Below, piece after piece: positions 1 to 64,000 of a DNA stretch of 64,000 nt. The DNA comes from Polytrichum commune (Eukaryota > Streptophyta > Polytrichopsida > Polytrichales > Polytrichaceae). Below the pieces are notes generated by a model that was given only the letters and a program-made list of their open reading frames with translations, was not told the DNA's origin and did no database searches. How positions within the stretch are numbered: the first letter of the stretch is position 1; every line of letters starts with the position of its first letter. Location of the stretch: positions 32,971,501-33,035,500 of the forward strand of contig OX485805.1 of NCBI GenBank assembly GCA_950295325.1, in the 5' to 3' direction. The translations under genes and the position numbers were made by a program.

Positions 1-1311
1 TCACGTGTCTACACTTCTCGAACTAAATCCATATTTCAAGGGGTCCGGTGATCATTGGGAATGTCGAGGTTTTGGTGATGCGAAGGAGGGTTTAAGGTTT
101 TGTAGTTTGGAGGTAGTTGGTGAAGAAGCTTGGATTCATGAAGTTTAGGAAGAATATGAAGCTCAATACTCATCCCAAAAAAATTGCAAGATTTTGACAA
201 TAAGTGTTAAAACAAATTGCAATTGTAGCAGTCAAGCATCATATTAAATATGCAAAAAAATTGATCGTGGGGAGTTTGGTGAAAAGAACTTACATTCTAT
301 TGTGCAGCTAGTGCACAAAGTGCTCAATTTCCAAGTAGTCCGTTGTATGAGGTTGACAAGCTTAAGAAACAAAACCTCAAAACATTGCTAATCAATTCAT
401 CAGGAAGGAAGAACTTGGCAATTTGCGAGACTATGAAATTCATGCTCCACACCAACCTCTTGCATGTTTGGAGGGATGCACATCATTTTTTTACAACTTC
501 GAGAGTTTTAGCATCCAGGCAAGTTTGGATTCTAACGCCAACAACGATCTAAAGTTACTCCTCAAACACAAAATACTTGGTTGCATAATCCTCATGGAAG
601 AAACTCGAATTCCAAATCTTGTATAACGCCCATTGTGGCAAATGACTAATATTTTGTGAGATTCCAACGATGGTATTCCCGAGGTGAGAGTTAGAGGTGG
701 CAGCTACGTTGGGCAAGGTTTAGGGATTAGCATGTGTTCATGAAGAAAGAATCATCATTGTCATTATCCACTATGATCTAAACTTGCTCCTTCAAATTTC
801 CCACACTCCCTGCCATAGGGAGTGTGGCGAGTTGTTATGATTGCATCCCCACAACGCTCTCCATCTTGTATTCTTATCTCATTCGAGAAGATCAATATCA
901 ATAAATCGTTAGGTGATTTGCACCACTTAGTATCATTTGTCACAAACAAGACAAATCTTCTATACATACTGGATTTCATCCGTGCTCACTGTAAAAACAA
1001 GATACACTTTGATTACAGTGACGCACATGCATCTTGTTTCTTCAAATCTTGAGATTCAAACCTTTCAGCACTTAACTTGACAAATTGTGAGCATCAATTT
1101 CAACATTACAATGGTGCACTTTGTCACAAGCTACACTAATTCTCTATTATCAGGCATCCATGCTAACACTACAAAACTCCGTAATATCACGTGCACATTG
1201 ATTGCCACAGGTGTGATACTATAGAGTTTAGAATGTACTGGAACACTACAATGGTAGAGATAACTGTCTAGAATGTGTACACGTTGTTTCTGTGAACAGT
1301 GTATGCAACTC
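1..1311. other. Intergenic, no gene recognised
   Basis: AT-rich sequence with only short open frames that match no family I know and show no exon signals. No tRNA or transposase signature was seen. It lies on the 3' side of the methyltransferase gene. Confidence 0.5.
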
Positions 1312-1665
1312 CACTAAATATGATAATTAATGCCATATGATATTTAATGTCACTATGCTAACTTTTCGGATGGCACTTTTATGAATATTGTCATGGATGA
1401 TAGATGAGTTCATCCATTGGCCAAACCCCTACCTTCTCTTCTCAGGAACTTGCGATAAAATATTGTTATGGATGATTGAAATTTGGATGAAAAATCACTT
1501 GGTAAGCGACAGTAATTGCAACATTGTAAATCTATAATCCCCAAACATACAAGGAATGACAAATATGTTGGATTAACATTTAGTGTTGGTGACTCCGTAC
1601 CACGGTTAACAATTAGTATTGAGCACAACAATTATAATTGGTGACACTAAATACCATATGTAGTG
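1312..1665. mobile_element. MITE-like repeat, family A, copy 1
   Basis: A 354-bp repeat that starts CACTAAATATGAT and ends CATATGTAGTG, so its ends are imperfect inverted copies. The same body occurs at 34181-34540 and, more diverged, at 18538-18908. Shared landmarks in order are a TGTCAC(T)ATGCTAAC-like start, GTCATGGATGATGCATGAGTTCATCC-like text, a second ATGGATGATTGAAATTTGGATG-like text and an end segment GAATTGGTGACACTAAA-like. There is no coding capacity. CACTA...TAGTG ends suggest a non-autonomous CACTA element, but I find no clear 3-bp target duplication, so the superfamily is open. Confidence 0.6.
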
Positions 1666-2505
1666 TACCTATCTGTTAAACTTGTAGGCCATCTGCCAAA
1701 AATCTGGAGATTGAGGGCAACATTGACTGAAATGCACTTACAAGAACCCTTTCAGAGGCTTGGGAAATTAGGGGTTAATCCGGATCCTAAGGCTCAAACA
1801 ACAAATTAGAGATTTCTAGCAGCATTAACACTCCCAAATCATTTACAGGGCTCCAAGTGATGGTCATGGGGATGCAATGCAAGACCGCACGATCCAGCCT
1901 CTCCAGTACTGATGCAGTAAGAATTTCATATTTATGCCTAAGTTATTTCTAAGGAGGTTCGCTTGTGTTCTAGGCCGTGCATAGTACCTACTTCTGCATG
2001 TCCGTATAAACTAAACTCTATATTGGAGAACTATACAACAATGTATCTCCAAATAGCAAAGTGAACCAGGCTAATAACCACCATGAACACAAAGCACAAA
2101 ATCGAAAGCTTTCAACAAAAAACAAAGTCTCTCCATGTATCACTTCCATGTTATGGCCACGTTAGCCAGAGGGTACATTTTCCTTGAAAAATGAAACATC
2201 AGGGAAATCATCAGCTAATCATCAGGGAAACTACAGCCTACAAAAATTGGCCGCAGGCTTCCATTTTGTGTTCCTATCCTGTGCTAAAGCTGCAGCAAGA
2301 ATTTGATCCTTTCTTTGAGGGCAGACTCATCCAGAGCTTTCGTAGTGTCGTTCGTGTGGATTCTTGAGGAGACTACCAAAGTTCCGAAATGAAGGAAGAA
2401 ACTCCTTACTAAGTACTTCAAGGCAAAAACTTAATCCTTCTCTTAAAGAATTAGGAAAAAGAGAATTTTTCTACATTCCACCCTATATTACAGTTAGGTA
2501 ATTAT
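1666..2505. other. 3' flank of the methyltransferase gene
   Basis: No coding frame of interest. The part next to the stop codon at 2506 (roughly 2100-2505, read on the minus strand) is the likely 3' UTR. No polyadenylation signal was fixed with confidence. Confidence 0.4.
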
Positions 2506-5500
2506 CTAATTGCTAGAGTCTGAAGAATTTGCTGGCAGTGATCCTACCCAATAAGTCTTGACTCCGACAAGAATCTTTTCTCTCACAAAGGGTCCATCCT
2601 CATGGTCTGCCATGCGAGACTCCCAGCGCATACCTTGTGAGATCATCATCACCTTGTTTAACACATCAACTTCATCTCTGATAAGAATTGCTCCCTCAGG
2701 CCGCAATATCCGGTCCATTTCTAGTAGAATATCCACAATATCACACCTGTTTCAACCAACAACAGCCCAATGTAAGCAGAATGACAACAATGTGATAGCC
2801 TACTGTATGACCAATGCATTGGCTAAACTGTCTCGAGTGCAAGTGCAAATTTTGGAACATCAGGACCAAATGAGTAACCACATATATCGAGTGACTAAGC
2901 AACGTCTGAACTATTAACTGAACAGTGATGTCCCTGATAGAACATAAATTCAATTTCTCAGTCAGCACACCTGTCCTGATACATGCTGAAAACACCATTT
3001 GCGTGGATGAGGTCATATGTTCGAGGGTATGTGGAAAATGCTTCACACCTGCAAGCAATGATAAATGAATAGATCAAGAGTTTGACACACTCAATAAGTT
3101 CGAGCAAGCTACTGAAAAATCGGAAAAATCAAAAAATAATCAAAAAATAATATTAGGACAGAAGCCATTAGGTGCCCACTTCCTTCGAAGAACCATTAGA
3201 CTAGAGCATATGAAGGAATTATACCGTCCCCTCTCCTCTATTCTTTGGGGACAATGTGATCTAAAACAAACAGTTGCTTAAACAGACAGAAATATTGATC
3301 ACTTGATCATTACAGCAGATGCAATTAAACATTGCTTGCAATCAACTTGATTATGCTCAACATGTATCTAGCAAAGTACCATTTAATAATTTGGTTCTAA
3401 TTTTTCAATGCTGTATCCTTTTCGAGTCAAATCTCATATCACAAGTCCGGCTCACAGACTTACCAATTTTGATATGTACCAATGAGCCCACGTTCGTAAA
3501 TGACTCCAAGAGTGTTATCCTTGGCATCAGAAGGCATGACATTCATGACCCAAACCGGGTCTTTGACCAATGCAGCCGCAAAGCCTCCCATTCCAGCGTT
3601 CATGTCCATGATGTTCCGGTATCTCCCAGTGGCCAGCGGGGTAATCAGATGGGTCTTGTAGTATCTAACACGTTTAGCCCATAGTTCAGTATCCTGCTTG
3701 AAACTTTCAGCCGATATCCCGGGAATTGATCCACTTGCAATACGAGGAGGCACAGCTGTTAGCCTTGCAGGCCACTTGGCCAGTGCTCCACCAGCAACTT
3801 CCTTCCTGTCCTTAACTCCCGGAAGAGGGGTTATACATGTTTCCATCTTCCGATACCTGCGTCAAAGGGGAATGCCTCAGACACCCAACAACTAGATTCA
3901 TACTTTTGACACACTTACTATTACATCGAGTATTACCCCATGAACAATTGTACTCACAGGGGCAACCCCCGTTTGCGCACATTTTAGTTTACCTACCAAT
4001 GATGATTTGAGAACTCAAACCGAAATAGGCGCAACGAACCACAACAATAGTAGAATTACCAGGCAGAATCAGGATTCTCTGCTTTGCTGCAGATGTGGGG
4101 ACGAAGCTCGGGATCCTTCTTACGGCTCTGCTCGCATTCAGCGTGGTTCCATGGCTTCTGCCAAATGGCAAGATTATCTTTCTCTGCAAATTTCTTCCAA
4201 CAAAGGTGGCGAGCTGCCTCTTCAATTCCATCTTGTTCTTTTTTCAGATCCTCCTGAGTCCTTTCCCAACCCCTGTAATGGGTTCTCCAGTTGATGGGTG
4301 GGCCAGAAAGGATCCAGAATCCACCAGGCCTCAACACACGGTCCACCTCGGTCAAGTAAATACTATCTGCATTTTACGGGAAAATGATGATCCTCTTAAA
4401 TCGCTGAAAGATGTGCGAAATGAAAAGAAAGTTGACATGTGGGTGACCAACATACAATGCCGTGAATCAGCTGAAAGAGTGCTACTGGAAATTGCAAAGC
4501 AAACAAGTCAAATAAACAGACGGTGGAAACCAGCGACCAAGGAGGTTACCATATCCTGCCCAAGGAATGAGACACCGAGAGCAATGTGCCATGTCGAAAG
4601 ACCGAGCTGGATATGGCATGCGGTTTTCGGCCATGATCCCAAGGATGGCAGGGACACCTCTCTCCAAAGCAAATTGCACCTGGGATACATGTGTATCTCG
4701 TGGTGCGAAGGACATAGCCAATACATCTCTCTTCAGCAAATATGCACCCCAACTGGCCACCTGCGAATCACACACGCGATATTATTGACATATCTTCTCC
4801 TGAAAAATATGGACTACACGGCATCATCACTGGCACATTAGGTCCAATTTCAACAGAGAACGAGTTAGGTATTTAGCGCCGAGTTGTGCTCATTATGTCA
4901 ATTGCTGGATATCTCTCGATCACATCCTATTCCCCTTGAATTCCTCCCAGCAGTCACTAACCTGAAACTGACCACAAATCAATGAACAGAAACCAGTAAA
5001 CCTTCACGGATGATGTTTGTCCACTTACCCCGCAACCGGTATCAATCGCTGTTCGGATTGTACCATCGCTAAGAGGGATCAGTTCAGCAATGTCATCAAT
5101 GTACTTGTCAGCACCACCAGCAGAAAATGTTCCTCCACCTGGGAAATGGAGCTGCTCACCTTGAAACTGAACCCATTTCTGGATTGCTTTTTCAACTGTA
5201 AGCTCCTTGTGGGGAGTATTTGCGAACCATGCGTAGTCCCGGCTCTTAGGCCATGGGAAGGGGTTCTTGTAACCGGGAGGTGCAGGAATCAAGCATCGAA
5301 GAAGCTCATCCTTCTCGGGACAATGCCGTTCTCGGTAAATAAGTTTTTCGCGAGGGAACTTCAATGAGCGGTCATTGTCTTCGCAAGGAGTATACTCACT
5401 ATACTTCATATCACAAGGCTCAAACTGAGTGATGTTCGACCCAACCTCAGCGTTCGATTGACTGTGGTGGGCACTGAAGTCGAGCGAGCCGCTTGTTTTG

Positions 5501-6772
5501 CAAGGCCGAAGAAGCTTCTGGTCTTGAAATGATGCAGCTTTAAGATCAACTTCATTGCTGTTCTGCCACGAGCCCAATATGTAGAAGAAGCAGCAGAGGC
5601 CTGCCACACTGACCATCCATGTGATTTTCTTTCGCTTCGCTACATCAGCATTATGAATTTTCGGAGATCCCGGTCCCAATACACCTGTACAGACATAGCG
5701 AGTGACGATCAGGAGTCAAGAAAATTATATTGTACACCATTTCTTCAGACGAACCCAGCTTGATATTCACGAGGCATAGAGCTAGGAATGTATTCAAGCT
5801 AAGTTTCGCCATAAAAAGGGACCTACCGGTCTGTCTATATGGCTTCACCCATCAAGCATTAAAACTGAGTGTGCCTTTCCAAGCATTGAAACAGGATGGC
5901 ATTTTTTGAGCATATGATTTCCACGGTGTATGTTGTAACTTCCTAGATAGAACCAGTTTGCAAGTTCTTCGCAATAATGGATGGTCTGTTCAATCTACTG
6001 TGGCAATTTCTCCAAAGGACTTTCAGTTCAGTTTGTATTTACTGTGAAGTTCGAACAATCACTGACTGCGTTTGTGCAAGAAATCTTTATTATCTCCTTC
6101 TGAGAGCTCTACAAGGACATACAAGTCCGGTTGCACCTCAGGCTAGTACGTGTCGCTAAATACTCTTGCAATGCTTATTCAACTGGAGCATAAGCAATCT
6201 GCGATGTACGTGCATAACCATTTCCACAGCTGTCGAGTAATGTTGAATATTCCAAGTCATGCCCAACTAGACAAACATATGAAAGAGTCTCCATGAGGCT
6301 TACATGCAGGATATTGAACGCCTCCGTGATGGTTTGAGTTTCTAGGTCTTAACGTCTCTTTCCTCTATTACTCCCTGAACTCTGAACCCTTCAGAATATT
6401 TCACGCATATATTCAAACCTACTGCCATCGCTAAGCTTTGCCAAATAGAGTCGAGGAACCTGGTCTATTTAACAAATGAAAGACCCAGAAACGGATCCTC
6501 CGTTATCAACGAGGGAGCACCAAGGATATTAACGCAGACATCACCATCCTAAGCGGAAAAGAAAACCAAAGAGGAAATGCTGTTTGAATGTATCCTACTC
6601 CGAGAATACCAAGTTAAGCCTACACATGTACCATGATGGATCATCGTGGCATTGTGTATGCGCTGGAGCAAGGTTAACATTGATATCATGAAGAATTATG
6701 TGAGACAAAAACTAATGTGCCCAGGCAGGAACTACGGTTAAGATGAATACCGTTAAACAGCTTGGTTGCCAT
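2506..6772 (-). CDS. Probable SAM-dependent methyltransferase, PMT family (QUA2-like, DUF248)
   Basis: Seven coding exons, complement of 2506-2746, 2971-3048, 3464-3856, 4060-4366, 4550-4760, 5029-5684 and 6751-6772. They join in frame to 635 residues, normal for this family (about 600-650). All introns are GT-AG. Order: short cytosolic tail, one membrane anchor (about residues 28-47, rich in V/G/L/F), EYTPCED, YRERHCP, the SAM-binding DTGCGV (222-227) followed by [36 protein letters not shown] and a second half with [20 protein letters not shown] and MDRILRPEG. It is closest in memory to Arabidopsis PMT16/17/18. Known relatives are Golgi type II proteins linked to pectin (homogalacturonan) methylation; that role is inferred here. 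The first exon has only 22 coding bases (reads MATKLFNG) and is the least certain part. The next exon cannot supply a start itself: no in-frame ATG lies between its upstream stop and the conserved region. Confidence 0.93.
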
Positions 6773-8150
6773 GTCGAAGATGTAGCTACAATATTGGTAT
6801 TAAGTGTCGCACCATCCACCAGTAGACTTGTCCTTCCTGCTTAGTCGATGCAAGCTGTAAAGGTGTATGTCACCGACCTCGGCCTCGCATGCTCCCTCCA
6901 ACACGCTTATAGGAAGATTAAGCACTCTGGAAATAGATGATGAACCTTTCCTGCGCCGGATCCTGACTGCTGTGAAACAAAGTTTTAAGAGGAACAAAGT
7001 GCAGAGCGTACTATGTGCTTCTTGATAACCCACATGTCAGGCTACACGTAGCGGAGGAACGGATGCTCTACCTCCCTGCCTTCCTTAAACTGCGCCGCTC
7101 GGTACATCAATAGCAGCAAGGGCAAGGAGCACCAGAAACGGCACCTTCAGAACACCTTAAAGACTCCTAACAACACAAACACATACTACGACACATTCAT
7201 CTCCAGCGAGCGCACGCCTACTCGATCTCCTGCCTTCTCCCTCACCGCCAACAAAACATTGGACAACCAACCAGAGCACCAACTTCCCACCCCAAGATTT
7301 ACCTGAGTAACCAAACCTTCAACTCAAAACTGCACTAAAATATTCCCCCCAACACCAGAACCAAAACACGAAAGAATCTCAAAGTACTCACCACCCAGAC
7401 CTCCAACACCGGAGACTAGATCGAAACAACTCACCGCCCAAGATTGCTAACATCAGCAATCCATAGCGACTCCCATCCTTATACTACATGTCCACACGAA
7501 CGCCACACCATGAGATAATAATCCCACAAGAGCCTAACCCTCGCCCTCCAACACCAGCCCGAAATGAGGGAAAAAAACTAAAATCTAAAAACTAAAACCG
7601 GCACCACCACCACCACCAAAGACAGCTTGCTGTGATGATGAAACCAATCCCCCAATTACCCACACAACCTGCTGCGGAACCATCAATGCAGCAGTACAGT
7701 AAGCTTCCTACCACGAACAGAAACCGCAAAGCATGAGCATGGAATGGCGACAGAAGAAGGTCCCAGAAGAGATGTGCGAGACAGACGTAAGAGAAGGCTT
7801 AAATGAAAGCAACATTAGGGGGGGGAGGGGAGGGGAGCGCGATGGGAGAGAGATGCAATCGAGGCATGAGTGAGGGAGGGTGACAACCAGTGACAGCAAT
7901 TGAGCAACAGCCTGCCCCAGCAGACAGCCAGCCGCTGCAACCACAACCAGGACGGGACGGCCTGATTTTTACTCTGGTTAATTTCCGTTTCTTACTTCCC
8001 TTTTTCACCCTCGCCCGGCGTGTGGCCCAGCCACGGGAGTTACCTCGGGTAGAACGGGCTGGGCGGGCTGACGCCAGATCTACTGGATTTTCCCCGTGTG
8101 GGCCCCACCTCTAACCTTCAGTCACTTGGGTGGGCTCAGCTCTAGGTGAT
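6773..8150 (-). promoter_or_regulatory. Probable 5' UTR and promoter region of the PMT gene
   Basis: This stretch is richer in G+C than the surroundings and free of recognised repeats. The proposed start ATG at 6772 has G at -3 and G at +4, a good plant context. A purine-rich run of G with a few A (7818-7840) lies in the upstream half. The transcription start cannot be placed from sequence alone; no clear TATA box was chosen. Confidence 0.4.
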
Positions 8151-9375
8151 GGGGATCTTGAGTTCCATTTGCCTTGTATTTTCCCAAGGCAGGTCTTATG
8201 TGGGCCTTATTATGTGCTCGCCCTTTTCAATGGGACACCTGTACCTATTTGGGTACTTATTTGGGTGGTATGTGGGAAGGCTTCTTGTTAATCATGGATG
8301 CCACACTTACATGTGTTACAATCACATTGGACTCAATTGGTAGATAAGGCCCCTGCCCAAGGGCAATCATATGGCGAGCCGAGAGCAGCCCGAGGGGTCT
8401 TATCGTGCGTAGCCATTCTAGATTGTGAAGCGTTTACATCTTATAATGTGCCTATGTATTGCATTGCAAACATTAGCGGAGGGCTTTATGAAAGAGAGAA
8501 AACCAACATTGGGTAATCCGACATAAATTCGAGCCCGTTGGTTTTATCCTACTCAAGAATCTCCTTGGTGCATGGTGGGGGTTGCTTGCTTACCTTGTGG
8601 TAGATGGCCTCTTGTTTGCACTTTCATCCTCATGTAGTTTGTGCTTCTCTACTTCTGATTTAGAAATTGGAAATGACAATTTTTTCGTTCACAATTGTTA
8701 ACCATGTCAGACTAAAAATGTGTGGACCTTGCAAGGTCAATCTTCTAATTTTCCTAATCCAACAGTCTACGTCGTATGTGGAGTCAAGAGTGCCCACAAA
8801 AGGGACATGTACTTTAGTTGACTTTGGATTCAAAATATAGGACTAGGGTGGGTTGATGGGAACTTGACCAGTCCAAAACGCTCATTTAATGGACCACCCT
8901 TGCTTGAAGTTTGGGTTCTCAAACTTCAAGGGAGTATTAAGTTCAAGACCAATAAGATTTGACATGAAAGTGGTGACACATTAGAGTTACTATCACACTT
9001 CATTGTTACAATTAAGTAATATAACAAATAATGCATACAAGACATGAGAATTATGAACTTTCAAACTTTGTACATTACAAAAGTTTCACAACTTATCAAA
9101 AATGATGCGATTAGTTGTATGCTCAAACCACTTAGTCATAAAAGGAGGTGTAGGAGAGAGACCAAAAATCCTTTCTCCTCCCTTGAACTCATTTCTTCTT
9201 TGCCAAAGGGCCAAAGGCACTACTTTTACTTACTTTATCCAATATAGTATAAGTCCTCTATTCACAATTATACTTTAGTTCTAACTAACAATTTAGTATG
9301 TTTGGAAAAACTACTTGTTTAAAATTAAAAAGGATGTGCACTTGTGGAGAAATTTAAAAAATAAAAATAAACATG

Positions 9376-9415
<40 letters not shown>

Positions 9416-9633
9416 CTTTGAGTGTTTGTATTCCATGTTCATCGACCACCATAATTATATTTTTATGGAATCTAGTGTACAACATATTGGTAGTTGGAAT
9501 TGCCCAAAATTCATGCATAAATCCAAATATACTTAAATCCTAGTTTTCTTCGATGAATCTTCTATGTTTGGTCCTTCTAGAATTATTTTTCACCTTGGCG
9601 CTCAATCACATTATTCTAATTTGAATCATGGAT
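8151..9633. other. Intergenic, repeat-family C body
   Basis: No gene. Text at about 9040-9290 recurs in diverged form at 23100-23320 and partly at 56370-56490, leading into a hairpin array at each place. A separate segment (9300-9545) recurs at 13264-13505 and partly at 55069-55110 and 55850-55985. A perfect inverted repeat CTTGAAGTTTG / CAAACTTCAAG with a 6-base loop lies near 8900-8930. A (AAC)n microsatellite covers 9376-9416. Confidence 0.5.
9376..9416. repeat. (AAC)n microsatellite
   Basis: About thirteen uninterrupted AAC/ACA triplets inside the family C-related segment. A shorter, broken version sits at the matching place near 13358-13375. Confidence 0.9.
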
Positions 9634-9860
9634 AGCCATTGGGAGTTGTCTAACTCCAATTTGTATCATCTAATTGAAGTCGTCTAACTCCAACACAAAC
9701 ATCTTCCATTGGGAGTTGTCTAAGTCAAAGTTGGAGTTGTCTAATTCCAACATAAAAATTCTCCATTGGGAGTTGTCAAACCCTAGTGCATGATTCGCTC
9801 ATGGGTTGTCTAACCCTTGTGTTCAATTTCTTCCTCTTGAGTTGTTTGACTCCAATTGCC
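9634..9860. repeat. Hairpin array C1 (short inverted repeats around a GTCT loop)
   Basis: Several small inverted repeats in a row, each with the loop GTCT or close to it. Examples are GTTGGAGTT-GTCT-AATTCCAAC at about 9730 (one G:T position) and GGGTT-GTCT-AACCC at 9803-9816, plus ATTGGGAGTT-GTCT-AACTCCAAT near 9638. Spacers are AT-rich and unalike. The same organisation is seen at 23341-23668 and 56559-57043. Confidence 0.75.
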
Positions 9861-11286
9861 GTATGCTCACATACCGAGTACAACACGTTATGGTTGGTCA
9901 TCATTATTCATGAAGTAATCAACTGATCTCTTAAATCGAGGTACCACTTAAATACATCACATTTATCCATAAAAGATGAGAGCAACCATCCAATGTTTGA
10001 CTTTTGCATCTTGTCTTTGTCGTGTGAGTCGGAAACTCTCCAGTTCCAACAAATACTGTAGATATATTGACATGTTGGATCCACCAAACTCACGGCTCCC
10101 CATAAGTTCTCAACCTTCATATAAATGTTCCCAAGAAAAACCAATTAGACTCAAGACCAAATTCTGGTGAGGCTAAGAACATAAGACAACACCTTTTTTA
10201 CCATGGATAATTTGTTCATAGGTCCTAACTTATATATAGAAGCAAACTACGAGAAGAATTAACTTGCCTATGAGACTCGGGGTTTTTTTCCCTTGTTGTG
10301 ACAACTATAATAGCAACATTTCATTTCTTCATGATTTGAGTTAGGAAGCATCCACTTTGAGGCCATCAATTGGCAAGGAAATTTACAAGCTTTTTCCTAA
10401 CCTTCTCCAATTTTAGATGGACCCGGTTTCTTGTGATGGGTGAGACAATGGACTCATATGAGGCCTACAAAATGATGACCCAAGGTAGAGGGTGTTAATT
10501 TCATACCCTCCCAAAAACGCATCCTATGCAAGACTTGTAATCTCGTAATTGGAGCACACCTTAAATGATTTAAATGTCTCAAATACATACCATAAACAAA
10601 TTTGGGATAAATAAAATGAAATTAATTATGAAAAATGCGGGATGTAAACTTGCTTAGAATATAATCTTGGGTCCAAAAAATTTCTCTCAACCAATAAGAT
10701 CACTTGATTTTGGAATTTCTTTCGGCTTAGACTGTCCAAGTGTATACCCACCACCATATGTTGGAGTTTGTAATCACTTATAGATCACAAACTCCACTAT
10801 AGTGAATCACAATTTGATTTGGTTAGAATCACACTATATCCACGTTCCACTTGCAATAAGTGCTTGCATTGGCACATGGTACCACATAAGAATCATGAAA
10901 CACAATGGTTCAGCTTGGCACATTAATTTTCCACTCACACCAAAATTGGCCCCATTGGGCAAGTACCTAGTATAGTGCAACTTCGGACGTAATTTCCTTA
11001 GTGATAAGCAATAACATCTAAACATTGATTTTCAAGTGTATACAAAGGTAAAAGAAATCATACTAGGTAGTTTATTTGTTTTATTATGCCCACTATAACA
11101 TGAAACACCTCCTTGCTCTATTTGTAGAATACAATCAAGTATGGACTTGTGTTGTCTTAGTCCATTGCATTCATGCACGTGAATTTTGTCTTGGGTCATC
11201 CATGTACCCATCCATTCAACATTTTGTTGTTGACATTCAATTGTTTTTGGGATGGTGATTGCATGATTATCATACAACCTTTCTAA
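9861..11286. other. Intergenic, nothing recognised
   Basis: AT-rich sequence with short open frames only. The first 100 bases after the hairpin array resemble the segments following arrays C2 and C3 (TGCTCACAT..CTAAGTACA.CA). No coding or RNA gene seen. Confidence 0.5.
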
Positions 11287-11871
11287 TTAGGGCGGCTTTA
11301 TATTAGGGGCCATTTGGCGGCCGGGCCATTTGGAGTAGAGGCAACTTGGACTTGAAGTGGCCCTTACTTTACTCTAACTTTAGCTCTACTTTACAAAGTG
11401 GCCCGTTGAGTGGCCCTTGCAATATAAAGTCCATAGGACCACTTGTAGGGTCCAAATTGGAAATTCCGCTTTAAAGTGGGCCTTCCAAATGGCCCTAGGG
11501 ACTTTATATTGTAAGGGCCACTCAACGGGCCACTTTGTCTTAAATGAATTATGCCCCTTCTTGAACTAAAGTCATAAAGTCATAAAGTCATAAATGACTA
11601 TATGACGGAAGTTGGGTGAAGTGGCCCGTAGATGCGAAGTGGCTCTCCATAAACCCTCGACCCATTTTTTTGCCGGCGGGCCACTTTTTTCCCTCCAAAA
11701 TGCCGCCATGTCACCCGCCACGCAAGCTTTAGGAGAAGTGGGCCGACTCTCAATATAAAGCTCTCGGGGCCATATTAGGGACCATTTGGACAATCTAAGC
11801 ACTCTCATTGGTTGATGCCTAGGGTTTGGAAACGGCCCCTAGAAATGGCCCCTAATATAAAGCGGCCCTAA
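11287..11871. mobile_element. Non-autonomous DNA transposon with 29-bp terminal inverted repeats
   Basis: Both ends carry the same inverted sequence: TTAGGGC(G/C)GCTTTATATT continuing into AGGGGCCATTT. The element is 585 bp, richer in GGCC words than its flanks, and codes for nothing recognised. It contains a second, internal inverted repeat (11395-11432 against 11499-11536). Terminal TAGGG is reminiscent of hAT ends, but the 8 bases on the two sides do not match, so the superfamily is not assigned. Confidence 0.75.
11395..11536. repeat. Internal 38-bp inverted repeat within the 11.3-11.9 kb element
   Basis: The left arm 11395-11432 begins AAAGTGGCCCGTTGAGTGG. The right arm 11499-11536 ends CCACTCAACGGGCCACTTT. 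The arms match at all but one of 38 positions and are 66 bases apart, so a single strand could form a long stem. Confidence 0.85.
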
Positions 11872-13743
11872 GATGATTTTCACTCTCCCTACAAATTGCA
11901 TGCTCTTGCTAGTACTGTAGTTGGGAATTTATAAGCACATCATAAAGAATATCGAGCAACTATTGCATATCACAAGTCATTACAATATGTTAAGGTTACG
12001 CCTTACATGGCTAGTTCAATCCAAGGGTTTAATCACCTTTAATTGGACTTTACACACACATGAATTGATCAAATTTGATCATATATATATATATATGTGG
12101 TCATGCCATTATAGACATTGTTGCACAACCATAACATTAACATCTATTTTGAAACTTTCATTCATGGAACTTGATGACATGTTCATCACATGCAAAGTTT
12201 TAAATACAAGGCATATTTGTTTGAATGTGATAGATTATTCTTTACACGCCATCCAAGACTTGATAGGTACACATAAAGGACATGACCATTTTTTAAAGCA
12301 TGAAGTTTGCGCTTTCATTGAAGATCCCAAATGCACATTATATATGACCGCAAATTTATCATTGGCATTTTCCCTCACTAACATAATGATTTCTTCAAGT
12401 TACATGTGAAATGTCCAAATTGGTATGTGGGGTTGGAAGTGCTCACAACAGTTGGACATGCCTTAAGAAGTTTATATCAAGTTCAATTGATCAAGTGATG
12501 TTTGCTAACTCCTCAACTCTAATTATTGTTAGACATTCAAGGCGTTGCACACGTGACACTTTGCTTAATGGATTGATGGATGCATCAATCCATGTTGAAG
12601 TTTTTGTGTGCCTTAGTGTATGAAGCCAAATAGAATTTAATGACACACATCTTGTTTTCTTCATTTTTTTTTGCGACCCTCCATAGAGTAGACTTCCTTC
12701 CAATAAATCAAAGAAATGGAACTTAAAAAATGACAATGCTTAAATTCTAAGATAGTCAAATTCATCCACTTGTGCATGCATACTTTCACATACAAAGTTC
12801 CCAAAAGTTCATGGGCCAAAGATGCCAATGAAACCCGTATTTGCTCAAGGGCCGAGCCAGTAAATTCCCATAAGGTAAGCGGTCTTAAACGGACACACAT
12901 GCTCGAGGGATGTGAAACACGCAGCTGGTGCAAGATGATTGCCAAATCCAAATGATGCCCATAGCCATTTTCCTCATAATGTTTGGAGCTCATATGAATA
13001 TCTCATTCAATGTCAATGTGAAGATTTTTTTAAAACAATAAATGATCATAATTGTTTATAATGGTGAATAAATATTGAACACATAATCTAAGCTCCTATA
13101 AGCACATGTCTTTTGGGTGTGTTTGTTCTTAGATCCACACTTAACCACATAGCATTCGAATATTGGCGTTCAATTAAGAGGTGTAACCGAATAATGCCCA
13201 CTTCCCCTAGTATGGCTTGGACTTAAAACCCCCCATCACACACATTGCTCTCCATCCAAATGACATTTAAGTATATTTGGACAAACCACTTGTCCAAGAA
13301 TAATAAGGGATGTGCACTTGTGAGAGAGAAAAAAAGAAAAAGAAAAACCATTAAACAACAACACAACAACAAGTTCAAAATGTTTGTATTCCATCTTCAA
13401 CAACCACCGTATTTGTGTAAGTTTTGTGATCTAGAGTGTACATCATATTGGCGGTTGAAATTGTCCAAAATTCGTGCATCAATTCAAATATACTTCAATC
13501 CTAGTAATTCTATGTTCTTGTAATCATCAATCTAAGCACATGAGACGGAAACACTTATTCTTAGATTTCTCAAGATGTGTTGGGTGTTGTTGGTGATTAA
13601 AAGAGGAGTCTATCACACCTTGGGATGTGTCGTAGTTGCTTACCGAGCTCGACATTAAAATAATTATGTGTTGGAATAAATGTGCCTTGTGTGTTATTGC
13701 ATTGTTAGGGACCATACAAATTTCACGTGGAGATTACATATAT
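11872..13743. other. Intergenic, no gene recognised
   Basis: No supported gene. An open stretch on the plus strand (11921-12409) has no family resemblance and no start support. Segment 13264-13505 is a diverged copy of 9300-9545 and is shared in part with 55069-55110 and 55850-55985. An (AT)n run lies at 12080-12096. Confidence 0.45.
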
Positions 13744-14124
13744 CACTACAACAAAACACGTCTTTTATTCCAACACCCACTTCATTGTACATGTCTTTTA
13801 CTATTATAAACCGTGATTGGAGGAATTATAGAGATCCACCTTTGTTCATTTCATGTCCGAATTAACTTTGCGGAGTCATGGTAGTGAAGTGGGACAACAA
13901 TTCAGTTGGGAACGCACTTGTAAACGTGTTTGGGAACGTCTAATAGAACGTGCATGACTAAGGGTAGTGAAGTGGTCGATTTGAATTTGTCAAGTCAAAG
14001 TGTCATATGTTTCAGGGGTTTAGACTGAGTACTCACAAAAAATGACATTTTTTTTTTGAATTCATAATGAAATGTACATATTTATACACAATAACGCATT
14101 TCTACACATCCATCATATTCTAAT

Positions 14125-15085
14125 TTAATCTATTTGAGCATTTTCATCTTCTTCAATTCCAAATTCATCCTCATCTTCATAAGACGGTTCATGCTCATTT
14201 GTGTTCAAAGTTACAACCACTTCATCGCTGCTTAAAACTACAACCTCATCTAATATTGGATCAGTTGGTGTTGCATCATTCTCTAAAGATGCTAGTACCA
14301 ATCCACAATGCTCTTCAACGTTGCCTAGAGATAGGCATCCTATGTCCGGCATAGAGTCTTTGCTAGAAACAACTCTTGCTCCCCTTGGCTCTTTTTGTAG
14401 AACCACCTTTCATCCATAATTGTTCAAATCATCGCAAACAAAATTTGTTCAATATGAAGTGGAAATGCGAAAAATTCGGCTGAAAATGGTACCAATCTAT
14501 CAAAATTCACTAGGCTAAATCCATAATCATCTCGCTTCATAGTGACATTGTGCCCAACCATGTTTGTCATCACCCAATTACAATACAACACAACCAATTC
14601 ATATCGACCATAGTCCACGGCCAATATCTCCTCCATCCATCCCACATACTCCAAGTTTGCCGCCTTTGGGAGAAGGTGGCAGCCACGCTAGAGTCGACTG
14701 TTGTCAATGTCCCTTCTGCACTATGCACACGGATATGGTTTCCGAAAGCATACATGAATCGGTAAGATGTCGTTTGGCTAGAGGGTGGAAGGGACAAGAC
14801 CAACACATCTTCATCAATCTCTTCTCCCGCTGCTTTGGCATATGAAATCTTTGACTTGAACCAATTGTGGAAATGCTCATCTTGGAGATTTTCGGGATAA
14901 ACAATCATGCCATTTCGTTTTTTTCTTCGATATTCTTTACGATCCAATTTGCGTTGTGTCATACTTGCGGTGTGGCGCCTGTAGAATAACACAATTTTGT
15001 GGTGCCTTTCATGTTTATAAAGTATACAATCTCTAAGCATATATAAGTGACATGTATTGGTGATACATGAAGCTATTTTCATCAC
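14125..15085 (-). pseudogene. CACTA transposon protein remnant, DUF4216-like
   Basis: Two overlapping frames on the minus strand carry pieces of the C-terminal region of En/Spm-type proteins. Visible words are FHNWFKSK, then after a frameshift near 14650 GWMEEILAVDYGRYELVVLYCNW, KRDDYGFSLVNFDRL, a glutamate-rich VEQ-like box (HIEQILFA) and finally LQKEPRGARVV. These follow the order of DUF4216 proteins (nuclear, transposon-encoded, function not well known). Frameshifts and a stop between the last two blocks make it non-functional. The last 93 codons are acidic, as transposon tails often are. Confidence 0.75.
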
Positions 15086-15272
15086 AGACCAAATTCATTT
15101 CTAATTTGCATGACATAAAATATGGTTTCATTCTTTGGGTGTGAACACTATTTTCACAAATATCAAAACATTGTACATTAGTGATGAAGTAACTTATTCT
15201 CTCCACAACTCCAAGGAAGCCACATTATTCACCACAAATTCATGTATCCGATCGCGTATCATGGGTGTTAGT

Positions 15273-15685
15273 CTCGGGGAGTGCACTTAAAGTTAAGACT
15301 AGGAATCACGTGAGTGCGTATTTTTGACCCCCCTTATGTATGTACTAAAAATCATCTAAAAATTGTAAAAAAAAAATGAAGTTGTTAAACACAATCTAAA
15401 GTTCTTGTTGTATAAATTTTCAAAAAATAATCAATTGTAAATATTTTAAAACTACTTTTTGAAGCAAAAAATAACGCATTTTAGTTCAAACTTCTATCAT
15501 TTTTTTAATAATTTTTTTAAAAAATTCGTCTTGAAATTTATACCAAGTGATAAATATATACGTAATGATTTGACACTTAACAATTCTTAATTTAAATTTT
15601 ATTTTAAGGCCAAATATTGTAGGGGGTATGTCATTAAAACGCACTCACGTGTATTCCTAATCTTAACTTTAAGTGCACTCCCCGG
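15273..15685. mobile_element. MULE-type MITE nested in the CACTA element
   Basis: The two ends are about 50-bp inverted repeats: CGGGGAGTGCACTTAAAGTT, then AAGA(C/T)TAGGAAT and an (A)CACGTGAGTGCG block. The interior is AT-rich with no coding capacity. The 9-base word GGTGTTAGT sits directly outside both ends (15264-15272 and 15686-15694), a perfect 9-bp target duplication, which is typical of Mutator-like elements. Removing the element and one duplication rejoins the host transposon sequence. It is therefore younger than the CACTA copy it sits in. Confidence 0.88.
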
Positions 15686-15714
15686 GGTGTTAGTATCCTT
15701 GGTCGTCCAACACC

Positions 15715-16244
15715 TTACATTATTTCGTCGTTCATTGTAGGATCCTCTTTATCATCCCATACCCTACGACTTGTAATGGTATATGTTTGCATGTACTCCG
15801 TGCAAAAGCCAAGTGCTTCATTTATGACATATCCTTCGGCCATACTAGCTTCGGGTCTTGCGCGATTTCGAACATAGCCCTTCAATGTCTTCAAGTACCT
15901 TTTCATAGGATACATCCAATGGGCAAGTACGGGTCCACAAATATCTAATTCCTCAACCAAATGCACCAAAAATGCGTTATGACATCAAAAAATACCGGTG
16001 GGAATTATTTTTCAAGCATGCACAAGGTGATGGCCGTATCCTCTCTTAATTCATTCATTTCCAATGGATTGATGGTTTTAGCGTATAAGCGTGTAAATAT
16101 GCGGCTTAGTCTTATCATACATATACGCACATTTTTTCTCATGATTGTGTGTACACAAAGGGATAAAACTTGTTGCATAAGGACATGGTAATCGTGGGAT
16201 TTCAATCCCTTCAGGCTCTCATCCACGTGAATTCTTTTTCGCAA
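15715..16244 (-). pseudogene. CACTA transposon protein remnant, DUF4218-like
   Basis: Two minus-strand frames make up most of a DUF4218 region. The first (16244-16005) has LKGLKSHDYHVLMQQ, the second (15969-15715) has LDICGPVLAHWMYPMKRYLK, LKGYVRNRARPE and MAEGYVINEALGFCTEYM. These words and their order are diagnostic for En/Spm-like transposons. The frame breaks between 16005 and 15969, losing the ...LEKIFPPAFFD-type linker. The upstream TNP2 DDE transposase is absent. The 3' continuation is interrupted by the nested MITE. Confidence 0.85.
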
Positions 16245-16580
16245 TTGGCCAGTTGCCTATAAAAATGCCATTACATTATTTGGTCAAGTGATAGTGTAAG
16301 GTTGTGTACGACTACGTGAGTGTGAAGTGGATTTGTAGACCTATGTTGATTTTCAGACATTTACCCCTATGGAGTCAGTGCTTACCATTGTTAGTAGCGA
16401 TTTTTGAAACATCCTTAACATACTATTGTATAAATATGATTTGATTTTTGAACATCATAACCATGTTGGTATGACTGCATTTGGTAGATGACTGTATTAT
16501 GGATTACACTGTATCTCGTAAATGAAGAATATTACTTATCAGTGTGAAGTGACAAAAAAATATATGACTCCACACAATGA

Positions 16581-17230
16581 TCCTAGTATGATAAGTGGAA
16601 ATATATTGTGCATGCTATAAACATATGATTATGTTGAATCATCCTCATGTTACTCGTTAAAATAAACGCACTCATTTGCATGCAAAACATGGCACTTAGC
16701 AAAGTCATATGAACTTCACTACTAGTAATAAAGCCTAAAGACATATGACGACCACATGACCTCACAACGTAGGCAAAATACCAATGTTTGATGTCAAGAT
16801 TATTTTACATAGTAAAGTAGATATCACGACATCAAGTAAGAAATATATGTCATTTTCGTATTTATTCACTCTTACCAGTCACAGATGCTTACTACGTAGA
16901 GTTATTGCCTAGTATGACCAGTGAAAATATAATGTGCATGCCATAAACATATGACTATGTTAAGTGAACCCCATGTTACTCGTTATAGTAAACACACTCA
17001 TTTACATTCAAAACATGGCACTTGGCAAAGTCATATATACTTCACTATTAGTAATACATAATAAAGACATACGACAACCACATGACCTCACAACGTAGGC
17101 CAAAAACCACTAGTTAAACATTACTCCACTTAGTAAAGTAGATATCACGACATAAAATAAGAAGTATATGTCATTATCGTATTTATTTACTATTAGCAGT
17201 CACAGACGCTTACTACATAACGTTATTGAC
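16581..17230. repeat. Tandem duplication of about 325 bp inside the CACTA element
   Basis: Segment 16581-16906 is repeated with moderate divergence at 16910-17230. Shared landmarks, in order, are TGTGCATGC(T/C)ATAAACATATGA, CATGTTACTCGTTA, AAAACATGGCACTT, ACCACATGACCTCACAACGT, TAGTAAAGTAGATATCACGA and CAGTCACAGA(T/C)GCTTACTAC. No coding. It occupies the part where a full element would carry its transposase. Confidence 0.85.
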
Positions 17231-17713
17231 TTCCCACATTGCTGTCCGCGATTACATGAAACAGTAATGTGAGAAAATTAATTCAACTAATCTTCGTCAC
17301 GTGGAAACATATTTGTTTCCACCATGTTGTTAACGTTGACTAATAATTTGGAATGTATATATATGCATTACACATGATATGACTTTGTGTAGTGAAGTGC
17401 AAACACCATACATGACTGGTGTCAGTGCCACGAGTCCACTAGGCTTAGTTACATGGACGTGTGTCTGATCTTACCTATATTGACGAGACATAGTGAAGTA
17501 GGACATGACTTTATGAGGTAAAGTACGCGGAGTACCCCAAATTTCACTGCCATTGGGAACGTGTCCATTGGGAACGTCCTATCCGACATGACTACGAGAA
17601 TACTTTATTGCTTGTCTGAAGCGACTAGTCGTTTTCCACGGCAGTAAAGTCCTGGTTTTCTCACTTGTAGAAGTTGAAAAACCCAGTTGTAAAATACGTG
17701 TTTTGTTGTAGTG

Positions 17714-18537
17714 TTTACACTTAAAGTGTTGAAGCAAGTAACCCTCTAGAGAGAGAGAGACAATGCCAATTGTAGGTTGTCATGTATGAGAGACTTCATC
17801 CTTCATCGAAGATGCAAACTTAATGAAAACCGACATGGGTTAACAAATTATGGTGGAGCTACAACAAGGCCACGACAAGGCCTCTGATTCCCTCGCATCA
17901 AAGGGTTGGAGGTGCTCTTTTTGGGAATAAACCACTCCAATGTATTCCCAAAAAGATTAAGTGTCACTTATTATTTGGAGTTACACAATGCGATGTCTTT
18001 TCACTATTGAAGTATTTTTTTTACCAAGTGAAGATGGTAATGTTCTATAATGTGCAAACAACCAATTTCACCTTTGCCGACAACAATGAGATATAGTGCA
18101 TATTTCATGTATTTCTTTCATACAATATGACTAAAATTGATGCGAATGAACTCAATTTTCAATGTCTGTCCAAAATTGACCCTAGATCATCATGTTCAAA
18201 CCATGCTCAACCTAGGCAAAAATATGTAAATAAATTTATGAGTGAGAGTCACAAATAGGTAAAGACGAGTGTTGAAGTGGTGTTATATATATATATATAT
18301 AACACCATCGGGTATCTATAATGAGGATTTCACATTTTGTGACACTAATAGGATATAAAGTTTAAATGTGGACTTTTTGTTTTTTTTGTTTTTTTTGGTT
18401 TATGATACAATTCAAGTCTATATACCATCCAAAAATCTTCATATCTAGGTAAAATCACCCTAATATTGATATTGTTTAGAATGATGTTGACCCAAATAAT
18501 AACATGGATTGAAAAAAAGCACGTATCAATATTTGAC
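17714..18537. other. Intergenic, nothing recognised
   Basis: AT-rich DNA with a GAGAGAGAGA run near 17751 and an (AT)n run at 18282-18301. No gene or RNA signal. Confidence 0.5.
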
Positions 18538-18908
18538 TATACTAATTATTGTAGTTATTGTCACATGATATTTTATGTCATTGTGGTAACTTTTCTAATG
18601 ACACTTCCTATGAACAAGTTTACAAATATTGTCATCCGAATTACTTTTAGTTCATCCAAATGCTAATCATTGAAACAAAAGTCTGGTATATTGTGCATCT
18701 TAACATTTTTATAACAAAACATTATCATGGATGATTGAAATTTGGATGAAATAAACATATAGTAAGTGACAACACTTGCAACATCATAAATCTATAATGC
18801 TCAAATTTTATTTTATTTTTTAAATGTTAGGTTTATATTTAGTGTCAGTTTACAATTGGTAGTGAGCAAAACAAATAGAATTGGAGACACGAAATACAAT
18901 ATTTAGCG
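18538..18908. mobile_element. MITE-like repeat, family A, copy 3 (diverged)
   Basis: It follows copies 1 and 2 through the TGTCATTGTGGTAACTTTTC start, the GACACTTCCTATGAACAAG segment, GGATGATTGAAATTTGGATG and the TAGTGAGCAAAACAA...GGAGACACGAAATACAATATTTAGCG end. The 5' end is worn, so the start is approximate. Confidence 0.55.
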
Positions 18909-19089
18909 TAGTATTACAAATTTGACAACTCACTCTCTAGGACCGATATTGATATTGGTACTAGAGATAGAAAATTTGTGAGTGAATTTTGGAAATCTTT
19001 GTTCAAATTATCTCTCGCGGCAACCCAAAATTCACAAATATCTCTTTAAAAAACAACTCAACTACTCATGAAGTTGTCACAGTTGTCGT

Positions 19090-19431
19090 TGTAGGTTTAA
19101 ATCAAGCCACCTTAGTTAGTCTATCAATGACCACAAAAATGCTATAAAAGCCTTTTTGAGTCCTAGGACGATCCACAATGAAATCCTATAAATAGACTCC
19201 CACTTCCTATTAGGCATTGTCAATGGTTGCAACAACCTTGGATGTTTCACTTGCTTCATTTTGTTCATTTGACATAACAAACACCTCTCGACATAATTTT
19301 TCACATCTCTCTTCAATCCTGGCCAAAAAATAATATTTCTTTACTACTGCATATGTTTTCAGAAATCCCGGATGACCAAAAATAGAAATATTGTGACAAT
19401 CGTAAAGGATGTACTTTTTATGATCCCCCAT
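19090..19431 (-). pseudogene. Ty3/gypsy retrotransposon integrase fragment
   Basis: Minus-strand frames carry the N-terminal zinc-binding part of a gypsy integrase: H-N-x4-GHPG (two histidines), then after a frameshift NYVERCLLCQ with the CxxC pair, then LLQPLTMPNRKWESI. A further frameshift leads to DFIVDRPRTQKGFYSIFVVI and DRLTKVA, which carries the first aspartate of the integrase core, then a stop. No reverse transcriptase or LTR was recognised nearby, so this is an isolated, broken piece. Confidence 0.85.
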
Positions 19432-19795
19432 GTGAGGCCAAACCCCCCACCCTTAAGCGTCCGTAGTCCGAGTAGTGGGTTTGGGCTCACATTCCTCCGC
19501 GGTATTGGATTTGGACTTGGATGAGTCCATAGTGCAAGGTTCACCCTTCAAGTGGTCTTGGATTTAACTTTGGTCTTTGCTTCCTTTGTTTTGCCATCGC
19601 GAGAGTGCTCCACATTCTCCATTAAGTTGTGCACGTGGTTTATTTTTAAAGAGAGGATGCAAGTGTTAAAAAAAACACTATTCTCTATAGTCAATCTCAA
19701 ATACATTTACTTGTGAAAGCCACACATAACACTAACTAGCATAATGTAACTAACTACTTGTCTATGAGCTAATTAGGTAGGCTATCTACTAAGCT

Positions 19796-19992
19796 CCTTC
19801 ATGAACCCATCTCTTTACTTTCTAATTACATAAACCTAGCTCCTTCATAAACCCAGCTCCTTCATAAACCCAGCTTCTTAGCTTCTAACTAAACAAACCC
19901 AGCTCCTTCATAAACCCAGCTCCTTAGCTTCTAACTAAACAAACCCAGCTCCTTCATAAACCCAGCTCCTTCATGAACCCACAACTTTGTAG
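19796..19992. repeat. Tandem repeat (CCCAGCTCCTTCATAAA units)
   Basis: The word AACCCAGCTCCTTCATAAAC or a one-base variant is repeated about eight times. Some copies are separated by AGCTTCTAACTAAACAA, giving a higher-order unit of about 57 bases. No coding potential seen. Confidence 0.85.
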
Positions 19993-22900
19993 TTGTAATA
20001 CCCAACTACCTCACTAATTATTCAAGCCCTTAACTAATCTTCCTACCTAATTTCCCTAATTCTACTAACAACCCCTTTCTAATCACACAATTCTTCTCTA
20101 ATCCTAAAATCCTAAAATCCTAGAGAGGAGAGGGGGAGAGAGAATTTCCTAACTTCACTAAGACTAACTAATCCACACAAGTATATTTTTGCACTCATCA
20201 CAACATCAAGTGCTCAACTCTTAAACATGGAACTTGCAACCACGTGTATTCAAAACATGAACTTAAAGTACCACAAATTGGAATCATGAATTAACTTTAA
20301 AATCCTTCACGTCAACACTAATTCTACCAAGAGGTCAAGCCCTCTTCAAGGCTAACAAGCCTTGGCTCTCAAACTAAAAACTAAGCACACACATGTGCTC
20401 CAATATGGCTTCCCACACCCACACTTATAACTCGTGGGGTGCCTTGGAGCACAAAGGAAAGAGAGGATGAGTGAGGGAAGAATGAGGGATTATATAGTAA
20501 GCTTGAGGGGGTGAGCACCCTCAAGGCTCACGATAAGCCCTTGAGATTTCCTCCTACTTAGTAGGCGCCAATGCTATCTTCTAAGCCTTCCTCCCTCAAA
20601 TGATCAACAAGGATCCTAATTCGAACATTTAACTAGCCTTGGCTTTCTACCTACCACACTTTACCAAACTTGGGATGCTTCAACCCAAACTTAGTCTCCT
20701 TCGCTTTCCGCCGCCATAACTTTCTCCCCTTACTTTCCCAAATCGTCGCTCACCACTTAATTCAAACCACGATGCTTAACTCGTGATTTGATTGGTGCTT
20801 TGAGAATTTGCTTATCCTCCACCTTGCATTCTTCCTTGGGCCTTCCCCATTAAGTGGCCATGATGAGGTGGTCCACTTGTGCGCTCCATGTGATCCTCCA
20901 TTCATCCCAATTCGAATGCACTTGCCTCTTGAGTCACTTTGGTTGTTTCCATCCATTTGTACTAGCCTACTCACTAACTACTCAATCCAAGTTCTCCTTA
21001 CCTATCCTCATTCACTCAAATCCTTCCGAAGGTAAAAACACAATAACAACTCACATCCTAGCCTCTTACAACATGGTACTTCTAAGACTAACATTTCACT
21101 CTTTTTATATTTTTGTGAAGTAACATGCTACTTCAAAGTGCATCAACTAACGTTTCAAGGGTCTAAGACTAAATGTGGGCACCCTTTTGGGCTCACACCC
21201 CACCTCCGGAATACAAACTCTAGACTTATCATATAAAATTTCCGCATCCAAAACATAGGCAATTTTTTTATCAAGTTCCTCTTGAATTCTAAATTCTTTT
21301 GACAAACTCTCAAAAGGAATAGAGAAAAACGCATCATCCCTATAAAATCCCTTGATGTTATCAAGCATAGTATCTTTCACTAAAGATATTGCGTTTAGAA
21401 TTCGTCTACATTCACTTACATACCGGTCCAACATCGAGATGTCATAGGCCCAAAGTGTTGAGCATTTTCCATGCATGGATAAGTTTCAACTCGATATCAT
21501 GGCATCGACTTCCCACGGTCACTCATGGCAAATTTAAGTATGATGGGGTTTCCACATCCCATGCAAGGAATCAATGATGCACCATGAGGGGCAAAAGGAC
21601 GGTAGATTTCTAGACTTACGTTACCAACTCGGGAGCGCTCCTCCAACAACAACAATTTCTTGGACTTCATAATGAACCCTCCGACAACGGTCCTCCATAC
21701 CGGTCCATGCCCCTTTCCCCTCATGCATTCTCCCCCCCCCATCAATAGCACTCAATTATTCAACGGTAAAAACCAAAATGAAAGTCATTTCCAAAAGCTG
21801 CCGGTCACTCATAATTTCCAAGCGATGGCAATTCCCCGACTCAATGATATCCATGTCGACGATGTGCATGCATAGTGAGGCCATCATTCTTATTGTCGTG
21901 GTATTGCTTTCAATTGGTTGAATGCTTGTTGAGTGTCCATATAACTCATGACTTTTACTAGTTGCACATGGAAGGAAATTAATTGTTGAAATAATTTACC
22001 GACTTCTTTGTCAAATGCTCTAGAAGTTTTGCTTTGCTTGGAAACTAAGACAAATATGCTTTGTGAGTTCAAAGTGTGGGTCATAAATTAGTAACATTGT
22101 TTACTTCAATGAGCATGGTTGTGATTAGCGGTCGGAGTTAAGTTGGTAGTGCTACGATTCTTTGCAAGGGATGCAAAGTTCTACGAGTGAAAATGATTTC
22201 TCAATGTGCACTGGATAGTACAAAACAAATCTTGGTAGTAAGAAATTATATGCTATGTTAAGAATACACAACATTTATGTAACTCCAAGTGGTATATTTT
22301 TGGTGTAGCCTGGCTTTACGTATATGAATTGTGTGAATCAACCTGGATGGAGGGTTTGTTCTACTAGAACGAAAGAATTTTATTTGAAATTGCAATTCAC
22401 TATACATAATTATCGGTTTAGCGCGTTTTACAATTTGGAGTTTCTTTGGTTCTACATTCAATCCTTATAAATTGTACTATTGTTTTCATTATCTAGTGTG
22501 CATATCACCTATGTAAATTATATTTCGCTAAAAGAAACATGTGTCTTCAAATGATAACCTACATTAAACCAAAAACATAGTGTAGATGATTCCAATGTTT
22601 GGTGAAGTTTGTTGATACACAACTCCACAAAACAAATGTTAATAACCACGTTGTTCATGGTAAATCATGTGGGTGTGACTTACACTTTGATGCATTATAG
22701 TGTAGTCCACATCATACACCATCGTGCATTAAAATAGCATGAAGTCTATTATTTGAGGGAATCATGTTTGCATCTATCCACATTTGATTATTTTGTGTTA
22801 CACCAATTTTTTTGAAATATCTAATTATGAATGAAAAACATCAAACAATATCATTTATGGGGAATGATTTAAAAAAAAAGTATTGGTATCTATACAATTA

Positions 22901-23340
22901 CTCAAATATAGATATGTAAGATATGAAGGAAGAGGAGGCATATGATGGGCAACTATCACATTCAATTCTATTGGGAAGAGGGGGGGGGGGTGTAGCCCAA
23001 AGACGAAAGAAAACCACAAAGAAAGAAAAGTGGACCACATCAAAGTGAATTTTCACGTTTGTCTCTTACACAAGATTAATACAAGCACAAATGCATATGA
23101 GACACCAATATTGAGAACTTTTAAACTTTGTACATTACAAAAGCTTTAGAACTTAATCACGATATTGTGATTACTTGAACCATTCAACCATAGGAGAAAC
23201 AAAAGATCCTCTCTCCTCCACCGAGCTCCCTTTCATGCCAAAAGATTACTTTTACTTTCTATTTCTCATATAGTCTTTTATTCATAGCTCTACCTTTGGT
23301 TCTACTATAAATCTTCTATCTTTTGGCTCAATCACAATGC
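19993..23340. other. Intergenic, two unassigned open stretches
   Basis: Minus-strand open frames at 21147-21476 (starts MHGKCSTLWAYDISMLDRYV) and 21497-21751 are free of stops over 80-110 codons, but I recognise no domain in them. They may be worn retroelement coding sequence, since they lie 2 kb from a gypsy remnant. From about 23100 the text is a diverged copy of 9040-9290 and leads into array C2. A poly-G run lies at 22980-22990. Confidence 0.4.
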
Positions 23341-23668
23341 ATTAGTTGGAATTATCTAATTCCAACTTGATGCATTCGTATATTCTTCTAGTTGGAATTG
23401 TCCAATTCCAACTTGATCCAATCATCCATTCTTCTAATTTCAACTTGATGATTTATTCATCCAATCTTCTAGTTGGAACTATCTTATTCTAACTATAATT
23501 ATTCATTGAGCGTTGTCTAGCTCCAATAAATAACATTCATTTGCTAGGAGTTGTATAAGATCTTCCGAAGGGAGGGTCTTTAATCATGTGTTGTCTAACT
23601 CCCGTGCACAATTTCTTTATGGGTTGTCTAACCCAACTCTTTCTTTGGAGTTTTCTGACTCCAAACAC
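23341..23668. repeat. Hairpin array C2 (short inverted repeats around GTCT/ATCT loops)
   Basis: AGTTGGAATT-ATCT-AATTCCAACT (23344-23367) and AGTTGGAATT-GTCC-AATTCCAACT (23390-23413) are perfect 10-bp stems. GGGTT-GTCT-AACCC lies at 23621-23634 and TTTGGAGT-x6-ACTCCAAA near 23645. The arms differ between hairpins but pair within each. The flanks match those of C1 and C3, so the three arrays are copies of one repeat family. Confidence 0.8.
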
Positions 23669-26527
23669 CATCTGGATAACATGCTAAGTACAACAAAATA
23701 TGGGTTGTCTTTCGTTCTTGCATAATCCAACATTAGATTTTATTTTTTAATGCATGCATATCACAATAATCCATGTGTTTTCGCGAGAGCGGCCAATTCT
23801 CCTACGGATTGTCTATAATGACATGCTCATGTAGGACATGTATGAATTGGGTCTCACTTCGTTGGGACTCTCTCGAATGCATACCACTTTTCATCCAATA
23901 GAAATATATCACAAACCCACCCTAAGTAATTTCTTTAGTCGTAAAGCAATAAGGTGGACAACTATTATTTGGTTACTTTTCTTATTGGGACATTTGCATT
24001 TGAGTGTAGATGGCTAGGTGTGCCTCCAAGAACAAATACCAAAAACTCATGTGTTTAAATAAGATTAGACTATGGGCACAAAATATGATAACCACTATGA
24101 AGTCAATAATCAACATAATTGAGAAACCTGTGTGATTATTTAATGAGCACAAAAATCTTTGCTTTGATAATGAATGAGATATGCATATGAGCTCCAAAAA
24201 TTATGCGGGAAGTGACTACGGCCTCGATTTGGATTTTCTATGAGCATGTTATTTGGTTCTACTTACAATTGTCCATAATAGAACCTTTTCATGTTGACAA
24301 CAAAGTATGCCCCAACATTTGGCTACAACTACAAAGGTCCAACTTTTTTTTGGGGGGGGGGGCACAAATGGAAATTTCAATTACAGAGAGAACCCAAAAT
24401 ACAACCAACATGACCGAAACAACGCAAACCGAGTGGAAATCAAGAAACAATGTTCATATGAGGCCTATCCTTTTAAATAACGACTAAGTTGTGCAAAGGT
24501 CCAGCTTGAGAGCCTTGCAATGAGCTTCCAAGCCGCAACCTTGAGGCCATATTGCGGGGCTTCGTTAGATGTTGTATAATGGAGTCAACCCTAGCAACCA
24601 AGCATTCTAGCATCCCGCAACCTAATCCTATCCCTCATCTACCTATCATATGTTGTCCCATTGGCTGCCCCTAGTCCTTGTCTTCGTAAGGAGCTTTCCA
24701 TTAAGACATAAGACACCCCTTGAACATCTAGTGACCATTTCTTTGATGTCGTCAAAATGTTGGAACTACTACTTACACCATTTTAGCGGAGCACTTCATG
24801 TGTCGGAGCTAGTGGCTAGATCAAGACTCCTTGTTTGAATGTGTGAGAGATGATCGATATGGAGAGTTCAAAGGTGAAGCCAATTATCGACATCCACCTT
24901 TCATATATGTTGGTTGCATAGTTCGGGAAGTTTTTGAAGCCTTAGTGGCTAATTGCCGGTAGTTGCTACGAAGGGTCGGATTTTCCCCAATTTACATCGG
25001 CAACAGCCGGTCTTTTGTAAAATCAATCGGCCGATTGCCTATATTTTCATTGGCCAATATCCGATTAAATGGAATTCATATCAGCACTAATTGTTTAAAA
25101 TATGTATGAAAAGTTATTAGAAATCATTTCTTAGTACAAAATCTTGAATAAGTGAAAAGAAAGGCATGTTCAAAACTTTAAATTTGAAGAGTTAATATCC
25201 TTGGTAGGAATTGAACCTAGCAATGCCTTCACCGCTTGAAGGCCAAGGGTCCCCTAATTCTTCATAGAAGCAATTGGATTTGGTCATGGAAAGGTTGCAT
25301 AATTCAAAAAGTGTAAGGTTTAGGGTACTTCCTCAAGTGCATCATCAGATGCCCCAGACAAATAGCGCTCTAGATGCTTCCGGCTAAAATCTAGTAACTC
25401 ACAAGAAGAATCGGCTACATTTCTGGGACATGTTCTGGTCCATCGGCTAATTGCCGGAGGATTGAAATTGAAGTCGGATTGCCATCCGATGGTTGGAAAT
25501 TTGGACCGGCCATGAGGGGAAATCCATCGGCTAATAATGAACTAGCCGTCGGTTTTCCCCGAACATAGGTTGGTTGTTTGTGAAGACCTTCACATGAATA
25601 AGTTGATAACATAGATAATCATAATACTCAACACCAATATGTGTTCTTACATATATGAGGAGTTAAAGCCAATTTGGGACTATGACATCCTTAAATCCTT
25701 GTACGTGAGTGGTCAATTCTATTAAATCAACCCCAAGGCCTTTACATGATGGAGTCAAGGCCATTCCCTGAAACTCATATATTTATTGACGTGGAATTAT
25801 TATAATTTTAATGCATTAAAGACAAAATTTGACATGGCCGAAGGGAAGAGGAATTGGGTTGGATGAAAATGTAAACCCAATTTGCTTCCTTGGGACCATG
25901 TCAGAACTCCCTCCTTGGCTAGAGCCAATATTTCGTGTAAATTGGCTTCAAATAAGGTAGGGAAACGGAAGACGGTGGAAATAAGTTGATTCGGGCTAGA
26001 AAGAGTGGCTTGGGATTTGTGCCAAAAAATCAAATTGAAAGATGGAGTAGAGGAAATGTTGAGGAATGCAAGTTGTTTCGTAATTTCATTCCATACACAC
26101 AATCAATTACAGTTTCCTGAAGAGGCAAGTAAGTCGAACCCCCTACTTGTACAACAAACACTCCCTACTCGAGGATCAAAATATCCTACTCTGCCTACTC
26201 ATGCATAGAGAACGGTTAAACTGAAGGGCACCCAAAAAAGATCTCAAGTGATGTGAAACATGACCTATCGATCTATCATTGCATCCGACCTATCATCACA
26301 TAATCCGTTATGATCCACCAATTTTACAATGAGACGTTGGGAGCCCTACTCCCAGTGTAGGGCAACGGTAGTGAGCCCTTGCAGTTTTCGGGCTTCCTAC
26401 ATTATCAAAGGTCTAGATCCCTCGTGTTGTGAAGCGGCTGTTACAGTGTATATGAAATAGAAGAGGACGTATGGGTGAGCCTCCTGATGGAGGGAGGGAC
26501 GAATCCAGTAGTATCCCCAGGAACTAC
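23669..26527. other. Intergenic, nothing recognised
   Basis: No gene. A poly-G run lies at 24351-24362. CGGCTAATTGCCGG-like words are frequent between 24945 and 25560, but I cannot link them to a known element. Open stretches at 24203-24487 and 25800-26102 have no recognisable protein. Confidence 0.45.
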
Positions 26528-26615
26528 CACTAAATACGATATTTAGTGTCATCGTTCCTAATTCTGTTGCTCAACACTAATTGCAAACTTGGGTATAGTG
26601 TGACCGACACCAAAT
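26528..26615. mobile_element. Family A MITE fragment, inverted
   Basis: It starts CACTAAATACGATATTTAGTG and continues GTTGCTCAACACTAATTGCA, which is the reverse complement of the 3' end of family A copies 1 and 2. Only the end is preserved. A similar scrap is at 38387-38455. Confidence 0.6.
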
Positions 26616-26984
26616 GTGAAGCCCCCATTATTTGGCTGCCATTCCTTCCTTGTAGATTGCGAGGGGGGGGGGGGGGGGGGAGATTGTAGATGTATGGTGT
26701 TGCAATGAGTGTGACGTACCTGCAAACCTGAATCATCCATGACAACATTTCATGAGAAGTTGGGGACAGGAGAACGGAAGGGGAGGGGGGGTGGCAGGGC
26801 AGCGGATGAAGTCATCCAGGATGCAGGACAGCAGCGGTTCGGAAATTGATGACAAGTATCATCCGAAAAGGTAGCATAGCCACTTTAGAATACCCTACGA
26901 CAGTACATACCATATTGGGCAGTAGCTAGGGCGTAGAGCAGTAGCAGCAGCAGCACATGGCAGGAAGGCTGGACGCCTGGGCCT

Positions 26985-27165
26985 TACAGGAGGGAGGGAG
27001 GGAGGGAGGTAGGAAGGGAGGTAGGTAAGTAGGTAGGTAGCTTGTGGGGCAGGGTAACAGCCCCCCGTACCCTGAACTTCAGATAGTAGTCGAGTCGAGT
27101 CGAGTCGAGGCGAGGCAGGGCAGGGCAGGGCAGGGCAGGGCAGGGCAGGCTGGGCTCTGCCAGCC
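26985..27165. repeat. G-rich simple repeats with quadruplex-forming potential
   Basis: Consecutive low-complexity blocks on the plus strand: GGGAGGGAGGGAGGGAGG (about 26991-27009), a TAGG-rich block, then (GAGTC)n changing to (GGCAG)n at about 27090-27150. Four G-triplets with one-base loops meet the usual G-quadruplex pattern. A poly-G run at 26660-26681 lies just upstream. No gene is evident on either side within 1 kb. Confidence 0.8.
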
Positions 27166-29632
27166 ACTTGCCACCTACCTGCCTGCTCACCTGCCAAAGT
27201 AAGGACCACGTAGCAGGTAGGTATCAGCACGGGCAGGTAGGTGTCTAGGTAGGTGGGTAAGTAGAGGACACTTTCGCAATGAGTAGGGTACTAGAAGGAT
27301 TTCAGTTCATGCCACCCGCTCTACCATGCAGTTCGCCACAACCCACTGAACCCAGTGTTGGGGCAGGTATTCAAATTGGCATCGCACCCCCACCGCTTAT
27401 CAAGGGTATATGACCACCACCAAAGGTTCCTTTATTGTAAAAAACTCCCAAAACATCTAAACTACAGATTCGTTGCTTCTATTTTGTCTTCGAAAACCGG
27501 AACTGGAGATCAATAACATAATCAAATCCCCCCCCCCCCCCGATGTTGGTAGAAACCAATGTTGGATCGGTATGTAGATCGAATGCATAGTATCCGATAG
27601 GAATACAATATTCATATTCATGCCAAACAACCCACACGACATATATCATAAGTGCAATGTCAATATATGATATTGGTGCGTGTACGGTATGTATCACAAA
27701 ATGAACGACTCCTTGTGTATCCACGTCATTATTTGGAACAATACCAATGTTGGGCTACAATCAACAAAAGAAATTGATGCCTCTTACGCGTATATGTGAT
27801 GGGGATTTTGCATTTTTGATATTGGTAAGGTATGGATATTTTAAGGATTTTGTGAATTTCATACATTCTAGTCTATACAATATGCAAGGACCTTCATGCC
27901 GAGGTTAGATCACCCTAGTATCAACATGGTAATAGGATGGTAATTAATGACCCAACCAAAAACTCAAGTATAAAAGGATTCCCTCATCTTATGATACCCA
28001 ACAAGTATCAATATATGATTGGTATTACAATTTTAGTGCTAGTCGGGTAGGTTTTTTATTTTTTTATTGATGCCATGCATTCTCGTGTATACCAACCCGA
28101 AACTACTAAGAATCAATATTGGACCAATATACAAGTGAATGCATGCTCTAAGTAAAAATACAATATTGATAATGATATTAAAGAACCTACTCTAACATGA
28201 ATCATAACTATAATTCCAATTTGATATTGATACATGGTGGGATTATCACAAGATGGGAGACTCTTTGTCTACCCAAGTCATTATTTAAACCAATACCATA
28301 ATGACACTAAAGAAAGTTTACCTATATATAAAGGTTAGTGGATGGTATATAGATCCTACCATTATCAAAAAGAGAAAAAACATCCTCAAAAACCCACACC
28401 ATATTGATACACATGTTTTTGTAAATCATCGTTATTTGTATCCCCGAATGGTATTAAAGAAAAAGGCGATATTATTTTAATAATGGTAAACATGCCCCTC
28501 TCAAGTTTGTCGCTACATTTCATTTAGCACATATGGCACTAATTCTTTAAACATGCACTATTTTGGCAAATCTCAAAATCAGCGAGGGCTACTTTTTTTA
28601 CCAAGTGACACTACATTCATGAATGCATGCTCATTAACCATTCATTTCCAGATAACTAGTGTGTTTTGTAAGGTGTTTGTAGAGTACATAATTTGTTTTG
28701 GTGAGCTTGAAGAGGCTTCTTCTTCTGCTTCTGCTTCTTCTTCTTAGTCAATGCCACTTGATTTTGAGGCATCTCTAACATTAAGATAGTGTAGAGGGCT
28801 TGCTTTGAGAATTTCCAACACTTTGACACTTTGTGCTCCCAAAACCCTAGATCTTGCGATGGCAATAATTTCATAGTGTAAGAAATTTAATATCGCATTT
28901 AGTAAAACCTTACACTTTAAAGTAAAAAAATCATAGCATTCCGTAACTTTGAATAGCAAGTCATCTTAAATACCATAAATAGCATATACTAAATCAGGGT
29001 TAAGGGGTCAACTAGGCTTAGAACTACAATTGAAATTGACGGGCTATACAATAGTCATATGCATTTCTACCTCCTCCATGGTAGGTGAAACCAAAGAAGG
29101 CATGTAAACTTTATGTGTTTGAAATCGTGCATGGTTTTGAGAAGTTTTTGCTTCAATAGTTTTGTGCGTGTTGTGTGATGAGGTGGGTCAATGAAGCGTC
29201 ATTGTTATTCTAGTGCAAACTTTTGTGACAAAGAAACACCACTATGGGATATGGAAATACAAAGAGCTAACTTGACAAGGTCAATTCAGCACATTGTCAC
29301 AACATCATGGTTGGTGTCGTGAAGACACCGACCTACCTATATACGCATTCCGCCGTCACATAATTCAGCTGCTGGATGAAATCGAGGAACTCAGTCATCC
29401 GGCACTGTGTCATCCGGGTTCATTGGATTTTTGCAGGTCTAGAATAATACCCTAAAACCAGTTATTATTGGCAAGGGCCGACCGCGATGGTGTTTCAGTT
29501 GTTTACCGAGCCCACACTCATAATAATAATTGCATGCACCTCCTCCACGTAGTTGTGTGAATTGCAGCCGCACCTGTGGGGGAAGGTCTTACCCTAACAA
29601 ATGCAAGACCAGGATTACAAGTAAGTTATCAC
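27166..29632. other. Intergenic, nothing recognised
   Basis: AT-rich, without supported genes. A poly-C run is at 27530-27541 and a CTTCTT/CTTCTG microsatellite at 28717-28746. Confidence 0.5.
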
Positions 29633-29740
29633 CTGCTGGCTATGGCTGACCCAAAGCTCTGCCTGACCTCCAGTGTCGGAAACAGCTCCAAAATTTACGA
29701 TTCCGTCAAAACTGCTCCCGTCGTCGTATAGTGGGATTTC
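29633..29740 (-). pseudogene. Lone exon-like fragment, 36 codons, parent gene unknown
   Basis: On the minus strand a long T-rich tract ending TAGTTGTAAG precedes an open 108-bp segment ending CAG|GTGATA, so it has acceptor and donor signals and is exactly 36 codons long. It reads EIPLYDDGSS, then a hydrophobic/glycine stretch to DTGGQAELWVSHSQQ. Base and residue composition look coding, unlike the surroundings. A possible next piece starts after CCCCACAG near 29570. I do not recognise the protein, and no other exons could be linked. It may be a captured gene fragment or an exon of a gene I cannot see. Confidence 0.35.
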
Positions 29741-31334
29741 CTTACAACTATTAAAAAAGGATTGAAAAAATTTAAAAGAAAAAAGGTTGAATTTGAATTT
29801 ACGGGTGTGTAGAGTGATGGTACCCTGAAGCTTGAAATGCAAACAGTGTGACAGGGGAGGGTACCGGTAACTTATGATTACCAGGACAACACCAAAGTAG
29901 GTGTTAGCCTTTGGTGCGGTTGAGACTTGAAATCATGGGGACTTGAGGATGTTAATGCTGTCCCATCGGACCAGGACATGTCATTAGGAGGCCTGCCCAC
30001 CAGCCTTCATTGCTTACCTTAGAATCCAACTCTAGGCCACGGTAAATTAGGGTTTGTAACAACCAGTGTTGTGCGGGTATCAAAACAGACTTCATATTTC
30101 CCACGATATTTCATATTGAATGGGTTATTGAATGATGAAAACCGCAATTTTAATACCTGGGTGCGACTTTGCATTGAAATGTATATGAAGCATTCTAGGG
30201 TGTATGTATGATACCATGAAGTTTTGTATCATGGTAATAAGGTTCGTTTTTCATTGAGAAGTGGAAACATAATGTTGATATCTTTGAGAATTGATGGCAT
30301 GAGTTTTTCTTCATGGAGACTGATTTTGGATGACCTTTCCCTTTTTTTTTTAATCATGTAATACGTTTTTTATGACACGGTGGAAAAGAATACATTGTAT
30401 AATTCAACCATGAACAACAATAACACAATCACGTAAAGGAAGATCGACGTGTGAAAAGAATACGGAAGTCTTACTTGTGCGTCACACATCTTATGCCTTT
30501 CCCTCTACATAGATTTAGAACACAATAACATACATGTCAATGGACTAGGTGGAATAGATCAAGAGGAGATAGATGACAAAGTGAGGGAGCCATGGTCATT
30601 TGTCAAATTTATATGCAAGCCAATCAAACTATGTCTAGCCAACTACAATGAATTACATGGCTTTTCACATGTAAGTCTCTCACAAAAAATAAGGCGACAA
30701 CCCAAAGTCCAAAGGAGCACACTAGAACAAGTGCAATTCTTTTGCATACTGCATCAATATTGGTGCATTCCATGAGATGGAATACCTTGACATACCATCT
30801 TGAATTGCTTGAGTGCATTACCTTACTCAATCTTGAGGAGGGGATTCTAATCAATGGTTTAAGAGGCTCATCTAGTGTTTGATGTAACAACCAATGTTAC
30901 GCGTTGTTCATAAATGATATTTTTATCTTATATATATCTCCATTACTTATTAACAACTTTGTCACCAATAAAACAATCTCAAAGTTCCAATCAAAGGCAC
31001 GGAAGTGGTTGTAACCAACATCTAAGGACGTCAATACATACATACATACGTACATACATATGTGCATGCTTAAGCACCCTTTTCATCCTTAGCACTGAAA
31101 GGGTCAATGCTTACATCATTACATTACTTGTGTGTGTTTTAGATATCATGTTTTGATTATGCCAAAGTGTTTCTTGACATAAGTTTTTGGAATACCAAAG
31201 GTAGAAATCTATCCATCATATATGTTGACGGACCTTGGTCAAAGGAGGTACACTATTTTGTCTAATTAGTGTGGGTTACCATTTGGAGTTACACATATCT
31301 ATAGGGAGCAAGCACAATCAAGTATACGGAAAAA
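29741..31334. other. Intergenic, nothing recognised
   Basis: No gene recognised. A (CATA)n/(CGTA) microsatellite lies at 31040-31068. Confidence 0.5.
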
Positions 31335-31860
31335 TATTCCAATATACTAAAACCATAATCGTTTTGGCAAAACATTGAAAAGTAGTAGCAAAGTTTTGTT
31401 TAAATTGCATTTTTTTCATGGTGCCCTCTATTATTGTGTTAGGTACTCAAATATAGAATATCAAGATAAGGTCTTTAAATCTTATCATTAAAAATATTTC
31501 TCAAAAGGTAATGGCTAAATTTTGGTTTTGGACGTATATATCATGACCTTAAATATTTTGAAGTTGGATTTTTTTTTCATTTTCCTTAAATTCATTGTAA
31601 ACTTGAGGGAAAAATTACATTCATTTCTAGAAAAAATCAATCTAATTTAATTTTACCATGTTTTAAATTTTTTATAATTACATGTTCAATATATCTACTT
31701 GCACATTATTTGTACCGTCTTCTAAAATATGTAGAATTTTCTTGGAATTTTTGTTTTCATCATAAATTTCTTGGCTTGTAGATCAATGTGTTTTTCAAGT
31801 GTTTATGATTTTTTCCTTCACAAAATTCAAAGTTAGTATATAGTTTTGAATCAATTTCCT
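31335..31860 (+). repeat. Left arm of a 0.5-kb inverted repeat
   Basis: This AT-rich segment matches the reverse complement of 35165-35700 along its length. Examples are CCTCTATT(A/G)TTGTGTTA, TATGTAGAATTTT, TTCATGACCTTAA-like and CAAAGTTAGTATATA words in the same order. The match is diverged with small gaps. No coding. Confidence 0.75.
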
Positions 31861-32129
31861 TAAACATGTGCAGGGTAATGAAGTTGTGTACTTGACCATG
31901 CTTGTGCATGAACATGGTGCCAATCTTGTCTCCAAAATGCCTCACGTCAATTTCCATGGCGATTGATTCACATGCCAATATTAAATGGTAAAATTGTGAA
32001 ATTGGGGTGTTGCATAGTTTTTGGCACTTTTGACATTATTATGTTCCGGGACACATGAACCCCATTGGATGACATCGCCAAACATACGGATAAAATGCAA
32101 TTTTTTTGTTATTCATGTTGTTTCAATAC

Positions 32130-33165
32130 AACTTGGCTAGTATTCGATGTATCCTCTTTTCACCTTCAACAGTGCCTACACTCTGTTGGGCATTGATTTC
32201 ACCAACTTCTATACAACTTCCACCTCAATGTTGTTCCATTCCTACAATTATTTCCTCCAAAGGTCCTCTTTGCAAAGGGAAAGTCTTTACAAAGTTGGAG
32301 GCATTGGTCCACTACGTTCCAAAGGTGTTCGATAGGATTCATGTGGGGGGGGATGTGGACTCCATGGCAACATTGTGATTGCATGATTGTTAAACCATTT
32401 GATTGTTGACCTATTGGCATGCTTTGGGTTGCTATCCTATTGGAACACCCACTCCACTACGTCTTTTTTGAACTTCACAACTGACACGCTCAGGGTGTCT
32501 TGTAAGATAATGCTCGCTATTCATTTTTCCTTCGATTCTAGTCATCTATGATTACTTAGGGCTCCCCAAGACGCCCTTCCAACTCATGGTACTTCAACCA
32601 TGACCCTCCCTCCTCCATGCTTCATAGTTTTACTAACCACGTGACTCCTTAGGGGTTCCCCAACCTCTTCCAACACCATTCTCAACCATCAAACCCCACA
32701 ATGTTGAATTCACTTTCATTTGAGAATATGACTTTCCTCCACTACTCCTCCGTCCAATTCTTATGCTCTTTTGCCCATTCATGCCTCATTTGTTTGTAGT
32801 GATCCGAAAGGAGAGGCTACTTCTTCTTAAATGTAGATTGTAGTCATTGGTGCTTACTGCTTTGGTGTATTTCTTATCGTGTTAGGGGAAGATGTGATAT
32901 TTGAAACCTCTCGAAGAACCCTTTGACATTCTACTGCGGTACTATGCTATTCTATTTGCACCAATTATGCCAAGTAACGATCATCCCTTTCACAAAGAAT
33001 GCATGGACACCATGACCGTCCTTTATCCTCAAGCTTCCATGTAGCTCCGTTACATTTAATGATGCAACTAAGTGTTGATGGTGTCATTCCTAGTTGCTTG
33101 GCTATTGTACGACAACGTACTCTATTGTTTCATATGGAGGTTAATAACTTGTGCACGAATTTGTA
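32130..33165 (-). pseudogene. Tc1-like transposase pseudogene (DD34E type)
   Basis: Minus-strand text in several frames follows a Tc1 transposase from end to end: an HTH block (RTIAKQLGMTPSTLS), a WKLEDKGRSW...ERDDRYLA second block, WAKEHKNWTEE and VIFSNESEFN, KHGGGRVMVWG, DSNPKHANRS, HMNPIEHLWNVV and a C-terminal KLVKSMPNRV. It is broken by stops and frameshifts, one at an 8-base C run (32345-32352). The first catalytic aspartate is asparagine (codon at 32718-32720). The second aspartate and final glutamate remain, with 34 residues between them once the frame slip is allowed for. That spacing is Tc1 type, whereas known plant mariner-like elements are mainly DD39D. Confidence 0.88.
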
Positions 33166-33183
33166 AGGAGGTCGTGGGCATGA

Positions 33184-33255
33184 TGGGAGGGGGAATCGAA
33201 CCAAGGACCTCGTGAATGCAAAGCAAAAGTGTTAACTAGTAAGTTATTGCATACT
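33184..33255 (-). repeat. tRNA-Ala-like sequence (SINE head or tRNA pseudogene)
   Basis: On the minus strand the text TTTTGCTTTGCAT..., GAGGTCCTTGGTTCGATTCC resembles the anticodon arm (TGC) and T arm of tRNA-Ala. A perfect B box GGTTCGATTCC is at 33192-33202. The D arm is weak (ACTTACTAGTTAACACTT), and acceptor stem pairing is not clear, so this is not called a working tRNA. It sits inside the Tc1-like element, between the transposase start and the right terminal repeat. Confidence 0.55.
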
Positions 33256-33382
33256 ATAACGAGCATTGCTCCCGTAACCCAACAAATTTGAGCAGTTCCA
33301 AAAGTAATGCAACACCCCAATCTCACGTTTTTACCATTTATTGTTGGCTTGTGAATCCAATCACCATGGAAACCGACGTGAG

Positions 33383-34180
33383 ACAGGCTAGCTACGTACT
33401 CATACTTAGATTATGATGGCTCCATGTGACGTAAACTTATCCCGTTTCCGAGAAAAATGTCAATGCTGTATGTTTGTAATGGGTGTTGCATTTACTTGTA
33501 GAAGTGCATGTATGTACATTGATGAAGACCATGTTGAATCCAACATAAGAACTAGCAATTGGCACTCAAAGAGTTGGATGAGAGATCACTCTACTACGAT
33601 ATGTCACACGACTCGTGACCAACGACTCAGTCTCTACAAGTCAGAATTCCTTTGCATGTTCCCAAAAGCTGTGGCATGGCATGGCATGGCATCCAAATGG
33701 AGCCTAGCTTGTTGCAGGAAGTGGGGCAGCTACAGGGATTCGTCATGCTGGCAGTGGTAGAAACTGGATATAACTCGTACTTTGGGTTATGTACACTTGA
33801 CCCGGTATATATAACTTGCACCGTACCTGCAATTTCCCCCCCACTTAAACTTACTTCTGCTACTGTACTGAGGAGGAGGGTGCTACCTTGGTATCATAAT
33901 TTCGAAGCACACTCAATAATACCTACACACTGGGATTCAATCACTTACAGTCTGATCCAAGTGAGCAGCCCACTTTCAGGCTGTCATCCAAACCTCACCT
34001 CCCCCACACCCACTTCAAACTAAACTTATAGTCAATGCGAAGTATATCATAATTGAGTGAGGTTGCTAATTTTGCAATGGCCTTTCACTCCAACCTAGGC
34101 AGGCATCAGCCAAGAGTCGTAGACGACCTCTTGGAGAGGTGCCCGGTAGGTTTTTGGGCACAATCAATCAAACTACACTA
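33383..34180. other. Intergenic, nothing recognised
   Basis: Mixed-composition sequence with a (GGCAT)n scrap near 33675. Several short open frames on the plus strand show no known protein. Confidence 0.45.
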
Positions 34181-34540
34181 CACTAAAATATGATCTTTAC
34201 TGTCACTACGCTAGCTTTTCAGATGACACTTCTTATGAATAAGTTTACCAATACTGTCATGGATGATGCATGAGTTCATCCGTTGGCCACGACCCTAACG
34301 TTCTCTTCTCAGCAACTTTGTGATGAAATATATTATCATGGATGAGTGAAATTTGGATGGAAAATCACTTAGTAAGTGACAATAATTGCAACACTGTAAA
34401 TGTATAATCCCCTCAAATCTTTACAAGGAATGACAAATTATGTTGGGTTAATAGTCAGTGTTGGTGACACTATACCACAGTTTACGATTAGTAGTGAGCA
34501 AGACAATTAAAATTGGTGCCACTAAAGGTCATATTTAGTG
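34181..34540. mobile_element. MITE-like repeat, family A, copy 2
   Basis: Best-preserved copy: it starts CACTAAAATATGATCTTTA and ends with the imperfect inverted match (CACTAAAGGTCATATTTAGTG as its last part). The dinucleotide TA is found directly outside both ends, with CTA and TAG flanks. No coding frame. Confidence 0.7.
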
Positions 34541-35040
34541 TAGTCTTTTCAAGTCCAACCGGTCACATGTTGTGATCTTTTGGTTTTTCTTTATTAATTT
34601 GAGGTATAGTCTCATAGATTCCTTCAAATTGATTGGTATAGTCTACCCTTTATGGGGAGTGGAAATTTTCTTAACACATATGGAATGTCAACGCTTTGAT
34701 AGAGTCGATATGAACAAGAAGATAATGCTTATAAATGTAACGCAAGTAGAATACTATTGTAACATTAAATAAAGTTTCAAAATACAAGTGAGGAATTTTT
34801 ACTCCTCCATTTTCATTCCTATAAGATGGAAGGAGGGATGTATGAAAATTCCATGGAGTTGATTCACATAGAGGAGATTCATTTGTTTCTCAAACTTTTC
34901 TAGTTTCTTAACCATATGCATAACATCAGTAGACCTTTGCACGTGAAATTATGGCTCCTTGTGAGATGGATCTCTTTGGTTCATGGGTGCAAATACGATA
35001 TAGTGGACAACTCTTGATCCTTGCACATGTTTAAGTGAGA
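34541..35040. other. Intergenic, nothing recognised
   Basis: AT-rich with no recognised gene or repeat. Confidence 0.5.
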
Positions 35041-35166
35041 GGAGCCCTCCTCGTAAGAAGCATCACGCTTATTACTGCATCACGGAAAACCGCGATCAAC
35101 AATAAGCTAACGGGCTCTTAGTCACGCCGGTACCTGGCTACGGGTGTCATATTTATTTATTTATTT
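35041..35166 (+). mobile_element. Possible SINE 3' fragment with (TTTA)n tail
   Basis: The segment TAGTCACGCCGGTACCTGGCTACGGGTGTC is followed by ATATTTATTTATTTATTTA. The layout resembles the 3' end of the SINE at 57545-57920, where TTCACGCCGG is followed by a short stem-like part and a tetranucleotide tail. No A or B box is present here, so it would be 5'-truncated. Confidence 0.4.
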
Positions 35167-35700
35167 AAGTGAGAGTGATTCAAAAAAATATATACTAACT
35201 TTGATTTTTTTTTGAAAGAAAAGATTATAACATTCTAAAACATATTGATCTAAAAAGCCAATAAATTTATGTTGAAAGAATATCTAAAAAAATTCTACAT
35301 ATTTCATAATAGAGTGCAAGTGGGTGTGCAAGTGGTTATATTGAACAAGTAATTGTCAAAAAAAATGTTTAAAACATGATAAAATTACATTGAATTGGTG
35401 ATTTTCTACAAAAATATTTGATGATGACCACAAGTGTATAATGAATTCAAGGAATGTGAAAAAAACCAAGCTTAAAATAGTTAAGGTCATGAAATTGGCG
35501 TCCAAAATTAGATCTAGCCATTTGCTTTTGAGCATTACTTTTAATGATAAGTTTTGAAGATCTCATCTTGGTATTCTACATTTGAGTATTTAACACAACA
35601 ATAGAGGTCATCATGAAAAATAATTCAATCTAAACAACAATTTTCTACTATTTTAAAGCGGTTGACCAAAAAAACTATGGTTTCAGGATAATGGTGCCAT
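35165..35700 (-). repeat. Right arm of a 0.5-kb inverted repeat
   Basis: Reverse-complement match of 31335-31860. Between the arms (3.3 kb) lie the Tc1-like element, family A copy 2 and the SINE-like fragment. The arms may be the ends of one large old element or two independent insertions in opposite orientation. Confidence 0.75.
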
Positions 35701-36100
35701 TTTTTGGGTCCACTTTACCATGTTTGCGCCCTCATGCTATAGAAATTCTTTGCAATTGCTATCAGAAGATCATCTATCATGGGGGCACCATGTTCCTCCA
35801 TTGTTGTAAACCAAGAACACATAGCATTTTGAACCTCAAGGCATGAAACATCTCTTACCCTCTTAATAGTTTGAGGTGCTTCAACGTCTACATCCAACAA
35901 ATCCTTTCTCTTGAGCAACTTGGAAATGGTCATTTTTGATGAAGGGGTTTAGCATTTGCCCACAATGTTAGAGCTCTATTGCAAATATGTTGCCCTATTT
36001 GCACATGATTTTGTCATTACATCAAGATCTCTTGCTTCTGAGCCAAACTAATTCTACAGTGTTTCCCATCTCTATTGCCCCTAGATTCAATTAAAAGATA

Positions 36101-36223
36101 CTCCCTCTGTCCCATAATGACTGTCCTACCCCTAGGAGTTTTATGTGCTAAAATGTTTGTTGGACAAACATTTTGGAATAGAAAACTCTAGGGAGTAGGA
36201 CAGTCATTATGGGACAGAGGGAG
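36101..36223. mobile_element. Stowaway-type MITE
   Basis: A 123-bp element with inverted ends CTCCCTCTGTCCCATAATGA continuing into CTGTCCTAC, the canonical Stowaway (Tc1/mariner) terminus CTCCCTCYGT. It is flanked by the TA target duplication (36099-36100 and 36224-36225). The middle contains another short palindrome (TTTGTTGGACAAA). The ends are almost perfect, so the copy looks fairly young. Confidence 0.93.
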
Positions 36224-36330
36224 TAGTTGCTTAATTGACCCTAAACCACAGGGACATAAAGTCTATCCACATAACCTACAACAACACCCTCAAAATTCCA
36301 AAGACAAAATTCTCGGCCACTGTTGAAGAT

Positions 36331-36680
36331 TTGGAAGGAAGATTTGGACAAGCATAGCTCACTTGTTGGATGTTAGATTCAACCAACAATACTATCATTG
36401 TAATTGTCGTTTCAATAGCTTTCTCAAGGTATGTGCATTTGACCTACAAAACTTAAAGTCATAAATGACATTCTTCAAGAATTTGAGCACTCTCAACAAA
36501 ACTCTTGGTTGTTGCAAGGCACTTGGAAGGTAGATTTCAGATGAACATAACTCACAATTCAATAGAGAATACTACCGTTGGAATCATCATTTCAATAGCT
36601 TTCCTACGGAATGTGATTTGACCTACAAAATTGGAAGCCGGAAGCAACATTTCAAGAATTTGAGGACTAGTACATTGTTG
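36331..36680. repeat. Diverged tandem duplication, unit about 195 bp
   Basis: Two units (36331-36490 and 36528-36670) share GGAAG/GGTAGATTT, CATA(G/A)CTCAC, AATACTA(T/C)C, TTTCAATAGCTTTC, ATTTGACCTACAAAA and TTCAAGAATTTGAG in the same order. No coding was recognised. Confidence 0.8.
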
Positions 36681-38010
36681 TTGAAGCAACTAGGGCAAAT
36701 TGAATTGATGAGACTTGAAAAGAAGTTGCAATCAACATCTTGGACTTCATCATCTGTAATTGGGAAAGTTGTATGTATATGATGTTATATTGTATGGTGT
36801 TGTATAGTATAAGAATAAGTTAACCGATATAGAGGGCATATATACAAAGAGGAGAGTAGACAACCAAGTAACACTTAACACTTGATGTCTTTGTAGTCTC
36901 CCCCAAGTAAGGAGTCGAACAAATGTGAACACATATGAGATTTTAACACTTATGGAGGGCAGATTGTAAGTAAGTTTCGTGAAGCCTTGAAGTTCGACTG
37001 GTTATGTGTGAAAGTCAATGGGTTCACGTGTAAGCAGCGGTCGGTTCTGCCCATTCATTATTATGTTGCGAGGCAGAGTTGGTTCTAAATGCAGGAATGA
37101 AGCCTGCCTGCCTGCGAGCTTCATTTGTCACTCACGAATGCTAGAGCCTTCATCATGCTTGCAAAGGTAGACCTGGCTTGGCTCTCTAATTTGGGGACTA
37201 CTATAGTGGCTACACTTGTCCAAGGTATAACCTCCAAGGTGCCATTTTAGACACCTCTTTCATGATTGCAATGAGAGCCTTGCAAAAGAATCAGCTCGCC
37301 CTACTTAAGGGTTTTTGGTGGCCTCCATACATCCATACGTACATGCATACATATAAGAGCGAGTTGGGTTGTGGATAACTTAGGGTCGGAAAGGTGCGCT
37401 ACTAGAGTTATTTGTAAAGTAAAGTAAAGTGGATGAAACCATGGGTTTAGTTCCAAACCATGAGTTTATGAGAATTAATATTAAGTCATTCAAGTTTCTT
37501 TTAAAGCTTAATTTATCATCCTCAAGGAGTGGCGTTGGTTCATTAAAATCCAACTTTCTAGCTTGTATTAATAGGGTGGGCAGGCCAAGCTAGCCTCGCA
37601 TAGGCCAATCCATGATTTAGGACAATGAGTCTCATGTGCATACCCTTTCTTAGATTTTAAAATTCTCTCAAAGTTTGAGAGGTGGGAAAGGAGGTCCCAA
37701 AATTTGTACCCAACCCTCAAAAAAAGCTTCAAAACACGGTGAGCTAGCGAGCTCTTAATAGAAAGTTTTCTCAAGGGAGATCAAACCCACGATTTTGTCC
37801 CTTGTTGAGAGATTTTACAGATAACTCTATTTTGTTACTTAAGTTGTAAGGCAAAACTTAGATGATACACTAGGCTGAAGTGGTGCAAAAGTCCACCTAC
37901 CTTAGTATGCGATTCCGGAAGTTGGAACCCCAACTCAAAGGAAATTTGGTTAATTTCTCTATCTGAAGGGTTTTGAGGAGAGAAAAGAATTGCAAGAAAA
38001 CTTGCACTAA
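36681..38010. other. Intergenic, nothing recognised
   Basis: No supported gene. A GCCTGCCTGCCTGC scrap lies near 37107 and a (CATA)n-like scrap near 37330. Confidence 0.5.
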
Positions 38011-38306
38011 AAGGGATTGCCGCATACGAGCGTACCTCTTATCCATATAGCATAAAAACTTGACTCCCTATAGGTTTGTGGTTGACTTCTTTCAAATGAC
38101 TTGGACTAGACTAATTCCGGGCCATTAAAGTTATTTTCGATGCTTCATAATTTAAATTAGCAATTGAGGCAACATGTTGTTTAAGTTGATTATTTATTTA
38201 TTTTAAGTTGATTATTTGTTTTTGTTTTTGTTTTTGTTTTTATATATATATATATATTTGTTGGGTGAAGGAGAGGTACACTTGTATGTAATAATTCCCT
38301 CTCTCC
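38011..38306. mobile_element. MITE-like repeat, family B, copy 1
   Basis: The 5' end reads GGGATTGCCGCATACGAGCG followed by TACCTCTTATCC. The 3' end, reverse-complemented, reads GGAGAGAGGGAATTATTACA followed by TACAAGTGTACCTCTCC. The same body is found at 39391-39635. A (TTTTTG)n and (TA)n stretch lies inside at 38215-38257. Confidence 0.65.
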
Positions 38307-39390
38307 ATCCCCAACCTCTTGCAAAACTTGAAGATGAGCCATTTATGACGGCAAAAATGGGAATTGTGTGATAGTGAGGCACTACACTCTATATGATATT
38401 TAGTGTCGCTTTTTATTTGGACTTCATGTTGCTATCCCTTTATTGCTAGTGAGAGCCCCATGGGATTTTTTTGAATAAGAGAAGACACCATGGAGCCATT
38501 TCATGGCTTCATCTGGCCCTCCTACTTGGCATGAAGATTCTTAAATATTCCAAGAATAGACAGATGCAAGTCTCATTTGAGTTCATTCTTGATGGAAGGA
38601 GAAAGATTCTATGGAAAAATAAAATAAAATTTAAGTTTGTAGAAGGTCACTAAGACTTGAAGGAGGAAGCAAAGTTCCATGCACGAGGTGTTGTCCATTG
38701 CAAGGATCAACCATCTTCAGTAGTGTTTGAGACACCCTGCACAAAAGATGAAGTTTTTAAATTTGCACTCAAGCTCATTGTGAGAGATACCATCATCCAA
38801 TAAATGAACTTTGACTATCTCTAGAATACGCTTATGAACTCCAAATTTGGATATTTAAACTGTCACGTATGTGTATTATAATTAAATACAACTACTTGCA
38901 AGATTGTTGAATCTCCTCATCCAATTCGTCATCAAGATTAGAAAAAACAAATCCTCACTGCTGTCCTAGCTTGGGGACTTCAACTTTGTGAATGTTGGAT
39001 CTTCTCAAAATTTTGTTGCAACAAAGAGGTTTCTTTGCCTAGATGTTCATAATGGAGTTAGTTTTCCCATACAAGTGGTTGATTATAAATTATTTTGGTG
39101 ATAGTGGGTTGAATTGCCCTTGATATCAAAGATGATATGAAAGTTCCAAGTGCATTGGAATGCACCTTGTGGTAAGAAAGGGTTGATATAATTTTCATAA
39201 ATTACAAACAAAATATAAATAGGTAGTTTGGACATTATGGAGCATAAACAACTTCTCTTTGAGAAGACCTTCATTCTAAGCAAAATGTAATAGCACTACG
39301 TAACTCCAAATAGTAAGTATACACTACATAACTGAATTGCCCATTTGGTGTGAAGTAGATACCTTTGCTCAAAGCAATAAAGATAACTTA

Positions 39391-39635
39391 GGAGAGAGGG
39401 AATCAATGCATATGAGCATACCTCTAATCCATCCAACATAAAACATGACCTCCTATAAGATTGTGTCCGATTCATCTCAAATGGCTTGCACATAATAACT
39501 TTGAGGTCTTTGAAACTAATTTTGGTGTCAAATCAACCAAAATAAGCAACATATGTGTTGTGTACTATGTTAGGGCTTTTTAATGTTGGATGAATGAATG
39601 AATGGTACACTTGTATATGATAATTTCCTCTCTCC
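39391..39635. mobile_element. MITE-like repeat, family B, copy 2
   Basis: Ends are inverted repeats of about 50 bp starting GGAGAGAGG, with (A/G)TACC and TCATCCAAC-like blocks. Flanking 9-mers GATAACTTA and GTTAACTTA match at eight of nine positions, consistent with a Mutator-like 9-bp target duplication. It is 245 bp with no coding frame. Confidence 0.75.
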
Positions 39636-42600
39636 GTTAACTTATACAAGGAGTCCTCAATAGATTCAAGTGTCATGAACAGATCACAGAAGTACCAAAA
39701 GCATTCTGCATGTTCAGTGAGGTCCACACTACATTGCATTTTTGAGGAAGTTACCAGCATGGAACTATTCATTTTCGTTGAACTAAAGCATGTCAACCTA
39801 TTCCAAATATTCAACCAAATTAGTGTGGATACACTTCCTTTGCAACAAGGCAGTTTTATGCACCCAAATTGTATCGCTGAGTATCTTGATGGCGAATCCA
39901 AGAGACTGGAAAGCATCCATCAGGGGAATCTGTTGAGAACATGGTTGGGTAAGTTAGTAAGCAGTAAAGTTGTAACAGCACAAATGTAACAGCACCAGAC
40001 CAAAACTGATGAATCCGTTGCGGAAGACTTGTGGTCAGAATCTTACACAGAATTTGCTGATAGCAATCAGAAACTAGGTCAGGCATTTTGATTGCACATT
40101 AATAGGAAAAGAGAGAATGTACCGGTTCAGGCATGGCAGAGATCAGAGTCCAGACATGGCCTGATGGCCACTACTTACGATAAGCGTATGTATCTATGAA
40201 TTCTTCCTCATTCATGACAGAGGTAAACCTCTGGTTCTTTGTTTGTGTTGTGTGATGGCTTGCATGGGGTTAAGTTAGGGTTAATGGTGTCAGGACCTCC
40301 CATGCTCCTCAACCTTGCTGCCTCTGCTGTTCAAATGCGTCCCTAGTAGTGGCCATAAGAAGTCAGAACAACTCCAGCTGTTTATATTTACTGAATTGAT
40401 TTTGTTGGAACCTTTGTGACCATGATGGTTAGACGTCAACCCCTAAATGTTGAGGCGGGCAGTTTTGTCCAAGCAGGCATTCCTGTCCAATCATACCAGC
40501 ATACATGTTTATATTATATTCTTATGATTCTAGGACATGTGGATAACTGAAATTTTGTGTGAACAATCACAACTTGATAGAGACGCAATTGATATGGTCA
40601 ACTTTATCATAACAGGTGCCTATTCTCTTTAACAAACTACTAAATTGGACTGAAATCTTTGACATGATTCTGGAAAGATTTTGCCTTGGCTTCTAGAGAT
40701 TAACCCATAAACATTAACTTAGTAAACTCTGACATGGCTTTGGAGATAATGGAGATATTGTTGCACTTGTAACTTCATCTTTAGTAATTTTGTGGAAAAT
40801 GGTTCTTGTTCACTTCAAGTAAATAAATTTCTAACAACATTCTCTGATTGAAGAAACAAAACTGAAATCATGTTAATTTATATGTGAATGAATGCAATGC
40901 AGAATTTTATGCAACACCTAGAATTTTGACCACCATTCCTACATGTGATTGTGTGTTCTGTAACTTTCAAGCTATGCGGTACATAAAATTTGTTTTGAAC
41001 CTATGGACCTTGCCAACTGTTTGCCCATGAATTCATGTCAAGACAATTGAATGATGAATTTGGCTTCCAATTGACAATGTCTTTAAGTAATTTGTAACAA
41101 CTGTTTTTATAATAAGAATTAGTATATGTGCATTGAGAGTTTCTCAGTTATACCTTGACCTTCAAGAGTAGCTGCATGGTCATGCTGAAGTTGCTGTGGT
41201 ATCTAAGTCTTTAGAAACACTAGGAAATGGATGATGTCATCTGGAGTCATTTTGCCTCTTCCAATAATGAGAGGATAGATAATGCAGAAAGGTACTGCAG
41301 ATGAACTCAGTTCTAGTCCATTCATGTTAAAAACACACCCTATATAGGTTGGCGATTAATTCATCTCAATTGTGCTCCACAAGACAGATTATGGGTCTTT
41401 GAAGCTGTCAAGTTACAGTGTCCAAAACAGCTTCATAATGTGATTTTTGGGCTGCATATTGCAAGCAGGTGTTTCTGTTAAATGAATAACAGGTACGAAT
41501 GCAATGACAATATGCAATAATTCCCTCTCGTGTGAAGAAGGCCAAAAGGTCCAAGTCTTTGAGGCTTGGCTGGCTGGGTGAGTCAGGGGCACATTGATGA
41601 GGATAGCAAGGTTAGGTATGGACAATGGAAAGCCTGGCAGATTGACTTCGTATAGGAAGAGAGCAGTAGGTACATATATTATACAGCTGCGAATTCAGTG
41701 CATGGGCAGGGCAGTACTGGACATGATGGCAGGTGACTTTCAAAATGTCTTAGTATGGACTTGGTGTCTTAGTATGGACTTGGAATGATAGTGCAGGCAA
41801 GATGTTCCTTCTGTTTGCGGGTGCTTCCATCACAAGATTGGCAGACTGACAAGCATTTTTCACCAACTAGGAGTTGACAAAAGAGGGCAAACATTCATTG
41901 ATGATTGCACTTTGTATGCTGCTACTGACAACAATTTTCAGGCTTTGGCTAACATGAATTTGAGTTATACTTCGTTCTGAGGAGAATCAAAACAGGTGTT
42001 GAGGGATATATCATCCTCAAAAACATCGTCACGCAGCTGGGAGGTTTCCCAAGTATAAAATATGTGTCCATGCATTCATACTTCATTATACAAGTTGAAC
42101 AAATGGATTGAGCTGGCAAAATCTCCAGACCTGCAGAGTACCACACAGCTCAGGAAAGAGTGGCGTGCTCCTGCTCAACTGCCCTAACATCCACATAATG
42201 TAAAATGTGTGCAGCTGTTCAGTAGAATTCCACAACCACTTGTTACTGCATGGAAGATTTTACTACTGTCGGATCAAACTTCAGGGGAATGAGGACGTTA
42301 CCAGTTTCTTTGAGATATCTCAGATTGAAACTGTGGTTCCCCATTGCTTGCAGCAGGTTCCTCCATGTTACTGCCACATTACTGTCCTTCGAATACTTAC
42401 ATGCTCTGAATGTGCTGCCAAAACAATAGAATGAGTAACTAGATCTATGATAGGTGAAGACCAGGTTTTGTAACAAAACGATCTTGGAGTTGAACTTTAG
42501 AATTGAGTCCTACCCCACACATACACATAAATGCAAGTGGCTAATTCACGATTACTTACCAGCTCAAATGAGCACCCTACATATGGCATACTTTCCAGAG

Positions 42601-42789
42601 TGCAGAACAAATCCAGAGCAATCATGCAGCAGCAGTCTTACAAAGGAATATGATTTCAAGAGGAAACAACACAAAGCATGTTAAGATACTGAAGTTAGTT
42701 AAAGGCACTTACCATTTCTTGAAGCACAAGGGCAGGGTTATTTCTATTAACAAATTGTTGACTTGTGAATGCAACACTGAAGTCAGCTT
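39636..42789. other. Intergenic, downstream of the UBP27-like gene
   Basis: Mostly unique-looking sequence with no recognised gene. Segment 41318-41536 resembles the body and 3' end of family B (CTATAGG, ATTCATCTCAA, AATAATTCCCTCTC), but the ends are worn. The last few hundred bases before 42790 are the likely 3' UTR of the deubiquitinase gene. Confidence 0.45.
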
Positions 42790-45700
42790 TCAATTCCTAC
42801 TCCTTGAGCGCTCATAGAAGAACAAGCTGGCATTGGCCAGGAGCACTTCAGACTCCTCCACACGAGTTACATATGAATCAGACACCTTGAACCACACAGC
42901 TTTGGCATTTTCCTTCACCGGCGGCATTTCCTCCATTTTCTTGTTCTTCACAGACTCCGTAACCAACAAAGCCTCCTCTGCCAGAACCGTCCCATCACTT
43001 CCAAGTTCGATTGACTGGTCTACTACTACTGGGACATTGTTAGCAGCACCAGCCAAGTCTGCTTCCGCAACTTGATCTTTTGTACCTATTTCTTTTTCAA
43101 ACTCTCTAGACATAGAACTAGGACTCTCAACTTCCAGTGTTTGACTGGCAGCCTGTGATAACATCACCTTCCGATATACAGTGTAATGACCACTTTGTGG
43201 GCCCCCATGGTGCACCACAACTGACAGAAGCTCATACAACAACTTCCTTGACTTCAGACTAGTTGACATTCTCGACTGTTCAATATCCCAACTTGGAGTT
43301 GTTGTGCTATGGGGATCTGCAAGTGCACCTGAAGGAAACCCAAGAACCCATAATTAAGTAGATACAAAGTTACTTCATTAAATGCTCTACAGCAACCTTT
43401 GAAATGATGATAAATGCAAACCAACTGCAAGTTTGTGAATGACAAAATATAGATCTGACATATTGCTGTCAAGATCACAGGTCAGAAGTGAGGACAGGAC
43501 AAGATTCATTTTTCCCCTATGGAAAAATCAATCTTGCACGATCAATGAAACATGAGCCACATACTATCGAGGAACTCATATTCAAGATGACAGAACAAAT
43601 TTCAGCACATGCATACCTAGGTCAGTGCGACCAGCTGAAGTGAAACTTGTGCTTTCTTTCTGTGGTGTGGAACCGCCACCTAATTGAAACTGTCAAAAGC
43701 ATGGCAATCTGTGAACATTTAAGGTGACTTAGTAATTTCAGTGCAGGCTAAACAATCATGACTTGGGCTTGATCGAATATAGTTCAACCTCAATCTTCTT
43801 GTCTGTCCATGAGATCTTATGAGATGGCAGTTTCATTAAGAACAATAAGAGATCTTTATAAAGAGCCAAATACCTGTGGGTCAATCATTTCGGTGTCTCC
43901 GGGGATCCCAATTTCTTCAATTCGATCTGTTGAAACCTTTGATATCACATCAGCTGTCAATGGTACAGCTATCAATTCTTCATGTACCAGACCTTTGCTA
44001 GGAACACTTCCAGGGTCCTCTACTTTTGCTTCTGTATCTTTAGCAGTTTCTACAGTTACGGTTTCGACATCATCTATCCCTTGCTTGCCCAAGTCTGAGC
44101 CTCCCTTCATATCCAGATGTGGGGAAAAAAGTGAAGCTGGATAACCAGAGCCTTGAAACTTCCTGATGTTGGACAATACTGCCCCACATTGCCGTAACAT
44201 TTGGGTTGAGGGGTCTCTCTGAACTTCGGATCTTGTATGGGAAGTTCCCACTTTGCCCTCTTGAGCAGCAACTGTATATGGATAGAGGTCCAGAACCATG
44301 GGAAACGTCACATGCCCCTGTTTTCTCACATGATTAAAGTGACCAATTAAGATTTCTTACCCTGAACTATGAAAGATTTGACAAAACATGGAAAATTCAA
44401 GGCACCAGATTACATCTTCAATATGCAAAGGGCAAAGCGGCAAGGACAACTCATGACCCATGATCCATGGCAGGGTTGTCTGACAGAAATATATGCCACA
44501 CTACTTGGTTTTTCAGGCTCTTAAAAGCAAAGACTTTACCATCAGCTTCCTGAGCTCTCCAACCTCATTCATAGCTGCACGTTGCACTTGGAGACATAGT
44601 ACCTGCAGAGAATGAAGATCAAAAAATATAAGGCCTTTCAGTCCTTTGAAAAGAGAACAGTCTGGTTCTCCAGAAGTAAAAAGAGATCACAAACGTGAAA
44701 GTGCACCTCCACATCAAAAAACCTCACAAACAGGGAAGCAGAATCAAACATTAAGATTGACCTACCTCAGGAGAGGAGCCAATTCGGAGACGTTTGGAAG
44801 CATTGGTGAAGATGGACTTCCACATTCCACCTTGTTCCAGGATCAAATTCTCACATGAACAATCATCATCACAGCTGCACTTCTCCAAGACTCTGATCTT
44901 ACCCTGCAGAAAATGATCGTGCTCACTCAGCATAGCGGATGGGAAAGAGCGTAAAAAAACATCTATTTCCACCACATACTTTGCCTGCATGATATCCTCC
45001 AAGTCCGCTGCAATGACCTTTCCTGTCACAAATCTTCAATGCTTGGACTCTCAGCTCCTCATTGCAAATGCCAGTGAGGTCCATGCTTATCAGATCTTCT
45101 GAAAATAATTTCATGCAACTGATTTCTTGCTCCAGAGCAGTGATTCTAATGGTGTACACATGCAATGACCAACTTAAATGACCAACCTCAATAGCAACCG
45201 TAAGAGATTGGTCTCGACCAGTGGTCATTTTGCTGATGTCCAATTGAGTGTGTAACACTTGGCTTGCTTCCAGGTGTGCACAATGGCTGCATTTAACGTT
45301 AGCTACCCATTCAGGGGCTGTGAATTGGTCCAAGCAATCCTCCAGAGTGCAATTGTCGATCTGCCAAGTGTTTGCATTACTATACATTGTAATTCTTTTG
45401 GAAATAAAAAGGTGCACTCTGTAGCCACAGGATCTAACAAATGCATGAGACCAAAAAATGGCCATGTTTAGTCTAATATAGGCTGTATCAGCCTTGGGAT
45501 GATATCCTGACATCCAGAAATCACCTCCTCTGCTCAAATACTTTATTTCATGTATGTGGCAAGCAAGAGTTCCAGCGTTTCTTCAGTGCAATGGATACGA
45601 GAGTGAGTAAAGATATGCAGCTCTAACAAACAATCAGATTCGAGCTAATGTTCATAGTAAAAAAAATAATGATGGTGAAAGACAATGCTTCATGGTCTCC

Positions 45701-47019
45701 CGGATTTGTTCACTTCCATCTATTTAACCCTCAAGCACTCATCCATATGAAATAATTGAAGGAAGAGTGCTCACAATAGTTCCATCTCCCTGCTGTAGTG
45801 GTGGAAGAGGGATGTCATTAAAGTACTGAAATTGTGTAGAGAACTGCACATGTAGCGTTAAAGATAAGTGTAAGAGCTGATATTGACACAAACTAAGTTG
45901 TTAAAACAAACTCTGTCCAACAATACTGGAAGCCAAGAGGACCTTGAAAACCAATGCATTCATTACCTGGAATCCACATTGCTGGCAGGCCATCAAGCTG
46001 CCAAGAGTCCCTTCCAAAGGCCAATGAAGCCAAGCCCGGTGCAGCTGAGGGGGAGGTGAATCCTTGCCTAAAACACTCCCAAAAGACTGGCTAACAGGCC
46101 TATGCAAATTCAGATATTCATCACGCTCTTCTTGTAGGCCTGCTGCAAGATGTGCAAGGGCTTCAGCTGCATCCTGTTGCAAATATTCAATATCAGTCAC
46201 GGCAGGAAAAAAAAGCTTCAAAATGTTCAAAATGACCACAACTACTGAAGATCAGATAATTCTGTAAGCAACAGTACTCTTAATAATCCCATAATTTGAG
46301 AACCAATACATAGCATCAAAGGGTCCAAACTGCAGTAGAGGACAGTGTAATCAACCTGTTGCATGGAAAGATCAAATTGCTGAGCATAAAGTCCAAGGGC
46401 AAGCATCACTTGCCGAGGGCTCAAAATCTTTTGTGTATTATGTACTTCCGCCAACTCTGCAGATTATTTCATGAAATATGTAAGAGCACAGTCCTTTTGT
46501 ATGCAAAGACACAGCAACAACAAACCTACAGTTTTTACCCTGCCTTGGTGGGAAGAGGTCCTGAAACCCACATACAGAGAAAGGAGCTCAACATAGACAT
46601 GGAAAACATATGCGTTCGAGTCTGTTCAAGGAATTTGAGTAAATTTACTCTGCGTTATTCTCATTTTTTGATGATCATAATAAGTACAAGCACTACCTAG
46701 AGATTGAAACTCTGAAAGTCATCAAACATTATCTGCATGTTCCGCTTCTCATTCCACAACTAGTCCCTTGCAATTCCAGTAAAATTACATCTGAAACACA
46801 CAGACAGACTAAAACCCTAAGGACACAGCAAATCTGAGTGTTCAAAAATTGCAGCCTAGATCCTAATGTTTGACAGATACATTCCTTTGCATTTGACCTG
46901 TCTCCCTTGTTTTCTCTCATCGCTGCTAGTCTTTTGAGCCCATAATTGAGAATCTTACAGGTTTAAAATGAGATTGAAGAGATTCAATGTTATCAAATAA
47001 CTGGCCACAATGGCGAGGA

Positions 47020-47068
<49 letters not shown>

Positions 47069-47722
47069 TGAACCTTTCAGAAGATCAGCAACGGCCAACG
47101 CAAGTGGCATCATGGCCCTCTCCGCCTGCACTTCTTGTGTGTCGGTAACTTTTGCACATTCCTCCATAAACGAGACTAAAATCTCAGAGCTCGCTAGGGC
47201 CTGCAAACAAGAACCTTTACAAAGATGAGACGATGAGAGGAAAATAATCTGGACTAGAAAACCTCCGTTGGTTAAACTTGTAGAACACATCATCATCAAC
47301 ATCCTCAGAACACGAACACAAATTCAAAGCTGAATATATTTATACACATGGTCGATGTCTGCTGTCATCATTACCTGGAGGACAACGTTGAGAAAGCAAT
47401 TGTTGCCCATATTTTGCAGACCAGGTACTTTGAGATCCTCACCGACTCTGTTCTTTTTATCATCAGATGAGGCATGCTTCCCACCATCTGCAGACCAAGG
47501 GAATGTGATTGTCATGGGCCCTCCGGATGCATACCGAAGTGCCAACACAGCTCCCATGCTGCCTGCTCCCAGCAATGTTAGCAACATAGCAATTTCTCTC
47601 CCTCTTCTGTGCTTGACAAAAGCCTTCCATGACAAAGGAAGGGAGACATGGCGCCGGCTTGGGCTTGGACGGGAGAGAAGGCCCAGAGAACGCAACACAT
47701 CGACATGTTGTGCTCCCACCAT
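42790..47722 (-). CDS. UBP27: Ubiquitin-specific protease, UBP27/USP30-like
   Basis: Eleven coding exons, complement of 42790-43328, 43617-43689, 43874-44317, 44540-44602, 44766-44903, 45187-45360, 45775-45825, 45967-46173, 46356-46456, 47074-47200 and 47375-47722, join in frame to 754 residues. Order: a hydrophobic segment (about 43-64), Cys box GLQNMGNNCFLNVVLQ (Cys109), QQDAAEAL, zinc-type CxxC pairs (CQQC, CSHC), LCLQVQRA, VTFPMVLDL, His box GGPQSGHYTVY (His623) and WFKVSDS with Ser725 where most USPs have Asp/Asn. The same Cys-His-Ser arrangement is known in USP30. Arabidopsis UBP27 and USP30 sit in the mitochondrial outer membrane and trim ubiquitin there; that location is inferred. It is longer than Arabidopsis UBP27 (about 490 residues) because of a linker before the His box (mostly exon 9) and about 90 residues after it. 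Exon 6 to 7 is the least certain junction. The ATG at 47722 was chosen over an in-frame GTG upstream. Confidence 0.92.
47019..47065. repeat. (AG)n microsatellite in a UBP27 intron
   Basis: About 23 AG dinucleotides. On the gene's strand it is (CT)n and starts 9 bases after the proposed splice donor GTTCAAG of intron 2. Confidence 0.95.
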
Positions 47723-50700
47723 TTCCACCCCGCAATTGTCACTTCACATCATCCACGACCAATTACTCTTTCATCACCTGCACGACACTAACAATCCGAC
47801 TCATAATCTGGCATCTCTATGCCTCTTTTATGAATCGACTTTTAACCCCCAATCCATGGGAGCTCTAAATGGAAATCACCTCTAATTGCATCACCTGGAA
47901 AATACATCAGCGCTTCAAGATAAAAAATTCCTGCCAATTCTATAGTAGTAGGTTATTGCCCCAAATGTGAAAGCCAGAAGAAACAACCAAAAGGCCCAGA
48001 AATCTGCGGGATTTTTAAACCTTTGAGAAACCCATGAAAGATGAAAACTTGAAAACTCGCCTGAAACCCTATATCGGGTAAAAAATCACCCAACGGATGC
48101 AATAGACTCACAGACTGATAGGCATTACGAGCCTCCCGAGCTTCCTGCGAAAGATCCCATCGTCTCCACAGCTTAGGGTCGCAATCGAAACGCAATAAGT
48201 ATTTTTCTTTTTTATCTTTTCTTTTATAAAAATGAATGGAGAGATTGAGGAATGTTGAACTGAACTCCGGGGTTTTCAGCTGATCGGGGGTTCGGGAATC
48301 TGTTGAGTGTTATCGATTCGGTGAGCCAAGTTGGCTATGGCGTGGCCACATGGGGCGACGATGCAACATGGGCGGGACCTCGTGAGGGGCCAACTCAGGT
48401 GCCAGTCCACTTGCGGACCTCGTTGAAGGCCCACCCACACATCCCTTGAGCTTACAAGTTTGGTAGGGCCAGGTAAAAGAATTTGAACCCTTACATGTGC
48501 CTAAAAGGTGGAGCTTTGGTTACATTTGGGTAATTTATTTTCATTAAAAGAAAAGAAATAAAGAAAAAGAAAAAAACAGAAACGTCAGTGTTCTTGCAAC
48601 CAACATGAATGTGAGCAAATTGTCCTTGTTTTGATCATGGTTCAAGTTTAAATCCAAACATGAACTTGTAGTCATTAAGCTTGAAACTTCTCCACCTAGA
48701 AAATCCATCCCCAAAAAATATGGGCCCCAACCTAGAGACGAAGTTCCACCATCTTGGGTATATGCAAGGATTCTCATACTTTTTCCTTTGACCCATAAAC
48801 TTGCAATTTTGAGCTCAGTTGTTCGTGGGCAACCTAATGAGGGCAAAACATTGCTTTCTGTGCCATAAGCTCAGTGCCCAGCAACACAAACAAATCCACA
48901 ACAAAAAGAAAAGAAGAAAACATTGGATTAAATCAACTTGAAACCAACTTGATATGAATATTGGACCCCTAAACATTAAATTTGGTATTGAACAGCAGAT
49001 ATGTGAGGTAGGAGACGTAAATCTCTCCAACAATTGTCAGGTAAACACTGCTTCACTTACATGCTGAGGCTATTACTGTAGAGGGCTTTTGATTTCATCG
49101 CAAGCTCATCGAAATAATAAAGTTGAGTCCCACTAAGTCAGTTTTCCCCCCATGGCAAGTCACAGCTACCCATGAGAATGTGAAATGTGGCAGTTTTGAA
49201 TTCTGGCATGGCAATTTGAAGCAAATGGTGAAGGAGTGAGAGTCATCAGTCAATCCTGTTGTTTGTATAGGTACTCTTTGAGTCCTATGGGTTTGGGAGT
49301 GATGGGGATTTTCATAGAAGGTGAGTAGGTACCTATGTGTTTGTGGTTCTCTGGTGAGTGATGATGAGCAATGGCAAGGAGTATTTCAGTGAAGTGAAGT
49401 CTACATGCAAAATTTAACTTGAAGGATGTCTTGAACCAATTGCACAAATCAGATTTGATGGAAATTACGAAGAAACATTCAAAATAGGCATTTCCAAACC
49501 AGATGGGCAACGCCAAATTCTGCCCACCTCACCCAGAAAGTCATACATTGCCAAATGATTCAAGTTCAACTTAACAGTAAACTTGTGCTTTCATAACCCT
49601 AAAAATGAAATGTCTGTCATCTGAGTCCAGTGCAACAATGAGCAGACTATTGTAGTCAGCCTCTACTAACGCATTATCCATATCCAGACTACTCTGACAC
49701 GCAAATACTGTTAGTGGTCTACTGAAGTACCTAGTTCTTGCAGACGCAATAAATAGTGACTACAGGTACTGCTGAGCTATACTGAAGCTCAAGTCATGCC
49801 ATCTGAAAAGACAAGAAATCATGAATTATCACAATAGATTTTCTTGCTGCTGCTCACACATATGTTTGCAGGAAGACAAGTGCAACCTGTGCTCAACTTG
49901 AACAATTGTCAAATCCATAGGTAAAATCCTTGCAGCCCTTTCCATGACAAAATTCAAGAATTGAACATGTGGCAAATACAAAACCAACCTTCCTTCAAGA
50001 ATGGGCTTGGAAAAAGTTTGTCTTTCAGTTTCTGGAAATCTCAACACTTTGTCCATGTTTAATGCACAACTGACTGAAGTCTGTACCAGGAGAATACAAG
50101 ATTTACCTGCACGCTGGTCTCTAGGCAGGGCAGGACTACAACTGGACATGCCACGACAGAACTAAAACTGCAGACCATCATTTCACCTTGTCCACAGACA
50201 GGAATGGTCCTGTAACATGACTTTCACTGCAACCTTGGGGCATTAGATCAAAGAGACGTTGACTTCAACTTGTATAAATCATGAAGGCTTATTGCAAAAG
50301 CTTCAATCTTAACAATCATATACATTGTATTTGACACTACATAAGTAAAGCCTTCTGTGGAACACACGACCATCTCTTAACAGTTTTCCCAATGTACATC
50401 TGTAGAGTCAGAAGAGTTTTCCGGGCTCTTCCACTAACTTCAGGAAGTACACTGCGCACAACATTTTTGTACTGGAGTGTAGTTGCTGGGACTGTTGACA
50501 GCATCAGCAGCAGGTCAGCGCCTAATATTCACATCTTTGTTCCAATGAATGCTGCCAAGAACCTTCACTGAGACAGTGCATGATGCTTAAGAGCCTCCAA
50601 AAGTGATCAAGCAACCCAGGTGCTTAATACAGCACCCCTCCATGCTCCTTTCCTGGAAGATACTTTTTCTGGAGAACATAAAAGGTGATGGCCACCTGCA

Positions 50701-51802
50701 GAATTGGATGCAAGATGTCAACTGCAAAAGCAATAACTAATCCAAGTGAATAAAAAATCAAACCTTGAAGAAAGTGGGAGCCCCTTGGTTATCGAAATTG
50801 CAAAAACAAGCAATATCCTATTTGTCAGGCAAACATACAATGTCACCAAACATAATGACAAGAGGTCAAAATTTACATCAGTGAGACCTATGTCTACTAT
50901 TAAGCATAATGAAGCAGCTGGTATCACATTTGAGTGCCATATATGATGTTTACATGTACACATTAAACAACCAGGACCTCAACAACGAAGGAGTATCCAG
51001 GACGTCACAGTGCTGTGCGGCTGGCCATCTAAAAAATCTTACAAAAACAGATAAGAGTTGATTCAATCACTTTGTGCAGCTCCATGTGAAGTCTGACATT
51101 TATAGAACTATGTTCATTGCTAAGTGCGGGAGACATGGTAGACTGGCATAATACATAGCCCTCACAGACACTTCTGCAAGAACCTACACTACAGATTCAA
51201 ATTATTCTTAGGTCTGTAGGAGAAGAAACCAATATAATTAAATCTCTCGTTTCAAGCAGTGAAGGTTAGAAAACTGACCAGGAACATGACAGTTGGTATG
51301 GTTCTGCACATATGTCTTCAACTCGAGTAACAAGAAGTGTCATCTCCATACAAACCAACCACCAATTATTGCAGTTGTCAAAAGCCGATGCTGAGCAGCC
51401 CTTCACTCCTCATTGGAGTCGTCAAACTTATCCAGATCTCCAACTCTGGCTGTCTGAAGGTGTACGTATTGACATCACATGGCGTGGCCATCAAAAAACA
51501 GGCTAGCATGTGATACAACCCAAAAAGTTTGCCAAGGTCTCTGCTAACCCTGATAAAACCCAATGATAAGTCACCCTTAGAGCATTCATGTGCCCAAAAT
51601 GCACTGTCTACGTCCCAATCTACTCAAAAGGGGTTGTGAAGCACCAAGAATATCTCGCATACTCATATGCCCTCATCTGTGATCCATTTAGAATACCACG
51701 ACTTTGAGAATTAAGCAGTAGGCTCTTTTCAGAATCCAAAACCCTAGATCACTATGCAGAGGCCGGAGTGTAATATTGTTGTGATGACATTTAGATGCCT
51801 TT
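47723..51802. other. Upstream of UBP27-like gene and downstream of MO25-like gene
   Basis: No further gene recognised. About 47723-48260 is the likely 5' UTR and promoter of the deubiquitinase gene; an acceptor-like TTTTCCAG at about 47898 (minus strand) hints at a 5' UTR intron. The part from about 51100 to 51802 is likely the 3' UTR of the MO25-like gene. A 106-codon open minus-strand frame at 49829-50149 has no known domain and is not called. Confidence 0.4.
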
Positions 51803-52846
51803 TTAGCGATTTCGAGGGGTAGAGGTGGTCGTGGTCGAAGCCAAGCCCTCTATTTCTTTGACTAGAAGCTCTTTCTCTTCTTCAAACTGCTCATCTTCCT
51901 TGTCAAGGTGGAAATCATCCAAGAACCTGAGGAGCTTCTCGCGATTCTTGGCTAGTATGTTGACAATTTGCGGAGGCTTTTGCGGGTTGGCCACAAACAC
52001 CTTGAACACATGGAACGCAGAAGACTGAATGTTCTTGCTGGGATCAGTGATCAACGTCATCATCACCCGTAGGTTCCGCACATCCGAAATGTAGAGCATC
52101 ATGATCGCCGAGTTCGACCTCTCCAACAAGATGTCACTCAGTAGTTTCAATGACTGTCTCCGGGTGACATAATTCGCCGATCTCAGCAGCTTATCAAAAT
52201 TGGCAAAAAAGGGTGCATACCGAGCGGTCAAATACGTCACCACAATTGCATTGTGCCGAGTGAGGAGTTCCTTGAATGTCGCGAAAGCATCTGACGCGAT
52301 GTCGAAGTTTGGAATCTCCACAAACTTGAAAAACATCTCAAAGCTCACGGACTCCAGCATGTACTTGGATAAAGTCCCATACCTGGCACACTCCCGCAAC
52401 ATACTCCCACAGTTGAGGGCTATCTCCTTATTCTCATAGCACAGAACAAGGAAATCCAGAAGCTCTGTATGGCTCTCGAGATACTCGAGGCCACATTGAG
52501 TGGATCCCACTTTCTGCCGCAACACAGCACCCCAGATGTGCACACAATCTTTGCGTGCCTCCCAGCCCAGGATGGGTAACCTTTGCACAATAAGCTCCAA
52601 CACATCAATCTTGCATGCTTCTTGCGTCACCTCCACCACCGTCTCCACGTTAGGCTCCGTGTCACTGTCCCCCAACAGCAGATCCTTCATGGCCTTGATA
52701 CTCTTGTCCACCTCCTCCAGCGATTTCTCCAGCAGCCGCACATCCGCCACTGTCTTGGAGTCCAGCGCCGACAGCGACTCTTTCACCTGCCGCACTAGCT
52801 CCGCCGGTGTCTTGGGCTTCAATTGCTTGAAGAACGAGAACGACAT
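51803..52846 (-). CDS. MO25: MO25/CAB39-like scaffold protein
   Basis: A single open exon of 347 residues, the normal length of the family (about 340). It starts MSFSFFKQLKPKTPAELVRQ, the conserved MO25 N-terminus; the ATG at 52846 is preferred over an in-frame TTG nine bases upstream. Mo25 helical-repeat words run through it: LGWEARKD (about 94-100), CGSMLREC (146-153), NFDIASDAFATFKELL (180-195), NYVTRRQSLKLLSDILL (225-241), FHVFKVFVANP and FEEEKELLVKEIEGL near the end. MO25 is an armadillo-like cytoplasmic adaptor; in animals it activates LKB1-STRAD and Ste20-type kinases, in plants and fungi it works with Ste20-like/NDR pathway kinases in cell division and polarity. The plant role here is inferred. 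The last dozen residues (T/S-rich, then NR) are variable. No frameshifts; a working gene is likely. Confidence 0.95.
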   Translation of the reverse strand: MSFSFFKQLKPKTPAELVRQVKESLSALDSKTVADVRLLEKSLEEVDKSIKAMKDLLLGDSDTEPNVETVVEVTQEACKIDVLELIVQRLPILGWEARKDCVHIWGAVLRQKVGSTQCGLEYLESHTELLDFLVLCYENKEIALNCGSMLRECARYGTLSKYMLESVSFEMFFKFVEIPNFDIASDAFATFKELLTRHNAIVVTYLTARYAPFFANFDKLLRSANYVTRRQSLKLLSDILLERSNSAIMMLYISDVRNLRVMMTLITDPSKNIQSSAFHVFKVFVANPQKPPQIVNILAKNREKLLRFLDDFHLDKEDEQFEEEKELLVKEIEGLASTTTTSTPRNR

Positions 52847-53750
52847 TGCGACCAAGCCGGCAGAAGGGAAGAGAAGAGCGACTGAGAGTGAGAGAATGGA
52901 GTCAAGAACTTCACCTAATGGCTCAATCCTCTCGGATCCGATGAGAGTGGACTTAAAGAGGACCAGATATCACACCAGCATATAGAAACCCCAGAGAGAG
53001 AGAGAGAGAGAGAGAGAAGGTTTTGGAGAATTCTTGAGTTATCTCGCTTCCACGAAGCTCCAAACGTGGATCACAACACTTGACTTTCGAAGACCACAGT
53101 CTGCGCGAAAAGACAAAAGAGCGATGCGAGGATTACATCATCGGGGCACAGGACAAGTAGAGGTGCAGTGTACAGAGTGACAGGGGCGGATCAATCCCAA
53201 TCCTGATGGAAAGCGAGAAAAATGGCGAAATAGAGAAAAACCTGAAGAAAGCAGGGTAGGGGAATCTAGAGACCAAATCGAAAGCCCAATCCACGCAGGA
53301 AGCAACCCTCCAATGAATCCGCGATGAAGAAGCAACTGTCCGAAGCTGCTGGCCGACACCCAAAACGTGCAAAACGACCAGGACAGACACGGAGGTGGCC
53401 TGCTGCTGCAAACATCTGCCACCCTGAGCGTAATCCGCTATGCTATTTGTGAAGGGCCCGAGAGACGTAGGGCGCAGAGAATCTGCAGGGGGCCTGACGA
53501 CGCCACATGAGATCCGTGGCGAGGTGAGAAGTTTACAAGCCAAAATCGGGGAGGCAGAGCGGCGGGCGGGCGGACGGGCGGGGGAAGACGAAGACGAAGA
53601 CGAAGACGAGAGCGGCCATGTCTCATCCTTCCTTCTTTCATCCATTCCATTCCATCCACCTTCTACGTTCATCCCTGGAGCCCTTCCTAGTAAAAGTGAA
53701 CAACAAAACATCCACACGCACTTATCAACATGAGGGTGTGTGAGTTAGAC
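52847..53750 (-). promoter_or_regulatory. 5' UTR and promoter region of the MO25-like gene
   Basis: GC-richer than the neighbourhood. It contains a (GA)n run at 52993-53017 and a GAAGAC repeat (53583-53610), which are CT-rich on the gene's strand, as is common in plant 5' leaders. An open minus-strand stretch at 53133-53717 is low-complexity (serine, arginine, proline) and is taken as leader, not protein. Start site not fixed. Confidence 0.45.
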
Positions 53751-54539
53751 TAAGAAGATAGATGAGTCGTGCATGCTTATTACTTTTCCCAACTAGCCCA
53801 CTTCTCCTAACATATTTGACACGCAATTAGTATGAGATGGTTAGTGAATCCAAATTGAGGCCGTTTTCACTTTCCTCTTGATTTTCGGAGCTCGTAACAA
53901 TATCTTATTCAATACCAAAGTGAAGATTTTGTCCTCGTTAAATCCCTAAGATCCCTAAGTATGTTGACTATGGAGCTTAAAATGGATACCATGTTTTGAG
54001 CACGCAATCCAACGTCTTTTAAACACATGTCTTTTTTGTATTCATTTTGAGAACCACGCCAAACCACATACTACTCAAATATAGGTGTGTAATTAAGGTA
54101 AGTAACCAAATTAGGCATATTTACCTTAACATATTAGGTATGTTGCTTTCAACACTTTTTGTCTCCACCTAAGGTCCCCTTTGCACTAGATAGAGAGATT
54201 GATCCCTAAGGGAATTTGGAGTCCACTTTGTCTCTCATAGATATGATATTTTGAAATTGTACAACATGAATATAGATTGTAATACAACTTTTGGTAGATA
54301 ATGATAGCTTGTTGTCTTGCCATGTTGTCCTTCTTGACACTTTACAAAATGTAACTTGAAAGAAGTTTAATGAACGTTTCAAACCATCCAATACAAAGAG
54401 AGAATATAGATCTAGTAGATATGAACATGCTAAAAGCATTCAAGGATTAAATAAGGGACCTTCACATGGGTGGGGAGCCTCAAGTCCACTTTACACTTGA
54501 GCTTTGAACTTGAGCGATTACTTTGTTTTGCTTGGCTTG
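53751..54539. other. Intergenic, nothing recognised
   Basis: AT-rich. A phrase near 54060-54110 (TACTCAAATATAGGTGTGTAATTAAGGTAAGTAACCA) recurs in diverged form near 58400-58430. Confidence 0.45.
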
Positions 54540-54900
54540 TAACCTCAAGGATGGCCTCTTCATTAGAAACCTAAATGTTGTGCATGGGTCACTATGAAAT
54601 TAAACACCCAGTATATGAGAAATTTACAGAGAAAAACATTGTCTACGTATTAACATTAGGCTAGTAGAAAATAGACTCGTGTCTTTTTACTAAGATTTTC
54701 AATTTAAATACTTCCTAAAGCCCAAGGCCCCTTTTGTACATAAACCTTTACTTCACAATTCTTTATGGCCTTTAAATGTGCACACTAGACAAAATCAATA
54801 CCTCTTTCTTATGTGTAATATGTACCATAATGCCTTAAATAATGCCTCTTTTTAACTCATGTTAGTTTGTACATGATACAAAGAGTCCACCCCTTGGGCT
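54540..54900. repeat. Direct repeat, unit 1
   Basis: Shared with unit 2 (55130-55850) in the same order: TAGAAAATAGACTCGTGT-like, CCCCTTTTGTACAT, CTTTACT, AAATG(T/C)(G/A)CACAC, AATACCTCT..CTTATGT, ATAATGCC and CTCATGTTAG. Divergence and extra inserted sequence in unit 2 indicate an old duplication. Confidence 0.6.
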
Positions 54901-55129
54901 TGTAATGCTTGGATGGTGCCACACTCTCATATTTTAGTAAATTTGAATGTTGTTTCAGTTGAAGTATGCGTAATTTTTGGTGAACTCAATTATGTGAAAT
55001 GGTTTGTTGATACGATTTCAATTTGTTTACAGTTAATAAGATGTATGTAATTGGAATCTGGTATATTTGGACAAACTACTTGTCCAAAAATAATAAAGGG
55101 ATGTGCACTTATGGGGACAAAAATCCCAA

Positions 55130-55850
55130 AGGTGGACTCTTTGTTGGAAACATGAATGATGTGAGTGGGTTACCATGATTTTAAACTCCCTAAACGCCAT
55201 AAGTTTATAGGCAAAAACAGATGTATACGTACTAACGCCATACTAGAAAATGGAATCATGTATTTATATTGAGCTTCTCAATGTAATGCAATAAATGCCT
55301 TCACTACGCATGAAAATATAAATCATGAATTGATTATGCCTTTATTATCTGTAAAATCCATGTTCACTTTCTAATGCCAAAGTCATTGAATGTTTTCTTC
55401 ATTCACAAAATGTAACTCAATGATTGCATCAAACAAACAAACAAATAAGAGCATAATAACTTAGCCACAATATGGAGAGCAAAACTCAAGGGAGCCCATG
55501 AGCACTCCAAGAGCCTTTGGCTTGTCCTAGAACCCAAATGCAAACCCTAATAAGAATGGACAAGGGAGTCATTGGGATTTTTTTACCATATGACAATAAT
55601 AAATGAGTTTGAATTGGATGAAATTAACACATCTATTGTCAATAAAAACTAAACCTTGCCCCCCCCCCTTTTGTACATCTACCTTTACTATAATAATAAT
55701 AATAATAATAATAGGCTTTCTAAATGCACACACCAGAGGAAATTAATACCTCTCCCTTATGTATATTATGTACGCTAATGCCTCAAATGACACCTTTTCT
55801 TACACTCATGTTAGGTTGCACATGGTATGAAGAGTCCCCTCGCCTCCAAG
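55130..55850. repeat. Direct repeat, unit 2
   Basis: Longer copy of 54540-54900 with about 350 bases of extra sequence, a poly-C run near 55660 and an (AAT)n microsatellite at 55690-55713. It ends close to a segment (55850-55985) shared with 9415-9545 and 13380-13505. Confidence 0.6.
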
Positions 55851-56558
55851 ACAAAAACAACAAATGACAAAAAAAAATCACCAACCACCATATTTGTGTA
55901 GTTTTGTGATCTATATTGTATTTCAAATTGATGGTTGAAATTGTGCAAAATTCATAAATAAACCAAATATACTAAAATTCTAGTTATGTGAATCCTTAGT
56001 GTTAGTTTGAAATTTTAATAATGTTGAAGTTTGAGGAGGAATTCTTTTGTAAATGATGGAAATTATTCTTCGATTATATGTTTCAATATTGTGGAATCAT
56101 GTCTACATGTGGAATTTCACCAACAGGTTGGCCCATACAACTCAAGCAAATTATAATTGTGATATGTTCTTACTTAAACACAAGTTCTTCATATATTATC
56201 ATGAGGAATGATTATGACTAACTTTGGGTCATAATTCTAAGCTTATGGATTGTGACGATCGCTCAAGATTGTTGTTACATTCCTCTTTTACACAAGAATA
56301 ATTCAAGCATGAATACACATGAGATACTAATTGTGATTGCTATGAGCTCCAACCACCTGACCAATGGAGAGACCAAAGATGATCCTCTCTCCTCCCCTGA
56401 GCTCTTTCTTATACCCAAGGGTACTCCTAGTCTTATCCATTTTCATTCATAATATCTAAGAAATATTTTAGAAGACTCAAGTCTTACTAAATATAGACAA
56501 CATCTTCCTTATCTATGTACATGGATCATTTCTAATTATTTGGCTCAGTCATAATCCT
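55851..56558. other. Intergenic, family C body
   Basis: No gene. About 56370-56490 parallels 9155-9290 and 23190-23320 (GATCCTCTCTCCTCC..GAGCTC and following), leading into array C3. Confidence 0.5.
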
Positions 56559-57043
56559 CTAGTTGGAGCTATCTAATTCCAACTTGATTCATTCATCCAT
56601 TCTTTTAGTTGGAACTTTCTAATTCCAACTAGATTTGTTCATTCATTCTTCTAGTTGGAATTGTCTAATTCCAACTAGATTCATTCATTCATTCTTCTAG
56701 TTGGAATTGTCTAATTCCAACTAGATTTATTTGTTGAGAGTTGCTAACTCCAATGAATAGCATCCATCCATTGGGAGTTGTCTTATTATGTATCATATCT
56801 TCTAGTTGGAGTTGTCTAACTCCAACACAAAGATCTTCTAGATGGGGGGGGGGGGGGGTGGGGGGTGGTGTGTGTGTCTAATTCGTAGTTGCAGTTGTCT
56901 AACTCCGATGCAAAGATCTTTGACTGGGAACTGTCTAATTCTTGTGCACAATTCCTTCACGAGTTGTGTAGCCCTTTGTGCATCATTCTCTCTTGGGTTG
57001 TCTGACCTAATTCTTACTTTGGAGTTGTTTGACTCCAAACACC
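56559..57043. repeat. Hairpin array C3 (short inverted repeats around a GTCT loop)
   Basis: Best array of the three. Two perfect 12-bp stems, CTAGTTGGAATT-GTCT-AATTCCAACTAG, lie 46 bases apart at 56651-56678 and 56697-56724. GTTGGAGTT-GTCT-AACTCCAAC is at 56805-56826. Weaker ones occur at 56559, 56606, 56893 and 57016. Spacers between the first units are near-identical (ATTCATTCATTCATTCTTC). A poly-G tract lies at 56842-56868. Confidence 0.85.
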
Positions 57044-57544
57044 ATATGCTCACATGCTAAGTACATCAAAATATGATTAGTCATTCTTTCTTGTATAATC
57101 CAATATTACATCTTTAAATCCGGGTATATCACAATTGTTAGAGAGTCTAAGCTCTTCATTAACAAGTTTTCAAACATTCCTTGACTTGTTATGAATACAT
57201 AACTTAGTTGTTTGATAGCATTCACTCCTTGACATCTCACTTTGAACATTATCATTTTATGTGACTTGCTTAAACTATGGAGAGTTTGAGGGATTGGTCA
57301 AAAATTGAATAGTTGAAGCTTTGCATGAAAGCTTGTTGGAAGCAAGTATCGAACTCCCAACAACTGTGAGTTTGAGTTGTAAGGTAAGGTAGTGTAGATG
57401 GGACCTCGAGGTGGCTGCACCTATGGGCCACCCTTACCCACTGCAACCTCCTTGATTCATGGGTATTCATCAAAACTTAGGGTTTCTTTTTGAGGTTTCA
57501 CAACCATCAGTTTATAGCCAGTCATAGGTATGGAGCATAACGGC
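57044..57544. other. Intergenic, nothing recognised
   Basis: AT-rich. The first 80 bases match the tails following arrays C1 and C2. No gene. Confidence 0.45.
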
Positions 57545-57920
57545 ACCATGGGCCTTGGCTTGGTGGTTAGGGCTCATGGCCCCCAATGAGGAGGTTGTGG
57601 GTTCTATTCCCCATGCCGGCGTGGTGCTCACCACCTTAGTCCACCCAACTATGGTGGGGGGTCCTTGGACCTTGTTTGTGTATGGGTACCTCAAAGTCCT
57701 TTGGGGGGATACCATGTCCGGTATCTTCAAGGCACCTAGTGGCTAGCTAGGAACTAGTATAGTGTGTCACTATAGTGTCCATCCTCGAAAGGGGGAGAAT
57801 AGTATTGCCCCAATGTCCCCTTGTCCAGTGGGCATCGGGTCATTGACATTACGAACGGACACTTTATTCACGCCGGCCCCTTGCTAAAAAGGGACCGGAG
57901 TTTCTATCTATCTATCTATG
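57545..57920 (+). mobile_element. tRNA-derived SINE with (CTAT)n tail
   Basis: It has a polymerase III-type A box TGGCTTGGTGG (57556-57566) and a B box GGTTCTATTCC (57600-57610; consensus GGTTCGANNCC), 33 bases apart as in a tRNA. The body is about 370 bp and ends GGGACCGGAGTTT(CTAT)4, a simple-repeat tail typical of SINEs. The 5' edge is approximate and no clear target duplication was found. A short open frame across it has no meaning as protein. Confidence 0.7.
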
Positions 57921-58033
57921 GAGCATACAATTTCTTCAAGTGCATGATTTTCATTGGTTGATTGTTTGGGGAATGTGGAGTTTGTGCATATACTTTGTAG
58001 GATATGAAGCATTTGTTTTAGATAAGTAGGTCG

Positions 58034-58262
58034 GTGAGAGGGAATTATCACATACGAGCATACTTCTCATTCACCCAATCAACAAGCCTTGGAATTATAT
58101 GTACAATGGAGGTTACGTTAATATTTTTTGATAATAGAATTAGCTTTTAAGATCCCGAATTAGTAAAATCAAAAGTTCTTGAGATGGATACGCCACAAAC
58201 ATGTAGAGGGTCGGTTTCTAACATGAATGGATGAAAGGTATGTTCGTATGCAACATTTTTCT
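58034..58262. mobile_element. MITE-like repeat, family B, copy 3
   Basis: It starts GTGAGAGGGAATTATCACAT then ACGAGCATAC, and ends with the inverted match GGTATGTTCGTATGCAACAT preceded by ATGAATGGATGAAA. The same termini are seen at 38011-38306 and 39391-39635. The interior is diverged. Confidence 0.6.
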
Positions 58263-60489
58263 TTTAGGCATATACATCCCCTTCCAATTGTGTTGACAAT
58301 TCTAAGTTCAACTTAGAATGACGAATTTTGAGCATGGAGTAAAATCTCATTTGAACATACATTTTTCTAGTGTCCCTTCTTAATTCAAACCTAATCACAT
58401 GTTACTGCAATATGGATGTCTAATCAAGATAAGTAACCATGAATCTCATGATTTTAAAGTCATTTGTAAGGTCATCGGATACAAGATATTTATCATGTAA
58501 CTTTGATGAACATTTTAATGGGCACCGCGTTTACATGTCCAAAGGAAGATTCTCTTTGGGCTCGAATAAATATGAAAGAAGCCTAAGAGTTGTACCTACT
58601 CTAGCCCATGGTTTTTAATTCAACCACTACCACCTTTTGAATTTTAAACAAGAGGTAGTGAGGAGCAAGGGGATATATCTCTCTCCACTTTCGAGATGTT
58701 GGGCACTGGTTGAGTCTCTCCAATAGCTTGAGATAGGACTCTAAGCTTTAGAGATAGAATTCTATGCAAGGTCGTGAATAGGTGAAAGTCAATTGTGTCC
58801 TCTTCCTTAGGGCTCAACTTGAAGATCATCTTGCAACACCAAAGCCATGTTAGTGTAAGGTGTTATGTAAAGGTGTTAAGTACATAAAAAAAATTAAAGA
58901 TTTTAAAAATAGAGTGAGTTTTCCATTTATTCTCTTTCATGTCAGCGGCAATGGTTACTTAAGTTTCAATGATGGTCAAAAGAGACCATGTTTGTTGCAT
59001 CTCTATTACCTCTTGCTTTGGAGTGTGCAAATGTAATGAAGTGGACACCCACACATTCACATTAACAGGAGTGCACAATTTGTATGAACCTACATTCAGT
59101 GTGAAGTGTGCATGATATCTCATAATTAAGTAAATTGGATTAATCCATGATTACAATATGCTTGAGTAGTATGGACAAATTCATTGGTATGTTGTACATT
59201 GTGGGCATAATTTAATATTGAGATTTAACATTTTCTCACTCATAATATAGATTCAACATGAGAAATAATATATTAGTGTTGTACAACATATTTTGATATT
59301 ACAAGATTCAAATAAACATCAAGGTTTCACGTATTCCTTACAATGTTGAAACAAATTGAAAGTGAAACGGCGAATCCATCCCTAGAATTAAGTCGATAGA
59401 ACAAATTTGAGTAATATCCAATTTCAGTTAAATATAAGTTCAATTTGATAACTCTGAAACCTAGACACTTTGGCACGAAGGAAGCGCACTAGAACACTAG
59501 TGGCTTTGTTCATGGTGCAAACTTATGCAAATTGACAATGCCTGGAGTGCACATGAAATACACTTGAGCAGACACTTGCCAACAGTGTACCAAAGCAAGA
59601 ATTTGGTAGAGGAGAGGTAAGCTAGGCATACCCAAAACCAACACAATGCACCAGTGTCATTCTTCGAAGCCCCCAAATGTATAATTTGTACCTTAGTTTT
59701 GGACATAGGTACTTTATCAAGTGCAAGAGGAGACTTGTTCAGCTTCTGTGTCTCTGACTCAGGAGTCAGGACTTTCCTGCCAAGTCACCAACGCTCTGGT
59801 TTTCCCATGGTACTTGGGTGGGTACACAATTTGCTTTCAAGAATCTGGGTACACATAGTCTGCTTGTAGGGTACAAAATTTGCTTGGAAATTCAGACTTC
59901 ACCAAGGTGCAAACAATTTGACATTGCAATTTGGTTTCATAGTTCTCTAAGTATTCACAAGATTTTCCTACCAAATTATTGTAGCATTTATAAAATCCTG
60001 TGCAATGTCGGCAATTCTTGAAGATCTTGAATGTAGGTAATGAATTTCCTAAATGTCTTGAGTCAACAGATTTAGAAACTTATCTCAGCAAAAACCCAGT
60101 TACTATAACATCATTCAACCCCAGGCCAAGGGATCCTTTTGGAGGCATCAAAAGCCTGGAACTGGGGAACAATGGGCCATGACATGCATCTTTAGCCTGA
60201 ATCTTATATACACAAGCTTCATCTGACCACGGTAGTCACTAAAGCCCAAGGAAAAAGTTGTTTCCCACTATTTCCTTAGGATAAAATAGGGACAAACTTT
60301 TCCCTAAAGCTGGGAACACAGTCATACAAAGGAAAGGAATGCTCAAACGTGTCAAATTTGCTATAGGTATGGTAGATAGTGTAAAAGCTGATTCTGTGTG
60401 AACCCAGCTCCACCTGAATAATGTGCAGATCTGGTTCCGATATATTTCTCAATGAATAATATGAAGTCTGAAAGTTTTAGGGTCATGGC
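58263..60489. other. Intergenic, downstream of the mTERF gene
   Basis: No gene recognised. The last 300-400 bases before 60490 are the likely 3' UTR of the mTERF gene. A 69-codon minus-strand open frame at 59497-59706 has no recognised domain. Confidence 0.45.
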
Positions 60490-63400
60490 TCACAGAGTTG
60501 GAATGAGCATTCGACCAAATCCCAGAAATTCTGCAGCAAACTCATCATCATTTTTTGCTAACATAGATTTGAGATCACAACTAATTTGTCGGCGTTCTAT
60601 TACTCTAGCCCTAGGAATAATCCTTTTCTCCAATGAGTAGCTGAAATACCGTGGGTATTCCACAACCTCGTAGACTTGCCTGCCCATTGAGTTCACAAGA
60701 AATTGGAGTTTGGGTTTCAAAACAGGTTCAACATTGTAGCCTAGTAAAGGTGGGAACTTGTATACCATCCTTGCAATGTTGTTCTTGGATATGTTCCACG
60801 TCCGCAGGTACTCCATCCTGTCCACAAACAAAGAAACCCATGTTCACTGTAATGCATGAAAATATGGCAAGAGAAGACTTTCTAGTGCAAGACAAAACGG
60901 CAATCATCATCCATGTAATTTTCCGACTTGGTGTAAAATTTACAGATCTCCCACTTCCATTGGCGGAAGAAACATGCAGAATATGAGTCAACATTTGGGT
61001 GTAGAACAAACCTCCAAAGGTCTACAAAGCTTTGAATAGGTACAGGGGAGAAAATTTGAGCCAACTCGGCCACTATCCTTACTTCTTTATTGTCAATCAG
61101 CTACTCATTGAATTGCTTTGGTTATTACTTGTACTTTTATGATATTTTTCTTCTGATATATAGTTCACTGAGTTCCATTTTATTTCAACAATTTAGGGAA
61201 TGAACTGGGTCATCTGTAACTGCCTAGTTGCTGGATCTCTCTGTTCATTGGCTTCAATTCATAATTATTGACACCTTGCTCACAAGTTTCCAGGGTTTCT
61301 GTAGGGACTTTTGATGCACGTGCAGATTGAGCACACACTTGACTTCACTATGGGTTTCATATAAAAAATAAACTATACCTAGATATCTTAATTTCCCATG
61401 TATCGGATCTACTTCTGTCTCACATAGGCATCAAACTCTGACGAGCTATACAACTTTCTGGAAATTGTGCACTAATCCGTTTTCTAACACTATTGGAGAT
61501 GACCACAACAACTGAGAACCTGCATTGAAAAGAGAGTTAATATACCAATAGAACAAAGGGTGGCTTAAACCCAAGGCCTTAACTTGGATCCCATGGGAAC
61601 TCTGAGGTTGAACTGGCCACAGCTGAAAAGTGCTTGGATGTTTCACCTTCACAACACTTGATTCCTGGTGCTTATGATTTATGGTCCACCCAATCAGAGT
61701 GGGAGTATCTAGGTAAGCCAGATATTTTTAGGCAACCATGTGGCAGCCTATGGGCTTGCCCTTGGGGGAGATTAGGTGCCAGCTGGCTTGTCCGTGCATG
61801 TTTGAAAGGAGGCAAGTAGTCTTTAAGGGTTTTCTATTCTTGCCATTTTCGTATAAGGATTACATAAAGGATTAGAATCACTTTAAAGATGAAGCAACAC
61901 CAAAATTCACACTGGTGGGCCAACATTGGAGTTATTTCTTTCTCCAATAGAAACAATAACTAACCTGGGCTGCAGAGAGTCCTTCACACTCATTGAGAGC
62001 ATCTCTGGAAACATGCGCACAACCCTCTGCATGAGTTCGTCCTTGATTCCCAGGTCCTCCAAGAACTGCACCTTTGTCTCCAAGGTTTCAGAAACATCAG
62101 ATGCAAACACCTCGGGTGACCTCTTCAACATACCACCCATGTCTTTTGGGTCCACACCCAGCTTTGACAGAAAGCCCACCACCTGTTTCATTGAGCAAGT
62201 AAGAAGGCTGTAAAGATAAATTTCAGTCTGCAGGATTCTGATGGCTGATGAGAATGGCAACACCTAGGTAAAGAGAAGAGAAGAGAAGAAGCAAGGCAGA
62301 ACTCATACCTCGTTAAACTCCTCATGTGTGCGAATCAGTAATTGGGGACTGCAACCTATTACCCGACCCAACCTCTTGCTTTTCACCCCGAGCTCGTTCA
62401 TGCGATCAACCATTGGCTGCATGGTCCTGGTAGTCGAGCATCCCACCAATTGGGGACATCTGGTGATTGATAAATCGACCTCTTTTTGTGGAACCTTACA
62501 CCAACATTCAAGAGAAGTCAAACTCTTGCAAAGCCCAGAATTGGGTATTATACCTCTCAGTGAAATGACTTCTCCAGCACTCTATAACCAAGGAACATAT
62601 AATGGCCAAGTAATCAATAAATTGACCAAGTAATCAATAAAATGGCTATGATGGGACACCTTAATTGAGAAGAGGAAGTCCACAAGATCTTTGACATTAT
62701 TTTGTGCACTGCGGCTGAGAATCCATGGGTATCTAGAGACCATTTTCCCCAAATTTCTTGCGGGGACACCAACCTGCAGCAAGTGCTAGAATATAAATAA
62801 TAGAGAAGATAGAAAGCCTTCAACCAGGATGATAATAGGTTCACTAGAGTTTCAGTTCAAAACTCCTTAAGTTTACCTTGGTTAAAGTTCTTGCTCGCTT
62901 CTTCAGATCTTGATTAATATCACACAAAAGGACTGGTGGATACAACAAGACCACTTGGCCAACAGCATCTGCCGACACCCCCATACTCTCCAGGAAATCA
63001 AGAACAGGTCTAAGTTCGGTGTCCAAGCCTTGAAGAAAAATTTTCGGAAAGTTTTCAATAAGACGAGCAACTGCAAATGGTGTCGAGTGAAGCAAAGCAA
63101 CACCCCCTCGCTGAGCTTCTATCTGCAAGAGGCTTGAAGAGAGACAGCACCCCAGAATAAGTGGAATCCCCAGTTGCCACATGTGACCACAAACTAGGAA
63201 CCTAAGACCGGGAATCAACTTCAAACACAAATCTTGAATGGTAATATCTAAGCCAAAAGGCAGGCATCTATTTCCATGAAGTCCCTTACTAATTAGAACC
63301 CAGAAATCCTCAACTGCAGATAGCAAGTGTATTCCAACAAGAAACCTTGTACATCAGACAATCCACAAATTACAATAAATAGAGACAGGGGTGATGCAGA

Positions 63401-64000
63401 TCCCCAATGTAGAACTAAATGCACAGGCATACAAAATGAGATTTATGTTCAAAAAACATATCAACCATTTGAAGGGTGTGAACTGATCTAAAACTGTAGT
63501 TTCAACCTCAAATAGTGTCGAGATGCAGAGTAACACCGAGACTGCAGATGCTGTGGACACAAGTCTGATGCAGTAACTTCCAACATTTTCAAAAATAAAT
63601 AACAGATGAATAAGATGCTCAGGCTAGACTAGAAGAATGTGCCAAAACCTTTTCAAAGAAGGAGAGCGTATGTTGCAGGTCCTCGTCTGCAGCGACCGAG
63701 AGGCGCATCATCATTTGGTGTACTTTGCGCTCCAGCGCTTCCCCATTAACTTTGGATTTCTCCAAAACCTCCCGTAAGAAATTGACCTGACAATCTCCAG
63801 ATGAACTCATAAGAAACTCTGAACCTCCATCTTGAGGTGAAACATGTGAGACTTGATCTGAGGTGGGAAGAAGAGAGGACTACTGACCTTCTTAAGGAAT
63901 TCTGGAAGGGATGAACCGGAAAGGACATAAGAGATTCGAGAGATATTCTGCGCCCGCACTCCCACGCTTTCGAGCACTACTACCCACTGCTCTTGTCGAC
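60490..64000 (-). CDS. mTERF-family protein, 3' part (gene continues beyond the window)
   Basis: Seven exons, complement of 60490-60817, 61965-62182, 62309-62494, 62660-62773, 62877-63122, 63649-63786 and 63888-64000, join in frame to 446 residues and a stop at 60490. The 5' end is outside the window. The protein is a run of mTERF motifs of about 35 residues, each with a conserved proline/leucine pattern: FPKIFL, YPPVLL, YPWILSRS, CPQLVGCS, SPQLLIRT, SPEVFASD, FPEMLSMS, FPPLLGYN and YPRYFSYSLEKRI, ending with the usual plant tail IPRARVIERR...DEFAAEFLGFG. Such helical repeats bind nucleic acid in chloroplasts or mitochondria and act in organelle transcription or RNA splicing. The many repeats and the tail recall plant MTERF2/EMB2219-like members, but I cannot fix the subfamily. 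No targeting peptide is visible because the N-terminus is missing. The exon at 62309-62494 uses a TGTAAG acceptor, less usual than CAG. Neighbouring exons fit without frameshifts. Confidence 0.92.

Follow-up and report, generated by a model that had tools for sequence, protein, structure and literature searches.

Hairpin arrays in the window

The analysed stretch of Polytrichum commune DNA (64 kb, hereafter the window) contains a Mo25-like gene that forms a single long open frame, together with exons of a putative plant-type SAM-dependent methyltransferase, a ubiquitin C-terminal hydrolase and an mTERF protein (Table 1). Tandem units of the CATAAACCCAGCTCCTT type form a separate array at positions 19792-19981. 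Three other stretches contain arrays of short imperfect dyads around a four-base spacer. At up to three mismatches, the dyad TTGGARTTGTCTAAYTCCAA has 16 matches at 14 places in the window, two being scored on both strands, and all 16 fall within 9634-9860, 23341-23668 and 56559-57043. The small-hairpin arrays that the sequence-only reading had located in these three stretches are real, since only 0.04 matches are expected from shuffled sequences (100 shuffles; maximum 2).

Perfect stems of at least 9 bp with a four-base loop number three in 56559-57043, two in 23341-23668 and none in 9634-9860, with shuffle means of 0.000, 0.012 and 0.000, respectively (500 shuffles each). The signal is strongest in the first of these arrays and weakest in the last, which has two stems of at least 5 bp versus 0.26 in shuffles. 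Both stems previously described as perfect over 12 bp are indeed perfect, but they span 13 bp (Table 1). A poly-G tract with T interruptions was detected by TRF within the same array, at 56844-56870.

The loop, earlier regarded as constantly GTCT or ATCT, is mainly GTCT, and ATCT occurs, but so do GTCC, TTCT, GTTT and others. Similarly, the three proposed arm types (GAATT with AATTC, GAGTT with AACTC, and GGGTT with AACCC) are all found, but many units have mismatched arms that had gone unmentioned, among them GGAGCT/AATTCC and GGAACT/AATTCC. The copies align also in sequence outside the hairpins, and the GGGTT unit and the final GAGTTGTTTGACTC unit recur at a similar place in several of them. 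The claim that the arrays are embedded in one dispersed family with similar flanks holds, and the carrier is a long terminal repeat (LTR).

Table 1. Genes, hairpin arrays and surrounding repeat copies in the window.
Feature	Position	Strand	Basis
Hairpin array, reported copy; 10 units at up to 4 mismatches	56559..57043	-	strand by homology to L009-L012
Probable decayed group D LTR copy around the reported array	56324..57139	-	BLAST extents versus LTR copies; limits approximate
13-bp perfect stem, loop GTCT	56650..56679	.	sequence
13-bp perfect stem, loop GTCT	56696..56725	.	sequence
Second hairpin array; 8 units detected	23341..23668	-	sequence, unit detection
Probable decayed group D LTR copy around the second array	23049..23773	-	BLAST extents; limits approximate
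Third and weakest array; 7 units detected; all stems shorter than 7 bp	9634..9860	-	sequence, unit detection
Probable decayed LTR copy around the third array	8989..9962	-	BLAST extents; limits approximate
Mo25-like gene, one long open frame	51803-52969	-	PF08569, E 1.1e-128
Putative plant-type SAM-dependent methyltransferase, exons	3460-5715	-	PF03141
Ubiquitin C-terminal hydrolase, exons	42790-43353	-	PF00443
mTERF protein, exons	62844-63353	-	PF02536

Carrier element of the arrays

Exact dyads occur 384 times in the source genome (407.8 Mb in 64 contigs), and the reversed pattern is absent. Of the 20 regions first examined, four (L009-L012) carry two arrays each, located in direct repeats of 777-955 bp. 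Between the direct repeats are matches to gag, protease, reverse transcriptase (RT), RNase H, integrase and a chromodomain (Pfam; L012 and part of L009). The L012 open reading frame has RVT_1 at 673, RNase H at 926, an integrase zinc domain at 1113 and rve, below the cut-off, at 1187. RT and RNase H therefore precede integrase within one polyprotein, which is the Ty3-type order, and a C-terminal chromodomain (PF00385) scores above the cut-off in both L012 and L009. A primer site, which presumably fits initiator tRNA-Met, and a purine tract are present beside the direct LTRs. Target duplications of 5 bp flank three of the four elements, the LTR end of L011 and L012 having been placed where the duplication fits; in the remaining element, L009, the 3' LTR is truncated.

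The two LTRs of an element are 100% identical in L011 and L012, 99.5% in L009 and 94.3% in L010, and the two identical pairs mean that the element moved recently. Among 40 full-length rows we found at least 12 same-strand LTR pairs, 11 of the 12 spaced 5,301-5,303 bp apart; these are lower bounds, as only the best 40 of 591 candidates were scored. The arrays are carried by a Ty3/gypsy chromodomain element with recent activity, and each of its young LTRs has 8-12 dyads. Intact arrays sit in LTRs, which rules out a stand-alone hairpin element, a MITE or a foldback element.

Several other features of the family were observed. The two LTRs of L010 (1039-1993 and 7477-8385) differ by one 46-bp dyad unit, a recent unit gain or loss. 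Oppositely oriented LTR copies lie within about 1 kb of each other at C2:10222544 (+) and 10223741 (-), and also in L057. In L018, a repeat with a spacing of about 235 bp occupies 5902-7541.

The copies in the window are probably old, decayed relatives (group D) of these young LTRs. Their identity to the L012 LTR is 73.5% over 9151-9264, 69.2% over 23179-23495 and 71.8% over 56352-56724, and the latter two aligned stretches take in part of the array. They are linked to the element by this LTR homology; no coding part was recognised beside them among the six window open reading frames tested, and the intact elements found do not include one of group D. The element sense is the minus strand of the window, the coding strand of the intact relatives being opposite to the GTCT strand. 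The LTR copy around the third array is interrupted at approximately 9305-9541, where it no longer matches other LTR copies, and the alignment hints that homology of the copy around the reported array extends further left than tabulated.

Position of the arrays within the LTR

In element sense, the array loops of the L012 LTR lie at 75-448, ahead of the TATA-like string ACTATATATAAA at 566, and those of the L010 LTR at 302-644, ahead of the TATA-like string ACTATATGTAAA at 762; these positions count AGAC loops, some units with other loops being uncounted. The exact TATA-like string is present in two of the four LTRs checked, and L009 and L011 have a weaker TATA match at about that place. This arrangement suggests that the array is in U3, probably upstream of the promoter. 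The CpG observed/expected ratio is 0.29-0.36 over the array-holding spans (wider than the array in three of four), so that CpG is depleted and there is no CpG island.

A query taken outside all dyads matched at least 41 places, with the best 40 of 547 candidates scored. Of these places, 39 coincide with those of the array-covering query, and the remaining two also carry arrays, of 10 and 12 units. Ten additional LTR regions, nine of them retrieved via the dyad-free query and L063 via the other query, which covers 9 of 11 dyads, all carry 10-12 units. Arrays are thus present in the examined LTR copies.

Apparent constraint on the dyads

We compared changes on internal branches, representing lineages that kept transposing, with changes on terminal branches, which are largely drift after insertion. 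Parsimony was used to count the changes, and the trees were themselves inferred from the alignments being analysed. Fifty regions were drawn from the first 100 listed of the 384 exact dyads, and each therefore holds an intact dyad; this sampling works against the constraint result described below, not for it. The alignment of groups A-C includes 25 copies (228 of 275 unit-copies kept after orthology masking of flanks), that of group D 23 copies (199 of 299 kept), and an enlarged set, formed by groups A-C plus the ten additional LTRs, 35 copies (308 of 385 kept). The A-C and enlarged sets overlap and are not independent tests; group D is separate. C_L015 and D_L034 were dropped for misaligned ends, L015 also from the enlarged set, and L016, L029, L046, L051, L054, the second array of L057 and the second LTRs of L011 and L012 stand outside the trees.

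In the enlarged set, the dyad cores have 18 internal and 57 terminal changes versus 101 and 128 in the flanks (P=0.0026). Group D has 71 internal and 161 terminal changes in the cores versus 294 and 360 in the flanks (P=1.4e-4). The unmasked version compared with spacers agrees (P=0.012 and 0.0023). The four-base loop shows no significant constraint (P=0.42 and 0.11). The deficit of core changes on internal branches suggests that the dyads are under constraint while a lineage is moving and decay thereafter. In groups A-C, pairing drops with terminal branch length (rho -0.64, P=4e-4); group D has no such drop. Exchange between units, or faulty alignment, could account for part of the lower internal change.

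Paired arm changes

The arms had been described as changing in pairs. In matching units of groups A-C and D, we counted 317 one-sided changes versus 10 pair-keeping double changes, and in the enlarged set 75 versus 5. For the most part, the paired differences that catch the eye distinguish unit types with a fixed array position across copies, and the types therefore pre-date the copies. An origin of the paired differences in ancestral variants, which the sequence-only reading had named as evidence against function, is mostly what we found, yet the dyad cores look constrained on internal branches. In young group A, four of five long units have C.A mismatches, so perfect pairing is not required.

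Internal branches have 17 one-sided and one pair-keeping change in groups A-C, 65 and two in group D, and 20 and two in the enlarged set; terminal branches have 46 and four, 189 and three, and 55 and three, respectively. The two internal pair-keeping changes of the enlarged set (expected 0.10, P=0.0015) are G-C to A-T at pair 6 of the last unit and A-T to G-C at pair 9 of the first unit. This internal excess is suggestive only, being based on very few events and on a permutation that models the tree incompletely. Masked group D has two internal pair-keeping changes versus 0.43 expected, an excess short of significance (P=0.06), and three of its five internal double changes break pairing. Strong covariation seemed to be present in unmasked group D (5 versus 0.51 expected) but was rejected, because non-orthologous units had been lined up (columns 869 and 1399). 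Terminal pair-keeping changes are at chance in group D (3 versus 3.1 expected), not significantly above it in the enlarged set (expected 1.65, P=0.14), and above it in groups A-C alone (expected 1.6, P=0.017). Counts with slid partners are an unfair control for pair-keeping changes, since slid pairs mostly start unpaired; the slid-partner comparison on all two-sided changes gave little excess.

Proposed function and alternative explanations

We consider it fairly probable that the arrays form part of U3 in the LTRs of this Ty3/gypsy chromodomain element, where repeated regulatory dyads set LTR transcription and are selected in transposing lineages. Each dyad, with the core GGARTT, four bases and AAYTCC, in some cases with arms of up to 13 bp, and located before the TATA-like stretch, would be read by a symmetric (dimeric) host factor. 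The dyads would drive or tune transcription from the LTR, selection would hold them in lineages still transposing, and drift would follow insertion. We infer that the constraint serves transcription and that a protein rather than a folded strand reads the dyads.

The main rival is selection on the dyads as folded RNA at the transcript 3' end, serving stability, packaging or reverse transcription, or providing Dicer substrates for host silencing. We regard it as rather unlikely. The L012 array does fold strongly relative to shuffles (z of -7.2 and -8.5 for the two strands), as does the minus strand of 56559-57043 (-7.7), but a palindrome array folds strongly whatever its role. Compatible with folding are also the two clean internal pair-keeping changes described above and the concentration of small RNAs on LTR palindromes of maize Sireviruses, according to the accessible parts of two reports (PMC10760457, PMC5311732). 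Against it, one-sided changes dominate, active lineages retain mismatches, and wobbles of the transcribed strand are not preferred (P=0.36). Rfam has no match at gathering score anywhere in the window, and a known structured RNA was rejected on the same ground. The arrays could alternatively be neutral, an ancestral palindromic unit having been amplified by slippage or unequal exchange and hitchhiking without a role. Variation in unit number, including the one-unit difference between the L010 LTRs, tandem unit copies in L021, L044 and L060, and the derivation of most paired differences from unit types older than the copies all agree with such an origin. This explanation accounts for unit gain and loss but not for constraint: in two separate sets the cores changed less than the flanks on internal branches, and the units are scattered over hundreds of bases with varied spacers and a common core. 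We regard it, too, as rather unlikely.

The sequence-only reading had left the choice between selection on a folded form and a copying process that regenerates palindromes. Its first half is partly borne out, in that there are signs of selection on the dyads. Template switching at quasi-palindromes, regenerating them in place, appears very improbable. It could explain a few private paired changes (L027, L052) and the terminal excess in groups A-C alone. However, such a process should act after insertion too, yet terminal double changes are at or near chance in group D and the enlarged set. Moreover, the three terminal events of the enlarged set are all G-C/C-G to A-T/T-A, as independent deamination on both strands would produce, and one-sided changes persist in old copies. 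The results favour selection in transposing lineages over palindrome copying. The comparison of internal with terminal branches separates selection from mutational palindrome repair, and it provides a simple test of whether such arrays are selected.

Comparison with known systems

In the Ty1/copia elements Tnt1 and Tto1, repeated U3 sites with different motifs act as transcriptional activators. One study reportedly described tandem repeats derived from centromeric Ty3 retrotransposons. The sequence TTGGAATTGTCTAATTCCAA is absent from the open literature searched; among the matches listed there, with subscription papers mostly outside the scope, no Ty3 element is described with such an array.

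The claim that no described plant element has this layout does not hold, since comparable palindromic motifs have been published for the LTRs of Sireviruses (Ty1/copia). According to the accessible part of that report, the 3' LTR has 3-14 motifs, 92% of them in the upper half, upstream of the TATA box; they mostly have a CGG-CCG core, are associated with CpG islands and were proposed to be regulatory (PMC2829016). The same portion indicates that the palindromic U3 array is present in the Sirevirus genus and lacking in the classic Ty1/copia elements compared. The Polytrichum element likewise has repeated LTR palindromes, with 8-12 dyads ahead of a TATA-like string in two of four LTRs. In contrast to Sireviruses as described there, it has the Ty3/gypsy pol order and a chromodomain rather than a Ty1/copia pol, and its dyads are AT-rich (GGARTT-4-AAYTCC), not CGG-CCG, and outside any CpG island. 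It resembles Sireviruses in anatomy but is not a member.

The small-RNA hotspots of maize Sireviruses, as presented in the accessible text, are similar in being strongly structured palindrome clusters, by prediction, within the regulatory part of the LTR, but they belong to copia elements (PMC10760457, PMC5311732). In the available part of the maize work, structure peaks occur in copia LTRs and generally not in Ty3 elements (PMC10760457). Retand, like the Polytrichum element, belongs to Ty3/gypsy and has short tandem repeats, specific to the family, in non-coding sequence; unlike it, Retand is a non-chromovirus with its repeats placed between pol and the 3' LTR, outside U3, and the accessible portion of the source carries no description of them as palindromic (PMC11963269).

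A palindromic U3 array is now placed in a Ty3 chromodomain lineage, with a motif unrelated to that of Sireviruses. We tentatively speculate, as a possibility that is still doubtful, that Ty3 chromodomain elements and Sireviruses independently built the same device, a palindrome array just upstream of the LTR promoter that selection keeps palindromic, with compensatory changes of the arms, only in transposing lineages. If this is true, arrays of this kind would form a general battleground on which LTR activation meets host silencing by small RNAs.
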